From: an uncultured Algibacter sp.
GTDB lineage: Bacteria; Bacteroidota; Bacteroidia; Flavobacteriales; Flavobacteriaceae
Reading direction: 5' to 3'
DNA length: 64,000 nt
Assembly: GCF_947487575.1 (NCBI RefSeq)
Contig: NZ_CANKXG010000008.1
Span: forward strand, 179,451-243,450
Part shown: positions 1 through 64,000 of the stretch, one piece after another
Position numbering within the stretch: position 1 is the stretch's first letter
Layout: the number at the start of each line of letters is the position of its first letter
Program-made: the position numbers and the translations under genes
The notes under the pieces: model-generated
What the model saw: only the letters and a program-made list of their open reading frames with translations
What the model was told of the DNA's origin: nothing
Database searches by the model: none

Positions 1-279
1 AACAGCAGTTACATTTCCATTAGGCGCATTAAATGAAATATAATTATTCATCGTCGCTCCAGCTGAAATAGGTACAGTTCCACTACCATTTGAATTAATA
101 GTTACACTATTGTCTATTTCAACATCATCAGGGTTAACTTGAAAGGCTCCTGGAGGTAATACTAATTTTTCATTCATTTGTAATGCAACTTCAGCTTCAT
201 CCGAAATTTTATCAACACTATCCTCTCCACATGTAAATAAGACCATCATAAGAACGATAAATAAATAATTGGTTTTCAT
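1..279 (-). CDS. Partial lipoprotein-like protein, C-terminus outside window
   Basis: Reverse strand opens with MKTNYLFIVLMMVLFTCGEDSVDKISDEAEVALQMNEK..., a signal peptide with lipobox-like LFTCGE; open to the window edge. Confidence 0.6.
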   Translation of the reverse strand, partial: MKTNYLFIVLMMVLFTCGEDSVDKISDEAEVALQMNEKLVLPPGAFQVNPDDVEIDNSVTINSNGSGTVPISAGATMNNYISFNAPNGNVTAV

Positions 280-473
280 AATTTTGATTTTGGTTAGCAG
301 TTATACTAAAAACTATTAACGGATATTAAAACAAAAATGTCCGAAATATACTTACATATAAAACTGACATTTTGTTGGTTAATATAATTCTCCCTAAGAA
401 CTAATTAATAGCGATGTAAATATCAATAATTAGTTTGATTAATGCAATACTCAAATTGAGTAGTACAACCTTT

Positions 474-1244
474 TCAAATAAGGTTTCTATTAATTTTAAG
501 CATCCCAATAAGCTCTCCTGTTGAGGATATGTTTAATTTTTTAAGAATATTTCTCCTATGCGTATCAACTGTATTTGCCGTTATACTAAGCTTCTCAGCT
601 ATTTCTTTACTTGAATAGTTTAAAACTAATAGCCTTATAACATCACGTTCTCTATTACTAACACCATCAGAAAGTAATTTTTGAGAAAAATTATTAAAAT
701 AAACCGTTTCATACTCATTTTTATCGTTTAATAATTTAGCTGAAGCACATACTTGCATTTCGATATTAGATGATAATACGGTGTAGTGAGCCAAACCTAT
801 TATAGGTTTGTTTTCCCTATCAAACTCTAGTGGCGTTGTATTTTGTATAATGTTTACATATTCATTGTTTCCATTCTTTAATCGATAATTCCATGTATAT
901 GTCATCTTACTCCTATCTCTAACAGCAATTTCTTTTAAAGTAAAATTCATAAGTTCGTTCAAAGCTTTTAACCATACTTCTAAATCTTCTGGATGCATTT
1001 TACTCCATAAATACCGCATACCCTTTGCCTTTAACTCCACTCTATCCATACCTAAGCAAGCATTCAAATTTTTACTTATGTATTCAAATGATAAATCTTG
1101 CGTGTTAGTAATACAGAAAAAAGTAGAATTATAAGGTAAGTATGTATCTAATTCTATTATTTTTTCAATGTGTTTTTTTAGTGAAGGATTATCATGCGAT
1201 TTAAAAATTTCTTTATAGGCTTCTTTGATACTTCCATTATTCAT
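474..1244 (-). CDS. PAS-domain LuxR-family transcriptional regulator
   Basis: PAS-like N-terminus and C-terminal HTH 'VSNRERDVIRLLVLNYSSKEIAEKLSITANTVDTHRRNILKKL'. Confidence 0.8.
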   Translation of the reverse strand: MNNGSIKEAYKEIFKSHDNPSLKKHIEKIIELDTYLPYNSTFFCITNTQDLSFEYISKNLNACLGMDRVELKAKGMRYLWSKMHPEDLEVWLKALNELMNFTLKEIAVRDRSKMTYTWNYRLKNGNNEYVNIIQNTTPLEFDRENKPIIGLAHYTVLSSNIEMQVCASAKLLNDKNEYETVYFNNFSQKLLSDGVSNRERDVIRLLVLNYSSKEIAEKLSITANTVDTHRRNILKKLNISSTGELIGMLKINRNLI

Positions 1245-1310
1245 AGATGAGAGATTTTCTTAAATATAGATAAAAAAAATTAAGAAGAACCTTATTAATT
1301 TAAGAGCATA

Positions 1311-1341
1311 AAAAAATCCCAAGAAAAATCTTAGGATTTTT
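1311..1341 (-). terminator. Hairpin terminator 3' of tRNA-Val
   Basis: AAAAATCC-AAGA...TCTT-GGATTTTT dyad directly 3' of the tRNA. Confidence 0.5.
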
Positions 1342-1342
1342 G

Positions 1343-1417
1343 TGGGCGCGAAGGGATTCGAACCCCTGACCCCTTGGGTGTAAACCAAGTGCTCTGAACC
1401 AACTGAGCTACGCGCCC
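1343..1417 (-). tRNA. tRNA-Val (anticodon TAC)
   Basis: RC: GGGCGCG acceptor, anticodon arm CTTGG-TTTACAC-CCAAG, T-arm GTTCGAATC, CGCGCCC acceptor. Confidence 0.95.
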
Positions 1418-1479
1418 TCTAAATTGGACTGCAAATATAACCTAGTTTTTAATATTGCAAAAACTTTTTCAATAAAAAA

Positions 1480-2697
1480 TTAAATTATTTCTGCTACAAC
1501 AAATGTACTCCCTCCAATAAAAATTAAATCATTGTTTTTTGCGTTTTTTAAAGCCGAATTATAAGCTTCATTAACAGTACCATATGCCTTACCTAATATA
1601 CCAAACTTAGATAATTTTTGTTTTAATTCTTTTTCATTTAATCCTCTTAAAATACTAGGTTTACAGAAGTAATAAGTAGCATTTTTAGGTAGCAAATCGG
1701 CTATCGTACTCAAATCCTTATCATTTACCACTCCAAAAACAATGTGCAAAGACTCGAAAGACTCATTTGAAAGCTGCTGCATTACATGACGCAAGCCCTC
1801 TCTATTATGTCCTGTATCACAAACTACCTTTGGAACCGCATTTAAAACTTGCCAACGTCCTAACAACCTTGTGTTTTTTACAACTTTTAACAAACCTTGA
1901 GTTATATTATTTTCAGAAATATTAAATCCTAATTTTTGAAGTTCATGTATTGTTTGAACAACAGTTTTTATATTCTTAGACTGGTAACTTCCAATCAAAT
2001 CTGATTTATATTTTTTAGAAATGACTTTATCTGCAAAAACAATCTTGGAATTATTAGTTTTGGCTAAACCCTTAAAAACCGATATTGTCTCTTTTTGAGT
2101 TTCACCAATAACTACTGGAACACCTTTCTTGATAATCCCTCCCTTTTCAAAAGCAATAGCTTCACGTGTATCTCCTAAAAACTGTGTATGATCTAAACCA
2201 ATATTTGTAATTACAGAAACCTCTGGAGTAATAATATTAGTAGAATCCAATCTTCCTCCTAAACCAACCTCAACAACAGCAAAATCAACTTTTTGTTTAG
2301 CAAAATATTCAAATGCCATGCCTACTGTCATTTCAAAAAAAGACAGCTTATTAGCTTCAAAAAAGGCTCTGTTTCGCTCGATAAAACCAATAACAAATTG
2401 CTTACTTACTTCTTGTCCGTTAATTTTAATACGCTCCCTAAAATCTTTTAAATGTGGCGATGTATACAACCCAACTTTATACCCGGCTTCTTGTAAAATG
2501 GAGGCCAACATATGGCTTGAAGACCCTTTTCCATTAGTTCCAGCAACGTGAATTGATTTAAACTTTTCTTCTGGGTTAGCTAAGTACTTTGCTAACTTTA
2601 TAGTATTTGATAAATCTTTTTTAAAAGCTGTTTTACCTTGCCTTTGATACATTGGGAGTTGAGAAAACATCCAATTGAGTGTATCTTGATATGTCAT
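1480..2697 (-). CDS. folC: Bifunctional folylpolyglutamate synthase/dihydrofolate synthase
   Basis: Mur-ligase motifs 'HVAGTNGKGSSSHMLASIL', 'TSPHLKDFRERIKING', 'GLGGRLDSTNII'. Confidence 0.92.
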   Translation of the reverse strand: MTYQDTLNWMFSQLPMYQRQGKTAFKKDLSNTIKLAKYLANPEEKFKSIHVAGTNGKGSSSHMLASILQEAGYKVGLYTSPHLKDFRERIKINGQEVSKQFVIGFIERNRAFFEANKLSFFEMTVGMAFEYFAKQKVDFAVVEVGLGGRLDSTNIITPEVSVITNIGLDHTQFLGDTREAIAFEKGGIIKKGVPVVIGETQKETISVFKGLAKTNNSKIVFADKVISKKYKSDLIGSYQSKNIKTVVQTIHELQKLGFNISENNITQGLLKVVKNTRLLGRWQVLNAVPKVVCDTGHNREGLRHVMQQLSNESFESLHIVFGVVNDKDLSTIADLLPKNATYYFCKPSILRGLNEKELKQKLSKFGILGKAYGTVNEAYNSALKNAKNNDLIFIGGSTFVVAEII

Positions 2698-2700
2698 TGA

Positions 2701-3555
2701 CTACTGACTTAATTTGAAGTTAACACTAACAAATCCTATTTGACGCGATGGTGCTTTAGAATCTGATGGCCATTTATGAGACATAGCAATTTTTTTTGCT
2801 GGCTCTAATAAGCATTGAGCCGTATTTGTTGTACCTTTTTGGCCAGGGTCTGCAGATACTACATTACCATTTTGATTAACAATAATTTTTACGATGACCA
2901 TTCCTGACTCATTACAATCTTGTTTCAATCTTTTAAAAGAAGCCTTACCCCTACCATTTAAACCGTAACCAACGCCTCCACTTCCGGTGCCTTGATCCCC
3001 AAAGTAACTTGGCGCATAAGGATTACCATCTAAGCTACCTTTATCTCCAGCTGTATTATCATTACCTTCACTTCCAGTTTCAGAACCTTCAGATTTACTA
3101 ACTCCACCAATTAAAGCATCCAGCTTCTTTCTTTTTTCTTCTTGTTCACGCTTTTCTTTAGCAATTCTATCCGCCTCGGCCTTAGCTTTAGCATCTGCAA
3201 TAGCTTTTGCTTTTGCTTCGGCTTGTTTTTGCTTTTTTATAGCAATTTCTTCTGCGTTTTCTTGTGTTAAAACTTCTTCTTTAACTTCTGATGACTTTGC
3301 AGGTTCTGGTTCTGCTTTTGAAACATCTGGTTGTGGTGGTTCTTCAATTTTACGAGGCTCAGACTTTACAGGTTTCAATGGCTGAATATTCCCTTTACCA
3401 AAACTTGAATTACCAAAATTTACGGCAACACCGTACTCTTCAGGCGGATCCATATATGTTGTACCAACCACAAACAACAAAAGCAACAGAATTACGGCTA
3501 TCAAAGCTGTTAATTTTGCTGAATTCTTTTCATGTTTTGTTTTAAAATACTTCAT
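2701..3555 (-). CDS. Energy transducer TonB-like protein
   Basis: Single N-terminal TM, Pro/Lys/Glu-rich linker, C-terminal TonB-like domain; adjacent to exbD/exbB. Confidence 0.8.
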   Translation of the reverse strand: MKYFKTKHEKNSAKLTALIAVILLLLLFVVGTTYMDPPEEYGVAVNFGNSSFGKGNIQPLKPVKSEPRKIEEPPQPDVSKAEPEPAKSSEVKEEVLTQENAEEIAIKKQKQAEAKAKAIADAKAKAEADRIAKEKREQEEKRKKLDALIGGVSKSEGSETGSEGNDNTAGDKGSLDGNPYAPSYFGDQGTGSGGVGYGLNGRGKASFKRLKQDCNESGMVIVKIIVNQNGNVVSADPGQKGTTNTAQCLLEPAKKIAMSHKWPSDSKAPSRQIGFVSVNFKLSQ

Positions 3556-3557
3556 CC

Positions 3558-3950
3558 CTATTTTGGCTTTACAGCTAAAACAACCTTAAATTTATTTCTA
3601 TTAGCGATATCCATCACTTTTACAACGTTTTTAACAGGAACTGACTCTTCTGCTCTTAGTATAATAGTTGGCTTCTCTTGAGAAGATAACGCAGCTAACA
3701 ATTCGTTTTCTAAAACACTTTCGCCAACTCGTTTTTGGTCTATATAATAGGTTAAATCTTTCTTTATACTAACTGCTACAGACTTTTTATTTTCTGTTTT
3801 TCCACTTGCTTTTGGTAATAAAATATCAATAGCATTTGTGGTTACTAAAGTTGAAGCAATCATAAAAAAGATAAGTAACAAAAACACAATATCTGTCATG
3901 GATGACATATTGAATTCTGGTGTAACCTTATTTCTTCCTCTAAAGTTCAT
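3558..3950 (-). CDS. exbD: ExbD/TolR biopolymer transport protein
   Basis: 'NMSSMTDIVFLLLIFFMIASTLV' TM and position between exbB and tonB. Confidence 0.9.
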   Translation of the reverse strand: MNFRGRNKVTPEFNMSSMTDIVFLLLIFFMIASTLVTTNAIDILLPKASGKTENKKSVAVSIKKDLTYYIDQKRVGESVLENELLAALSSQEKPTIILRAEESVPVKNVVKVMDIANRNKFKVVLAVKPK

Positions 3951-3951
3951 A

Positions 3952-4653
3952 CTAAGTAGGTTCGTTTAAATGATCTAAAAACTCTAACGAATTTGCTTCC
4001 ATTTGATATACCACTTTATCTGTTCTAACTACTAAGTGATTGTAAGCCATATATGCTACAATACCTACAATTAAACCAGCAACGGTAGTCGTCATAGCGG
4101 TATATAAACCACTTGCTAAAACGTCCATTTGTATAGAACCACCTGCGTTAGCCAATTCGAATATTGCTAATATCATTCCAATTACCGTACCAAGGAACCC
4201 AATCATTGGAGCAGCACCAGAAATGGTTGCTAGAATACTCACGTTTTTTTCTAGTCCATAAATTTCTAAACGGCCAGCGTTTTCGATAGCTGTGTTGATA
4301 TCAGCTAATGGTTTGCCTATTCTAGAAATCCCTTTCCCAATTAATCTTGATACTGGAGTGTTTTGTTGTGCGCAAAGCATTTGAGCTGAATCTATTTTAC
4401 CATTACTTACGTGGTCTTTAATTTGATTCATGAAATTAGCATCAACTTGCGATGCGGCTTTTATTGCAAAAATGCGTTCAAAATAAATATAAATAGCGCC
4501 TACTAAAAGTAAAAACAAAATGGCGATTATCAGTTGTCCTGCAAGGCCTCCACTACTAATTAACTCTATTATTGAAAGTGATTTTTCAACAGATTCACCA
4601 TCAGTTAGTACTTCTGTACCTTCTTGTGTGTCTTGTAATAATGTACTTAGCAT
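3952..4653 (-). CDS. exbB: MotA/TolQ/ExbB proton channel
   Basis: 'ISGAAPMIGFLGTVIGMI...MDVLASGLYTAMTTTVAGLIVGI' signature. Confidence 0.9.
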   Translation of the reverse strand: MLSTLLQDTQEGTEVLTDGESVEKSLSIIELISSGGLAGQLIIAILFLLLVGAIYIYFERIFAIKAASQVDANFMNQIKDHVSNGKIDSAQMLCAQQNTPVSRLIGKGISRIGKPLADINTAIENAGRLEIYGLEKNVSILATISGAAPMIGFLGTVIGMILAIFELANAGGSIQMDVLASGLYTAMTTTVAGLIVGIVAYMAYNHLVVRTDKVVYQMEANSLEFLDHLNEPT

Positions 4654-4752
4654 ATAATATTGATTTATTGCAAATGTATAACGTTTTGTTTTTTATTAAA
4701 GTATAATTGATATTTTAATATGCACTTTAAATGTTTTAACGGTTGCTGGATT

Positions 4753-4848
4753 TGCGTTAGGGATTGCAATGAAAAGCCCACAGCACCTCATGTTTTTGAG
4801 GTGCGCGGACTTGTAATGTAAAGCCCGACCCTTGTGGTAACGCCCAAA
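4753..4848 (-). repeat. Repeat family I, copy A (GGGCGTTACC...TAACGC)
   Basis: GCGTTA/TAACGC terminal stem and internal hairpin GCACCTCA/TGAGGTGC; 17 bp 3' of the nhaD stop. Confidence 0.8.
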
Positions 4849-4865
4849 TAACTTTTATTTAAATT

Positions 4866-6266
4866 TTAAAACCAAGTTCTTGTAAACATGAATGCTACTG
4901 CACCTACTAAGAAACCAACTAAAGCCAACCATGCTATTTTTTTTAAGTACCAGAAAAAATCTATTTTTTCCATACCCATGGCTACAACACCTGCAGCAGA
5001 ACCAATAATTAACATACTTCCTCCAGTTCCTGCAGAATAAGCAATAAAGTGCCATAACTCATTATCTATAGGTTCATGAAACATACCTAAACTAGCTGCT
5101 ACTAAAGGCACATTGTCTATTATAGCAGAACCTACACCTAACAATAATACCACTAAGTCTGAAACTCCTGTGTGCCCTTCTTGATGTAACTCTGTTCCTA
5201 ACATTGGCATTGTATCTTGTAATGACCCAGCAAAATTGAATAAGATTCCTAAAGATTCTAAAGCAGCTACGGCCATTAAAATTCCTAGGAAGAATAATAT
5301 ACTTGGTAATTCTATTTTAGATAATGAGTAATGTACAGGGCTATGCATGGCATGTGCATCGCTTTCTTCTGCACCATGCTCAGTCATACTAAACTTAGAG
5401 CTACTATAAATTTCTGCAAAAATAGCCACTACACCTAAAGACAACATCATACCAACATAAGGTGGTAAATGCGTTATTACTTTAAATATTGGAACAAATA
5501 CAATAGCACCTAAACCTAAATACAGCATGGTACCGCTAAACTTAGATTTCTTTTTTTCTTCAACTTCTTCCATTTCTAAATCCCCTTTAAAGGCTGGTAA
5601 AAATGATGCTATAAATGTTGGTACTGCCATACATAAAAATGATGGCAATAGTAAATACCCAATTAAATGCCCTGTGGTTACTTTTTTCCCAATCCATAGC
5701 ATGGTAGTAGTAACATCGCCAATTGGAGACCAAGCACCACCTGCGTTGGCGGCAATTATTATTAAACCCGCATACCAGATACGCACATTTCTGTCTTTTA
5801 CTATTTTTTGTAGAATAGAAATTAAAACAATGGTTGCTGTAAGATTATCAATTATTGCTGATAAGATGAAAGCCAGTATGGCAAAAATCCAAAGTATTTT
5901 ACTTTTTTTCTTAGTTTTAATAAAGTCTTTAATAGTTGAAAAACCATCAAAATAATCAATGATTTCAACAATAGTCATAGCTCCCAGAAGGAATACTAAA
6001 ATCTCAGAAGTTTTACCTAAATGATGCAATAGGGTTTCTTCCATTAAATGCATCTTTTCTTCGGAAGCTAAACCACCAAAATTTTCCATTAAGGAATGGT
6101 TTCCAGAGTCAAACCATTGTGTAAAGCCATCAATACCTAAAGCTATTAATGCCCAACAAATTGCCATCATGACTAGTGCCGGAATAAGTTTATCAATTTT
6201 AATACTATGCTCTAAAGTAATGGCTAAATAGCCCATTACAAACACTAAGATGATTGCTGCTTCCAT
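4866..6266 (-). CDS. nhaD: NhaD-type sodium:proton antiporter
   Basis: 'IDNLTATIVLISIL', 'ANAGGAWSPIGDVTTTMLWI', 'AIIDNVPLVAASLGM' NhaD motifs; multi-TM. Confidence 0.88.
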   Translation of the reverse strand: MEAAIILVFVMGYLAITLEHSIKIDKLIPALVMMAICWALIALGIDGFTQWFDSGNHSLMENFGGLASEEKMHLMEETLLHHLGKTSEILVFLLGAMTIVEIIDYFDGFSTIKDFIKTKKKSKILWIFAILAFILSAIIDNLTATIVLISILQKIVKDRNVRIWYAGLIIIAANAGGAWSPIGDVTTTMLWIGKKVTTGHLIGYLLLPSFLCMAVPTFIASFLPAFKGDLEMEEVEEKKKSKFSGTMLYLGLGAIVFVPIFKVITHLPPYVGMMLSLGVVAIFAEIYSSSKFSMTEHGAEESDAHAMHSPVHYSLSKIELPSILFFLGILMAVAALESLGILFNFAGSLQDTMPMLGTELHQEGHTGVSDLVVLLLGVGSAIIDNVPLVAASLGMFHEPIDNELWHFIAYSAGTGGSMLIIGSAAGVVAMGMEKIDFFWYLKKIAWLALVGFLVGAVAFMFTRTWF

Positions 6267-6274
6267 AAATTTAA

Positions 6275-7501
6275 TTAAATTAGTTGTTTTAGTGCAATTT
6301 CAAATGCTGTTGCACTCATTTCGGTTTTTGACTTATTTTTATTGTAAACTTGTTGTATGGCGTCTTTTATTCTATTCGAAGTATCATTAAAAATGGCCTC
6401 ATCTGTCATTTGCACTTTACGCTCCATAAAATACGCAAAAACTCTTGCCATTCCACAATTTGAAATAAAATCTGGAATTAAACTTACTTTATAATCAGTA
6501 TGCTCCATGATTGGCCCAAAGAAAATCTCTCTGTCTGCAAAAGGCACATTAGCACCGCAGGATATAACTTCTAGTCCATTATCAATCATTTCGTCAATTT
6601 GATGAATTGTGATTAATCGTGATGCAGCACAAGGTGCGAAAATTTCGGTATTTAAAGCCCATATCTTTCTATTAATTTCTTCGAAAGGAATTAAATTATC
6701 CGCCACTAAGGTATTATCTCTCTTAGCAAGAAAAAAATGACTTATATCATCAAAAGTAAAACCGTCTTCATTTATAACACCTCCTACTATATCTATAATA
6801 CCAACAATTTTAGCTCCCATTTGAGATAGATAGAAAGCAGCAGCAGCCCCTACATTTCCAAATCCTTGAACAACGGCCCGTTTACCTTTTATAGAACCTC
6901 CATAAATATTATAATACTGCTTTACAGCTTCGGCGACTCCAAATCCTGTAATCATATCGGCTACGGTATACTTTTTTGAAACATCTGGTGAATAATCTGG
7001 GTTTTCAATAACTTTAATTACACCTTGACGCAACTGCCCTATTCTATTAATTTTATCGGCTTCGGTGGGTTTAAAATGCCCATTAAAAACCCCCTCTTGC
7101 GGATGCCAAACTCCACTTTGTTCTGTAATAGGTATTACTTCATGTATTTCATCAACATTCATATCACCACCAGTACCGTAATAACTTTTTAATAATGGGG
7201 AAACAGCTGCATACCAACGCTCTAAAACACCTTTTTTACGAGCATCTTTAGGGTCAAAATTAATACCTGACTTAGCGCCACCAATAGCAGGACCAGAAAC
7301 CGTAAATTTGATTTCCATAGTTTTTGCTAAAGATAAAACTTCGTTCATATCAAGTCCTTTACGCATTCTTGTTCCACCACCTGCAGCTCCCCCACGAAGT
7401 GAATTAATAACCACCCATCCTTCTGCTTCTGTTTTAGAATCTTTCCAGTTAAAGATTATCTCAGGTGCTTTTTTCTCATACTTTCTTAATAATTTTTTCA
7501 T
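6275..7501 (-). CDS. Glu/Leu/Phe/Val dehydrogenase
   Basis: 'GGAAGGGTRMRKGLDMNEV', 'GPAIGGAKSGINFDP', 'VQGFGNVGAAAAFYLSQMGAKIVGIIDI'. Confidence 0.88.
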   Translation of the reverse strand: MKKLLRKYEKKAPEIIFNWKDSKTEAEGWVVINSLRGGAAGGGTRMRKGLDMNEVLSLAKTMEIKFTVSGPAIGGAKSGINFDPKDARKKGVLERWYAAVSPLLKSYYGTGGDMNVDEIHEVIPITEQSGVWHPQEGVFNGHFKPTEADKINRIGQLRQGVIKVIENPDYSPDVSKKYTVADMITGFGVAEAVKQYYNIYGGSIKGKRAVVQGFGNVGAAAAFYLSQMGAKIVGIIDIVGGVINEDGFTFDDISHFFLAKRDNTLVADNLIPFEEINRKIWALNTEIFAPCAASRLITIHQIDEMIDNGLEVISCGANVPFADREIFFGPIMEHTDYKVSLIPDFISNCGMARVFAYFMERKVQMTDEAIFNDTSNRIKDAIQQVYNKNKSKTEMSATAFEIALKQLI

Positions 7502-7660
7502 TCTACTTTCCTAATGACTCATTTATACAACATTCCTATAATCTATACGGAGATAAGTTTAAGCGAAGTTATAATTGAGTCATTAGGAAAATAAATTTTA
7601 ATTATTAATCTAACAAATATAAAAAACTAAAAAGCTATTAAGATTAATTTTTTATGATTT

Positions 7661-8719
7661 TTATGGGAGAAATATTCTACCAGAACTATGGTCTTTTGAA
7701 GCTCCTGTAACACTTTTCAAACAATTTACTTCGTTTCTAAGTTTTAATATCCCCAAAAAAGCAAAAACAAGGGCTTCTTTAAATTCTACTAAATCATTAT
7801 CAGGAATTAAAATATCAACTTTTTTATTCGATTTGATTTTTGAAATGATATAAGAATTATATGCGCCACCACCAGTAACTAGTACTTTAGAATTCTTTTT
7901 TAAAACTCGTGCTATTTGTTTTGAAATATGGTCTGAAAATGTTTTAAGAATATCTTTCTCTTCACCTCTTGCAGCTTCAATAAGCGGGAAAATATTTTTA
8001 TTAACCCACTCTAACCCTAATGATTTTGGTGGTTTTTCACTATAAAAATCTAACTCACTTAACATATTTCCCAAAGTCAGCAAATATGCTCCTGATGCTG
8101 CAATTTCACCCTTATCATCATAATCAAACCCTAATTGTTTAGCATATTTATTAAGGACAATATTAACTGGACAAATATCATAAGCAACCCGTTTATCATT
8201 CAAATCCATGGAAACATTTGCAAATCCTCCTAAATTCAAACAAAAATCGTATTCAGAAAACAACAATTTGTCCCCAACTGGAACAAGTGGAGCACCTTGA
8301 CCTCCTAGTTCAATATCCTGTACTCTAAAATCGCATACAACCATTTGTTGCAATATTTTAGCTAAAAATGGCAGATTACCTATTTGATAAGTTAATGCTT
8401 TATCTGGTTGGTGTAACGCCGTATGCCCATGAGAGCAAACAGCGTCAATATTTTCTATACCATATCTATCTATAAAATTTCTAATAACACCTCCTAAATA
8501 TTCAGTATAATCAACATCTATAATTTTTAATTCATCCAAAGAATTATTGACTAAATTCTTGAGTTTTTTATACCATTTAGAAGAATATTCAACAGTTTCA
8601 GCATTCAGAATCTCGAAACCCCAATTATCATTTAAATAAAACTTAGTATAAACTAAATCAATTCCATCTAAAGATGTACCAGACATTACACCAATTACAT
8701 AATATTCATCTTTCATCAT
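7661..8719 (-). CDS. anmK: Anhydro-N-acetylmuramic acid kinase
   Basis: 'GVMSGTSLDGIDLVYTKF', 'CSHGHTALHQP', 'VTGGGAYN'. Confidence 0.92.
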   Translation of the reverse strand: MMKDEYYVIGVMSGTSLDGIDLVYTKFYLNDNWGFEILNAETVEYSSKWYKKLKNLVNNSLDELKIIDVDYTEYLGGVIRNFIDRYGIENIDAVCSHGHTALHQPDKALTYQIGNLPFLAKILQQMVVCDFRVQDIELGGQGAPLVPVGDKLLFSEYDFCLNLGGFANVSMDLNDKRVAYDICPVNIVLNKYAKQLGFDYDDKGEIAASGAYLLTLGNMLSELDFYSEKPPKSLGLEWVNKNIFPLIEAARGEEKDILKTFSDHISKQIARVLKKNSKVLVTGGGAYNSYIISKIKSNKKVDILIPDNDLVEFKEALVFAFLGILKLRNEVNCLKSVTGASKDHSSGRIFLP

Positions 8720-8809
8720 AGAAAGTAAATGTAATCAACTTACTTAAATATATAAAAGAATCAACCCGTGAAATTGAGCCATTGTTTTTAAGTATTCACA
8801 TTTAAAAGC

Positions 8810-8817
8810 TATATTTG
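8810..8817 (+). promoter_or_regulatory. Putative Bacteroidota -7 box (TATATTTG)
   Basis: Matches TAnnTTTG about 40 nt upstream of the acyl-CoA dehydrogenase start; -33 element not confidently placed. Confidence 0.4.
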
Positions 8818-8856
8818 TAAACATTTTTTACCAAAACAAGATTTTAATTACGAATT

Positions 8857-9999
8857 ATGAATTTTAACCTTTCGGAAGAACATATAATGATACGAGATGC
8901 GGCTCGCGATTTTGCCAGAACAGAATTACTTCCTGGAGTAATTGAGCGTGATAACAAACAAGAATTCCCGCAAGAGCTTGTTAAAAAAATGGGAGATTTA
9001 GGTTTTTTAGGTGTTATGGTAGACCCAAAATATGGAGGAAGTGGAATGGATGCTATTTCATATGTACTAATTATGGAAGAACTTTCTAAAATTGATGCCT
9101 CAGCCTCTGTTATAGTTTCGGTAAACAACTCCTTAGTTTGTTATGGATTAGAAGCTTACGGAACAGAAGAACAAAAACAAAAATATCTAACCAAATTGGC
9201 TACTGGCGAATTTATTGGTGCATTTTGTTTAAGCGAACCTGAAGCTGGTAGTGATGCTACTTCACAACGTACAACAGCCATAGACAAAGGCGACCATTAC
9301 ATAATTAATGGCACAAAAAACTGGATTACAAGTGGTGGACGTGCTGATGTTTATTTAGTTATTGCGCAAACAGATAGAGATAAAGGCTCTCATGGCATTA
9401 ATGCTTTTATTGTTGAAAAAGGCATGAAAGGTTTTGATATTGGCCCAAAAGAAGATAAACTTGGTATCCGCGGAAGCGACACACACACCCTACAATTTAA
9501 CGATGTAATAGTGCCTAAAGAAAATAGAATTGGGGTTAACGGTTCTGGATTTCGCTTTGCTATGAAAACACTTTCTGGAGGGCGAATAGGTATAGCGGCA
9601 CAAGCCTTAGGTATAGCTTCTGGCGCATACGAATTAGCATTAAAATATTCCAAAGAACGAAAAGCTTTTGGAACAGAAATTTGCAACCATCAAGCCATAG
9701 CATTCAAATTAGCCGATATGTATACTGATATTGAAGCTGCAAGAATGATGGTCATGAAAGCTGCTTGGGATAAAGACCAAGGCAAAAATTACGATAAATC
9801 TAGCGCCATGGCAAAACTATACGCCTCGAAAGTAGCTATGGAACACACAGTGGAAGCCGTACAAATACACGGCGGTAATGGTTTTGTAAAAGAATACCAT
9901 GTAGAACGTTTAATGCGTGATGCAAAAATCACTCAGATATACGAAGGGACTTCAGAGATACAAAAAATTGTAATTTCTAGAAGTTTAATTAAAGAATAA
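8857..9999 (+). CDS. Acyl-CoA dehydrogenase
   Basis: 'GAFCLSEPEAGSDATSQRTTA', 'QIHGGNGFVKEYHVERLMRDAKITQIYEGTSEIQKIVISR'. Confidence 0.95.
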   Translation: MNFNLSEEHIMIRDAARDFARTELLPGVIERDNKQEFPQELVKKMGDLGFLGVMVDPKYGGSGMDAISYVLIMEELSKIDASASVIVSVNNSLVCYGLEAYGTEEQKQKYLTKLATGEFIGAFCLSEPEAGSDATSQRTTAIDKGDHYIINGTKNWITSGGRADVYLVIAQTDRDKGSHGINAFIVEKGMKGFDIGPKEDKLGIRGSDTHTLQFNDVIVPKENRIGVNGSGFRFAMKTLSGGRIGIAAQALGIASGAYELALKYSKERKAFGTEICNHQAIAFKLADMYTDIEAARMMVMKAAWDKDQGKNYDKSSAMAKLYASKVAMEHTVEAVQIHGGNGFVKEYHVERLMRDAKITQIYEGTSEIQKIVISRSLIKE

Positions 10000-10148
10000 A
10001 CATATAGTTTCTCCATAAACTATTATCTACTTTAAAAAAAAATCGTCATTTAATATATTTTCTATATTATTTGGCGATTTTTGTTAAGTTGCGTTAAACC
10101 TTCCGACTTAATAAATTAGATTTCTATCTTTAGACAAAAATATTTTCA

Positions 10149-10484
10149 ATGTCAAAAACATATTACGATCCAGCCGACTTAAGAAAGTTTGGAAAAATAA
10201 CAGAATGGAGTGAGGAGCTAGGAAACAAATTCTTTGATTATTATGGCAAAGTTTTCGAAGAAGGCGCGCTTTCCACAAGAGAAAAATCTTTAATAGCACT
10301 AGCCGTTGCCCATACAGAGCAATGCCCATATTGCATTGATGCATACACGAAAGATGGTTTGCAACGCGGTGTTACAAAAGAAGAAATGATGGAAGCCATA
10401 CATGTAGGCGCAGCTATAAAAAGCGGCGCAACTTTGGTACATGGCGTACAAATGATGAATAAAGTGAATAAGTTAGACGGATAA
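10149..10484 (+). CDS. Arsenosugar biosynthesis-associated peroxidase-like (carboxymuconolactone decarboxylase/AhpD-fold) protein
   Basis: 'SLIALAVAHTEQCPYCIDAYTKDGLQRGVTKEEMMEAIHVGAAIKSGATL' with CPYC AhpD-type motif; next to arsS. Confidence 0.85.
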   Translation: MSKTYYDPADLRKFGKITEWSEELGNKFFDYYGKVFEEGALSTREKSLIALAVAHTEQCPYCIDAYTKDGLQRGVTKEEMMEAIHVGAAIKSGATLVHGVQMMNKVNKLDG

Positions 10485-10487
10485 TAT

Positions 10488-10577
10488 TTTGGGCGTTACC
10501 ACAAGGGTCGGGCTTTACGTTACAAGTCCTCGCTCCTTCGTCGCTGTGGGCTTTCCACTGCAATCCCTAACGCAAAA
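10488..10577 (+). repeat. Repeat family I, copy B
   Basis: TTTGGGCGTTACCACAAGGGTCGGGCTTTACGTTACAAGTCC...CAATCCCTAACGCAAAA, a few bp after the upstream stop codon. Confidence 0.8.
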
Positions 10578-10627
10578 CCAGAACTCAAATTTTTCCGTAG
10601 TAACTATATATTAGTAAAAAATAACTA

Positions 10628-11683
10628 ATGGCAACAAAGTCTCTACATAAACGAGAAAGCGATTTAGCAAACAGCAACAGGCAGTTAGAAATTCTATCAA
10701 ACGGTATTTTTCAAAATGGAGAATTACCAACCTTTAAAAGTAAAATTGCCGAAACCAATCAATTTCCACTTAAAGCGAAAAAACTTGAAATACTACAAAT
10801 AAACGTAGGTTACATGTGTAATCAAGTTTGTGACCATTGTCATGTAGATGCTGGCCCAGACCGAAAAGAAATCATGACGCGCGACACTATGCAGCAATGT
10901 TTGGATGTTATAAAAAACACAGGCGCTCATACTTTAGATTTAACTGGAGGCGCACCAGAAATGAATCCAGATTTTCGTTGGTTTGTTGAAGAAGCAGCAA
11001 AAGCCGGAATTAAAGATTTTATAGTACGCTCTAACTTAACAATCATCAGAGCCAATAAAAAATATTACGATTTGCCAGAGTTTTTCAAAAAGCATAATGT
11101 TCATGTGGTTAGCTCTATGCCACATTGGACACGAGGAAAAACTGACAAACAACGTGGCGACGGTGTTTTTGATAAATCTATAAAAGCGCTTCAAGAATTA
11201 AACGCTGTAGGTTATGGTATACCAAATAGTCATTTAAGATTAGATTTGGTTTACAATCCTTCAGGGGCCTTTTTACCAGGAGATCAAATGTCCATGGAAA
11301 AAGATTTCAAAAAAGCTTTAATGGAAGACTTTAGTATTCAGTTTCATAATTTGTTTGCCATAACAAACTTGCCTATTTCTCGTTTTCTCGATTATTTAAT
11401 AGCTTCAGAAAACTATGAAGATTATATGCATGCACTTGTTGAAGCCTACAACCCAACAGCTGTTGAAAATGTCATGTGTACCAACACGCTTTCAGTAAGT
11501 TGGGACGGATATTTATACGATTGCGATTTCAACCAAATGCTTGAACTTCCTGTAAATAGCAAAGCAAAACACATTTCAGAATATAACGAAGATTTACTAG
11601 AAGGTAGAAACATTGTTATTTCACAACATTGCTACGGGTGTACTGCAGGAGCAGGGAGTAGTTGTCAAGGAACAGTAGCATAA
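10628..11683 (+). CDS. arsS: Arsenosugar biosynthesis radical SAM protein ArsS
   Basis: Radical SAM 'CNQVCDHCHVDAGPDRKE', C-terminal 'CYGCTAGAGSSCQGTVA' Cys-rich motif. Confidence 0.92.
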   Translation: MATKSLHKRESDLANSNRQLEILSNGIFQNGELPTFKSKIAETNQFPLKAKKLEILQINVGYMCNQVCDHCHVDAGPDRKEIMTRDTMQQCLDVIKNTGAHTLDLTGGAPEMNPDFRWFVEEAAKAGIKDFIVRSNLTIIRANKKYYDLPEFFKKHNVHVVSSMPHWTRGKTDKQRGDGVFDKSIKALQELNAVGYGIPNSHLRLDLVYNPSGAFLPGDQMSMEKDFKKALMEDFSIQFHNLFAITNLPISRFLDYLIASENYEDYMHALVEAYNPTAVENVMCTNTLSVSWDGYLYDCDFNQMLELPVNSKAKHISEYNEDLLEGRNIVISQHCYGCTAGAGSSCQGTVA

Positions 11684-11692
11684 AACAACCAC

Positions 11693-12187
11693 ATGAAAAA
11701 GGTATTACTCTTTATTTGTATTGGGGTTTCAATCTCCGGATTTGCTCAAAAAACGCTTTCAAAATTATTGAAGCAGCAAAACAAAGAGAGTATTCCTTAT
11801 ATTTCTGTCGAAGATTTAAAAACTGAGAAAGAGTCTATTATTCTATTAGATTCAAGAGAACAAAAAGAGTTTAATACAAGTCACTTACAAAATGCTATTT
11901 GTGTAGGTTACGATTCCTTTAACTTGGATATTGTAAAACCTAAACTACCAAATAAAAACTCAAAAATAGTAGTGTATTGCTCTTTAGGTATTCGTTCTGA
12001 AGATGTTGCAGAAAAACTTAAAAAAGCAGGCTATTCAAATGTCTACAATTTATATGGAGGCATTTTTGAATGGAAAAATAACGATTTAGAAGTCTTAAAT
12101 TTACAAGAACAACCAACAGATTCCATTCATACATTTAGTAAAGCATGGAGTAAATGGTTAAAAAAAGGCGTAAAAGTATATGAGTAA
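11693..12187 (+). CDS. Exported rhodanese-like domain protein
   Basis: Signal peptide; 'LLDSREQKEFNTSHLQNAI', active-site loop 'VYCSLGIRSEDVAEKLKKAGY'. Confidence 0.85.
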   Translation: MKKVLLFICIGVSISGFAQKTLSKLLKQQNKESIPYISVEDLKTEKESIILLDSREQKEFNTSHLQNAICVGYDSFNLDIVKPKLPNKNSKIVVYCSLGIRSEDVAEKLKKAGYSNVYNLYGGIFEWKNNDLEVLNLQEQPTDSIHTFSKAWSKWLKKGVKVYE

Positions 12188-12809
12188 AACATTAGTTATT
12201 GTTTTTGTAAAAAACATAAAACTTGGAAAAGTAAAAACCAGACTAGCCAAAACCATTGGCAATCAAGGCGCTTATAATGTTTATAGCGAACTCGTAAAAG
12301 TTACCGAACAAGCTACCGAAAATGTATCAGCAGATAAACGTATTTATTTTTCTGATGCTGTAGTTGACACGAAATGGAAAAACGATTATAAAGCAGTTCA
12401 ACAAGGTATAGGTTTAGGCGAACGCATGAAAAATGCTTTTCAAAAAGGTTTTAAGGATGGTTATAAGCGTATCGTTCTAATAGGCTCAGATTTGCCAGAT
12501 ATCACAGCAAATCATATCAATAAAGGTCTTGACGTTTTGAAAGAAAATGAAGTGGTTTTCGGACCTGCAGAAGATGGTGGCTATTACTTAATTGGACTTT
12601 CAAAAATGAATAAGTCCGTTTTTGAAAACAAGCCTTGGAGTCAAGCCCATTTATTAGAGGAAACACTTCAAGAATTGAATAAAAAACAAGTTACATTTAC
12701 TACTTTAGATACTTTAAATGATATTGATACTTATGAAGATTTAATAGCTTCAAAATTTTATCAATCTAACATACAATTACAAGAAAAAATCAAACAATTA
12801 CATGATTAA
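12180..12809 (+). CDS. TIGR04282-type arsenosugar biosynthesis glycosyltransferase (DUF2064, GT-A/nucleotidyltransferase-like fold)
   Basis: 'VFVKNIKLGKVKTRLAKTIG', 'LIGSDLPDITANHI', 'VFGPAEDGGYYLIGL'; cluster context. Confidence 0.85.
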   Translation: MSKTLVIVFVKNIKLGKVKTRLAKTIGNQGAYNVYSELVKVTEQATENVSADKRIYFSDAVVDTKWKNDYKAVQQGIGLGERMKNAFQKGFKDGYKRIVLIGSDLPDITANHINKGLDVLKENEVVFGPAEDGGYYLIGLSKMNKSVFENKPWSQAHLLEETLQELNKKQVTFTTLDTLNDIDTYEDLIASKFYQSNIQLQEKIKQLHD

Positions 12810-13614
12810 GTTTATAGAAGAAACAGTTGATTATTTAAAAGACAAAGGTTTTGATAGTCCTGAAATCGGCATCATTTTAGGCACAGGATTAGGTGAATTA
12901 ATCAACGATGTAGAAATAACAAAAGAAGTAAGTTATAACCATATTCCTAATTTCCCAACTGCTACGGTAGAGTTTCATAAAGGAAAACTTATTTATGGTA
13001 CTATGGCTGGCAAAAAAGTTATTATCATGCAAGGGCGTTTTCATCTTTATGAAGGCTACTCGCTACAGGATGTCACTTACCCAGTTCGCATCATGGAGAA
13101 ATTAGGCATACACACCCTGTTAGTTTCCAATGCTTCAGGCGCTATTAATCTCAACTTCAAAAAAGGAGAATTGATGTTAATTGAAGACCATATTAATCTT
13201 CAAGGTAGTTCACCATTAGCCTTTAAAGGTGTTGAACTTTTAGGCGAACGTTTTACCGATATGAGTGCACCTTATGATGCTGAAATCAATTCAAAATTCA
13301 AAAGCATAGCTAAAATCAATAACATCAAATTACATGAAGGCGTTTATGTTAGCGTTTTTGGTCCGCAATTGGAAACCAGAGCAGAATATCGTATGTTAAA
13401 AACTATAGGAGCCGATGCTGTAGGCATGAGTACTGTTCCAGAAATTATTGTTGCTAATCATTTAAAATTAAAAGCTGCAGCAGTATCTGTCTTAACTGAT
13501 GAATGCAACCCAGATAACTTAAAACCTGTCAATATAAGCGAAATTATAGCCATGGCTGGTAAAGCAGAACCAAATATGGTTACACTTTTCAAAGAATTAA
13601 TTAAAACACTTTAG
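12802..13614 (+). CDS. Purine-nucleoside phosphorylase (trimeric, PNP-I type)
   Basis: 'GIILGTGLGEL', 'QGRFHLYEGYSLQDVTYPVRIM', 'VSNASGAIN', 'GPQLETRAEYRMLKTIGADAVGMSTVPEIIVANH'. Confidence 0.92.
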   Translation: MIKFIEETVDYLKDKGFDSPEIGIILGTGLGELINDVEITKEVSYNHIPNFPTATVEFHKGKLIYGTMAGKKVIIMQGRFHLYEGYSLQDVTYPVRIMEKLGIHTLLVSNASGAINLNFKKGELMLIEDHINLQGSSPLAFKGVELLGERFTDMSAPYDAEINSKFKSIAKINNIKLHEGVYVSVFGPQLETRAEYRMLKTIGADAVGMSTVPEIIVANHLKLKAAAVSVLTDECNPDNLKPVNISEIIAMAGKAEPNMVTLFKELIKTL

Positions 13615-13627
13615 TTGTGTAATATCA

Positions 13628-13640
13628 GTTACATAGTAAC
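13628..13640. promoter_or_regulatory. Candidate operator palindrome GTTACATAGTAAC upstream of arsM
   Basis: 5-3-5 perfect dyad in the 75-bp pnp-arsM gap. Confidence 0.25.
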
Positions 13641-13689
13641 AACATAAAACAACTATTTTTATATAGAAAAATTTTACTAAAAATATACC

Positions 13690-14661
13690 ATGAGCACATA
13701 TTTAGAAACAACCCACGACGTATATAAAGAAGCAGCCTTAACTCCCGATGTTGGCTTATGTTGCACCACAAACCCTATTTGGGAATTACCGGGTTTAAAA
13801 ATCCCAAAAATCATGCAAGAGATGAACTACGGTTGTGGCTCTACAGTACATGCACGCGATTTAACAAACAACCCAAAAATGCTTTATGTTGGTGTTGGTG
13901 GTGGGATGGAGCTATTACAATTCGCTTATTTTAATCGTCAAAAAGGTGGTGTTGTTGGAATTGATGTGGTTGATGAAATGTTAGAAGCATCAAGAAAAAA
14001 TTTTAAAGAAGCAGAAGCACAAAATGATTGGTTTAAAAGTGAATTTGTAGACCTTAGAAAAGGAGATGCTATGAATTTACCTGTTGAAGATAATAGCATT
14101 GATGTTGCTGCTCAAAATTGCTTGTTTAACATTTTTAAAGCTGATGATTTAAAAAAAGCTATTGAAGAAATGCATCGTGTTTTAAAACCTCATGGGCGTT
14201 TAGTAATGAGCGATCCAACTTGCGAGCAACCTATGAACGATACATTACGTAACGATGAACGTTTACGTGCTTTATGTTTAAGTGGAAGCTTACCAATTGC
14301 TGAATATGTTAAAGCATTAACCGATGCTGGTTTTGGAACTATTGAGATTAGAGCTAGAAAACCATATAGAATTTTAGACCCAAAGAACTATCCAACAGAC
14401 GAGTTAATTTATATAGAATCTATTGAAGTTGCAGCAATTAAAGACCCAATGCCAGAAGACGGCCCTTGTATTTTTACAGGGAAAGCCGCTATATATTATG
14501 GAGATGAAGACTATTTTGATGACAAATTAGGACACGTTTTACTTAAAAACCAACCACTTGCTATTTGCGATAAAACAGCCGCGACTTTAAAAGCGCTAAA
14601 TAGAAATGATATTTACTTTAGTGAGTCCACTTATCACTATGATGGTGGTGGATGTTGTTAA
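13690..14661 (+). CDS. arsM: Arsenosugar biosynthesis arsenite methyltransferase ArsM
   Basis: SAM-MTase 'MLYVGVGGGMELLQFAYFNRQKGGVVGIDVVDEML', conserved Cys residues (GLCCTT, NYGCGST), C-terminal GGGCC. Confidence 0.9.
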   Translation: MSTYLETTHDVYKEAALTPDVGLCCTTNPIWELPGLKIPKIMQEMNYGCGSTVHARDLTNNPKMLYVGVGGGMELLQFAYFNRQKGGVVGIDVVDEMLEASRKNFKEAEAQNDWFKSEFVDLRKGDAMNLPVEDNSIDVAAQNCLFNIFKADDLKKAIEEMHRVLKPHGRLVMSDPTCEQPMNDTLRNDERLRALCLSGSLPIAEYVKALTDAGFGTIEIRARKPYRILDPKNYPTDELIYIESIEVAAIKDPMPEDGPCIFTGKAAIYYGDEDYFDDKLGHVLLKNQPLAICDKTAATLKALNRNDIYFSESTYHYDGGGCC

Positions 14662-14708
14662 GCAATATTATAATTCCTATAAAATTATAGGTCTTAGAAT
14701 TTAATAAT

Positions 14709-14736
14709 ATTATAGATTCCTATCTTCACAGGAATG
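14709..14736 (-). repeat. Repeat family II member (TGTCATTCCTGTGAAGATAGGAATCTA)
   Basis: ATTCCT...AGGAAT stem with the family edge GTCAT on the minus strand. Confidence 0.5.
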
Positions 14737-14740
14737 ACAG

Positions 14741-15640
14741 ATGGATAAGTATTTAGACATTATAAAAAGCTCCTATTCTGGATATTGGAATTATCTCAAA
14801 AATGAGATACTTTTCCAAAACCAGTGGAACAATTATTTTTATGGTTTAATTATTATTTCACTTTTGGTTTGGGTATTAGAAATTCTATTTCCTTGGCGGA
14901 AGAATCAATCTATTTTCAGGAAAGATTTTTGGCTGGACACCTTTTATATGTTCTTCAACTTCTTTTTATTAAATCTTATTATTCTGATAGCACTTTCAAA
15001 TACAGCAGCTTCATTTTTTAATGATATTTTAGGAAGTATCGGTTTATCCATTAAAAACTTTCAACTTTTTGATGTAGATAATTTACCAAAATGGCTAGGA
15101 TTGTTTGTTTTCTTTATCGTTTCAGATTTTGTGCAATGGAATACCCATCGCTTATTACATCGCGTACCTTTTTTATGGAATTTTCATAAAGTACACCATT
15201 CTGTTAAAGAAATGGGATTTGCCGCACATTTGCGTTACCATTGGATGGAACCTGTAGTATACAAATCGTTACTCTATATCCCTATAGCTATTATCGGGAA
15301 TTATGATGCTAAAGATGTGGCCATAGTTTACTTTTTCACTATAACCATTGGGCATTTAAACCATGCTAACTTAGGTTGGGATTACGGTTTTTTAAAATAT
15401 ATTTTCAATAACCCGAAGATGCACATTTGGCATCATGCCAAAGCGTTACCCAAACATGTTAGGTTTGGCGTTAATTACGGACTAACTTTAAGCATTTGGG
15501 ATTATATTTTTAAAACAAATTATATCCCGCATAACGGAAAAGATATTGAACTGGGTTTTTCTGGAGATGAAACCTTTCCTAAAGATTTTATAAAACAAGA
15601 ACTTTATCCCGCGTTTTCACAAAAGCCAAAACCCGATTGA
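14741..15640 (+). CDS. Sterol desaturase/fatty acid hydroxylase superfamily membrane protein
   Basis: His-box motifs 'HRLLHRVPFLWNFHKVHHS' and 'HIWHHAKALPKHVRFGVNYG'; multi-TM. Confidence 0.88.
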   Translation: MDKYLDIIKSSYSGYWNYLKNEILFQNQWNNYFYGLIIISLLVWVLEILFPWRKNQSIFRKDFWLDTFYMFFNFFLLNLIILIALSNTAASFFNDILGSIGLSIKNFQLFDVDNLPKWLGLFVFFIVSDFVQWNTHRLLHRVPFLWNFHKVHHSVKEMGFAAHLRYHWMEPVVYKSLLYIPIAIIGNYDAKDVAIVYFFTITIGHLNHANLGWDYGFLKYIFNNPKMHIWHHAKALPKHVRFGVNYGLTLSIWDYIFKTNYIPHNGKDIELGFSGDETFPKDFIKQELYPAFSQKPKPD

Positions 15641-15659
15641 TAATAAACTTAAGCTTCAA

Positions 15660-16517
15660 ATGAAATACCTACAATTATTTGCACTCTTCATTTTTATCTC
15701 ATCTTGTTGTAGCACAAAACGCATTACTGAATCATCTTCTGATAAACCAAAAACTGAAGTAATAGAAATCACAAAAGATTCTATTACTACTGAAATTGAA
15801 ACTACTACTGAAATAGAACCACCAAAACCACCAAAAATAGTTGAAGTTGATGTTGTTGATGATTATACGCCTGAAGCATTTAATCATTATTCATGGAACA
15901 TTCTATTGAAAAAATACGTTACAAACTCTGGTAACGTAAATTACAAAGGTTTTAAAAGCAATAGAAAAGAACTAACAAATTATATTACCAGCCTTAGCAA
16001 AAACATTCCTAACGATACTTGGAGTAATCAAGACAAATTAGCGTATTGGATAAATGCTTATAATGCTATGACTATAGATTTAATCCTTAGGCATTACCCT
16101 GTTAAAAGCATAAAAGACATTAAAAAACCTTGGAACCTACGTTATTGGAAATTAGGCGAAAAATGGTATAATTTAAATGAAATTGAACATAACATTTTAA
16201 GAAAAATGAATGAACCTAGGATTCATTTTGCTATAGTTTGCGCCTCTTTTTCTTGTCCAAAACTTTTGAATAAAGCTTTTAGGTCTGAAAATATAGATAA
16301 CCAATTAACTAAGGTTACTAGAGAATTTTTAAGTGATTCTAATCGAAATGAAATTTCTCAAAACAATATTAAACTATCAAAAATATTTCAATGGTTTGCT
16401 AAAGATTTCAAACAAGATGGAAGTTTAATTGATTTCTTAAACACATATTCTGAAATTACTATTTCCGCGAAAGCGAAAAAAAGTTTTAAAGACTATAACT
16501 GGAAGCTAAATGAATAA
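15660..16517 (+). CDS. DUF547 domain lipoprotein
   Basis: 'KLAYWINAYNAMTIDLILRHYPVKSIKDI', 'PRIHFAIVCASFSCPKL'; SCCS lipobox region. Confidence 0.88.
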   Translation: MKYLQLFALFIFISSCCSTKRITESSSDKPKTEVIEITKDSITTEIETTTEIEPPKPPKIVEVDVVDDYTPEAFNHYSWNILLKKYVTNSGNVNYKGFKSNRKELTNYITSLSKNIPNDTWSNQDKLAYWINAYNAMTIDLILRHYPVKSIKDIKKPWNLRYWKLGEKWYNLNEIEHNILRKMNEPRIHFAIVCASFSCPKLLNKAFRSENIDNQLTKVTREFLSDSNRNEISQNNIKLSKIFQWFAKDFKQDGSLIDFLNTYSEITISAKAKKSFKDYNWKLNE

Positions 16518-17295
16518 AATTTCAATCATAATTCCTGTTTTAAATGAAGATGCATACATAGGCAAACTGTTAGAGCATTTACTAGCCAATTCTTTATCTA
16601 AAAATATTTCAGAAATTATAGTTATAGATGGTGGAAGCACTGATAACACCAAAGACATTGTTGGAGATTTTTCAAATTTTACAAGTATTCCCAATAAAAA
16701 AGCCTTTAACTATATTGAAAATTCGACCTTTGGTGACAAACTGATTTCGACGGAAAAATTAAAAACCCAAATTCTGCTTTTAAATTCTGAAAAAGGACGC
16801 GCAGTACAAATGAATTTGGGTGCTAAATCTGCATCTGAAAACATTTTATATTTTTTGCATGCCGATTCGCTTCCTCCTAAAAACTTTGACCAATTAATTA
16901 TAGATGAAATTGAAAAAGGAAACGAAGCTGGTTGTTTCAGAATGCAGTTTGATAGTAACCATTGGTGGTTGCGTTTAGCAAGTCAGCTAACAAAATTTAG
17001 TTGGCGTGCTTGTAGAGGCGGAGACCAAAGTCAGTTTATTACTAAATCCTTATTTGATGACATTGGAGGCTTTAATGAAAACTATACTATTTACGAAGAC
17101 AATATTTTAATAAACGAACTGTATGCCAGAAAACAATTTGTTGTTATTAATGAGAAACTAAAATCTTCTGCACGAATGTATCGCAAACATGGTGTTTGGA
17201 AATTACAATATTTCTATTGGTCCATTTATATAAAAAAATGGCTTGGGGCAGATGCGGATGAACTTCACAATTATTACAAAAAATATATTGGCTAA
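16510..17295 (+). CDS. TIGR04283-type arsenosugar biosynthesis glycosyltransferase (GT2)
   Basis: 'ISIIIPVLNEDAYIGKLLEHL', 'VIDGGSTDNTKDIV', 'GRAVQMNLGAKSASENILYFLHADSLPP'. Confidence 0.9.
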   Translation: MNKISIIIPVLNEDAYIGKLLEHLLANSLSKNISEIIVIDGGSTDNTKDIVGDFSNFTSIPNKKAFNYIENSTFGDKLISTEKLKTQILLLNSEKGRAVQMNLGAKSASENILYFLHADSLPPKNFDQLIIDEIEKGNEAGCFRMQFDSNHWWLRLASQLTKFSWRACRGGDQSQFITKSLFDDIGGFNENYTIYEDNILINELYARKQFVVINEKLKSSARMYRKHGVWKLQYFYWSIYIKKWLGADADELHNYYKKYIG

Positions 17296-17298
17296 ATT

Positions 17299-18027
17299 CT
17301 ACTTATTTCTCCCCTTTTCATTTGGATATAAAGCTGGTAAGTTATCACTTTGGAATACTTTTTTTGTATTCACATCAACAATTGATAATTTCCCTGTAAA
17401 GGCTGCTCCTGTATCAATATTCCATACGTTAATGGCATTCATAGGCACATCACTATTAAAATTTATTGTTGGTGTATGCCCAATATAAATTTCTTTATAA
17501 TGTTTTAATCGATTTGGGTAAATTGCCGAATCTTTTTCAATACGTTTATCCATGGTTAAAGCCATTTCCCAAAGTGTTCTATCAAAATACAAAGTAGTTT
17601 CAAAAACCTCTTTACTCACACCATGCATAGATGTAAAACCAGCATGAAGAAATAGTCGATTTTCATTATCTAAATAGTACAATGGCATATTTTCAAAAAA
17701 CTCTAAATGCTGTTTTTTATCTTCTTTTGAAAAGCCTTGATAGCTTTCCATAGTTTCTTTCCCTCCGTGCATGTACCATGTTGGATTAACATCATCACTT
17801 CTTAACCATTCTTCGCACCAAACATCATGATTTCCTTTTATAAAAACGCATTTTATTTTTTGAGAAAGTTCGACTAAAAACTGAATAACCTGAGCAGACT
17901 CGCTCCACCCATCAATATAATCTCCTACAAAAATTAAGGTGTCATTATCCTTAATTTCTACCTTATTCAAAACTTGTATTAAAGCTTTTAATCCGCCGTG
18001 AATATCTCCAATTGCTAAAATGCGCAT
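17299..18027 (-). CDS. Serine/threonine-type metallophosphoesterase
   Basis: 'RILAIGDIHGGLKALIQVL', 'FVGDYIDGW', 'FIKGNHDVW', 'YIGHTPT'. Confidence 0.9.
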   Translation of the reverse strand: MRILAIGDIHGGLKALIQVLNKVEIKDNDTLIFVGDYIDGWSESAQVIQFLVELSQKIKCVFIKGNHDVWCEEWLRSDDVNPTWYMHGGKETMESYQGFSKEDKKQHLEFFENMPLYYLDNENRLFLHAGFTSMHGVSKEVFETTLYFDRTLWEMALTMDKRIEKDSAIYPNRLKHYKEIYIGHTPTINFNSDVPMNAINVWNIDTGAAFTGKLSIVDVNTKKVFQSDNLPALYPNEKGRNK

Positions 18028-18141
18028 ACCTAATTAATTTTTGACAAAACTAATAGATTACTTTAATAATGAAAATATTGAAGAAAATTTTATTGGTTTC
18101 TAGCCTGAAAAATCATTTTAACTAAATTGTTGGCGGTTAAG

Positions 18142-18250
18142 TGCGTTAGGGATTGAGGTATTTATTGAAGCTCTTTTTGTGTTGTTGCACCTATGCAACA
18201 CAAAAAAGCGACTGCCGAAAGCCCGACCCATTTTTAGGGTAACGCCCAAA
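18142..18250 (-). repeat. Repeat family I, copy C
   Basis: GCGTTAGGGATTG...GGTAACGCCCAAA with internal CTTTTTGTGTTG/CAACACAAAAAAG hairpin; 8 bp from the downstream minus-strand stop. Confidence 0.85.
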
Positions 18251-18258
18251 TTAAGATT

Positions 18259-19530
18259 TTAAAAGTATTGCCCAATTCCAAATACAAAACCATTAGTAGT
18301 TCCTTTTGTGATTCCATGGCCATAATCGATTCTAAAAATAGCGTTATATATTTTTTTATGAATAAAACGAAGTCCTAAACCAGGATGTACTTTTATATTA
18401 TCATTTTTACTAAAATCTCCCAAATCACCTCCTGGGTTTCGCCATGTACCAGCATCAACAAAAGCGTTTCCTTGTAAAACAAACCAGCCTTTTTCATAGA
18501 GTGTGTGTCTGTATTCGGTATTCCAAACAATTACCCCTGTACCCCTGTCAATGGTGTTACCCACTCCACGAACATTCAGGTTATTATCAACAGAAAAAGG
18601 CGCAAAAGGGGTGTCATCATTTGTGGATAGTCCTAAACGTAATCTATTAGCCCAATTTCCTTTTTCTCCCACACGTTTAAAAAGAAAAAAGTCATTCCAG
18701 CCAATAAAAAAATCGGGTAACATATCGTTTGTTGATGTAACATATTGAAAGTTAAACTGACTTTTAAATCCTGAAACGTATTGGTAGAAGTAATCTAATT
18801 TATTATACTCATAAACACCTTTTAAAAGCCATTTATGTACATTTAATTCTTGAGGAACATTAGAGCTAGTAGCACCAAACTTATATTGATAATCTTCAAC
18901 AAAATAGTTGATACCGAGTTCCATTCTATTCTTAAAATCAAATTCATATAAGCCCAAAACCTCAAATGACTTATTATTATATTTATAATCTGAAGGTTCT
19001 GGCTCATTCATCAAAAAAACGGGTTCTAGAGTTGTTAAATCTTGATGGTTTACTGCTAAGCCTAATTTATTAGAAAACAAATAAGGTGCTCTGAAATTTA
19101 TGGCATAACTGCTGTAAATATCCTTTTGATAAAAACCTCCAAACGTTATATTTCGTCCTAACAGATTAAACTCATAAAGCCCCAATCGATATGCAAACTC
19201 ATCATCATTAGTGGTATAAATATTTGCTGATGGAATAAGTGTAAAATTCTCTTCTATATTATAAAATACGTTATACTGATTGTCTTCTGATGGAAACACC
19301 TGATAATATGCATGTGATACCGAGGGCAAGCGTTTTAAACGTAAAATATCTTGTTCTATAATAGTAGAATCTAAAACAACACCTGGTTTTATTTTAGATA
19401 TGTTTTTTATAAATGACGCTTTTAACTTTTTATTGCCCTGAACTTTTAAATCGTGTACAACAGCATTTTGAGCAGAAAGATTGGGAAGAGTAAAACCTAA
19501 TAATATAAAAAAGAATACTAATTTTTTCAT
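18259..19530 (-). CDS. BamA/TamA-family outer membrane protein (POTRA-like plus barrel)
   Basis: Signal peptide MKKLVFFFILLGFTLPNLSAQ, POTRA-like 'VQGNKKLKASFIKNISKIKPG', C-terminal barrel ending in FGIGQYF; start moved to an internal Met before the signal peptide. Confidence 0.8.
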   Translation of the reverse strand: MKKLVFFFILLGFTLPNLSAQNAVVHDLKVQGNKKLKASFIKNISKIKPGVVLDSTIIEQDILRLKRLPSVSHAYYQVFPSEDNQYNVFYNIEENFTLIPSANIYTTNDDEFAYRLGLYEFNLLGRNITFGGFYQKDIYSSYAINFRAPYLFSNKLGLAVNHQDLTTLEPVFLMNEPEPSDYKYNNKSFEVLGLYEFDFKNRMELGINYFVEDYQYKFGATSSNVPQELNVHKWLLKGVYEYNKLDYFYQYVSGFKSQFNFQYVTSTNDMLPDFFIGWNDFFLFKRVGEKGNWANRLRLGLSTNDDTPFAPFSVDNNLNVRGVGNTIDRGTGVIVWNTEYRHTLYEKGWFVLQGNAFVDAGTWRNPGGDLGDFSKNDNIKVHPGLGLRFIHKKIYNAIFRIDYGHGITKGTTNGFVFGIGQYF

Positions 19531-20255
19531 TCGGCAATAAAAGGTTTTTGAATTACCCAATTTACCCAATTATCTAGACTTACATCCATTAATGTAAAAT
19601 TATAATTTTCATTTAGAATTAAATCGGGAGGTGCATTGGTAGTAACATTTAAAACAACATTGTTTAAATTATAATATTGAAACTGATTCTCATAGGTATA
19701 CGTTCCGGATAATAAATTATCATTTTCATCTGAAACTACCTGAAAATATATAGCATTATCACCTACTGGATTATCTTCCCATATAAAACTTGGCATACCT
19801 GATTCAGATTGATTTACAACAACTTCATCATTCCAAACCGTAGACTTAGAGATTTGCTTCGATTGTATAGGATTGGAAATTTTCACCTCTCCATCTAACT
19901 CGAAAGTAACAATTATCCATTTTTCGTTGGATGCTTTTTGTGTAAACTTCCCTAGGTGTCCATTAAAAACTGGTTCGCTGCTAAGCAAATTTCTAGTATA
20001 ATTTTGATAATTATTTTCATCAACTTCGGTAGTATTTGTTTTGTAGAACCTAATATTGGAAGCTCCAAATTCTGGGTAATAAAAAGTAAGTATATCTCCA
20101 GTATTTTTATCACTTGCAGCACAAGCAACAACGGCACCAGTCTCAATAGTTTTACCAGATAGATAATTTGCTAAAGTTTGTACTTCCTCACCATTGTCTT
20201 TTGAACAAGACATTAAAACAAAAAAACATATAATGATGTATCCTATTTTTTTCAT
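19527..20255 (-). CDS. Hypothetical lipoprotein
   Basis: MKKIGYIIICFFVLMSCSKDNGEE lipobox; 4-bp overlap with the next gene. Confidence 0.65.
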   Translation of the reverse strand: MKKIGYIIICFFVLMSCSKDNGEEVQTLANYLSGKTIETGAVVACAASDKNTGDILTFYYPEFGASNIRFYKTNTTEVDENNYQNYTRNLLSSEPVFNGHLGKFTQKASNEKWIIVTFELDGEVKISNPIQSKQISKSTVWNDEVVVNQSESGMPSFIWEDNPVGDNAIYFQVVSDENDNLLSGTYTYENQFQYYNLNNVVLNVTTNAPPDLILNENYNFTLMDVSLDNWVNWVIQKPFIAE

Positions 20256-21256
20256 TTCAAACTATATTGTTTTCTTATTAAGTCTTCAGCTGGTTTATTT
20301 TGTGGTGTAAATCTGGAATTATTCTTACCTCCTGCTTTTTCGTGGTTATGAAACCATTTCCAAATAAATCCGCCAGCAAACCAATCTTCTTTCCAAAACG
20401 TTTCCAATAGGGCTTGTGTTGTATTTGTTTGTGCTCCAAGATTTACTTGATTCATACTTCTATCACTTTCCCAAGGTGTCTTACCTGAATAATCCACACT
20501 TCTATAACCATACTCAGTAAACAAAATAGGTTTATCATACTTTTGACTCATATTATAAACCTCTTGTTTATGCGTTTTCCAACCTTTTAAACATTCTTCT
20601 ACTGTGGGTGTTTTACTTTCACTTACAGGGAAATAAGCATCTACTCCTATGTAATCTAAATGGTTCCAAAAAGGTGTTCTTTTAAACTCATCCCAATTTG
20701 CGGCATAGGTTAATTTTCCCTTGTACTTTGTTTTTATTTTTTTAATTAAATCATTCCAAAACTCTGGCCTGTTTTCAATAAACTTCTCTAATTCAGTACC
20801 TATACAAAGTAGCTCGGCTTTCACCTCATTTGCTAATTCTGCATAATCTAAAATAAAACTTGAATATGAATCTTCTAAAGTTTTCCAATCAGCTTCATTT
20901 TTCATTTCAATAAGCCCAGTAAATTCACCATGCCAAACCCAAATTTGAGGTTTTAACATTACTTTTATATTCTTTTTTCTAAGCTCACTTATATATTGTT
21001 TCGCTCCTGCGCTAGTCTCTCCAAACCATTGCCCATCCGTATTATAAGCTATCTCTGGATGATCTAAATTTCTAACAAATCCGAAAGGCATAATGGCTGC
21101 ATAGTTTGCATTAACATTTACTACTGGCTTAATATGAACTTCATTTACAGCTTCTCTAGACGCAACAAAACTCACACCATTAATTTTATTGGTCTGAGTT
21201 TGACAAGACTGAGTAAATACTATAAATGAAAAAATTAGGAACTTAAATAATCTCAT
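20252..21256 (-). CDS. Glycoside hydrolase TIM-barrel lipoprotein (GH113-like)
   Basis: 'VMLKPQIWVWHGEFTG', 'CIGTELEKFIENRPEFWNDLI', 'ILFTEYGYRSVDY'. Confidence 0.7.
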   Translation of the reverse strand: MRLFKFLIFSFIVFTQSCQTQTNKINGVSFVASREAVNEVHIKPVVNVNANYAAIMPFGFVRNLDHPEIAYNTDGQWFGETSAGAKQYISELRKKNIKVMLKPQIWVWHGEFTGLIEMKNEADWKTLEDSYSSFILDYAELANEVKAELLCIGTELEKFIENRPEFWNDLIKKIKTKYKGKLTYAANWDEFKRTPFWNHLDYIGVDAYFPVSESKTPTVEECLKGWKTHKQEVYNMSQKYDKPILFTEYGYRSVDYSGKTPWESDRSMNQVNLGAQTNTTQALLETFWKEDWFAGGFIWKWFHNHEKAGGKNNSRFTPQNKPAEDLIRKQYSLK

Positions 21257-21292
21257 AGAAAGAAGTTTAAGCCCCTAATTTAATATTATTCA

Positions 21293-22162
21293 TTAAAACA
21301 ATGCCCTTAAACCTATGTTAAATGATTGCCCTAATCCTGTATTTTCGCCTCTTATAAATTTGCTATATAGTGCTTCAAGATTTAGAGTTTTTGATAATTG
21401 ATACTTTCCTCCGAAGCCTAGTGCCGTAAAATCTTGGTCAAAATCCCCTATTCTTTGAAAGTGTTGTACAAAACCCAAAACGGTAGATTTATCACTCGGA
21501 AAATAACTCATAAATACGCCAGGGGCTAAGACAAAAGTATTGTTTGCAAAACTATCATCATCACCAAAATTATACTCCGTATTTAATTCTGTAAATAATT
21601 GCCAATTGCCACTAGGCAAAGTATAATCATAAAAGAACCTGTTTTGAAAGGTGAAAGCTGTTTGATCTAGAAAAACACCATTAGTGTCAGATTCTGCACT
21701 AATCAAAGGAATGTGAAATGCTGATTGCACTGTAAAATTACTTACATTCTTTAATGGGTTGAATTTAATTACTGGAGCTATTGAGGTTAAACCTGAACGT
21801 GCCGTACCAGCTTCTCCATCAAAAGAGAACACATCCAATGCGTCTCTTCCTCCCACAACATTAGATCTTATTTCTGCTAATAACCCAACATTTATTTTAC
21901 TGTTTTCGGATACCCCAGTAAAAATATCAATACTAGAAGTAAAGTATGTTTCGCGAGGCTTATCACTCTTAATACCTCCTTCTATTTTTTGAGTTTCTGT
22001 ATATAAATTATTAAACCATTTAATATCCCACTGACCTTTCTTTAAAAGTTTTGAAGGTGTATATGTTTGAATATTACTTTTTTGCGATGCTTCTTCATCT
22101 TCTTGTGAAAAGCCTGTGAACGCTAAGGTTGTAAACACTAATATTGCTATAATCTTTTTCAT
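21293..22162 (-). CDS. Exported beta-barrel-like protein, function unknown
   Basis: Signal peptide MKKIIAILVFTTLAFTGFSQ; alternating amphipathic strands; start trimmed to the signal peptide Met. Confidence 0.6.
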   Translation of the reverse strand: MKKIIAILVFTTLAFTGFSQEDEEASQKSNIQTYTPSKLLKKGQWDIKWFNNLYTETQKIEGGIKSDKPRETYFTSSIDIFTGVSENSKINVGLLAEIRSNVVGGRDALDVFSFDGEAGTARSGLTSIAPVIKFNPLKNVSNFTVQSAFHIPLISAESDTNGVFLDQTAFTFQNRFFYDYTLPSGNWQLFTELNTEYNFGDDDSFANNTFVLAPGVFMSYFPSDKSTVLGFVQHFQRIGDFDQDFTALGFGGKYQLSKTLNLEALYSKFIRGENTGLGQSFNIGLRALF

Positions 22163-22232
22163 AATTTGGTTTTGTTTTTTATTTCTACTGAAGCAGAAAT
22201 CTTTCACTCTATTTGGTTTGTTATTTTTTTAA

Positions 22233-22946
22233 TTATTGTTTGTTTACTTTCCAATCATAAGGAAAGTAGCTTAATTTAAAATTACTGTCTAATTTTTCTG
22301 TTCTGTATTTGTTTATAAAATCAATCTCAGTCTCACCATTCATGGTAAAATCTCCCTTATACCATTCCATTATTTGAGAAGCTTGCACACGCTTTTTCTT
22401 TAAATTAATTCTTAAAAACGTACCATTCAAAGCTATTTTAGTTTGCTTTTCTAATTGGGCATTTAATGTGTTTGGCAAATAAGCTTTACTAATTAACGGC
22501 GGGCAACCTACTGCGCCACATACCAATACAAAATGAAAGCGTGCATCTTTAAAATTACCTCTTAAAAGTTTATGCTCAATATCATTTAAGGTAATGCTTT
22601 TACCTCCTAAGCTATAAGTTGTTTTATCAAAAAAACCTGCATTATCAAGTGGTGAATTTGTTGGGTAATTATTTATAATACCTTTTATTACTGAAAGGTT
22701 ATAGGCGTTAATCCAAAAGGCTTGATAATTATTAGCATCACTTTTAACGACCGAAATACCTTCAGCTATCTTTAAAATGCTATTAAGCTCATCTTGATTT
22801 GCATGAATTTTTGAGTATGCCACTTTTCCGTTGGCTACATTGGTTTTAAAAAAAGCATCTGCTTTATTTAAAAACTTATTTAAATCTTGAGAAAACCCTT
22901 CAAAAGATATTAATGCTATAAGTACTATTATTAATTGTTTTTTCAT
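22233..22946 (-). CDS. DUF547 domain exported protein
   Basis: 'YQAFWINAYNLSVIKGIINNYPTNS', 'ARFHFVLVCGAVGCPPLISKAY'; start trimmed to MKKQLIIVLIALISFEGFSQ. Confidence 0.85.
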   Translation of the reverse strand: MKKQLIIVLIALISFEGFSQDLNKFLNKADAFFKTNVANGKVAYSKIHANQDELNSILKIAEGISVVKSDANNYQAFWINAYNLSVIKGIINNYPTNSPLDNAGFFDKTTYSLGGKSITLNDIEHKLLRGNFKDARFHFVLVCGAVGCPPLISKAYLPNTLNAQLEKQTKIALNGTFLRINLKKKRVQASQIMEWYKGDFTMNGETEIDFINKYRTEKLDSNFKLSYFPYDWKVNKQ

Positions 22947-23026
22947 TTCTAAATTATTTATAGTTTTACATGTCTTTTCTAATATCCGACATATTTTAAA
23001 TTTTAAACTTTGCAAAGTAACTGCCA

Positions 23027-23040
23027 TTAGGTCGAACTAA
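23027..23040. promoter_or_regulatory. Candidate operator TTAG-G-TCGA-A-CTAA (left copy)
   Basis: 14-bp near-palindrome; 10 bp TTAGGTCGAA exactly inverted at 23167-23176. Confidence 0.4.
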
Positions 23041-23156
23041 ATTTCAGGTAATTACATAAAAAATAAAACTTTTTTCACGTCTTATCCTATTATGAATCCT
23101 TACAAAATACAATCAATTTAAACTTATTCTAAATTAACACCTATAATTTAAGTTCT

Positions 23157-23164
23157 TATCTTTA
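23157..23164 (+). promoter_or_regulatory. Putative -7 box TATCTTTA upstream of the FAD oxidoreductase
   Basis: TAnnTTTG-like, 33 nt upstream of the ATG, adjacent to the right operator copy. Confidence 0.35.
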
Positions 23165-23176
23165 GCTTCGACCTAA
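23162..23176. promoter_or_regulatory. Candidate operator (right copy, TTAGCTTCGACCTAA)
   Basis: Inverted copy of the 23027 motif just 3' of the -7 box. Confidence 0.4.
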
Positions 23177-23197
23177 TTAGAAATTAACAACCAAAAT

Positions 23198-24505
23198 ATG
23201 CAAGAACACATCGTTATTATAGGAAATGGAATTTCTGGCGTAACTGCTGCAAGACATATAAGAAAATTGTCTGACAAAAAAATCACCATTGTATCTGCAG
23301 AAACCGAATATTTTTTCTCACGCACTGCACTCATGTACATATACATGGGACACATGAAGTTTGAGCACACGCAACCATATGAAAATTGGTTCTGGGAAAA
23401 AAATAGAATTAACCTTAAAAAAGGATATGTAAAAACTATCGATACCAATGCAAAAACGCTTTATTTTGCAGAAGGAGACACACTTAAATACGACAAACTT
23501 ATTATTGCCACAGGTAGTAAACCAAATAAGTTTGGATGGCCAGGTCAAGATTTAGAAGGTGTTATGGGCATGTATCACAAGCAAGATTTAGAAAACCTTG
23601 AAAAGTATGCTCCAAATAATAAAGCATGTAAAAGAGCTGTAATTGTTGGCGGAGGCTTAATTGGTATTGAGCTTGCTGAAATGCTAAACTCGCGACAAAT
23701 TCCTGTTACTTTTTTAGTAAGAGAAGATAGTTTTTGGAATGGTGTTTTACCAACGGGTGAAAGCGAAATGATTAACCGTCATATAAAAAATCATCATATC
23801 GATTTACGACTTGGAAACAATTTAAAGGAAATAGTTTCTGATGAAAACGGTAAAGTCAAATCTATAATCATTCAAGAAACGGGCGAAGAAATTGCTTGTG
23901 ATGTTGTTGGTTTAACCGCCGGTGTAACTCCAAATATCGATTTTATAAAAGATTCTGAAATTGAAACAGGAAGAGGTGTAAAAGTAAATCGTTATTTAGA
24001 AACAAATGTTTCAGATGTTTATGCTATTGGAGATTGTGCCGAACAACATGAAGGTATAAATGGGCGTAGACCCATTGAAGCTGTTTGGTATACAGGACGT
24101 ATGATGGGAGAAACTTTAGCACAAACCATCTGCGAAAACAGAATACAATATAATCCTGGGCATTGGTTTAACTCTGCCAAATTTTTGGATATTGAATATC
24201 AAACTTATGGTTGGGTTTTTAGCGAACGTGGAAGACCTGAATACGAAAAACATTTTCATTGGAAACATGAAGATGATACGAAATGTATAACCATTGCATA
24301 TCACAAAAACACTAACACTTTTCTAGGTATTAACACCTTCGGAATTAGAATGCGCCATGAAATATTTGATATGTGGTTAACCGAAAAACGAGATGTAGAT
24401 TATATTATAAATCATCTTCCTGAAGCTAATTTCGACCCAGAATTTTACAGTCATTATGAAGCTGATATTCTTTCAGCATACAACAAACAACTACAAACCG
24501 TATAA
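23198..24505 (+). CDS. NAD(P)/FAD-dependent oxidoreductase
   Basis: 'IVIIGNGISGVTAARHIRKLS', 'LIIATGSKPNK', 'AVIVGGGLIGIELAEML', 'VYAIGDCAE'. Confidence 0.88.
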   Translation: MQEHIVIIGNGISGVTAARHIRKLSDKKITIVSAETEYFFSRTALMYIYMGHMKFEHTQPYENWFWEKNRINLKKGYVKTIDTNAKTLYFAEGDTLKYDKLIIATGSKPNKFGWPGQDLEGVMGMYHKQDLENLEKYAPNNKACKRAVIVGGGLIGIELAEMLNSRQIPVTFLVREDSFWNGVLPTGESEMINRHIKNHHIDLRLGNNLKEIVSDENGKVKSIIIQETGEEIACDVVGLTAGVTPNIDFIKDSEIETGRGVKVNRYLETNVSDVYAIGDCAEQHEGINGRRPIEAVWYTGRMMGETLAQTICENRIQYNPGHWFNSAKFLDIEYQTYGWVFSERGRPEYEKHFHWKHEDDTKCITIAYHKNTNTFLGINTFGIRMRHEIFDMWLTEKRDVDYIINHLPEANFDPEFYSHYEADILSAYNKQLQTV

Positions 24506-24507
24506 CC

Positions 24508-26097
24508 ATGAGTAATAAAATAAATCATAGTATGTCTTTAGCAAAACCAGATGCTGTAGACATTTCGAATAAACAAAAAATAGCTCTTGCAATAGGCATT
24601 ATTGGGTTATTAATTTTAACACTAGCTCTTTTTAACACAAACTTTCCAAACAAAGGATTATTCTTAACACTTGCCTTAGGGTTAATATCTGGCGGCATTA
24701 TAATCTATTCAAGAGAAGCCTATTTAACAAAGCTAGAAGGCATAAAAAATGATGGTGTTTGGTTCAAATCTATTTCATCACGAGGTACTTGGGGTTGGAT
24801 TGTTGGTGTTATACTCACTGCATTTTACATCATATTATATTTCTTTCCTAAATATTTAGGATTAGGAACAGACGGCGCAGAAAACACGGGATTAATTAGC
24901 TTGTTCGACCCTTTAAGCAAATTATTAAGTGGCAGACCTGCAAGCCAGTGGTTTGTTTACGGTACACTTTACACGGTTGCTATTTTAGCCTTTGGATATA
25001 AATTTATTTTAAAATACAGGCACAATCGTTACCAACAATTACGTACAGGTTCTGTAATGTTTTTTCAATTAGGGTTTGCTTTTTTAATTCCAGAGTTCAT
25101 GTATGTTATGAACAACGATTTGCCTTATTACGATTTAAAAAGTGTATGGCCACTTAACTATTATATTTTTGATGAATGGTCTGTAAACGGATTCCTTTCA
25201 AACGGAAATATTGGTTTAGCTTTAATATTGTTTGGCATCATTTCCATTTTTGTAATCACACCCATTTTAACTTATAAATACGGAAAACGTTGGTATTGCT
25301 CATGGGTTTGTGGTTGTGGCGGTTTAGCTGAAACTGCTGGAGATTCTTTTAGACAATTATCTTCTAAAAAAATGTCTGCTTGGAAATTAGAACGTTGGTT
25401 AATACATACTGTTTTAGTATTTTCTGTAGTGATGACAGTAGCTATGATTTATACCTATTTAGGTTATGATAAAAATGATTTCTGGTTAACACGAGGTGTT
25501 TTTATTTCTTTAGTCATCGGGTTCCTAACATTAGTTTTTGCAGGTGTTATGTATTTTAAAAGACAAGAATTAGGTAAAGATGCTAAATATGGTGCTATTG
25601 GTTTCTTTGTTGTCATTGCATTATTACTTATCATGCATTTTACAGGAACAACAAATCAAATATTTTATATTAAATCGGGTGCGCTAAGATCTGCATATGG
25701 TTTATACATAGGTTCTATATTTTCAGGTGTTATTGGCACAGGCTTTTATCCTATCTTAGGAAGTCGTTCTTGGTGCAGATTTGGTTGCCCTATGGCTGCT
25801 ATTCTAGGGTTTCAACAACGTTTATTCTCTAAATTTAGAATTACAACTAACGGCGGACAATGTATTTCTTGCGGAAACTGCTCAAATAGTTGTGAAATGG
25901 GAATTGATGTTCGTGCCTATGCGCAAAAAGGCGAAAATATAGTACGCTCAAGTTGTGTAGGCTGTGGTATTTGTTCTGCAGTTTGCCCAAGAGGTGTATT
26001 AAAACTAGAGAATGATGGCATGGAAGGACGTATCAACCCAACAGAAATCTTATTAGGAAACGATGTTGATTTAATGGATTTGGTAAATAAGAAATAG
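24508..26097 (+). CDS. NapH/NosR-like 4Fe-4S membrane protein
   Basis: Multi-TM; 'WYCSWVCGCGGLAE', 'SRSWCRFGCPMAAILG', ferredoxin motifs 'CISCGNCSNSCEMG', 'CVGCGICSAVCPRG'. Confidence 0.85.
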   Translation: MSNKINHSMSLAKPDAVDISNKQKIALAIGIIGLLILTLALFNTNFPNKGLFLTLALGLISGGIIIYSREAYLTKLEGIKNDGVWFKSISSRGTWGWIVGVILTAFYIILYFFPKYLGLGTDGAENTGLISLFDPLSKLLSGRPASQWFVYGTLYTVAILAFGYKFILKYRHNRYQQLRTGSVMFFQLGFAFLIPEFMYVMNNDLPYYDLKSVWPLNYYIFDEWSVNGFLSNGNIGLALILFGIISIFVITPILTYKYGKRWYCSWVCGCGGLAETAGDSFRQLSSKKMSAWKLERWLIHTVLVFSVVMTVAMIYTYLGYDKNDFWLTRGVFISLVIGFLTLVFAGVMYFKRQELGKDAKYGAIGFFVVIALLLIMHFTGTTNQIFYIKSGALRSAYGLYIGSIFSGVIGTGFYPILGSRSWCRFGCPMAAILGFQQRLFSKFRITTNGGQCISCGNCSNSCEMGIDVRAYAQKGENIVRSSCVGCGICSAVCPRGVLKLENDGMEGRINPTEILLGNDVDLMDLVNKK

Positions 26098-26142
26098 TTT
26101 TCGATTTATCATATTAACTAAAAAGACAAATCTGAATTATAA

Positions 26143-26168
26143 TGTCACACTGAGCTTGTCGAAGTGCA
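26143..26168 (+). repeat. Repeat family II copy 5' of the GIY-YIG ORF
   Basis: TGTCACACTGAGCTTGTCGAAGTGCA. Confidence 0.6.
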
Positions 26169-26188
26169 AACTTAAATGCAATAACTAA

Positions 26189-26526
26189 ATGAGATTCTAT
26201 TACGTTTACATCCTTCTTTGTGCAGATAATACCTATTACACAGGAATGACAAATGATTTAGAGAGAAGAATTAATCAACATAAATCTGGATATAAAAAAG
26301 ATAGTTATACGGAGTCTAGACGACCAATTGAGCTTTAAGTGGTATTTACAATTTATAAACCCTACAGAAGCCATTAAAATTGAAAAACAAATAAAAGGTT
26401 GGTCACGCAGAAAAAAAAGAAGCTTTAATTAATGAGAATTGGAAAGATTTAGTTGAATTTTCAAAAAACTATACCGAACATGGCAATCGCATTAATCAAA
26501 ATAAGTCTTCGACATGCTCAGACTAA
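26189..26526 (+). pseudogene. GIY-YIG nuclease-like pseudogene, two frameshifts
   Basis: Reads MRFYYVYILLCADNTYYTGMTNDLERRINQHKSGYKKDSYTESRRPIEL* then +1 frame KWYLQFINPTEAIKIEKQIKGWSRRK, then a second frameshift in an A8 run to EALINENWKDLVEFSKNYTEHGNRI... Confidence 0.85.
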
Positions 26527-26530
26527 CATC
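26504..26530 (-). repeat. Repeat family II copy, inverted, overlapping the pseudogene 3' end
   Basis: RC reads GATGTTAGTCTGAGCATGTCGAAGACT. Confidence 0.55.
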
Positions 26531-26611
26531 ACGTTTATTAATTGGCTTGATAAAAAAGCATAATATTAGATATCTTTTAAAAATTGTTTTTAAGACAAAT
26601 GAGAACCAAAA

Positions 26612-26638
26612 ATGTCACCCCGAGCTTACCGAAGTGCA
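26612..26638 (+). repeat. Repeat family II copy
   Basis: ATGTCACCCCGAGCTTACCGAAGTGCA. Confidence 0.55.
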
Positions 26639-26649
26639 ATACCATATAA

Positions 26650-27126
26650 ATGAAAAAAATAGTCTTTATAATATTTGTATTAATCTCTTTCAACGCTTTC
26701 GCAGAAAAAGAATATCAAAGAACGTATTTCGAAAATGGAAATATCAAATCTGAAGGTTGGACAGAAAATAATCAAAAAACAAAGTTCTGGAAATTCTATT
26801 ATGAAAACGGAAACATAAAAAAACAAGGACACTTTTTAGCAGGTAAAGAAATTAAATACTGGAAATTCTACACCAAAAGTGGTGCTTTAGAAAAAGAAGG
26901 ACACTTTAAAAACGGAAAGAAGAATGATTGGTGGCTATTTTATGATACGATGCAAAAAGTAAACCATAAGTGCCAATTAAAGGACAATCAAAAAAATGGG
27001 TATTGTCTTATGTATGAAAACGAAAAACTAGTCTCAGCCTCAAAATATAAAGCAGGTAAAAAAATAAAAGAATGGACTACCTTTGCATCCTTTAAAAAGG
27101 AGAATAAAATTAGCGATCTTAAATGA
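26650..27126 (+). CDS. MORN/YwqK-like repeat protein, exported
   Basis: Signal peptide; repeated 'YFENGNIKSEGWTENNQKTKFWKFYYENGNIKKQGHF' units. Confidence 0.75.
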   Translation: MKKIVFIIFVLISFNAFAEKEYQRTYFENGNIKSEGWTENNQKTKFWKFYYENGNIKKQGHFLAGKEIKYWKFYTKSGALEKEGHFKNGKKNDWWLFYDTMQKVNHKCQLKDNQKNGYCLMYENEKLVSASKYKAGKKIKEWTTFASFKKENKISDLK

Positions 27127-27815
27127 CCCATATAAAAGTCATCATTCCAGCTTATAACGAGGCAGATTCTATAACCCATGTTATAAACGATATTCCTAAT
27201 ATTGTTAACGAGGTTATTGTAGTCAGCAATAATTCTACTGATAATACAGAAGTTAATGCAAAAAAAGCTGGGGCTACCGTTTTAAAAGAAAACAATAAAG
27301 GTTATGGTTATGCCTGCTTAAAAGGTATGCAACATATTGCAAATCAAAATGAAAAGCCAGATATTGTTGTTTTTCTTGATGGTGATTACAGTGATTACCC
27401 AGAAGAATTAACCAAAATAGTAGCGCCCATAATTAATGATGGTGTCGATTTTGTAGTCGGTGCACGTATAAAAAAACTCAGAGAAAAAGGAGCTATGACA
27501 ATACCACAAATTTTTGGTAATTGGCTAGCTACAACATTAATGAGCTTGTTTTTTAGAGCAAAATTTACAGACTTAGGCCCTTTTAGAGCCATTAAGTACA
27601 ATAGGCTTTTAGAGCTTAACATGGAAGACAAAACATACGGATGGACCGTAGAAATGCAACTTAAAGCGCTAAAACAAAAATTTATATATACCGAAATACC
27701 AGTAAATTATAGAAACAGAATAGGGGTCTCAAAAGTTTCAGGTACAGTAAAAGGTGCTATATTTGCAGGCATAAAAATCTTAGGTTGGATTTTTAAATAC
27801 AGTTTTAAAAAATGA
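27123..27815 (+). CDS. GT2 family glycosyltransferase (dolichyl-phosphate-sugar synthase-like)
   Basis: 'IKVIIPAYNEADSITHVI', 'VVFLDGDYSDYPEEL', 'DLGPFRAIKY'. Confidence 0.88.
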   Translation: MTHIKVIIPAYNEADSITHVINDIPNIVNEVIVVSNNSTDNTEVNAKKAGATVLKENNKGYGYACLKGMQHIANQNEKPDIVVFLDGDYSDYPEELTKIVAPIINDGVDFVVGARIKKLREKGAMTIPQIFGNWLATTLMSLFFRAKFTDLGPFRAIKYNRLLELNMEDKTYGWTVEMQLKALKQKFIYTEIPVNYRNRIGVSKVSGTVKGAIFAGIKILGWIFKYSFKK

Positions 27816-29302
27816 TTTTAGAAACAGCAGTTATAGTCATATACACCGTGTCACTTTTACTCATATTTATGTATGCGTTGGCGCAATTAAACCTGTTGTT
27901 TAACTACCTATCTTCTAAAAAAGCAAAAGACAATTGCGCAAAATTAGATTTATCAAATCCAGATGAAATCCCATATATCACTATACAACTTCCCGTATAT
28001 AACGAAATGTATGTTATGGAACGGTTGTTAGATAATATTGCAGAAATTGACTATCCAAAAAACAAGTTAGAAATTCAAGTTTTAGACGATTCCACAGATG
28101 AGACTGTAGAAAGCACACTTAAACACATACAAAAACTTCAAACCACCGGTTTAGATATAACACATATAACCAGAACAGACCGTAAAGGCTTTAAAGCTGG
28201 TGCACTAAAAGAAGGTTTAGAAACCGCCAAAGGCGAAATTATCGCCATTTTCGATTCCGATTTTCTCCCTCAAAAAGACTGGTTAAAACGTACCGTTCCG
28301 TATTTTAAAGATAAGGCAGTTGGTGTTGTACAAACCCGCTGGGGGCACATTAATCGCAATTATTCTATCTTAACACGAATTCAAGCTTTTGCCCTCGATG
28401 CACATTTTACTTTAGAGCAAGTAGGGCGAAACAGTAAAGGGCATTTTATTAACTTTAATGGTACGGCAGGCTTATGGCGAAAAGCATGTATTATTGATGC
28501 TGGAAATTGGGAAGGCGACACCCTAACCGAAGACCTAGACCTTAGCTACCGCGCACAACTTAAAAATTGGAAATTCAAATATTTAGAACACGTAGAAACC
28601 CCTGCCGAGCTTCCTATAGTTATAAGCGCAGCACGCTCACAACAATTTAGGTGGAATAAAGGTGGCGCAGAGAACTTCCGTAAAATGATGGGGCGCGTCG
28701 TAAAAAGTAAAAACATATCAGCCAAAACCAAAGTACACGGCTTACTGCATTTATTAAACAGTACCATGTTTTTAAACGTGCTAATTGTAGGTGTTTTAAG
28801 TATCCCCATGTTATATATAAAAAACGAATACGCCCATTTACGCCCTTATTTTTACGTTATGAGTTTCTTCGTACTAAGTACTATAATCTTTTTTATATGC
28901 TATTGGTTTATGTACAAAAACATTTATGGTAGTGGCTTTAAAAACTTTATAAGCTACATAGGCATGTTCTTCGTATTTTTCTCTATTGCCATGGGCTTTT
29001 CATTGCATAATTCTATAGCGGTACTAGAAGGACATATGGGTAAAAAATCAGAATTTGTACGCACACCAAAATTCAATATCAAAAAGTATAAAGACAACTG
29101 GAAAAATAACAAGTACATAAAAAAAACAGTATCCGTACACGTTATTTTCGAGGGACTCCTCATGCTCTATTTTGGTTTCGGTATGTACAGCGCCTTTATT
29201 GTAGGTAACCAAGGCGGCGATTTCGGACTCTTCCCATTCCACCTCATGCTATTTGTAGGCTTTGGCTATGTGTTTTTTAAGTCCCTAACATCAAAAGTGT
29301 AA
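27812..29302 (+). CDS. GT2 family membrane glycosyltransferase (cellulose synthase-like)
   Basis: 'YITIQLPVYNEMYVMERLLDNIAEIDYP', 'QVLDDSTDET', 'FDSDFLP', 'EDLDLSYRAQLKNWK', 'QQFRWNKGG' (QxxRW). Confidence 0.9.
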   Translation: MILETAVIVIYTVSLLLIFMYALAQLNLLFNYLSSKKAKDNCAKLDLSNPDEIPYITIQLPVYNEMYVMERLLDNIAEIDYPKNKLEIQVLDDSTDETVESTLKHIQKLQTTGLDITHITRTDRKGFKAGALKEGLETAKGEIIAIFDSDFLPQKDWLKRTVPYFKDKAVGVVQTRWGHINRNYSILTRIQAFALDAHFTLEQVGRNSKGHFINFNGTAGLWRKACIIDAGNWEGDTLTEDLDLSYRAQLKNWKFKYLEHVETPAELPIVISAARSQQFRWNKGGAENFRKMMGRVVKSKNISAKTKVHGLLHLLNSTMFLNVLIVGVLSIPMLYIKNEYAHLRPYFYVMSFFVLSTIIFFICYWFMYKNIYGSGFKNFISYIGMFFVFFSIAMGFSLHNSIAVLEGHMGKKSEFVRTPKFNIKKYKDNWKNNKYIKKTVSVHVIFEGLLMLYFGFGMYSAFIVGNQGGDFGLFPFHLMLFVGFGYVFFKSLTSKV

Positions 29303-29320
29303 TCACTAAACACAAAATAT

Positions 29321-29349
29321 CGTCATGCTGAACTTGTTTCAGCATCTCA
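29321..29349 (+). repeat. Repeat family II copy (CGTCATGCTGAACTTGTTTCAGCATCTCA)
   Basis: ATGCTGAA...TTCAGCAT stem 3' of the glycosyltransferase. Confidence 0.65.
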
Positions 29350-29362
29350 CATCTTAATTATT

Positions 29363-29390
29363 TTTGGGCGTTACCACAAGGGTCGGGCTT
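29363..29390 (+). repeat. Repeat family I, copy D (5' portion only)
   Basis: TTTGGGCGTTACCACAAGGGTCGGGCTT then divergent sequence. Confidence 0.7.
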
Positions 29391-29439
29391 GTTTATTGAC
29401 TTTGTTTTTAAATCGAAAGAGAAGGTTTTCTTGAGAGGT

Positions 29440-29578
29440 TCGTTTAACGGTCTCGTATAACCGTCAGTTACGGGTTTATATGCGTTAATTTTCAGTTTAG
29501 CACTGACGTTAGCAATTCCGAGTGGATTCGGACGTAGTCGAATCCGCCGTAATTGCGGTTATACATTGTTACAAACTG
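29440..29578. repeat. Long structured inverted-repeat element
   Basis: Ends GTTTAACGGTCTCGTATAACCGTCAGTTACGG / CCGTAATTGCGGTTATACATTGTTACAAAC are inverted; internal GGATTCG/CGAATCC hairpin. Confidence 0.7.
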
Positions 29579-29598
29579 TTTTTTATAATTATAAAGTT

Positions 29599-30135
29599 CT
29601 ACAGGTTATTATTGACTACTCCTTCATAATGTCCAACTACAGTTACCGAGTTCCATTTAAAACTGTAATCAAGATTAATTTCGTTTACTAGATTGTCTTC
29701 TGTAGAAGTAATTGAATTAATTGTCACATCACCAGAAACAAATCTTTCGTCTTGAAACCAATAGCCAGTAGTAATGTCTACTTCATCTTGATTAGAATTA
29801 TCTTGAAAATGAATAGGTAAATAACCATGTATTCCAAATTTGTGGTTTCTACCATTTTCAGTTGAATATTTTCCTTTTACAAGAGGACCATCTTCTATAT
29901 CTGTCCCAGAATCTAAACTAAAGCGACCAAATTGGCCTTCAGGCAGGTTGTGGTCAAGAGGGTTGCAGAATATGAAGTCAAAAGCTGAACTTTGACTGTT
30001 AGATTTTGCAAAATTAGTTTCATAGAAAACACCATTGTAAGTAAAACCATTTCTACTTTCAGAAACATCATCAGAAGAACAAGAAATAATAGATAATCCA
30101 ATTAAAACTCCAAATATTAAATTCAATTTTTTCAT
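29599..30135 (-). CDS. Hypothetical lipoprotein
   Basis: MKKLNLIFGVLIGLSIISCSSDDVSES lipobox. Confidence 0.75.
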   Translation of the reverse strand: MKKLNLIFGVLIGLSIISCSSDDVSESRNGFTYNGVFYETNFAKSNSQSSAFDFIFCNPLDHNLPEGQFGRFSLDSGTDIEDGPLVKGKYSTENGRNHKFGIHGYLPIHFQDNSNQDEVDITTGYWFQDERFVSGDVTINSITSTEDNLVNEINLDYSFKWNSVTVVGHYEGVVNNNL

Positions 30136-30291
30136 TTGGTAAAGTTTGGTTTAAATTGTTTGTAATGCGATGATATAAATCCGTTTTAATGATTTATATC
30201 AGACGTTAAACGAAGTTAGTTAATTTTTCTGACAAAATCAAGTAAGTAATTTGTATTTAATATGACAAACAAATAATCATATATTTACCAC

Positions 30292-31740
30292 ATGCTTTTA
30301 AACCCAACATTTTTAAAACTAAGTAAAACACAATTACTTATCGCATTATCAAGCGTGTTATTCTATTGGGCTTTTGCTTACGATTTAATTAGAACCGATT
30401 ACATAAAACTCATCATGCTGTATAGCGCGTTGTTTATTTTGTTCTATAAACTAGTACAGCGTTTTAAAAGCAATATTCAATTTTTAAGCTATTTAGCCTT
30501 TGGGTTTCGAGCTATTTTTATTTTAGCCATACCTAACCTGTCACAAGATTTTTATCGTTTTATATGGGATGGTCGCATGATATTAGAAGGCATAAACCCT
30601 TATTTATTTACCGTAGAATCGTTTATAAGCAAAGATGAATTTCCTGTAGCAGAAGCTTTGGAACTGCGCGCTGGCATGGGCAGTTTAAATGCCAGTCATT
30701 TCACTAATTATCCGCCAATAAATCAACTCTGTTTTACCATTGCTGCTCTATTTGCTGGAAAAAGCATTTTAGGTTCGGTAGTAGTTATACGCTTGCTTAT
30801 TATTGCTGCCGATTTTGGAACGCTGCACTTTGGTAAAAAACTATTAGAAAAACTAAAGCTACCTGCGCATCATATATTTTGGTATATTTTAAATCCGTTT
30901 ATCATTATAGAACTTACAGGCAATCTGCATTTTGAAGGGGTTATGATTTTCTTTTTAGTATGGAGTTTGTATTTGCTTTATGTTGGCAAATGGCAATTCG
31001 CTGCAGTGGTTTTAGCCTTATCTATTTCAGTAAAATTGATTCCGTTAATATTTTTGCCTTTGTTTTTTCAGTGGTTTGTAAAGCGAAACGTCATTGCGAA
31101 CAAAGTGTCGCTATCTGCTAAAAAGGAAGAGATTGCCACGTCGTTACCTCCTCGCAATGACCTATGGAAGGGAATGACAAAACTGATTGGGTTTTATACC
31201 ATAGTCATCTTGACTACGCTCCTACTTTTTGCGCCGTTTTATTCCTCAGAATTTGTAAACAACTATTCAACAACGGTGGCACTCTGGTTTCAAAACTTCG
31301 AGTTTAATGGCAGTATCTACTACATAGCCAGAGAAATTGGATACTTGTTTAGAGGTTATAACGAAATTGCTATTATTGGAACTATAACACCCATACTTGT
31401 TATACTGTTTGTTTTAATCATCACCTTTTTTAGAAGAAATAGAACGCCTATACAACTTATTACAGCGATGCTACTAGTATTATCATTTTATTATTTTACA
31501 ACCACTACAGTACACCCTTGGTACGTTGCCTCACTATTAATACTTTCAATTTTTACTAAATACAAATTTCCTTTAGTCTGGAGTTTTGTAATTATACTTA
31601 GTTACTTGGCATATATAAACCTTAACAAAGCCGATAAATCTGAAAACCTTTGGGTCATTGCTTTGGAATATGTTATTGTTTATGGCGTATTTATTTGGGA
31701 AGTATTCATAAAAAAGGTTTCCAAAACATTGGAAACCTAA
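30292..31740 (+). CDS. Polytopic membrane mannosyltransferase-like protein (GT87/DUF2029-like)
   Basis: 'NLSQDFYRFIWDGRMILEGINPYLFTVE', 'FTNYPPINQL', 'HPWYVASLLILSIFT'; many TMs. Confidence 0.75.
   Translation: MLLNPTFLKLSKTQLLIALSSVLFYWAFAYDLIRTDYIKLIMLYSALFILFYKLVQRFKSNIQFLSYLAFGFRAIFILAIPNLSQDFYRFIWDGRMILEGINPYLFTVESFISKDEFPVAEALELRAGMGSLNASHFTNYPPINQLCFTIAALFAGKSILGSVVVIRLLIIAADFGTLHFGKKLLEKLKLPAHHIFWYILNPFIIIELTGNLHFEGVMIFFLVWSLYLLYVGKWQFAAVVLALSISVKLIPLIFLPLFFQWFVKRNVIANKVSLSAKKEEIATSLPPRNDLWKGMTKLIGFYTIVILTTLLLFAPFYSSEFVNNYSTTVALWFQNFEFNGSIYYIAREIGYLFRGYNEIAIIGTITPILVILFVLIITFFRRNRTPIQLITAMLLVLSFYYFTTTTVHPWYVASLLILSIFTKYKFPLVWSFVIILSYLAYINLNKADKSENLWVIALEYVIVYGVFIWEVFIKKVSKTLET
31089..31161. 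repeat. Dyad repeat embedded in frame in the coding sequence
   Basis: CGTCATTGCGA...TCGCAATGAC arms with GATTGCCACGTCGTTACCTCC interior inside the 30292-31740 CDS. Confidence 0.75.
31715..31738. terminator. Hairpin overlapping the stop codon of the membrane glycosyltransferase
   Basis: AGGTTTCCAA-AACA-TTGGAAACCT perfect 10-bp stem; T-run on the minus strand. Confidence 0.6.
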
Positions 31741-31822
31741 ATTATTTTATGCCATACTGAAAATAAATTCGGTATAGCAAAAATTACATTTTTTCTAACT
31801 TAGTAATTGTATTTATTTTATC

Positions 31823-32131
31823 CTATTCTTCTTCATCCATTTTAGGTGGTTGTACCGCTTCTGGATCATTATTATCAAAATCCTCATAATCATCTACATC
31901 ATAATTCTCCATTGTTACCGATAATGTAGAACTCACTTTTACTAAATATTTGGTGTCTTGGGTAATAACTTCAACGGCTTCAATCATATCATTATGTTGA
32001 TTTCTAAAGGATATAATATGATCATCATCATAACCATCAGGATATTTTTCAACTAATAAGGCTAAAATTTCCGGGGTCAGTTTCTTAAAATCTACAATGA
32101 CTCTTTTTAAGTTTTCATTCCTATTTTTCAT
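31823..32131 (-). CDS. Conserved acidic hypothetical protein
   Basis: 102-aa ORF with coding-like composition and a clean intergenic context. Confidence 0.65.
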   Translation of the reverse strand: MKNRNENLKRVIVDFKKLTPEILALLVEKYPDGYDDDHIISFRNQHNDMIEAVEVITQDTKYLVKVSSTLSVTMENYDVDDYEDFDNNDPEAVQPPKMDEEE

Positions 32132-32238
32132 CGCTAGGTATTTTTTTATATTGGTTGGTTTTCATATAATAAAAATACACAAAAATTAAAAGCGCTACAT
32201 AAAATTACATTATTTTTCAAGTGCTATATGTCTTTAAA

Positions 32239-32308
32239 AAAATAGGTTCATGTTTAATAGTATGTTGTCTCAACAAGAAATACATACTATTAAACATGAA
32301 CCTATTTT
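32239..32308 (-). terminator. Extended 26-bp perfect-stem hairpin terminator
   Basis: AAAATAGGTTCATGTTTAATAGTATG / CATACTATTAAACATGAACCTATTTT; minus strand ends in a T-run; 3' of the pseudouridine synthase gene. Confidence 0.75.
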
Positions 32309-32400
32309 GAAATGTAATTGGTATAATAATCTAGAACTTTTGTTTTCCCAAACTCCAGTCTGAGCAAGGTAGAAACTTGATGCTGAATATGGGTTTTATT

Positions 32401-33243
32401 CTAAAGCATCTTCAAGGTATTCAATTCCTGCTCGGTTAAGTGTTTCCAATGCCCGCGTGGAATATCTTTTTTAGTTAAGTGACCAATTGCCACACAGTCT
32501 AAGCTTAAAATATCGTATTTAAAATATTCAAAAATGGTACGAATAATGGTATTTCCTGTATTCTTGATTTTTAAGCCGATTTCCTTTTTACTGGCACCAT
32601 CTATATAGCTTATCTCTTCAACTTCAATCAATTTACCTTCCACTTTAAAACCGCCTTGAATCTTTTTTAAATCTTCTAGTTTTAAGTTTTTATCTAATTC
32701 TAAATGAAATAAACGGGCTACACCATGCTTAGAGTTCATGAATTTACTGGATATTGTATCGTCATTCGTAAATAACAATAACCCTTTTGAGTTTCGCCCT
32801 AAACGTCCAATTGGTTTAATACGTGAAGATGTGGCATTAGCTACTAAATCCATTACCGTTCTCCCTTTTCCTTCACTGGTAGTGGTTGCAAATCCTTTTG
32901 GTTTATTAAGTAACACATAGGCTTTTTTCTCGGGTCTTATACTTGCGCCATCATACCGAACCTCGTCTACTAACTTTACTTTGTAACCCATTTCGGTAAT
33001 TACTTTACCGTTTACGCTTACTAAACCAATAGCTATATGTTCATCGGCCTCACGACGCGAGCAAATACCCGAATTGGATATAAATTTATTTAACCTAATT
33101 TCATCAGGGTTACCTGATTTTTTTGGAGTTGGATTATTTTTTTTAACAGGTGTATTTCCCTTAGCATTACTTCTAAAACGTTTGCTTTCACTACCACGTT
33201 CTGACGACTTTCCTTTTCTTTTACCTCCTTGTTGTTTGTCCAT
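32401..33243 (-). CDS. rRNA pseudouridine synthase (RsuA/RluB family)
   Basis: S4 domain 'IRLNKFISNSGICSRREADEHIAIGLVSVNGK', 'KPIGRLGRNSKGLLLFTNDD'. Confidence 0.9.
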   Translation of the reverse strand: MDKQQGGKRKGKSSERGSESKRFRSNAKGNTPVKKNNPTPKKSGNPDEIRLNKFISNSGICSRREADEHIAIGLVSVNGKVITEMGYKVKLVDEVRYDGASIRPEKKAYVLLNKPKGFATTTSEGKGRTVMDLVANATSSRIKPIGRLGRNSKGLLLFTNDDTISSKFMNSKHGVARLFHLELDKNLKLEDLKKIQGGFKVEGKLIEVEEISYIDGASKKEIGLKIKNTGNTIIRTIFEYFKYDILSLDCVAIGHLTKKDIPRGHWKHLTEQELNTLKML

Positions 33244-33315
33244 TACTTATAATTTTGTGCAAAGATATACTTAAAATTATGATTCTTGATTTAAAGCTTG
33301 TCGATTTGTTGGGTC

Positions 33316-33420
33316 TGCGTTAAGGATTGAGGTATTTGTTGAAGCTCTTTTTGTGTTGTTGCACCTATGCAACACAAAAAAGCGACTACCGAAAGCCTGA
33401 CCTTTGTGGTAACGCCCAAA
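33316..33420 (-). repeat. Repeat family I, copy E
   Basis: Nearly identical to copy C; 3 bp from the downstream minus-strand stop. Confidence 0.85.
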
Positions 33421-33423
33421 AAT

Positions 33424-34326
33424 TTATATGCGATTTAAGATAACACTTACGTCTATTAATAATATACTAAATACACCTGCGAGAATAATAAATTTTAAGA
33501 TATTATGTAATATAAGATACTGCGTTTTGGTTTTTGACCTCCATAACATAAATAGAAAAACAAGCAGTAGTAAAAAGCTTAAATAAAAGAATATATACAT
33601 GTTACCAACTTCAAAACGATATAAGAGCAAATAGGTTGGCACTAAGGTTAAAGCTGCCAAAATGGTCAACATTATTTTTGATGTTTTCTCGCCAAAAGCC
33701 ACAGGTATAGTGACATAGTTTTGGGCAATATCGCCTTTTATGTTTTCTAAATCTTTAGTGAGTTCGCGCATTGCAATTATTAAAAACAGAAATATGGCAT
33801 GTACAAAAATGACTGTTTCAAAATTTTTGTAATACATGAAAATGGCGAAGAATGGTGTTATGGTAAGTATTGCTGATGTTAAATTACCTATAAACGGCAA
33901 CCTTTTTAACTTATGAGAGTAAAACCAAATGGCGAAAATGTAAATTGAAAAAAACAGAACTGCTTTAAACGACACGTAACTTGCCATGATTACTGCGATA
34001 AAATTTAACACAAAATAAAATGATAGTTTGGTGTTTTGACTTACCAGCCTATCTAACCTAGACTTTATTGGGCGGTTTATTAAATCTTTTTCTGAATCGT
34101 AAAAGCTATTTATAATATATCCTCCTGCTATGGTTACTGAAGATGCCAATACCAACATGAGTAAATTTAAATCGAAAACCACGGCTTTTAAAGGCTTATC
34201 GTACGCCAAAATATAAACTGCTGTAAGGTATTGAGCAATAACTACAATTAAAACATTATAACCTCTTACCACAGAAAACATACTGAAAAATTTAAGTAGA
34301 ATATGTTTCTGTCTTCTTGTTAACAT
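33424..34326 (-). CDS. UbiA-family prenyltransferase (geranylgeranylglycerol-phosphate geranylgeranyltransferase-like)
   Basis: 'NSFYDSEKDLINRPIKSRLDR', 'MRELTKDLENIKGDIAQNYVTIPVAFGEKTSK'; start moved to MLTRRQ because upstream codons lie in a repeat. Confidence 0.8.
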   Translation of the reverse strand: MLTRRQKHILLKFFSMFSVVRGYNVLIVVIAQYLTAVYILAYDKPLKAVVFDLNLLMLVLASSVTIAGGYIINSFYDSEKDLINRPIKSRLDRLVSQNTKLSFYFVLNFIAVIMASYVSFKAVLFFSIYIFAIWFYSHKLKRLPFIGNLTSAILTITPFFAIFMYYKNFETVIFVHAIFLFLIIAMRELTKDLENIKGDIAQNYVTIPVAFGEKTSKIMLTILAALTLVPTYLLLYRFEVGNMYIFFYLSFLLLLVFLFMLWRSKTKTQYLILHNILKFIILAGVFSILLIDVSVILNRI

Positions 34327-34346
34327 CTTAAAAAGTTTGATAAGAT

Positions 34347-34372
34347 CCTGAAACAAGTTCAGGATGACAGTA
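34347..34372 (-). repeat. Repeat family II copy (GTCATCCTGAACTTGTTTCAGGATC)
   Basis: ATCCTGAA/TTCAGGAT stem, 3' of the mevalonate kinase stop. Confidence 0.65.
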
Positions 34373-34379
34373 ATGAAGT

Positions 34380-35309
34380 TTAGAAGTTATAAACGACTTC
34401 TAATTTATAATCTGACAATGCTTGTTTTGCCTTTTGAATATCTTCTGTAAAACCAAGTATATAGCCTCCGCCACCAGACCCACAAAGTTTTAAATAGTAT
34501 TCGTTGGTTTCAATTCCTTTTTTCCACAGTTCGTGAAATTGCTTTGGAATCATTGGTTTAAAGTGATTTAACACCACTTTAGATAATTGCTTAGTATTAC
34601 TAAATAATGATTTTATATCTCCATTTAAGAAATCGTCAACACAAGCATCTGTATGCTTTATAAACTGATTTTTTAGCATGCTACGAAAACCTTCTTGCTT
34701 CATTTTTTCCATAAACAAGCTAACCATTGGTGCGGTTTCTCCAATTATACCACTATCCAATAAAAACACAGCGCCTTTCCCCTCACTTTGCTGTGCAGGA
34801 ATACCAGTGGCTTCAATATTATCTTTTGAATTGATAAGAATTGGAATACTTAAATAACTATTTAAAGGATCTAAACCAGAGGATTTTCCATGGAAAAAAG
34901 ATTCCATTGCAGAAAAAATACTTTTTAATTTTAGAAGCTTTTCTCTAGTTAAGTTTTCAAGAACGGTAATTTTATCAAAAGCATATTTATCGTAGATAGC
35001 TGCTACCAATGCACCACTACTACCAACACCATACCCTTGCGGAATTGATGAATCAAAATACATTCCTGAATTTACATCTTCTAATAATCGTTCGATATCA
35101 AAACGAACAATAGCATCATCTGTACTTTGCAGGTGATTTGCAAATTGCTTTAAACTTGTGTTTGATTTGACAGCCTCATCTGTAGGGTTTTCATCTTTCT
35201 TTAAAGCTCCATTATAAAAACTATAAGGAATAGATAAACCTTTGGAATCTTTAATGATACCATACTCACCAAAGAGTAATATTTTTGAGTAAAAGAGAGG
35301 TCCTTTCAT
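34380..35309 (-). CDS. GHMP kinase, mevalonate kinase-like
   Basis: 'ILLFGEYGIIKDSKGLSIPY', 'SSIPQGYGVGSSGALVAAIYDKY', 'KLCGSGGGGYILGFT'; start trimmed to MKGPLFYSK. Confidence 0.85.
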   Translation of the reverse strand: MKGPLFYSKILLFGEYGIIKDSKGLSIPYSFYNGALKKDENPTDEAVKSNTSLKQFANHLQSTDDAIVRFDIERLLEDVNSGMYFDSSIPQGYGVGSSGALVAAIYDKYAFDKITVLENLTREKLLKLKSIFSAMESFFHGKSSGLDPLNSYLSIPILINSKDNIEATGIPAQQSEGKGAVFLLDSGIIGETAPMVSLFMEKMKQEGFRSMLKNQFIKHTDACVDDFLNGDIKSLFSNTKQLSKVVLNHFKPMIPKQFHELWKKGIETNEYYLKLCGSGGGGYILGFTEDIQKAKQALSDYKLEVVYNF

Positions 35310-35337
35310 AAGCAATTTTTGACTTGGTTTAGCAAAA

Positions 35338-36447
35338 TTACAACAGTTTTGCCCCAAAACCAATTTTATCGTTAATATACTCACCTTTTTGACAAAAGAC
35401 AACTAATTCAGTATTAATGAATTCCATAACTGATTTTGCCTCATTTTCAGGATACAACACATGTACATTAGCTCCTGCATCAAGTGTAAAACATATTTTT
35501 GAGCCTGAAGTTTTACGGTAATTCCAAATTTTATTAATAATTTCCAAAGTATTTGGTTTCATTAATATGAAATAAGGCATACTGGTCATCATCATGGCAT
35601 GGAGTGTTAATGCTTCACTTTCCACTAGTGCAATAAATGCATTTAAATCACCATTTTTCAATATAGAAATCATGTCAGAAAGGTTTTTACCTGCTTGTTT
35701 AAATCGCTCTTGAGCAAATGGATGATTATGCATTAAATTGTGCCCAACAGTACTGCTTACCTGTTTTTTACCTTTATCAACTAATAAAATAGTATCCTGA
35801 TAATTTTTGAAGTTAGAGTGTACTTCGTAAGGATATTTTATGCCGAACAAATCTGAACTTCCTTTAATTTCTTCATGTTTTCCCCAAACTACTAAATCAC
35901 CTTCAAGACTTCGGCAAGCACTTCCAGAACCTAAACGTGCTAAAAATGATGCTTTTTGAATGAAATAATTTTCATCATAAGACTTTTCGACTGCGCTCAA
36001 GGTAACATCAGACTTAATTAATTCCTTTTCTATGCTCATTAAACACAACGCCAATGCACTCATTCCTGAAGCAGAAGATGCTATACCTGAACTATGTGGA
36101 AATGTATTTGATGTTTCTATTTTAAAATGATACCCCTTTAAAAAAGGTAAATAGGCTTCTATACGCTTAAAAAAAGTTTCAATTTTTGGTTTAAAATCGT
36201 CTTTTTTTTCGTCATCTAAAAACACTTCAAACGACAAGTTACCATCGTTTTCTTTTTTTGTAAAACTCAGCTTTGTATTTGTCTTACAATTGTTTAGTGT
36301 AAAACTAATAGAAGGATTTTCTGGAATTTGATGTTCTTTCTTCCCCCAGTATTTTACCAAAGCAATATTACTTGGTGAAGACCATGTGAAACTGCCTTTT
36401 TCTATACTATTTGAATACGCTTTTGGAATAAAACCTGCTGCTATCAT
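35338..36447 (-). CDS. mvaD: Diphosphomevalonate decarboxylase
   Basis: 'WSSPSNIALVKYWGKKEHQIPENPSISFTL', 'SGIASSASGMSALALCL', 'GSGSACRSLEGDLVVWG'. Confidence 0.93.
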   Translation of the reverse strand: MIAAGFIPKAYSNSIEKGSFTWSSPSNIALVKYWGKKEHQIPENPSISFTLNNCKTNTKLSFTKKENDGNLSFEVFLDDEKKDDFKPKIETFFKRIEAYLPFLKGYHFKIETSNTFPHSSGIASSASGMSALALCLMSIEKELIKSDVTLSAVEKSYDENYFIQKASFLARLGSGSACRSLEGDLVVWGKHEEIKGSSDLFGIKYPYEVHSNFKNYQDTILLVDKGKKQVSSTVGHNLMHNHPFAQERFKQAGKNLSDMISILKNGDLNAFIALVESEALTLHAMMMTSMPYFILMKPNTLEIINKIWNYRKTSGSKICFTLDAGANVHVLYPENEAKSVMEFINTELVVFCQKGEYINDKIGFGAKLL

Positions 36448-36548
36448 TTGTTACATTTCAGTTGACAAAGACTGTTTAAAACAGACTTTATTAATTGGCT
36501 AAATTTATTTCTGGCAAAAATAGTAAATATCTAACGGTCTTTTTTATT

Positions 36549-37079
36549 TTAGCTAGATAGTGACAATAACTTTACCATAGTTTTATAGTTTCTTGCTGTA
36601 GCTGTAATTTTTAATTTTCGTTCAAACCAATTAACACCTAGTTTTGCTTTGCCCGCTCCCAGAGTATAGAAAATATATATGCAGTTTTTAGTAATAACAA
36701 ATGCTTCGTTTGGAAATTTAAGTTGCGAGGTTTCATTTATTAAATCCTTTTCTAGAGCTTCATTGAGTATTATAAAATAGCTATTCATTTTCTTTTCTTC
36801 GGGAAAAGGGCAGTTATTTAGAATCGATTCAATTTCGTTTTTAGATTTTACTAAAACTGGCACATCAAAACCAAAATGAGACAAAATGGCTTTTTGAATT
36901 TTATTCTCTAAAACTTTACTATCCAATTCTTTACTTTGAAAAATAACATTTCCGCTTTGAATGTAGGTTTTAACATTAATAAGTCCAGACTTAGTTAATA
37001 ATTCTCTAAGGTCTGCCATTGGGATTTTTTTATGCCCGCCTACGTTTATACCTCTTAAAAGCGCAATATATATTTTCAT
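36549..37079 (-). CDS. DUF1697 domain protein
   Basis: 'YIALLRGINVGGHKKIPMADLRELL...VKTYIQSGNVIFQS'. Confidence 0.9.
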   Translation of the reverse strand: MKIYIALLRGINVGGHKKIPMADLRELLTKSGLINVKTYIQSGNVIFQSKELDSKVLENKIQKAILSHFGFDVPVLVKSKNEIESILNNCPFPEEKKMNSYFIILNEALEKDLINETSQLKFPNEAFVITKNCIYIFYTLGAGKAKLGVNWFERKLKITATARNYKTMVKLLSLSS

Positions 37080-38291
37080 TTATTTTGAAATATTTTGAGC
37101 GGCAATATAAGCTCCTGTCCAAGCATTTTGAAAATTAAAACCACCCGTAACTGCATCTACATTAATAACTTCGCCCGCTAAATATAAATTTTTGATTCGC
37201 TTACTCTCAAAGGTTTTAAAATTCACTTCTTTAAGGTTAACACCACCTGCGGTAACAAATTCTTCTTTAAAAGTGCTTTTACCATCAACTTTAAAAACGG
37301 CTTGTGTTAAATGGCCTGCCAAATTTTCTAATTGCCCTTTATTTAAATCTGCCCATCGGGTTTCAATAGCCATATTAGATGCTAAAACTAACTTATGCCA
37401 TAGTCGTTTTGGTAAATCAAATTGTGTAGATTTAAACACTGTTTTTTTTGCTAAATCTTGTTTTAAGGTTTTCAGTATTTCTAAACACTCTTCAAAAGCA
37501 TGCCTGATAAAATTAATCTCTATTTTAAATTTATAGTTTCTTTTTGCTAATTCTAAAGCTCCAAACGCAGACAGTTTTAAAATAGAAGGCGCACTCATTC
37601 CCCAGTGTGTTATTAGCAGTGACCCCTCACTCCATAAGTCTGTATCAAGAACTTTGATTTCTACATTTTGAGCAACAACCCCTGGAATATCTTGTATGCG
37701 CTCATCTTTTATATTGAATGTAAATAACGAAGGCACAGGTTGTGAAATGGTATGCCCAAGACCTTCTAACAAACTCCAAATTTTAGGATTGCTACCAGTA
37801 GCTATTAAAACTTTTTTTGACAAAAAATCACCTTGTGATGATTCTATTTTGAACAACTCTTCTTGAAGTTCTATTGATTTTACAGAATGGTTATACAACA
37901 CCTCAACCTGATGCTTTTCTACTTCATTTAAAAAACAATCAATTATAGTTTGTGATGAATTAGAAACAGGAAACATTCTACCATCGTCTTCAATTTTTAA
38001 TTCCACACCTCGTTTTTCAAACCACTCAATAGTATCACCTGTCATAAACTGATGAAAAGGGCCTAGTAATTCTTTTTCACCTCGTGGATAATGTTGTGTT
38101 AATTCTTTAGGAATAAATTCTGCATGTGTTACGTTACAACGTCCACCACCAGAAACTTTCACTTTACCTAGACCTGTTGCACCACGTTCTAGAATAGAAA
38201 TTTTTAAATTCGGATTTTGTTCTGCAATATTAATGGCTGCAAAGAAACCAGCTGCACCACCACCAACTACAACAACATCTTTTGATGTCAT
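37080..38291 (-). CDS. HI0933-family NAD(P)/FAD-dependent oxidoreductase
   Basis: 'VVVVGGGAAGFFAAINIAE', 'KVSGGGRCNVTHAE', 'FVTAGGVNLKEVNFKTFESKRIKNLYLAGEVINVDAVTGGFNFQNAWTGAYIAA'. Confidence 0.92.
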   Translation of the reverse strand: MTSKDVVVVGGGAAGFFAAINIAEQNPNLKISILERGATGLGKVKVSGGGRCNVTHAEFIPKELTQHYPRGEKELLGPFHQFMTGDTIEWFEKRGVELKIEDDGRMFPVSNSSQTIIDCFLNEVEKHQVEVLYNHSVKSIELQEELFKIESSQGDFLSKKVLIATGSNPKIWSLLEGLGHTISQPVPSLFTFNIKDERIQDIPGVVAQNVEIKVLDTDLWSEGSLLITHWGMSAPSILKLSAFGALELAKRNYKFKIEINFIRHAFEECLEILKTLKQDLAKKTVFKSTQFDLPKRLWHKLVLASNMAIETRWADLNKGQLENLAGHLTQAVFKVDGKSTFKEEFVTAGGVNLKEVNFKTFESKRIKNLYLAGEVINVDAVTGGFNFQNAWTGAYIAAQNISK

Positions 38292-38974
38292 ATCCTATCT
38301 GGATAGTCAGAAATTATACCATCAACACCATAAGATTTTATTCTTGCTAAAGGATTCAAATTATTTACAGTAAAAGCAAAAACTTTAAATTCTTCCTTTA
38401 ATTCTGTAACAATTTCTTCTGTTAGCATCGTATAATCTGCATGAATACCAACTGCATTTATTGTTTTAGCAAATTCAACAGCTCTACCTAAATTCCTATC
38501 TGTAAGCACAGCCAAAGGAATTTTATCATTTATTTTGTGTATAGTTTCTAATAAACCTTCTTGAAAGCTAGACACTAAAATATTTTCATATTCCCATCCT
38601 TTTTTATCTACATAAAATGTTATAATCCGAGCTGCTTCTTTTGCGGTATCTTGACCTTTAAGTTCTATATTTAATAAAGACTTATTATCAACTAAAGCTA
38701 AGACCTCTGCTAAAGATGGAATTTGATAAGTTCCTTTGGTTTTTAAACTTTTTAAAGATTTAAGGGTGTGTTTTGCTACCTCTCCTGTTCCATTAGTAAT
38801 TCTATCAACTGTAAAATCATGAAACACAACTAACTGACCCGAAGCGCATCTATGCACATCTATCTCAATACCATCAACCTTTAAGCTTAGAGCTTTTTTA
38901 ATAGATTCTAAAGTATTTTCAGTTAAGTGTCCTTTGGCTCCTCTGTGCCCAATTTTTAAAATTTTACTTTCCAT
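38288..38974 (-). CDS. Glycerophosphodiester phosphodiesterase
   Basis: 'KIGHRGAKGHLTENTLESIKKAL', 'GIEIDVHRCASGQLVVFHDFTVDR'. Confidence 0.92.
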   Translation of the reverse strand: MESKILKIGHRGAKGHLTENTLESIKKALSLKVDGIEIDVHRCASGQLVVFHDFTVDRITNGTGEVAKHTLKSLKSLKTKGTYQIPSLAEVLALVDNKSLLNIELKGQDTAKEAARIITFYVDKKGWEYENILVSSFQEGLLETIHKINDKIPLAVLTDRNLGRAVEFAKTINAVGIHADYTMLTEEIVTELKEEFKVFAFTVNNLNPLARIKSYGVDGIISDYPDRI

Positions 38975-39836
38975 TTTTAATAGGTCTTATTAATCCTTCT
39001 TGAGCCACTGTGGCTATCAATTTTCCATCTCTGGTAAAAATATGTCCTCTTGCTAATCCTCTTGCATTAGATGTACTTGGAGATTCTGTAGCATAGAGTA
39101 ACCAATCAGAAAAATCGAAATCTCTAAAAAACCACATCGAGTGGTCCAAACTCGCTGTTAACGTATTTCCCCAATGCGCCTTACTTGCATGAGGATTTAA
39201 TGTTGATGTTAAAATATTATAATCCGAAATATAAGTTAAAATCTGCTGTTTTGTAACTAAATCTAATTCTTTTACATCTCCTTTTAGTTTAAACCAAACA
39301 TTATGACTTGGAGGCAAATCTTTTGGATCCATTGGATTTGCAAATGCTGTTGGTTTAAATTCTACAGGACGCTCAATGGCTAAAAAAGATTTTAATCCTT
39401 TGGGTAAAAAATCTCCAAACTCCTCATATAAGTCCGTCCAACTTAATAATTCTTCGGGTTTTTTTATGTTTGAGTTTATCTCAATTTGATGATTGTATCC
39501 TTCTTCCTGTTTATGAAAAGAAGCCGACAAAATAAAGATAGTAATATCTTTTTGATGTGCTGTAACTCTTCGAACAGAAAAGCTACCACCGTCCCTAACC
39601 AAACTCACATTATAGGTTATTGGCAACTCTAAATCTCCTGCTTCTAAAAAATAAGCATGCATAGAATGTAATACTCTTTGATTGGTAATTGTTCTGCTTG
39701 CCGCATTTAAAGCTTGTGCTAAAACCTGCCCACCAAATACAATAGGACTTCCAATGGTTTTACTTACACCATTAAATTCATTTTCACTTATTTTTTCTAA
39801 CACTAGAAGGTCTAATAAGTCGTTAACTGTAGTCAT
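38964..39836 (-). CDS. Acyl-CoA thioesterase II (TesB-like)
   Basis: Double hot-dog 'VFGGQVLAQALNAASRTI', 'LHSMHAYFLEAGD', 'LDHSMWFFRDFDFSDWLLYATESPSTSNARGLARG'. Confidence 0.9.
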   Translation of the reverse strand: MTTVNDLLDLLVLEKISENEFNGVSKTIGSPIVFGGQVLAQALNAASRTITNQRVLHSMHAYFLEAGDLELPITYNVSLVRDGGSFSVRRVTAHQKDITIFILSASFHKQEEGYNHQIEINSNIKKPEELLSWTDLYEEFGDFLPKGLKSFLAIERPVEFKPTAFANPMDPKDLPPSHNVWFKLKGDVKELDLVTKQQILTYISDYNILTSTLNPHASKAHWGNTLTASLDHSMWFFRDFDFSDWLLYATESPSTSNARGLARGHIFTRDGKLIATVAQEGLIRPIKNGK

Positions 39837-39920
39837 TAGTTTTAAGTAATCTTTATTTATTGACAGCTTTTTTACCAAAAATATCTTGTAAATTTAACAC
39901 TATAAATTTTGACTACCTAA

Positions 39921-40715
39921 ATGAACAAACTCCTAATTTTATTTTTTTTAATTATTTCTAGTTGCAAGACTGAAAACTTGATAGTTATAGCTGATTTACC
40001 AAATAGTTTAAAAGAAGCCTCTGCGATAGAAAAAATAACCAACTCAAATTTATTATGGACAATTGAAGACTCTGGAAACAAAAACAATATTTATGGATTA
40101 AATTTAAAAGGAAAAATTATAAAAGACATTGATATAAATAATTCCAGTAACATTGATTGGGAAGACTTAACCTCAGACAATCAAGGAAACTTATATATTG
40201 GCGACTTTGGTAATAATAGTAAAAATAGAGATGATTTTACTATATATAAAGTTTCCAATTTCAACACTAACAAAACAGAGGCTCAACGCATTAATTTTAT
40301 TTTACCAAAAAAAGTAAAACCAAAAGATTTTGAAGCTTTTTTTCTTTTTAAGGATTACTTCTATTTGTTTAGTAAAGAAAATAAATCTAGCATGCTTTTT
40401 AAAGTGCCTAACCAAGTAGGTTTACATACTGCAACATTAATAAAGGCATTTAACTTAGATGGTAAAAACCATCGCATTACATCTGCCGACATTAGCAAAG
40501 ACGGCAAAACAATTGTTCTCCTAAATCATAATAAACTTTGGAAAATAACTAATTTTAAAAACGACCTTTTTTTTGAAGGAAAGATACAAGAACTAAAATT
40601 TGACCATAATTCACAAAAAGAAGGGGTCTGTTTTAAAAACAATTCAAGTGTCTATATTACGGATGAGAGAACTAAAAATAAAGGTGGTAATCTGTATAAA
40701 TTTAATATCAACTAA
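39921..40715 (+). CDS. Hypothetical lipoprotein, propeller-like
   Basis: SSCK lipobox; 'GNLYIGDFGNNSKNRDDFTIYKV' beta-propeller-like. Confidence 0.65.
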   Translation: MNKLLILFFLIISSCKTENLIVIADLPNSLKEASAIEKITNSNLLWTIEDSGNKNNIYGLNLKGKIIKDIDINNSSNIDWEDLTSDNQGNLYIGDFGNNSKNRDDFTIYKVSNFNTNKTEAQRINFILPKKVKPKDFEAFFLFKDYFYLFSKENKSSMLFKVPNQVGLHTATLIKAFNLDGKNHRITSADISKDGKTIVLLNHNKLWKITNFKNDLFFEGKIQELKFDHNSQKEGVCFKNNSSVYITDERTKNKGGNLYKFNIN

Positions 40716-40719
40716 ATCA

Positions 40720-41019
40720 TTACCCATGGGTTTGAATAATGTTTACAATATCTCTTTTTTGCAACACTCCTGATTGCCTCCATTTTGGAACACCATTTTT
40801 AAATAAAATCATAGTAGGCACACTTCTTACTTGATACTTAGTTGCAAGTTCTACATTTTTATCAATATCAACTTTTACTATTTTTATTGCATCTCCCAAT
40901 TCGTCTTTAACATCTTTTAAAATTGGCATTAGTGCTTGACATGGCCCACACCATGTTCCAAAAAAATCCACCAATACAACATTATCAGAATTCACTATGT
41001 CTTTAAAACTACTTTTCAT
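40720..41019 (-). CDS. Thioredoxin family protein
   Basis: 'VLVDFFGTWCGPCQALMPIL', 'YQVRSVPTMILFKNG'. Confidence 0.92.
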   Translation of the reverse strand: MKSSFKDIVNSDNVVLVDFFGTWCGPCQALMPILKDVKDELGDAIKIVKVDIDKNVELATKYQVRSVPTMILFKNGVPKWRQSGVLQKRDIVNIIQTHG

Positions 41020-41117
41020 AATTAATTTATCTTACTACCGTATTAGACGAAAATTTTAATCATGAATTACAATTTTAATTTTTGAGGCTCTGAAAACATG
41101 TTTTGGGTGACACTACG

Positions 41118-44100
41118 TTAAAAACCAAAACCAACTTTAAATGCTAAACGTAAACCATCATTACTATTAAATGCTGATAAATTTAATGTCATAATATCTG
41201 CTGCATTAGCAAAAACGCCCCCTCCTACTGATGTATTCCACTTACTCGAATTAAAGGCACTATCAAAAACTAACTCATTATCTACCCAAACACGCCCATA
41301 ATCAAAACCAGCAAATACACCTATATTTAGTGGCAGCAATCCTGTTTTAACTTTACGAAGGTTTAAACGCAAATCGGTACTTTGAGAAAATGAATTCTTA
41401 CCAGAAAAACGTTCATTTCTAAAACCACGAAGCCCATTATTTGCTCCTATGTTTGCTGCTTGATAAAACTCAAAATTGTCACCAAAAATAAAATGTGCTT
41501 TAGCGTTTGTAGCAAAAACCAATTGCCCACTTGACACTAATTTATAATCAAACCCAAGCTCTGGAATAAAATAAGCAAACCCTTTTGACTCTTCTAAATT
41601 AGATTTATAACCAAATTCAAGGCTTGTTTGCATTCCTATAGTAGGAAATGCTTCGTTATCTTTATTTTGATAACTGTACATAGCTTCAACTCCAATAAAA
41701 TCTTTGTGGTTTTCTTGCCCATTAGTGACATAAAATGTATTTATAAAACGATTGTTAGTTTCTTCAACTCCAATAGATTCATAACTTAAGCCTAATTTAA
41801 AATGCGCGCCTTGTTCTCCTCTCCAATTTAAAGACGGTGCGAATTTTAATGTGCTTAGCTTTACACGATTAAAATCTAAGTCTCTATCTATACCGTCGCC
41901 TTCATTAGCCTCTTCATTTGGTGTGCTATTTCCATACCCAAAGAAATTAATAGCAAAGTTAGGACTTGTATATTTAGCATTTAAACCCAAATTCCACACC
42001 CCTATAACATTCGCAAATTCTCCATTATATTCAAAATCGAACCCACTTGTAGCAAAATAATAAGAACCAGAAATAGTATGTTGAGACCCAAACGGATTAC
42101 GCTCAAATCCATAATTTGAAAGCGTATTTACAAAACCTAACCTAAAGCCGTCATCTGGATTGGAACCTATTAATGGCATAAACTGGTTGATTCTATTTTT
42201 TGGTTTAGTATGGTCATATATATTTGTTTCATAATCGTCAGTAAGATTCTTATGACCTTTTTTAGTTGTAAACTTATTTTTCTTAGACTTATAGTCATAC
42301 ATCCATACTTTCTTTCCGTTTTCAATAGAATACGTATCATTATTCTGCCCTCCAACCAATCTTAATTTAATATGGTTATCGCCTTCTCCTGTAACTTTAA
42401 ACAGATCTTCATCATCCAATCCATACATCCAAATTTCTTTGGTAACTTCTTTATTATAAGTTTTTTGATGTAAAAGAATTCCCTTTTCCCCATTTTTAAT
42501 TCGATATATAGATAGTTTCGTATTCCCATCTGGCAACCTTTCAATTTCAAACATATCATCTTTATCGGTTCCCAGAACTAATGGTATTTTATTAAGGGCT
42601 TCAAAATACCTATTTGCAATTTCTGGAAGGTTTTTAAGTCGTAATTTAAAAACACGTTTTATCTCTAAAATTGTTTCGTCTTGAACTTCTTTTGGGAATG
42701 ACTTAAACGCATTATCTATTACAGCATCTGATAAGTTCTTTTGAATGAATGCTACTTGCTCTTTCCATTGCTTTTCGGTAGTTTCATTTAGTAACATCAT
42801 ATCTAACGAAAACGGACTTGAATTGAATCCTTTAACATTTCTAACATCCTCATTAAAACCTTCCATTAATTGTAGAGGTGGTATAATTCGGGTTGCTATA
42901 TTCATTAAAGCACCGTCTCCCATATTAGAGAAGGCTTGATCTCTATCTCTAGGAATTGGTCTAAAAACAATTCTACCAGCTTCTTTAAACTCAGCCCAGC
43001 GCCATTGATCCATATGCCTATCCCAATCTCCAATAGCCATATCAAATAATCGTGCTCTTAAAAACATTTGGTCATCAACAATATATTTTTCGTCTTTACG
43101 TAGCTTCTTTATTAAGTCATCAGTACTTTCAATTTTATTGGAGTTACCAAAACTTTTAAGATTTCCATGTCCATCAGAAACGTGTTCTTCTATCATATAT
43201 AATTCATCACCAAAATCTGTATTAAAAGCCGCTAAAGCATTTTGTTTTGGAACAAAATACAGTACAGGGTTAGTATGGTATAAATTAACGGCGTCAGATA
43301 AATTGCCAGTTACAAATGGTGCATATGGATGTGAACCTGTATAAAAGTCTTGTATTATTTTTTCTGTAGTTGTACCGTCAAATTGCCCTTCAATATATTG
43401 ATCTTTAAAAGCCATAGCTTGCAAATATATCGTTGCACTTTTTCTAATGGCGCGCATAACATAGCGTTTCCCGTCTTCATTTATTAATTGTAGAGATTTT
43501 GATTGATGCCCTCCGCCTTTTCTATAAGGTTTTAAACCCCCAAACAAAGTATCTAAACTTACTGTTGGTGCATTTACTTTAGTACCGTAATATGCTCTGT
43601 AACGCTCTCCCCATATATATTTATAAAAACCACTTTTTGTAATTTCTTCCTTAGAATAAACTGATGCTAATTTTTCATTTGGAAACGATTTATAATCTAC
43701 AATACCATCTTTTTCGTCTACTGAAAATACTTCTGTTTGAAAAATAACTTTATTATTCTTTGCTGAATAAAACCGAACTGCTGATGACCCATCTACAAAA
43801 ACATCTAATCTAGCAAAACCAGAATCACTTGAGGAAAACTCGCCACTTACATTACGAGTTGCCGTTGATTTTGAACCTGCTCCGCTAACTATTTGAGGTA
43901 AATTATCTTGAACTAAATACTGTAAACTATGCTCATGCCCGGAAACAAAAAGCACTTTATCATTTTCTTGAGCTATAGTTACAATACGCCTTTTAAAAGC
44001 GTTATACTTTTTATTCTGCAAATCGGCAGGAGAAATGCCACTTGCTTTTCTTAATATATTTTTTAAAGTTCCTAAAACCGGAATAGGCTTTAAATGTGAA

Positions 44101-44813
44101 CCAAAACTGTATTGCCCGCCATGTGGTCCATTGGTAAACATAGGATGGTGCATTGCGATAATAGTTGTTTTACCACGTGCTTTTTTTATTAAACCTTCTA
44201 ATTCTTCAAAAAACCTGAACCTTGTTTTTATTTCACAGTCATCATTTATTGTTGGGTGTTTATCCCAGTTTGTTAAATACCATTCCGAATCAATTACAAT
44301 CATAACAATATCATCAGATATTTCTACTTTTTCAATAGGGCATCCATTTTCAGGTAAAAAAGTATTTTTCCCTAAAGCGTTTTCTATATATTTTTCTTGT
44401 CGTTTTAAACCTTTCAATCCATTGCTATACCAATCGTGGTTCCCTGGAATAAAAATAGTTTTACCTTTAAAATCTTTTACAGCCTCTGTCTGAACCTTTA
44501 ACTGATATTCTGCAAAAGCTCTATTTTCATCATTCTTTTTTGGCAATCCCTTAGGATAAATATTATCGCCCAAAAAAAGCGCTGTACTATTTTTTGATGC
44601 ATTACTTAATTCAGATTTAAATGCTTTTAAAGCTTCTGAAGACGAATCGATTGGGGAATTACCACCATCGCCAATTAAATAAAATGAATGTGCAATTTCC
44701 TTACTTGGAAAATTATTTTGCGCTGAAACATCTTTATATTGAGTCTTATAAGTCGCACAGGCATTTAGAACGGCTATAACGACAAGCAAGGAAGCTATTT
44801 TTTGAAACTTCAT
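41118..44813 (-). CDS. Lipoprotein with metallophosphoesterase domain, kinase-like middle domain and C-terminal outer-membrane barrel
   Basis: 'LIGDGGNSP', 'LFLGDNIYPKGLP', 'FIPGNHDWY', 'FVSGHEHSLQYL'; middle 'FDMAIGDWDRHMDQW...FRPIPRDRDQAF'; C-terminal barrel ending LAFKVGFGF; start trimmed to MKFQKIASLLVVIAVLNAC. Confidence 0.8.
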   Translation of the reverse strand: MKFQKIASLLVVIAVLNACATYKTQYKDVSAQNNFPSKEIAHSFYLIGDGGNSPIDSSSEALKAFKSELSNASKNSTALFLGDNIYPKGLPKKNDENRAFAEYQLKVQTEAVKDFKGKTIFIPGNHDWYSNGLKGLKRQEKYIENALGKNTFLPENGCPIEKVEISDDIVMIVIDSEWYLTNWDKHPTINDDCEIKTRFRFFEELEGLIKKARGKTTIIAMHHPMFTNGPHGGQYSFGSHLKPIPVLGTLKNILRKASGISPADLQNKKYNAFKRRIVTIAQENDKVLFVSGHEHSLQYLVQDNLPQIVSGAGSKSTATRNVSGEFSSSDSGFARLDVFVDGSSAVRFYSAKNNKVIFQTEVFSVDEKDGIVDYKSFPNEKLASVYSKEEITKSGFYKYIWGERYRAYYGTKVNAPTVSLDTLFGGLKPYRKGGGHQSKSLQLINEDGKRYVMRAIRKSATIYLQAMAFKDQYIEGQFDGTTTEKIIQDFYTGSHPYAPFVTGNLSDAVNLYHTNPVLYFVPKQNALAAFNTDFGDELYMIEEHVSDGHGNLKSFGNSNKIESTDDLIKKLRKDEKYIVDDQMFLRARLFDMAIGDWDRHMDQWRWAEFKEAGRIVFRPIPRDRDQAFSNMGDGALMNIATRIIPPLQLMEGFNEDVRNVKGFNSSPFSLDMMLLNETTEKQWKEQVAFIQKNLSDAVIDNAFKSFPKEVQDETILEIKRVFKLRLKNLPEIANRYFEALNKIPLVLGTDKDDMFEIERLPDGNTKLSIYRIKNGEKGILLHQKTYNKEVTKEIWMYGLDDEDLFKVTGEGDNHIKLRLVGGQNNDTYSIENGKKVWMYDYKSKKNKFTTKKGHKNLTDDYETNIYDHTKPKNRINQFMPLIGSNPDDGFRLGFVNTLSNYGFERNPFGSQHTISGSYYFATSGFDFEYNGEFANVIGVWNLGLNAKYTSPNFAINFFGYGNSTPNEEANEGDGIDRDLDFNRVKLSTLKFAPSLNWRGEQGAHFKLGLSYESIGVEETNNRFINTFYVTNGQENHKDFIGVEAMYSYQNKDNEAFPTIGMQTSLEFGYKSNLEESKGFAYFIPELGFDYKLVSSGQLVFATNAKAHFIFGDNFEFYQAANIGANNGLRGFRNERFSGKNSFSQSTDLRLNLRKVKTGLLPLNIGVFAGFDYGRVWVDNELVFDSAFNSSKWNTSVGGGVFANAADIMTLNLSAFNSNDGLRLAFKVGFGF

Positions 44814-44857
44814 ATTGAGGTGGATTAATTCTTTAAAGGTAATAATTACAATTCTAT

Positions 44858-45820
44858 TTAATTCCAATTTAAGCCACTTCGCTCATCCCAATAGGCTTTT
44901 GGAAAAACTTTTAAAGCTTTAAGTGATTTTAATTCTTCTGAAGTCAAGTTGAAATTTAAAGCCTCTAAATTTTGAGTTAATTGCGTTTTACTTGAAGCTC
45001 CGCTCAACACATATGTAGGCTCTAAACTATCCATTACAAAGCGTAATGCAATGGCATCAAAACCTGCTTCATACTTTTTTGACAATTGGTTTAAAATTTT
45101 ATATACTTCTGAGTAATGCTGAAATTTTTTATTTTGAAAAACGCGACCATTTGCCAAAGCTTCCTTAATAATAACTTTTTTTCCTTGTTTCAAAATAGCT
45201 TTTAAAATTGAAAAAGGAGATTGTTCAAAAATATTATAAGTTACCTGAAAACTATCAAACAATTCATGCCCGTCAATCTTAACTTTTAAAGCGGCCTTAA
45301 TAACTTCTTTTTGATTAGCACCGCTTGTAGTAATACCAATTTTTAAACCAGTCTCATTTTTTATTTGATGTAGTTGATTCAAAACATCTTCATTTTCTAA
45401 AATACCACTTTCAAAAGTTGCTGAATGCACTTGGTAGTATTTTAGGTTTGGCAACATTCCTTTTGAAACTTGCCATTGTTCTAGTAGTTTTTCTAGTGAG
45501 TGTTCTTTTATTTCATGTTTTCCGCTATAACCTAACTCCCAATTTGCCACATAAGTATAACCCCATTTTGTTCCTAAAATGGCATCTTTATGTTTGTTTT
45601 CCTCATTCCATTCTTTCAAAAACGCTTCGCCTTTTCCATAAGATGGTGCTGTGTCAAAATAACGAATGCCTAATTTATAGGCTTCATCTAAAACTGAAAG
45701 TGAATTTTCTTTAAATGCTTTTTCTGATTTATCAATAGCATCATTATCTCTAATATTAATATACTCTGGCCGCCCTAAAGCTGCTAATCCTAAGCCTATT
45801 TTCGTATTTGAATTACTCAT
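44858..45820 (-). CDS. Aldo/keto reductase
   Basis: 'GIRYFDTAPSYGKGEAFLKEW', 'NLKYYQVHSA', 'YVLSGASSKTQLTQNLEAL'. Confidence 0.9.
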   Translation of the reverse strand: MSNSNTKIGLGLAALGRPEYINIRDNDAIDKSEKAFKENSLSVLDEAYKLGIRYFDTAPSYGKGEAFLKEWNEENKHKDAILGTKWGYTYVANWELGYSGKHEIKEHSLEKLLEQWQVSKGMLPNLKYYQVHSATFESGILENEDVLNQLHQIKNETGLKIGITTSGANQKEVIKAALKVKIDGHELFDSFQVTYNIFEQSPFSILKAILKQGKKVIIKEALANGRVFQNKKFQHYSEVYKILNQLSKKYEAGFDAIALRFVMDSLEPTYVLSGASSKTQLTQNLEALNFNLTSEELKSLKALKVFPKAYWDERSGLNWN

Positions 45821-47040
45821 TAATCTATTAATTCTGTTTCAATTATTGTATCGGAAATTAAGGTTCTATGCACTGGACATTTTGATGCTATTTCTTTTAA
45901 TTTTGCTTTTTGCGTATCATCTAAATTACCAATAAATTTCAATCGTTTTTGTAAATGATCGATTCGTTTTGGTTCATCAAAATCCAGCATCAAATCATCA
46001 CTATGTTTTTTTGAATAGGTAATATAGGCATAAACTTCCTGTAAATCCCATTGCTTTCGTTGGGCATACATCTTTAAAGTCATTACGGTACACGCCGCTA
46101 ATCCTGCACTTAAAAAATCATAAGGCGACGGCCCAAAATCGTCTCCTCCAATACTCTCTGGTTCATCTGCTATAAAATTGTGCTTTTTAGTTTTAATAGA
46201 AGTTGTAAAATTATCCTCAACCAAATTTAAATACGCTACCAATTGTTCGCCTTTAGTATCTAACATGGTATTATCTTCTTGCTCAAAATAACGCTGTACC
46301 CATGTACCAATTATATTACCAACATACCTACTATCTTTTGAATTTGTAAGTAGGTGGTCGGCATCATCTAAACTCACAAAACTTTTTGGATGGTGAGCAT
46401 CATGATACAATTTATGTGCATTTTCAATACCAACTATAGTATCGAAAGGGGCATGCATTATTAATAAAGGTTTACGCAAGTTTTTTGTTATTTCTGGTAA
46501 ATTTATTTTACCAAAATCTTCTACAAATTCTTCATTTATTTTAAAAGGTCTACCACCAATATTCACCTCAACTTCTCCTTTTTGTTTAACTTCTTCAATA
46601 CCATGCGAAAATAAATGTGTAACATGACTTACAGTAGCCGGTGCTCCAACTGTAGCAACAGCTTTTATGTTTTCTAATTTAGATGCAGCAACAATTACGG
46701 CAGCTCCACCTAACGAGTGGCCAACTAACAAACTTGGAGCTTGATAGTTTACTTTTAAGTAATCATTAACCGCTAATAAGTCGTCAACATTTGCAGAAAA
46801 ATAACTTTCTGAAAATTCACCTTCACTCCTTCCTAAACCAGTAAAATCAAAACGAAGTACACCAAATCCATGACTAGTAAGCGACCTACTAATATTTCTT
46901 ACGGCTCCCAAAGCACTACTACATGTAAAACAATGCGCAAAAATTGCATAATACTGTGGTTTTTGGTCGGCAGGCAGTTCTAAAAAAGCCTGTAATTTAT
47001 GCCCTTTTTTATTTTGAATATTTAGCTTGATACTGTTCAT
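45820..47040 (-). CDS. Bifunctional alpha/beta hydrolase-OsmC family protein
   Basis: Hydrolase '[17 protein letters not shown]' fused to OsmC '[26 protein letters not shown]' and 'KCPVHRTL'. Confidence 0.9.
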
Positions 47041-47551
47041 CTTTTAAATGTTTTAATTTATTTTGATTTGCATAGTTTGAAAATTGGTTTAACAGAATTT
47101 TCAATTTAGGATTGATAAACGTTTCACAAAAAGGTTTCTCTGGATTACTATAATAGTAATTTTGAATTCCCTCACGTGACCTTTTAAAACTATTAAACGG
47201 AAATACTTGAGTTATCAATTTGTTTTCAAATTCATCTTTAAATGCATTAATAATCGCCTCCACCTTTTCCTTTTGTTCATTAGAAAACGTATAAATAGCT
47301 GAGCGATATTTTGTTCTCATAGAATGATTGGACTTGCTTTTATGAGTATATAAATGAATTTCTATTAATGTTTTTAGTGAAATATCATCAGCATTAAAAT
47401 GAACAATAACCGCTTCGGAAAAACTAGCATTACCATTTATAGAAGCTACAAAACCTTGCTCTACTTTTGAAACACCAAGTAATGATTGAAACACAGCCTC
47501 TGTACACCAATGGCAACCACCTCCTAAAGCTATTTTATTCTGCGTATTCAA
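47009..47551 (-). CDS. msrA: Peptide-methionine (S)-S-oxide reductase, divergent
   Basis: '[27 protein letters not shown]', '[23 protein letters not shown]'. Confidence 0.85.
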
Positions 47552-47562
47552 GTTTAAAAAAA

Positions 47563-48057
47563 TTATATAAAAGGGGTTTCAAATCTTTCAAAATGACATG
47601 TATACCCATTAGGGATTCTCACTAAATAATCTTGATGCTCTGGTTCTGCTTTCCAAAATGTTGCATAAGGCTCTAAAGTGGTTACAACGCTACCATCCCA
47701 TTTACCTGAATCATTAACAATTTTAATAATGTCTTCTGCATCTTTTTTTTCTTCTTCATTCTGAAAAAATATGGCAGACCTATAACTTGACCCTCTATCA
47801 TTTCCTTGCCTATCAACTGTTGTTGGATTGTGAATTCTAAAAAAATAATCTAGAATTTCTCTGAATGATGTTTCGTTTGGATCATAAGTCAATTCAATGC
47901 CTTCGGCATGTCCTGGATGGTTTTTGTACGTAGGGTTATCGTTTTCTCCACCTTGGTATCCAACTTCTGTATCTTTAATCCCTGGACGTGTTCTAAATAA
48001 ATCTTCCATTCCCCAGAAGCATCCTCCTGCTATATATGCTTTTTTATAATTTTTCAT
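47563..48057 (-). CDS. msrA: Peptide-methionine (S)-S-oxide reductase
   Basis: '[28 protein letters not shown]', '[27 protein letters not shown]'. Confidence 0.93.
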
Positions 48058-48100
48058 TTTTTTAATCTTTCTTTTTTTAACTTAATTTCTAATAACTCTA

Positions 48101-49657
48101 TTATGAACTACAAGATAACATAGAACAGCCTACTTTATGGCGTGCCCACTCTGGTCGTTTTTCAAACCATTTTTCATATTCGGGTTGCTCATTATAAGGT
48201 TTTTTAAGCATTTGAAATAATTCATCTATCAACTTATAATTACCTTTATTAGCATCATCAATGGCTAATTGTGCCATATAGTTACGGAGAACGTATTTTG
48301 GGTTTACAGTATTCATTTTTTGTTTTCGTTCTGTTGGACTAGTATATTCCTGTTGTAATCTAACTTCATAATTTAAAAACCAAAACTCCCATTCTTTTTT
48401 TACTTCATCTGGCATATTATCAAAGTCATAAAACGCATCTTTTAAAACTTGAAACCCTGTTTCTTCATCTTTAAAATCGCTTAAATTCCTAAAAAATATG
48501 GTCATATCTGTTTCTACTAATTGCAAGTTTTCTTCCAGATTTTTAATAAAATCTTCATCGTTATCAACCTCTTCATAAAGCCCTATTTTAGCTTTCATCA
48601 TTTGTAAATTCTGCGATTCAAAATCAGTTTTATATTGATTTAAAATAGCTTCCAAAGGTTCTGCCTCCTCAATTAATGGATAAATTGCATTTGCTAGTTG
48701 CAGCAAATTCCACAAGCCGATATTTGGTTGATTTCCGTAACGATACCTTTTATGTTGCCTATCAGTTGTATTTGGCGTCCACCCATAGTCATAACCTTCT
48801 AACCAGCCGTAAGGCCCATAATCTATAGTTAAACCTAAGATTGACATGTTATCGGTATTCATCACACCATGCACAAAACCTACACGTTGCCATTCAATAA
48901 TCATTTGTAATGTACGCTTTGAAACTTCTTTAAAAAAAGCAATATAAGTATCTTTTGAAGGCGCTCCTAAATGTGAAAAATGGTGTTTTATTGTATAATC
49001 TACCAACTTTTTTAAATTTTCATCATCTTGTCTTGAGGCAAAAATTTGGTAGTTACCAAAACGCAAAAACGATTCGGCTGTTCTACATACAATCGCACCT
49101 TTTTCGTAAGCGGGATTGCCATCATACATCACATCTCGCATGACTTCGTCTCCAGATAACACCAAAGACAAAGCTCTTGTAGTTGGCACTCCCAAATGAA
49201 ACATGGCTTCACTACACAAATATTCACGAATTGAGGAACGTAATACTGCTAAACCATCGGCTGTTCTAGAGTATGGTGTTTCGCCCGCACCTTTTAATTG
49301 TAATGCCCAATTTTTATTTTTATGTTCAACTTCACACAGATTAATAGCACGTCCATCACCTAATTGCCCTGCCCAATTACCAAATTGATGTCCGCCATAG
49401 CACATTGCATACGGGGTTGTGTTTTCTAGCACTTTATTTCCAGTAAATACTTTTAAAAAATCATCGCTTTTAGCATCAGTTTTTGATAAGCCAAGATTCT
49501 TTAACATTTCTGGAGACACATGCAACACCTCTGGTTTTGCTGTTTGCTTTGGTGTTACATACGAAAAACAGGCTTTAGCAACCTGCCTTCTAGAATTTTC
49601 TAAAATGGGGTCTGTAGGTAATTCTTGATTAAATTTATCTTTTATTTTGAGTTTCAT
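48101..49657 (-). CDS. selO: SelO/YdiU family protein AMPylase
   Basis: 'GHQFGNWAGQLGDGRAINL', 'QLKGAGETPYSRTADGLAVLRSSIREYLCSEAMFHLGVPTTRALSLV', 'HGVMNTDNMSILGLTIDYGPYGW', C-terminal CSMLSCSS. Confidence 0.93.
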   Translation of the reverse strand: MKLKIKDKFNQELPTDPILENSRRQVAKACFSYVTPKQTAKPEVLHVSPEMLKNLGLSKTDAKSDDFLKVFTGNKVLENTTPYAMCYGGHQFGNWAGQLGDGRAINLCEVEHKNKNWALQLKGAGETPYSRTADGLAVLRSSIREYLCSEAMFHLGVPTTRALSLVLSGDEVMRDVMYDGNPAYEKGAIVCRTAESFLRFGNYQIFASRQDDENLKKLVDYTIKHHFSHLGAPSKDTYIAFFKEVSKRTLQMIIEWQRVGFVHGVMNTDNMSILGLTIDYGPYGWLEGYDYGWTPNTTDRQHKRYRYGNQPNIGLWNLLQLANAIYPLIEEAEPLEAILNQYKTDFESQNLQMMKAKIGLYEEVDNDEDFIKNLEENLQLVETDMTIFFRNLSDFKDEETGFQVLKDAFYDFDNMPDEVKKEWEFWFLNYEVRLQQEYTSPTERKQKMNTVNPKYVLRNYMAQLAIDDANKGNYKLIDELFQMLKKPYNEQPEYEKWFEKRPEWARHKVGCSMLSCSS

Positions 49658-49670
49658 TTCTTCTGGTATT

Positions 49671-49707
49671 AGACCTACAAGGTTTTTGAAACCTTGCAGG
49701 TCTTTTT
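49671..49707. repeat. Hairpin repeat AGACCTACAAGGTTT/AAACCTTGCAGGTCT
   Basis: 14 of 15 arm positions pair; T-run only on the plus strand; between the selO start and the glutaredoxin stop. Confidence 0.65.
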
Positions 49708-49711
49708 AATT

Positions 49712-49960
49712 TTACAGTAATTTTTCAATCCATTTTTTCAAATCAGTATCTGACGGATTTCTTAGTTTCTTTTCTCCAATAGTTACTGTTGGAAAATTGA
49801 GTTTTCTATTTTTATATAAATTTCTTAACGCTTCAGCATCAACTTCATTTAGTTCAACATCTAAAAACGTATAATTCAAATTTAAATCTTCAAAATACCT
49901 TTTATAATATTGACTTTTATGGCACTTTTCGGCGCCATAAAGTTTTATTTCTGTTGCCAT
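49712..49960 (-). CDS. Glutaredoxin-like protein with CxxS active site
   Basis: 'IKLYGAEKCHKSQYYKRYFEDLNLNYTFLDVE', 'LNFPTVTIGEKKLRNPSDTDLKKWI'. Confidence 0.85.
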   Translation of the reverse strand: MATEIKLYGAEKCHKSQYYKRYFEDLNLNYTFLDVELNEVDAEALRNLYKNRKLNFPTVTIGEKKLRNPSDTDLKKWIEKLL

Positions 49961-49963
49961 AAC

Positions 49964-50452
49964 TTACATGGTTTTTAATAACTGAATAGCTGCATCTGGA
50001 TTTAAATGAAAATCTGAAAACACCACATTATCGTGCTTATCTATAAACAAAAACCATGGTGTTCCTCCTGTTTGGTAATTTTTCATAATGTTAGAAATTG
50101 ATTTTCCATCATCACCAGCATCATGACCAAAAGGTATTTTTAAACTGTATTGTTTTTGGGTTTCAACCATCTTTTCGTAAGTATTAGAATCATGTCCTTC
50201 AAAAACAGTTTGTACTGCTAGAAAAACTATATTTTTATTTTCCTCCAAAGCCTCTACCATTGTCTTTAAATCTGGCAATCCCTTTTTATGGCATCCAGGA
50301 CACCAACTTTGAAAACAATATACCACCTTAAACTTTCCTTTAAAATCTGATAATTTAATTGGCGCTATTGTATTTCCATTAGCATTAATCCAGTCTTTTA
50401 CTTCAAACTCTGGTGCCTTAAACACTTGCTTTTGATTTACTCGATTTGACAT
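49964..50452 (-). CDS. Redoxin/TlpA-like protein
   Basis: 'KVVYCFQSWCPGCHKKGLPDLKTMV', 'YQTGGTPWFLFIDKHDNVVFSDFH'. Confidence 0.88.
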   Translation of the reverse strand: MSNRVNQKQVFKAPEFEVKDWINANGNTIAPIKLSDFKGKFKVVYCFQSWCPGCHKKGLPDLKTMVEALEENKNIVFLAVQTVFEGHDSNTYEKMVETQKQYSLKIPFGHDAGDDGKSISNIMKNYQTGGTPWFLFIDKHDNVVFSDFHLNPDAAIQLLKTM

Positions 50453-50523
50453 TCTATTGCCCTTTCTTTAATAATAATTAGTTATGAATTTACCCCAATA
50501 AAGCTAACGAAGTTATGAAAGTT

Positions 50524-50985
50524 CTAGTTGCTATTTGTTATATCTTTCTCTAATTGCATAGATTCTGAATTTATGCAATAGCGCAAACCACTAGGTTCTG
50601 GCCCATCTGGAAATACATGTCCTAAATGTGCATCGCAGGTATTGCATAGCACTTCAACACGCACCATTCCAAAGGCGGTATCTCGAATATACTTAATAGC
50701 ATTTTCTTTAATAGGCTGTGTAAAACTCGGCCAGCCTGTACCAGATTCGAACTTAATAGTAGAGTCAAATAAAGATGTATTACAACACACACAATTATAT
50801 TTACCTGCTTCATGTATACTACACAAAGCACCACTATGAGGTCTTTCTGTACCTTTAAGTCTTGTAATTCTAAACTGTTCTGAAGATAATTGAGCCTTCC
50901 ATTCGGCTTCTGTTTTTTCGACACGTTTGTCGGGAGTTGGGTTTCCTTTTACAGAAAAGTTGATAACCTCTTTCCAAGTTAGCAT
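50524..50985 (-). CDS. msrB: Peptide-methionine (R)-S-oxide reductase
   Basis: 'CVCCNTSLFDSTIKFESGTGWPSFTQPI', 'CNTCDAHLGHVFPDGPEPSGLRYCINSESM'. Confidence 0.95.
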   Translation of the reverse strand: MLTWKEVINFSVKGNPTPDKRVEKTEAEWKAQLSSEQFRITRLKGTERPHSGALCSIHEAGKYNCVCCNTSLFDSTIKFESGTGWPSFTQPIKENAIKYIRDTAFGMVRVEVLCNTCDAHLGHVFPDGPEPSGLRYCINSESMQLEKDITNSN

Positions 50986-51198
50986 AATTATGGTTCCTTT
51001 CTTTTTTTAGTTAATTATAATATGCTTTTCAACATAAAGGTAGTCGAAATTAAATTCAAAAACTTACAATGTAAATCTTCTAAAAAGCATTTGAAAGCAT
51101 CAATGAAATTTACGACAAATAATACCGTTATTAATACTTTATTTTAATATCCTTAAAGTTTAGTATTTTTACTAAATAAACACTTATAACTTCTAGAC

Positions 51199-52395
51199 AT
51201 GCTGATTGAAGCTACTGAAAAATTTGTAATAAATCTTTTAAATGATAAGCTAGACACCTCGTTTACCTATCATAATATTACACATACACAGCGTGTTGCC
51301 GAAGACGCAAAAGCTTTGGCTGAACTTTTAAATATTGATGAAACTCAAAAAAACCTTCTGTTAATTGCAGCATGGCTACACGATACTGGTTACACAAAAG
51401 GCATTAAGCATCATGAAGATGAAAGTGTAAAAATTGGAACGGCTTTTTTAAAAGAGCAAAAATGTCCTGCAAATGATATTAAAATTATTTGCGACTTAAT
51501 TTTAGCCACCAAAATGGAAGCTATTCCTAATAACACTTTAGAAAAAATAATTAGAGATGCAGATTGCTCGCATATTGGAAGTAAAAACTATCTGGAAATT
51601 TCTGAACTCCTAAGAAAAGAATGGGAATTACAATGTAATAAAACATATTCTGAAATAGATTGGTTAGACGAAAACATTAATTTCCTATCAACAAAGCATC
51701 GTTTTCACACTCCTGAAGCTGCAAGTATTTGGGATAAGCGTAAAGGTAAAAACCTATCTGAACTACTTAAATTAAGAAAGAAAATTAAGACTGAAAACAA
51801 AAAGCTAACTCAGAGAAAAGAAGAGTTAAACTTTAAAAAGAATAAGATAGAATTGCCTGAACGTGGTATTGAAACTGTTTTTAGAGTAACTTTAAAAAAC
51901 CACATGCAATTAAGTAATATAGCCGATACTAAAGCTAATATATTATTATCGGTTAATGCTATTATTGTATCATTAGTTCTATCTAACTTGGTTTCAAAAC
52001 TAGACAACGCTTCTAACGCTTATCTTATAATACCAACCGTCATTTTTGTGATTTTTACAGTAATATCTATTATACTTTCTATATTAGCTACTAGGCCAAA
52101 TGTTACTAGTGGAAAATTCAATAAAGAAGATGTTGCAAATAAAAAAGTAAATCTTTTATTCTTTGGGAATTTTCATAAAATGAGCTTAAAAGATTTTGAA
52201 TGGGCCATGGGAGAAATGATGCAAGACAGAGATTACCTTTACTCTTCTATGAAGAAAGATTTATATTTCTTAGGATTAGTCTTAGATAAAAAATATAAAA
52301 TTCTTCGTATTACATATTCTGTATTTATGATAGGTATAATTGTAAGCGTTATTGCTTTTGCTATTGCGTTTAAATACGATGGAGGAGTTTCTTAA
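51199..52395 (+). CDS. HD-domain phosphohydrolase fused to Pycsar-effector-like transmembrane domain (PycTM/DUF5706)
   Basis: HD motif 'LIAAWLHDTGYTKG...HHEDESV'; C-terminal 'VFRVTLKNHMQLSNIADTKANILLSVNAIIVSLVLSNL' plus TMs. Confidence 0.82.
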   Translation: MLIEATEKFVINLLNDKLDTSFTYHNITHTQRVAEDAKALAELLNIDETQKNLLLIAAWLHDTGYTKGIKHHEDESVKIGTAFLKEQKCPANDIKIICDLILATKMEAIPNNTLEKIIRDADCSHIGSKNYLEISELLRKEWELQCNKTYSEIDWLDENINFLSTKHRFHTPEAASIWDKRKGKNLSELLKLRKKIKTENKKLTQRKEELNFKKNKIELPERGIETVFRVTLKNHMQLSNIADTKANILLSVNAIIVSLVLSNLVSKLDNASNAYLIIPTVIFVIFTVISIILSILATRPNVTSGKFNKEDVANKKVNLLFFGNFHKMSLKDFEWAMGEMMQDRDYLYSSMKKDLYFLGLVLDKKYKILRITYSVFMIGIIVSVIAFAIAFKYDGGVS

Positions 52396-54788
52396 GCTTT
52401 AATTTCTTTCATTAAATCATTATAAGTATAAAACTCTTTATCATTATCATCTTTATGATAAAGCACACTTACACGAATAGCTTTTAGCCCTGTTACCGCT
52501 TGTAAATCTTGAAGTTCTACAATCTCAACATCGGTATCTAAATAATGTTTTGACTGTAAAAACTTAACATACCTCAAGTATTCCTGTTCGTCCTGTTTTT
52601 GTGAATAAACAATACTTATTTTACCTTTTTGGGTAACACGCTCTGTGGTTCCTTTTATATAGGCTTTGTCTACACGTTTTTTTACAATTTCATAACGAGC
52701 ATTATAGGTACCATCAACATCAAACTGTTTTTCATCCATTCTAAAACTTATGGATAGTGGTTGACTAAATACTAAAATCATAGAAGCCACATCAAGTGGT
52801 ACGGCAAAATCAGATTGCATTTGATAATAACTATTTTCCATTTCGCACATGACTTGCAATTGCCATAAACGCAAATTATATAGATAAATAAGATTAAAAC
52901 TATCATCTTTAGTAATAGATTCTCCTATGTACATATTATGTTCTACACCATCAGTTTTATAACGTTCAAAATAATGTGGATACATTTGTTGTGCTACAAT
53001 TTGCTTTTTATCTAACAAAGAAGCCATTTCTACATTAATTTTAGCTATGGTATCATCATAATCTTTTCTATATTTATAAAGCACATTCAAATTATTATTA
53101 ATACTAGAATGATAAGCTTCAATTTTGGCTGATAAACTTTCAACTGAGCTCAAATGATTAAGAGCAGGTTCAATATCATCTTTTAAAAACTCAGATATCT
53201 GTTGTTCACTATCTACCTGAAAATTAGTTTCTAATCCAGTTAAATAATCGTTTATCTGATATATAAATTGTTCGTGTATTGGCAAAGGTTCAATCTCTAA
53301 CACCGTGTTAAAAATATCTTTTACGGCTTTTAGCTGAAGTGTTAAATCTTGTTGCGTTGCTTTATTTCTAGCTTCAGAAGACCCCTTTATATCTATCTGC
53401 CCATAAAGTGGATAAATATTCTCGAAAGCTATCTTTTTAAAATTAGGTTCAAACCCATTCAATTTGTCTTTAATAAAAGTTTTGGCCTCCTTAGCAAATC
53501 GCCATTTTACACTGGAATGAATGGATGTACATTCTTGTTGAATAACGGCTTCAATTAAATTTTCTTCATCACTTTTAGAACGCTCAACAGCTGAAACTAT
53601 AAAAGGCATAACATCAACTAATTTATTTGCATTAATGCTATTTAAAACTTGAGGTTTATCAGAAACTATTTCAAGAATCCCCATTAAACCATTATCATTT
53701 GCAATAGGCGCAAAAATGGCACTCCTAATACCTTGTTCATACAAACTGGTTATGTGTGGTGCTTGACCATTTGATTTCTTAAAAACACTATCCACATCTG
53801 ATACCGAAAAATATTTATTCTCTCTCAATAACCTATTGTATGACCAATTACATAAGGCATCTGCGCAACTTCTACTTTGCAAACTCCCTAACAGATAGCT
53901 ATTCATAGCCACACCATAAACGCGCTCAAAATTATCTTCTTCATTATCATAAATAGAAAAACCAACTTTTATGTTATTTATACCTAATAAAGACGCGAAG
54001 ATGTCTTGAAAATCCTTCATAAAGGTTTCGTCTTTCCTTTTATCTTCACCTATTAGGCTTGATTTTATGTTAGAAATAGATTGATCTTCAGTAACATCAA
54101 AAATATTAGAAATCACAAACCCCTTAAAAATATAACTATTTGCAGGAAATTTATCTTTCCAAAGTTCTATGTTTTCAAAATTATCAAGTAATTCATTATA
54201 ATCTTCTGTTGTTATTTTCTTTGCCTTTTCTGTTGGAACAATTTCACAAAAATCAGCATTATATAAAATTTTATAATAACGAATAATACCATTTGCATCT
54301 GGTATTTCGTAGTAAAATGGACGCTTAAAATTTAAGTTATATCCATAGCAAAAATTCAAGATGATAGTACATGCAATGATATACCTATCGTCATCAGGCA
54401 TGTTTTTTATATTTAATTTAAACTCTTCACCAGCTGTTTCTATTATATTCTTGAAACGTTCAGACGAATTAAAAATTAAATCGTGAAAGGGAACAGAAGC
54501 TGTTTTTATTTCGTTTCTTGTTAAAACAGGTGCAAAAGAATCTTGAAGGATAATACTAATTTCTTTTTCTCTGTCTTTTAAAACTTGAGTATCACTAAAT
54601 CCATCTCTTAACTCAGGAAATGGTTCAGCTGAATTTAAAACCCGCTTTGCTTTAGCTGACAGAAAATCATCATCATTTTTGGACAAGTTTTCATAATGCT
54701 CAAGTAGTTTGTTGAAACCAACTTTAAGCATCATTGGCGATTCGATATTATCGTTAATATCCATAATATTAGTCTTCTTGAAGTACAA
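52392..54788 (-). CDS. Large cytoplasmic GAF-domain-like protein
   Basis: 'RSAIFAPIANDNGLMGILEIVSDKPQVLNSINANKLVDVMPFIVSAVERS' GAF-like segment; rest unassigned. Confidence 0.65.
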   Translation of the reverse strand: MYFKKTNIMDINDNIESPMMLKVGFNKLLEHYENLSKNDDDFLSAKAKRVLNSAEPFPELRDGFSDTQVLKDREKEISIILQDSFAPVLTRNEIKTASVPFHDLIFNSSERFKNIIETAGEEFKLNIKNMPDDDRYIIACTIILNFCYGYNLNFKRPFYYEIPDANGIIRYYKILYNADFCEIVPTEKAKKITTEDYNELLDNFENIELWKDKFPANSYIFKGFVISNIFDVTEDQSISNIKSSLIGEDKRKDETFMKDFQDIFASLLGINNIKVGFSIYDNEEDNFERVYGVAMNSYLLGSLQSRSCADALCNWSYNRLLRENKYFSVSDVDSVFKKSNGQAPHITSLYEQGIRSAIFAPIANDNGLMGILEIVSDKPQVLNSINANKLVDVMPFIVSAVERSKSDEENLIEAVIQQECTSIHSSVKWRFAKEAKTFIKDKLNGFEPNFKKIAFENIYPLYGQIDIKGSSEARNKATQQDLTLQLKAVKDIFNTVLEIEPLPIHEQFIYQINDYLTGLETNFQVDSEQQISEFLKDDIEPALNHLSSVESLSAKIEAYHSSINNNLNVLYKYRKDYDDTIAKINVEMASLLDKKQIVAQQMYPHYFERYKTDGVEHNMYIGESITKDDSFNLIYLYNLRLWQLQVMCEMENSYYQMQSDFAVPLDVASMILVFSQPLSISFRMDEKQFDVDGTYNARYEIVKKRVDKAYIKGTTERVTQKGKISIVYSQKQDEQEYLRYVKFLQSKHYLDTDVEIVELQDLQAVTGLKAIRVSVLYHKDDNDKEFYTYNDLMKEIKA

Positions 54789-55120
54789 ATTTACAAATTA
54801 AAGATTTAGTCGATATTAAATAGACTTCCTGACTATGGATTTGTTACCAAAAAAATGTAATTTTCATGGCTTTTCTAGAGGAAAAATTTTAAATCAACAG
54901 TTATTCATATAAAAGATACATGCAATTCAATTATTATTTGATAGTGATAGCTGAAGCAAATCAAGTTAACAAAAACTATATTTAAAGGTGATTTTTGAAA
55001 AAAAATCTGTTTTGATATTTCTATACCTAAAACAAAGCATTTACTTTGGTTAAAGTATTAATGCTTTATAAAAAATTAGCGCTGTAAAACTTACAAAAAT
55101 TCAGTTTAGTTTGATAAGTA

Positions 55121-55161
55121 AAAAAGCTTCTCAATTCCTGATTGGAATATGAGAAGCTTTT
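55121..55161. terminator. Bidirectional hairpin terminator between transaldolase and GAF-protein genes
   Basis: AAAAGCTTCTCA-ATTCC...GGAAT-TGAGAAGCTTTT with flanking A/T runs. Confidence 0.8.
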
Positions 55162-55184
55162 CTTTTTTAAGAAATATTGATATT

Positions 55185-55841
55185 CTAGTTATTCCCTTTT
55201 TCGTAATCTGCTAAAAACTTAGCTAAGCCACTATCTGTTAAAGGGTGCTTTAGTAATCCCGTTATTGAAGATAAAGGTCCCGTCATCACATCACTTCCTA
55301 TTTTTGCACAATTAATAACATGCATCGTATTTCTAACTGAAGCTGATAAAATTTGGGTTTCAAAACCATAATTATCATAAACATGTCTAATTTCTTCAAT
55401 TAAATGTAATCCATCTGTAGAAATATCATCTAAACGCCCTAAGAATGGAGACACATAAGTTGCTCCTGCTTTGGCTGCTAATAATGCTTGACCTACAGAA
55501 AACACTAATGTTACATTGGTTTTAATACCTTTACTTGAAAAGTATTTGCATGCTTTTACTCCATCAGCAATCATTGGTAATTTTACAACAATTTGAGGGT
55601 TTAAAGCTGCCAAAGCTTCTCCTTCTTTTACCATACCATCGAAATCTGTAGAAATAACCTCTGCGCTTACATCGCCTTCTACTAAATCACAAATCTTTTT
55701 GTAATGGTTAATAATATTCTCTTCACCAGTAATACCCTCTTTTGCCATTAAAGACGGATTCGTTGTTACACCATCTAAAACACCTAAAGCTTGAGCTTCT
55801 GCAATATCATCAAGGTTTGCTGTATCAATAAAAAATTTCAT
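55185..55841 (-). CDS. Transaldolase/fructose-6-phosphate aldolase-like
   Basis: '[36 protein letters not shown]', '[54 protein letters not shown]'. Confidence 0.94.
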
Positions 55842-55851
55842 AAGTTTAGTT

Positions 55852-57888
55852 TTATACTGTTTTTAAATATTCTAATACTTGTTTACTTACTTTTTCGCCT
55901 GTAAAACCAAACTTATCATCTAGTACAGTTGCAGGAGCTGAATAACCAAAATGCTCTAAACCAAACACTTTTCCGTTATCGCCTACCAAAGCTTCTAAAT
56001 TTACTGGCAAGCCAGCCGTTAGACCAAATAATGGTTTGTTTTTAGGAATGACGCTATTTTGATAATCTTTAGATTGTAATCTGAATAGCCCTTCAGAAAT
56101 TACCGAAGCTATATTCACTTTTAATCCATTTTCTTTTTCTAAAATCTCAGAAGCTGCAACTAACGTAGAAACTTCAGAACCATTTGCAATCAAAACAATA
56201 TCTGGGTTTTCTACTTCTTTTACTAAATACCCCCCTTTTTCTGCAGCTAAAGCCTCTTCATACCTTGATTCTCCTTGAGCTGGAACATCTTTTATACCTT
56301 GTCTTGATAAAATTAAACCAGATGGTGTGTTTTTGTTTTCTAAAGCCATTTTCCAAGCAACACTTGTTTCAGCTGAATCTGCAGGACGCATAGCTAAGAA
56401 ACTATTTTTACCACTGTGATTTTTAAGCTTTTCTAATAAACGAATTTGCGCTTCTTGCTCAACAGGTTGATGTGTTGGTCCATCCTCACCCACTCTAAAA
56501 GCATCGTGGGTCCAAACATATTTTACACCTAACTCCTGAATACCACTTAAACGAATAGCTGGTTTCATGTAATCTGAAAACACAAAGAATGTCGCTACTA
56601 CAGGAATACAACCGCCATGTAATGCTATACCATTAGCAATACAAGACATGGTTAATTCTGCTACACCAGCTTGTAAAAATGATCCGCTAAAATCCCCTTT
56701 TTGTAATGCTGAAGATTTCTTTAAGAATCCATCAGTTTTATCACTGTTTGATAAATCTGCTGAAGATACAATCATGTTCTCAACATTATCTGCTAAATAA
56801 CCTAAAACATTAGACGATGCCGCACGGGTAGCTAAACCTGCTTTATGCTCTATAGATTCAAAATCTAATTCAGGAAGTTCTCCAGATAAGAAGAAATCTA
56901 ATTTACTGGCTAAAGCACTATTATCTTTTCTCCAAGCATTAATTACAGCTTTCTTCTTTGCTGCTTGTTCCGTTTTTTCAGAAATTATGTTTTTATAAAA
57001 ATCACTTACATCACTGTAAATATCAAAAGGATTTTCAACACTTGCTCCTAAATTTAGCAATGTTTTTTCATAATCTGCCCCTGTTGCTCCAATAGGTTGT
57101 CCGTGAAGTTCACAATGCCCTTCAAACATACTTCCATCAGCAGTTACACAACCTTTACCCATTATGGTTTTACCGATAATCAAAGTTGGCTTATCAGTTT
57201 CGTTATTGGCATCGGTTAATGCTTGCCTTATTTCATCATGGTTATGCCCATCAATGGTTACAACTCTCCATCCCCAAGCTTCATATTTTGTTGCTGTATC
57301 TTCACTAGTAACCTCGTCTGTTGATGTTGATAATTGTATATCATTAGAATCAAAAAACATAATAAAGTTATTCAATCCTAAGTGACCAGCAATTCTACCT
57401 GCACCTTGAGAGATTTCCTCTTGAACACCTCCATCGGAAATGAAACCATATACCTTATGATTCATCCAATCCCCAAAACGTGCTTGCAAAAATTTAGCTG
57501 CAATAGCAGCTCCAACACCCATAGTATGACCTTGCCCTAATGGTCCAGATGTATTTTCAATACCTCTAGCTACATCAACTTCTGGATGCCCTGGTGTTAT
57601 TGAACCCCATTGTCTGAAATTAGCAACATCATCTTTGGCATAGTTTCCTAAAAGGTAATATTGCGCATACATTAATGTAGATAAGTGACCTGCATCCATA
57701 AAGAAACGATCTCTAAATGCCCATTCCATATCTGATGGATCATAATTAAAAAATTCGGAATACAAAATATGCATAAAATCTGCACCTCCCATTGGACCAC
57801 CTGGATGACCTGACTTTGCTTTTTCTACCATAGCTACAGCTAACGCTCTAATATTATCTGCTGCTTGTAAGTTAATGTCTTTGTTCAT
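55852..57888 (-). CDS. Transketolase
   Basis: '[19 protein letters not shown]', '[21 protein letters not shown]', '[19 protein letters not shown]'. Confidence 0.95.
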
Positions 57889-58069
57889 TTTTAATTCTGA
57901 TATTTATATTTAATAACTTTAAAATATGTTCTTTATGAGACAAAAAATCTTTAAAAAAAACACCTATTTTGCAAATATATAACCTTTATATTGTTAGGAC
58001 TTATTAAAAGTCAAAATTATTTAGTAACAGCTGTTAACATCTCCTTAATATTAAACATTTGCCATATAA

Positions 58070-58101
58070 AAAAGCTGACTTAATAATATAAGTCAGCTTT
58101 T
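58070..58101. terminator. Hairpin AAAAGCTGACTTA/TAAGTCAGCTTTT
   Basis: Perfect 13-bp stem with flanking A/T; intergenic. Confidence 0.7.
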
Positions 58102-58439
58102 ACTTTATAGTTTTAGTGAAGATACTTATATTCTCTTGCATCTTTATAAACATTTCTTTTGGATTAATGGTGCTTTTGAAAAGACTTACCCAAAACCAAA
58201 AACATAACGCCACGTAGTATCCATACCTGAAGTGTTACAAATGATAAAAACACATCAAACTGTACTGATATAAAATTCCAAAACTAATTGCCCAAATAAG
58301 AAAAACTGATTTATTAAATGATAAGTTTATTTTTTATCAATTATTAAAAGCAGAAGCTTTAACCTAAGCAAGTGTGTTTTTAATGTGTTACACTTTATTG
58401 TAAATAAAAACATAAACACTATGAACACGCATTGTAAAA

Positions 58440-58610
58440 CTACTCTTCTTCTTTTATCCAGAAAGGTGTAGTAGCAAACCATAGAATTGTTCCTATTAAC
58501 ATAATTGTTTTCATGTTTACCGGCTCAATTTTTCCTACAAATGATAATATACCAACTAACAATATCAAAACGCCTATTGAAATAGCACTAATTAATTTTA
58601 GTATTTTCAT
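58440..58610 (-). CDS. Small two-TM membrane protein (56 aa), absent from the ORF track
   Basis: MKILKLISAISIGVLILLVGILSFVGKIEPVNMKTIMLIGTILWFATTPFWIKEEE*; 3 nt after the permease stop codon. Confidence 0.7.
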   Translation of the reverse strand: MKILKLISAISIGVLILLVGILSFVGKIEPVNMKTIMLIGTILWFATTPFWIKEEE

Positions 58611-58613
58611 AAT

Positions 58614-60008
58614 TTATGATTTTTGAAGTTTCATAATAAGTACATATAATAAACTGGAAGCAATCCAGCAAGGTATTACTGCATAAGCAGGAAACAAACC
58701 TTTTGCAAAGATAAAGTACAACCCTAAAGCTACCGGAATAGTCCAAGCTAATAAAACAGCCACATTAAAGCTAGATCCCTTTTCATCTGCAAAGTCTTGC
58801 GTAAAATTCATTTTTTTTGCTAGATAATGGTTAACAAAAATAACCCCACCCATTGGCCCCAAGATTGTTCCATACAAACCTACAAAATCAAGCAACTTAC
58901 TTGATAGTGTTGGAAAAATACCAGCTATTGTTGCTATTATACCTGCTAAAATTACACCCGAATATTTTTTTGCATTGGTTGAAAACAAACTTTGAAATGC
59001 AAGACCTGCTCTGTAAATGGTAGGATTTGCAGTTGTCCATCCCGCTATGATCACACAGATAATTCCTGTCCAACCTACGGCACTCCAAGCTAAAGCCCCT
59101 GGATTAGCAGAAATATCTCCAGTTAATTTTATCTGAGCCGCTAACATAAATGAAGCACAAATCCATGCCATATAGTGCCCCAAAAACATTCCAATTGATG
59201 GACCCCAACCTGCACGAGTATCTTTGGCAAAACGCATTATTGATAAGTCTGACATTCCAAAATGCATCGCAGCATTACATAACCAAGAGAAAATCACAAT
59301 TTTCCAAAAACCAAAATCTACCTTACCGTTAATAGACTGCACCACACTTATTCCTTTATCCCATTCTGCAAGTAGACTTTTCCATGAATCAACCTCCATT
59401 TGTGATAGTGCAGATAAACCACAAGCAGCAAAAACAATAATCATCCAAGGTGCCGCTATGTTGGCAAATTTAGAAACAGTATTATAACCCGCAGCTGCTA
59501 CAATTGCCATTACTAAACCCACGATGATAACAATTGCCGAAAACCCTGGGCTACTTAAACCAAAAACACTTTCTGGAACAGAAAAACTTACACCAAAGGG
59601 AATTCCAACAGCACTAGCAGAAACCGTAATCATAGCGCCTGCTAAAAAACAGAAAAGCACTCCATTAACTACATTATAAACTTTTACTAAATGCTTTCCT
59701 GCAATTTTTTCTAATTGATAATACAAAGTTAGTTTGCTAGATACAGCTATAGGAGCCACTATGTATCTCCAAGTAAGTATCGCTAGAATATTACCAATAA
59801 ACAATCCTAACAACAAATCTTTTAAACTGGCTCCCGCAGCTAAAAACAATGGGCCAATCATAAATTCAGTACCTGCAGCGTGTTCTCCTGCATACATACC
59901 TAAAAATGATTTCCAGCCTTTTAATTTTGATTGAGGCACAGGGGTTCTTTCAAATTCTCCACCTGACACATCTTCTATTGCATCTAATTCTTGTTGGTAT
60001 TCTGCCAT
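58614..60008 (-). CDS. NCS1/purine-cytosine permease-like transporter
   Basis: Multi-TM; 'GMYAGEHAAGTEFMIGPLFLAAGASLKDLLLGLFIGNILAILTW'. Confidence 0.75.
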   Translation of the reverse strand: MAEYQQELDAIEDVSGGEFERTPVPQSKLKGWKSFLGMYAGEHAAGTEFMIGPLFLAAGASLKDLLLGLFIGNILAILTWRYIVAPIAVSSKLTLYYQLEKIAGKHLVKVYNVVNGVLFCFLAGAMITVSASAVGIPFGVSFSVPESVFGLSSPGFSAIVIIVGLVMAIVAAAGYNTVSKFANIAAPWMIIVFAACGLSALSQMEVDSWKSLLAEWDKGISVVQSINGKVDFGFWKIVIFSWLCNAAMHFGMSDLSIMRFAKDTRAGWGPSIGMFLGHYMAWICASFMLAAQIKLTGDISANPGALAWSAVGWTGIICVIIAGWTTANPTIYRAGLAFQSLFSTNAKKYSGVILAGIIATIAGIFPTLSSKLLDFVGLYGTILGPMGGVIFVNHYLAKKMNFTQDFADEKGSSFNVAVLLAWTIPVALGLYFIFAKGLFPAYAVIPCWIASSLLYVLIMKLQKS

Positions 60009-60317
60009 AATTTTGGTTTAGTTAGTTATTATAAAATAGTATATCTTTCTTTATTATTTTTTAAATCTACCTCTAAAATAATTATATCATTCAGACGAAA
60101 ATATACGGTAATAGTTAAAACTCTATCCTGTACTGTTCGGTTAAACTAAAAGTTCATTAATCTACTCATAATATTCAATTTCTTAATTAGAAAAATACAT
60201 ATAGAATTTTATCTAATTAAAATCAATTTTTACGGGTTAGAACAGGATAGCTAGTTATCAATAATAATCTACTTTTATTATAACTTATACAAGAGCTAAA
60301 ATCTTAATAAAATATAC

Positions 60318-61055
60318 ATGAAAGTAGGTTTATTTATACCATGCTATGTTAACCAACTGTATCCGCAAGTGGCAATAGCTACTCTGGAATTACTAGAAAA
60401 ATTGAACGTTGACGTTTATTATCCCCAAGGGCAAACATGCTGTGGGCAACCCCTAGGTAATTCAGGATATGAAGATGATTCTAAAGGTGCATGCAAATTA
60501 TTTGTAGAAAATTTTAAACAATATGACTATATAGTTGGGCCATCTGGAAGTTGCATCTATCATATTAAACATCACTTTGATATTTTAGAGCAAACACCAG
60601 AAGTACAAAAAGTAAGAAACAATGCGTATGAACTTTGCGAGTTTTTAGTAAAAGTTCTTGGAAAAACCGATTTAGGAGCATCATTCCCACATAAAGTTGG
60701 TTTACATAAAAGTTGCCATGGCTTAAGAGGTTTAAAACTTGGTTCCTGTTCTGAAGTTAAAGGGGAGCATTATTCTACCGAAGAAGATTTATTGAATAAA
60801 GTTAAAGGACTTGAATTAATGTCTTTAAATCGTAAAGATGAATGTTGCGGTTTTGGAGGTACTTTTGCTGTTTTTGAAGAAGCCATCTCTACCAAAATGG
60901 GAAAAGATCGTGTTCAAGATCATTTAGATAGTGATGTAGAAGTTTTAACAGGTGCTGACCATTCGTGTTTGATGCATTTGGAAGGTTTAATAAACCGTAA
61001 TAAACAACCCTTAAAGGTAATGCACATTGCCGAAATATTAAATAGCAGTTTATAA
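60318..61055 (+). CDS. lutA: Lactate utilization protein, Fe-S oxidoreductase subunit (LutA/LldE)
   Basis: 'VGLFIPCYVNQLYPQVAIATLELLEKL', 'CCGQPLGNSGY', 'CHGLRGLKL', 'ECCGFGGTFAV' (CCG domains). Confidence 0.92.
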   Translation: MKVGLFIPCYVNQLYPQVAIATLELLEKLNVDVYYPQGQTCCGQPLGNSGYEDDSKGACKLFVENFKQYDYIVGPSGSCIYHIKHHFDILEQTPEVQKVRNNAYELCEFLVKVLGKTDLGASFPHKVGLHKSCHGLRGLKLGSCSEVKGEHYSTEEDLLNKVKGLELMSLNRKDECCGFGGTFAVFEEAISTKMGKDRVQDHLDSDVEVLTGADHSCLMHLEGLINRNKQPLKVMHIAEILNSSL

Positions 61056-61057
61056 TT

Positions 61058-62425
61058 ATGAACCACGCAACTAAAGCTAAAGAATTTAATAAAGACGAAT
61101 CTAAAGTCAACTGGCACGACAAAGCATTATGGTATGTTAGAGAAAAACGAGACAAATCGGCACATAGCATTCAAGGTTGGGAATATTTGCGAGAATTAGG
61201 ATCAGCCATTAAAGCTAATGTATTATCAAATTTAGATGAGTACTTGGTCGAATTTGAATCTAATGCACAAAAAAACGGTATCCATGTACATTGGGCATCT
61301 AATGCTGAAGAACACAATAACATTGTAAATAGTATTCTTGAGAAACACAATGCAAAAAGGGTCGTTAAAAGTAAATCCATGCTTACTGAAGAATGCCATT
61401 TAAATCCATTCTTAGAAAAAAAAGGAATTGAAGTTATTGATACAGACTTAGGAGAGCGCATTGTTCAATTGGCTGAAGAGCCACCAAGCCATATTGTACT
61501 CCCTGCAATTCATAAAACGAAAGAACAAGTTGATGAATTATTTCAAGAACATCTTGGAACGAAACCTAGCCAAGGAAACCCTGAATACTTAGTTAGTGAA
61601 GCACGAAAACATTTAAGAGATAAATTTTTAAAAGCAGATGTAGCCATTACAGGAGTCAATTTTGCAGTTGCAGATACAGGTGGCTTTGTTGTCTGTACTA
61701 ATGAGGGCAATGCTGATATGGGTGTCCATTTATCAAAAGTGCACATTGCATGTATGGGTATTGAGAAAATTATTCCTAAAGAAAAACACTTAGGTGTGTT
61801 TTTACGTTTACTAGCCAGAAGTGCTACAGGGCAACCTATTACAACCTATTCTTCGCATTTTAATAAACCCGAAGAAGGCAAAGAAATGCATATTGTTATT
61901 GTTGACAATGGAAGAACTGAACAACTGAGTAGAGAAGATTTTAGAGCCTCTCTACATTGTATACGTTGTGGTGCTTGTATGAACACCTGCCCGATATACA
62001 GAAGAAGTGGCGGTCATAGTTATGATTACACAATACCTGGACCAATTGGGTCTATTCTTTCCCCTGGTAAAGATTTGAAAAAACACAGTTCACTCCCTTT
62101 TGCATCCACGCTATGTGGGTCTTGTTCTAACGTATGCCCTGTGAAGATTAATATTCATGAACAGCTATACAAATGGCGACAAGTTATTGTTAAAGAGGAA
62201 AAACAACCTGTAGTAAAAAAATCTATTTTAAAAGTTGCAGGGATTATATTAGCTAAACCAAGCTTATATGGTTTTGCAGGAAAATCAGCGAGATTTGCTT
62301 TAAAACATTTACCAAAATTTATGATATACAACAAATTAAACGCTTGGGGTAAAGCCAGAGATTTACCAGAGATAAAGAATGAAAATTTTGATGAATGGTA
62401 CAAAAAACGAAATAAAAATGGGTAG
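61058..62425 (+). CDS. lutB: Lactate utilization protein, ferredoxin-containing subunit (LutB/LldF)
   Basis: 'CIRCGACMNTCPIYRRSGGHSYDYTIPGPIGSIL', 'CGSCSNVCPVKINIHEQLY'. Confidence 0.93.
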   Translation: MNHATKAKEFNKDESKVNWHDKALWYVREKRDKSAHSIQGWEYLRELGSAIKANVLSNLDEYLVEFESNAQKNGIHVHWASNAEEHNNIVNSILEKHNAKRVVKSKSMLTEECHLNPFLEKKGIEVIDTDLGERIVQLAEEPPSHIVLPAIHKTKEQVDELFQEHLGTKPSQGNPEYLVSEARKHLRDKFLKADVAITGVNFAVADTGGFVVCTNEGNADMGVHLSKVHIACMGIEKIIPKEKHLGVFLRLLARSATGQPITTYSSHFNKPEEGKEMHIVIVDNGRTEQLSREDFRASLHCIRCGACMNTCPIYRRSGGHSYDYTIPGPIGSILSPGKDLKKHSSLPFASTLCGSCSNVCPVKINIHEQLYKWRQVIVKEEKQPVVKKSILKVAGIILAKPSLYGFAGKSARFALKHLPKFMIYNKLNAWGKARDLPEIKNENFDEWYKKRNKNG

Positions 62426-62996
62426 AGAAGCTATTTTACAATCAATAAAAGAAAACAAACCAGATTTACTTCCTATGCCAACCGTTAATGTTGAGGCTTT
62501 TGCTGAAGACCTCAATATACTAGAGGTCTTTAAAAATAATATTGCTTTAGTTGGAGGTAACATAAAACAAATTGAAAAAAAAGCCATTGATACTGAAGTT
62601 AAGACCATTTACTCAAAGGCAAAACGCATAGTTTCTACTTCATCTAAAACAGCTTTAGGAACAGTTAAAATTTCTATTGATACTGATCCACATGAACTTG
62701 AAGATATCGATTTGGCAATTGTAGAAGGCGAATTTGGTGTATCTGAAAATGGTGCTATATGGGTGACTGCTGAAAACAGTATCGTTCGTGCGTTACCATT
62801 TATTACAAATGACCTTGTTATCATTCTTGAAAAAGACAAACTTTATCTTCACATGCACCAAGCTTATGATATAATTAGCCAAAGAAACAGGAGTTTTGGA
62901 GTCTTTATATCTGGACCTTCTAAAACAGCAGATATTGAACAATGCTTAGTTGTTGGTGCTCATGGCGCTATGAGCTTAACGGTATTATTAGTATAG
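62418..62996 (+). CDS. lutC: Lactate utilization protein LutC/LldG (LUD domain)
   Basis: 'MGREAILQSIKENKPDLLPMP', 'ISGPSKTADIEQCLVVGAHGAMSLTVLLV'; start set at MGREAIL (8-nt overlap with lutB). Confidence 0.88.
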   Translation: MGREAILQSIKENKPDLLPMPTVNVEAFAEDLNILEVFKNNIALVGGNIKQIEKKAIDTEVKTIYSKAKRIVSTSSKTALGTVKISIDTDPHELEDIDLAIVEGEFGVSENGAIWVTAENSIVRALPFITNDLVIILEKDKLYLHMHQAYDIISQRNRSFGVFISGPSKTADIEQCLVVGAHGAMSLTVLLV

Positions 62997-63060
62997 AGAA
63001 AATAAACGTGTACATCAATTTATACATTGCTTTTTCGCTCTAATTAAAACAATTTCAAAT

Positions 63061-63840
63061 ATGAAAAAATTAGTATTCTTATCATTAGCAGTATTAATTC
63101 TATCTAGTTTTCAACAGACTTCAATTATTGAAAAAACACTTAAAGATATTAACAGTAACTTTAAGAATATGAAAGTTACCTTAGTGAATTGGCCTAATAG
63201 CTTACAACCAAAATTAGGGAATTTAAAAAAAACAGCTTTTATGGCGTTTCCTAAAAGAAGAACTAAAAAAAAGCTACCACTACTTATTTCGTTACACGGT
63301 GCTGGAGGAAAAACATGGACTGTTGAAGAGCAGCTTAGTCGTTCAGCAAAAGTTAAAGGGCTTTCACTTGCTGAATTAGCAGGTAAAGAGCTCATTCTTT
63401 TAGAACCAAATTCTTTTGAGAAATGGAACCCAGACACTTTAAACATAATGTTAGATTACATCCTTGAAACGCACCCTGAAATTGATACAAATCGTATCTA
63501 CCTTATAGGACACAGCATGGGAGGTATAGGAACATGGAATTGGATACTAAAATCACCTAACCGTTTTGCTGCGGCTGCACCCTCTGGTTTTAGAGGTATA
63601 AATGAGCAAGACGATATAAGTAAATTAGCCAAACTTCCTGTTTGGGGAATGGTAGGTGGTAATGATGAAAAGAATGTTGAACCCGTAAAAAAAATGATAT
63701 CTCTTCTGCAGAATGAAGGTAATACTAACGTAAAACACACTGCATTTCCTGGTGCTAATCATGCTAAAGGCAACGCCATGGTATTTAGTGCTACAGAATG
63801 TATTGACTGGATGCTTAATTTTTCAAGTAGAACAAATTAA
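63061..63840 (+). CDS. Exported alpha/beta hydrolase (PHB-depolymerase/dienelactone-hydrolase-like)
   Basis: Signal peptide; 'LLISLHGAGGKTW', 'YLIGHSMGGIGTWNW' nucleophile elbow, 'GANHAKGNAM'. Confidence 0.85.
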   Translation: MKKLVFLSLAVLILSSFQQTSIIEKTLKDINSNFKNMKVTLVNWPNSLQPKLGNLKKTAFMAFPKRRTKKKLPLLISLHGAGGKTWTVEEQLSRSAKVKGLSLAELAGKELILLEPNSFEKWNPDTLNIMLDYILETHPEIDTNRIYLIGHSMGGIGTWNWILKSPNRFAAAAPSGFRGINEQDDISKLAKLPVWGMVGGNDEKNVEPVKKMISLLQNEGNTNVKHTAFPGANHAKGNAMVFSATECIDWMLNFSSRTN

Positions 63841-63878
63841 TCCATCCTCTTTAATTTTAACAAATTTTTAATGCAAAT

Positions 63879-63910
63879 AAAAAGACTCAACCAAATTAGC
63901 TGAGTCTTTT
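63879..63910 (+). terminator. Hairpin terminator 3' of the hydrolase
   Basis: AAAAAGACTCA...TGAGTCTTTTT. Confidence 0.8.
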
Positions 63911-63923
63911 TATTTTATAGTTC

Positions 63924-64000
63924 TGTCCCGTCCTGAAATAGCGATACACTAAAACATTAGTGTAATGAAAACATCGGAAAACACTGGGTACGTAAAGCGT
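63924..64000 (+). mobile_element. Left edge of an insertion sequence, probably IS3-like, truncated by the window; putative transposase ORF starts at 63965
   Basis: TGTCCCGTCCTGAAATAGCGATACACT end followed by MKTSENTGYVKR..., recognised as a Bacteroidota IS3-type transposase start. Confidence 0.65.

Follow-up and report, generated by a model that had tools for sequence, protein, structure and literature searches.

A predicted protein kinase-like domain between the phosphoesterase and the Omp85-type barrel of an exported Bacteroidota protein family

The described proteins that most resemble the one studied here form the 'Metallo' subfamily of Omp85 proteins, defined by Heinz and Lithgow (2014) as carrying a PF00149 domain before the barrel and discussed by them as a metalloprotease, with a kinase appearing nowhere in the main text (PMC4104836). 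Omp85-Metallo shares with our protein the association of PF00149 and an Omp85 barrel in the absence of POTRA, and on this match of architecture the two are very probably the same family; the approximately 370 residues lying between the domains and the clusters with NTT genes are not described in that work (PMC4104836). PlpD, a type Vd autotransporter, also joins an enzymatic N-terminus to an Omp85 barrel, but it bears a patatin lipase and POTRA, contains neither kinase nor phosphoesterase, and is not a lipoprotein. In bacterial Pnkp-type fusions a single chain carries a kinase together with a calcineurin-like phosphoesterase, as seems to be the case in our protein, although theirs is a P-loop kinase devoted to cytoplasmic RNA repair. 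The middle domain, hereafter KIN, has to be compared with atypical kinases. The CotH spore-coat kinases, among its best PDB matches, have a kinase fold and an extracytoplasmic role, as predicted for KIN, but differ in their catalytic-loop motif and lack phosphatase and barrel. CtkA/HipA offers the best PDB match (3akk) and has a catalytic loop of the D-R-H style found in KIN, yet neither HipA nor CtkA has a phosphoesterase or a barrel joined to it. The Fam20 kinases of the secretory pathway resemble KIN in being exported and atypical, with active and pseudokinase paralogues; they differ in belonging to the animal Golgi, where the secretory pathway provides their ATP, and show no sequence match to KIN. 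KINtaro comprises 72 kinase-like families (PMC10870513), among which KIN might figure; prior recognition of KIN as a kinase domain was not found in the literature searched. A previous reading of the DNA letters (the sequence-only reading) had held that a phosphatase at the surface with a kinase-like domain would be unusual. The phosphoesterase-Omp85 pairing as such was already known (PMC4104836); the domain within it appears to be an unrecognised kinase-like fold in a new setting, exported and linked to both a phosphatase and a barrel.

The window, that is, the whole stretch of 64,000 nucleotides analysed, comes from an uncultured Algibacter sp. (Flavobacteriaceae). The gene, of which the 3.5 Mb genome has one copy, is found at 41118-44813 on the minus strand, as are all its features given below, and encodes 1231 aa from an ATG at 44813 that is the likely start, in line with the end given in the sequence-only reading, inside a TTG-started ORF spanning 41118-44867. 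A lipoprotein signal peptide, read from the sequence (44757..44813), runs up to a lipobox L-N-A-C whose Cys is ORF residue 37, and the resulting C-A-T start is seen in many orthologues as well. It is followed by a calcineurin-like metallophosphoesterase (MPE; residues ~57-385, 43713..44699), already proposed in the sequence-only reading and matched by Pfam PF00149 (Metallophos) at 5.4e-9 (37.2 bits against a cut-off of 21.5), whose five metal-site motif blocks are intact in 63/66 homologues. The C-terminus is an Omp85-superfamily barrel (residues ~895-1249, 41121..42185) with a GLRGFR motif, and it ends in ...VGFGF, in agreement with the barrel with a terminal Phe that had been announced. The window barrel matches NCBIfam Omp85_fam at 1.5e-13, under that model's own cut-off, while that of an orthologue (L155) lies above the Pfam cut-off for PF01103 (Omp85; 6.8e-13); no POTRA domain was seen in the protein. 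KIN occupies residues ~408-761 (42585..43646), a region examined with an AlphaFold2 model and with Foldseek against the PDB and a viral library. It has no Pfam family match, even at E 10, and its nearest named relatives are from Algibacter and other Flavobacteriaceae. A beta-rich linker (residues 766-894, 42186..42572), with three strands predicted at its start and no family match, connects it to the barrel.

The AlphaFold2 model of KIN, computed from an alignment of 78 homologous regions 19-83% identical to that of the window, has a mean pLDDT of 95.5 and a pTM of 0.93. Its strands and helices follow the order of kinases with the motifs at the expected places: a Gly-rich strand pair, a Lys strand, a hinge, a long helix, the catalytic loop, a beta hairpin and a DxD. 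Foldseek against the PDB returns CtkA first (3akk, 1.4e-5) and CotH 5jd9 at 9.1e-5, followed by RIO2, ADCK3, PI4KIIα and Fam20C (5yh0, 4kqa); the top 50 matches are kinase-fold or kinase-like proteins, and the named matches in the viral model library include phosphoinositide and protein kinases as well as a CotH kinase. The comparison search with one other model, that of the protein KIN2 described below, did not favour kinases. TM-scores to any single kinase are only 0.3-0.5, at ~10% identity, which counts against a kinase reading and implies that no solved kinase is close to the family. The KIN alignment, searched as a sequence profile against PDB chains, gave nothing meaningful, and at E 10 the window protein matched neither CotH (PF08757) nor HipA_C (PF07804, the HipA/CtkA family), for each of which 2/78 homologues had weak matches (best 0.016 and 0.037, respectively). 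Fam20 was likewise not matched by the window protein at E 10, nor did it figure among the 25 matches listed for the alignment. We conclude that KIN is strongly predicted by modelling to have a bilobal protein kinase-like (PKL) fold, with atypical kinases as its closest relatives by fold, as the sequence-only reading had suspected from a few motifs. Neither of the two outcomes that would have refuted that reading, a middle region of another fold or motifs varying among homologues, was seen in the model or in the alignment.

Those motifs can be placed on the model. The Gly-rich loop GGGHQSKSL (451-459, 43491..43517), with Gly and Gln 92-94% conserved, falls between N-lobe beta strands; R472-x3-K476 (43440..43454, 93-94% conserved), at the end of N-lobe strand 3 (E79-87 of the model), provides the candidate ATP-binding Lys; the near-invariant putative catalytic loop GDWDRHMDQWRW (613-624, 42996..43031) comes directly after model helix 210-223; and PRDRDQAF (639-646, 42930..42953, 93-95% conserved), with the candidate metal-binding, DFG-like Asp, comes after beta hairpin 233-250, as DFG does after beta8 in kinases. 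The motifs quoted beforehand (GDGGN, GDNIYP, GNHDW, GHEH and GKRYVMRAIRK, the last at residues 466-476) are all in the sequence, and so are LFDMAIGDWDRHMDQW (607-622, 43002-43049) and IVFRPIPRDRDQAF (633-646, 42930-42971), although these two had been placed some 10-15 bases away.

Among 87 homologues, down to ~20-30% overall identity, R606 is invariant and K476, D614, D616, R617, H618, D641 and D643 are 93-99% conserved. The GGGxQ loop (451-455), R472, K476, D507, E560, R606, D609, the stretch D614-W-D616-R-H618-x-D620-Q621-W and P639-R-D641-R-D643 are near invariant. The candidates for ATP-binding Lys, catalytic Asp and metal-binding Asp (K476, D616, D641, D643), roles that we assign by position, are 93-95% conserved. 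In this alignment the conservation of the kinase-like motifs, which had been proposed as a check, is far beyond chance. These four residues are kept together in 80/87 homologues, and six of the seven others have lost two or more of them (joint-loss permutation p 0.0002, with a statistic that ignores phylogeny); judged by this pattern of retention and loss, the motifs behave as one active site. Two observations weigh against a kinase. KIN has D-x4-Q where most kinases have D-x4-N, and the six multi-loss proteins, all of them KIN-barrel forms without phosphoesterase and from six different genomes, are by their residues clear pseudokinases. L061 apart, every MPE-fused protein examined keeps the Asp proposed as catalytic and the two proposed as metal-binding. 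The coexistence of intact and pseudokinase KIN-barrel copies resembles the Fam20C/Fam20A kinase/pseudokinase pairs (PMC7948968); one locus, L076, carries such genes in tandem, a clear pseudokinase at 3452-6112 and an intact copy at 6123-8687.

The family is widespread, with matches in 134/297 genomes (~45%) of an even sample of Bacteroidota, some of these matches being to the phosphoesterase or the barrel alone. It comprises MPE-KIN-barrel proteins of ~1250 aa, KIN-barrel proteins of ~860-930 aa, lone KIN proteins of ~420-500 aa and MPE alone. At one locus (L083) KIN, MPE and barrel are three adjacent genes, an order repeated in a related genome (L093, judged by length and match position), and at another (L096) a KIN gene adjoins an MPE gene. 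Nearly all readable N-termini look exported: the fused forms have lipoboxes, KIN-barrel forms with a readable start have Sec signals, and each lone KIN protein begins with a membrane anchor or signal, so that the kinase-like domain appears from these signals to lie outside the cytoplasm in all forms. In surface lipoproteins of Bacteroidota the lipobox Cys is directly followed by an acidic export signal. The family proteins do not show it: their Cys context, CAT[YFH]K.., is poor in acidic residues from +2 to +6, a mild argument for the periplasmic side. Of the 'surface-associated' enzyme proposed earlier, export and membrane anchoring are retained, and the enzymes may face either side of the outer membrane.

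The neighbouring genes suggest an ATP source in some lineages. In six genomes, all of one Bacteroidota family (f23, which contains G287; loci L114, L155, L158, L159, L160, L164), TLC/NTT ATP/ADP translocase genes cluster on the same strand with MPE-KIN-barrel or KIN-barrel genes, typically in the order NTT, NTT-HEAT, cyclic-nucleotide-binding protein, MPE-KIN-barrel; the chance of this linkage is ~2e-8, a rough estimate that assumes independent genomes. The small cyclic-nucleotide-binding protein sits between NTT-HEAT and MPE-KIN-barrel in L155 and L160, and in L164 it sits beyond NTT-HEAT. Free-living bacteria were already known to have NTT-HEAT genes, in some cases followed by a cyclic-nucleotide-binding gene, their function being unexplained (PMC5381601). 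Against the reading we prefer, no TLC match was found in the genome from which the window comes.

Clusters of Omp85, a lipoprotein that we call KIN2, NTT and MPE also occur in f23, and without MPE in a distant family. KIN2 (P0001) is an undescribed protein of 560-660 aa, lipoprotein-like in several copies, found beside Omp85 and NTT(-HEAT), and sometimes MPE, at L089, L091, L092, L109, L110, L157, L162 and L163. It shows HipA-like motifs (YLIKFD, LNDTDRRDAN, QDFG), with the set Lys, Glu, DTDRRDAN and DFG, and in three homologues without a nearby NTT gene (L111, L112, L113) the active-site motifs with Lys and Asp are gone. We considered KIN2 as a second kinase, but fold support failed: its AlphaFold model is poor (pLDDT 58), Foldseek is dominated by FN3-like matches, profile comparison with KIN gave no match, and Pfam yields one weak HipA_C match at 0.25. 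Its kinase nature hence depends on the motifs only.

Other associations are older and wider than the NTT clusters. PPK1 polyphosphate kinase lies within the flanks of 9/40 wide loci (L053, L060, L061, L064, L067, L074, L075, L079, L084), in 8 genomes and 6 families, with a chance of linkage of ~2e-13 by a rough estimate that again takes genomes as independent, and it is found 11-14 kb from the family gene in at least 12 genomes of f23. A SixA-like histidine phosphatase often accompanies PPK1 beside family genes. PycTM or HD-PycTM genes are present in 15/40 wide loci. In the window, the HD-PycTM membrane protein is encoded on the plus strand at 51199..52395 (PF18967 8.6e-37, HD 6e-9); in 10/10 Flavobacteriaceae compared such a gene is at most 7.2 kb from the family gene (at most 1 kb in six), and in many relatives it directly adjoins it. 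At L069, a lone KIN locus, a PycTM gene lies upstream. SdiA-regulated-like genes occur in 12/40 wide loci; the window's copy, a lipoprotein gene at 39921..40715 on the plus strand, has no Pfam match at 1e-5, and its relatives flank the family in 35 loci. The ORF at 48101-49657, 3 kb from the gene, we take to encode a SelO/YdiU-type protein (AMPylating pseudokinase family); it was dropped as a functional partner, the recurrent neighbours found being other genes.

The best explanation, and in our judgement a probable one, is a kinase/phosphatase that is exported and kept at the outer membrane. It builds on what was computed, namely the domain order, the predicted fold, the conserved and jointly lost motifs, the export signals and the gene association; the ATP donor, the phosphotransfer reaction, the substrate, the opposition of MPE and KIN and the periplasmic side are what we infer from these. 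The chain would be anchored by its lipid at the N-terminus and by the Omp85-type barrel at the C-terminus, and such anchoring would place the phosphoesterase and KIN next to each other beyond the cytoplasm, the periplasm being the likeliest compartment. KIN would bind ATP and metal through K476, D616, Q621 and D641/D643 and phosphorylate a protein, sugar or lipid of the envelope, and the phosphoesterase in the same chain would strip that phosphate or clear the nucleotide product. Free ATP is not expected in the periplasm, which counts against this explanation; in some lineages the TLC/NTT carriers encoded next door may bring it across the inner membrane, and in lineages lacking them it would arrive by some other route.

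The same data can be read differently. KIN could be a kinase fold that catalyses something else, for instance AMPylation, like SelO, or, like SidJ, amino-acid ligation; or it could be only a nucleotide sensor controlling the phosphoesterase. Some families with the kinase fold are known to carry out other reactions (PMC10870513), the loop DWDRHxDQW, where Gln replaces Asn, is unusual, and in the six pseudokinase paralogues the active site is gone although the protein is otherwise retained; but the retention of the candidate catalytic and both metal Asp in most members looks like a conventional phosphotransfer site, and we regard such a reaction as unlikely. Equally hard to favour is a role in phosphate or nucleotide scavenging, with the phosphoesterase as the main enzyme, a barrel admitting or binding the substrate and KIN binding nucleotides for salvage. 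The PPK1 linkage, both in the nine wide loci and at longer distance in f23, would then reflect phosphate storage, and TLC/NTT carriers may import nucleotides (PMC5381601), but the conserved catalytic motifs of KIN would be left unexplained, and so would the KIN-barrel and lone-KIN proteins that have no phosphoesterase.

A further alternative concerns location and is compatible with any of the proposed reactions: as in PlpD, where an Omp85 barrel is also C-terminal to the enzymatic domains (PMC4104836), the barrel could bring the two enzymatic domains onto the cell surface or beyond it, in the manner of a type Vd autotransporter. We find this improbable, as the N-terminal lipid would need flipping, no POTRA was seen and the residues after the lipobox Cys are unlike the surface signals of Bacteroidota lipoproteins. 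The exported kinase/phosphatase can be extended to a more general and rather doubtful picture, in which Bacteroidota would have an energised extracytoplasmic phosphorylation: NTTs would export ATP to the periplasm, membrane-anchored KIN, and possibly the unrelated KIN2, would phosphorylate the envelope, a fused or neighbouring phosphoesterase would reverse this, and the Omp85 barrel would act as an outer-membrane port.

In bacteria, extracytoplasmic kinases are a rarity, owing to the presumed lack of ATP beyond the cytoplasm. A family of exported proteins joining KIN, phosphatase and barrel, encoded in some lineages beside ATP/ADP translocases, would, if true, make periplasmic phosphorylation directly testable. 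It would also suggest what the NTT-HEAT carriers of free-living bacteria might do, and the kinase superfamily would gain an unlabelled family that is widespread in Bacteroidota.
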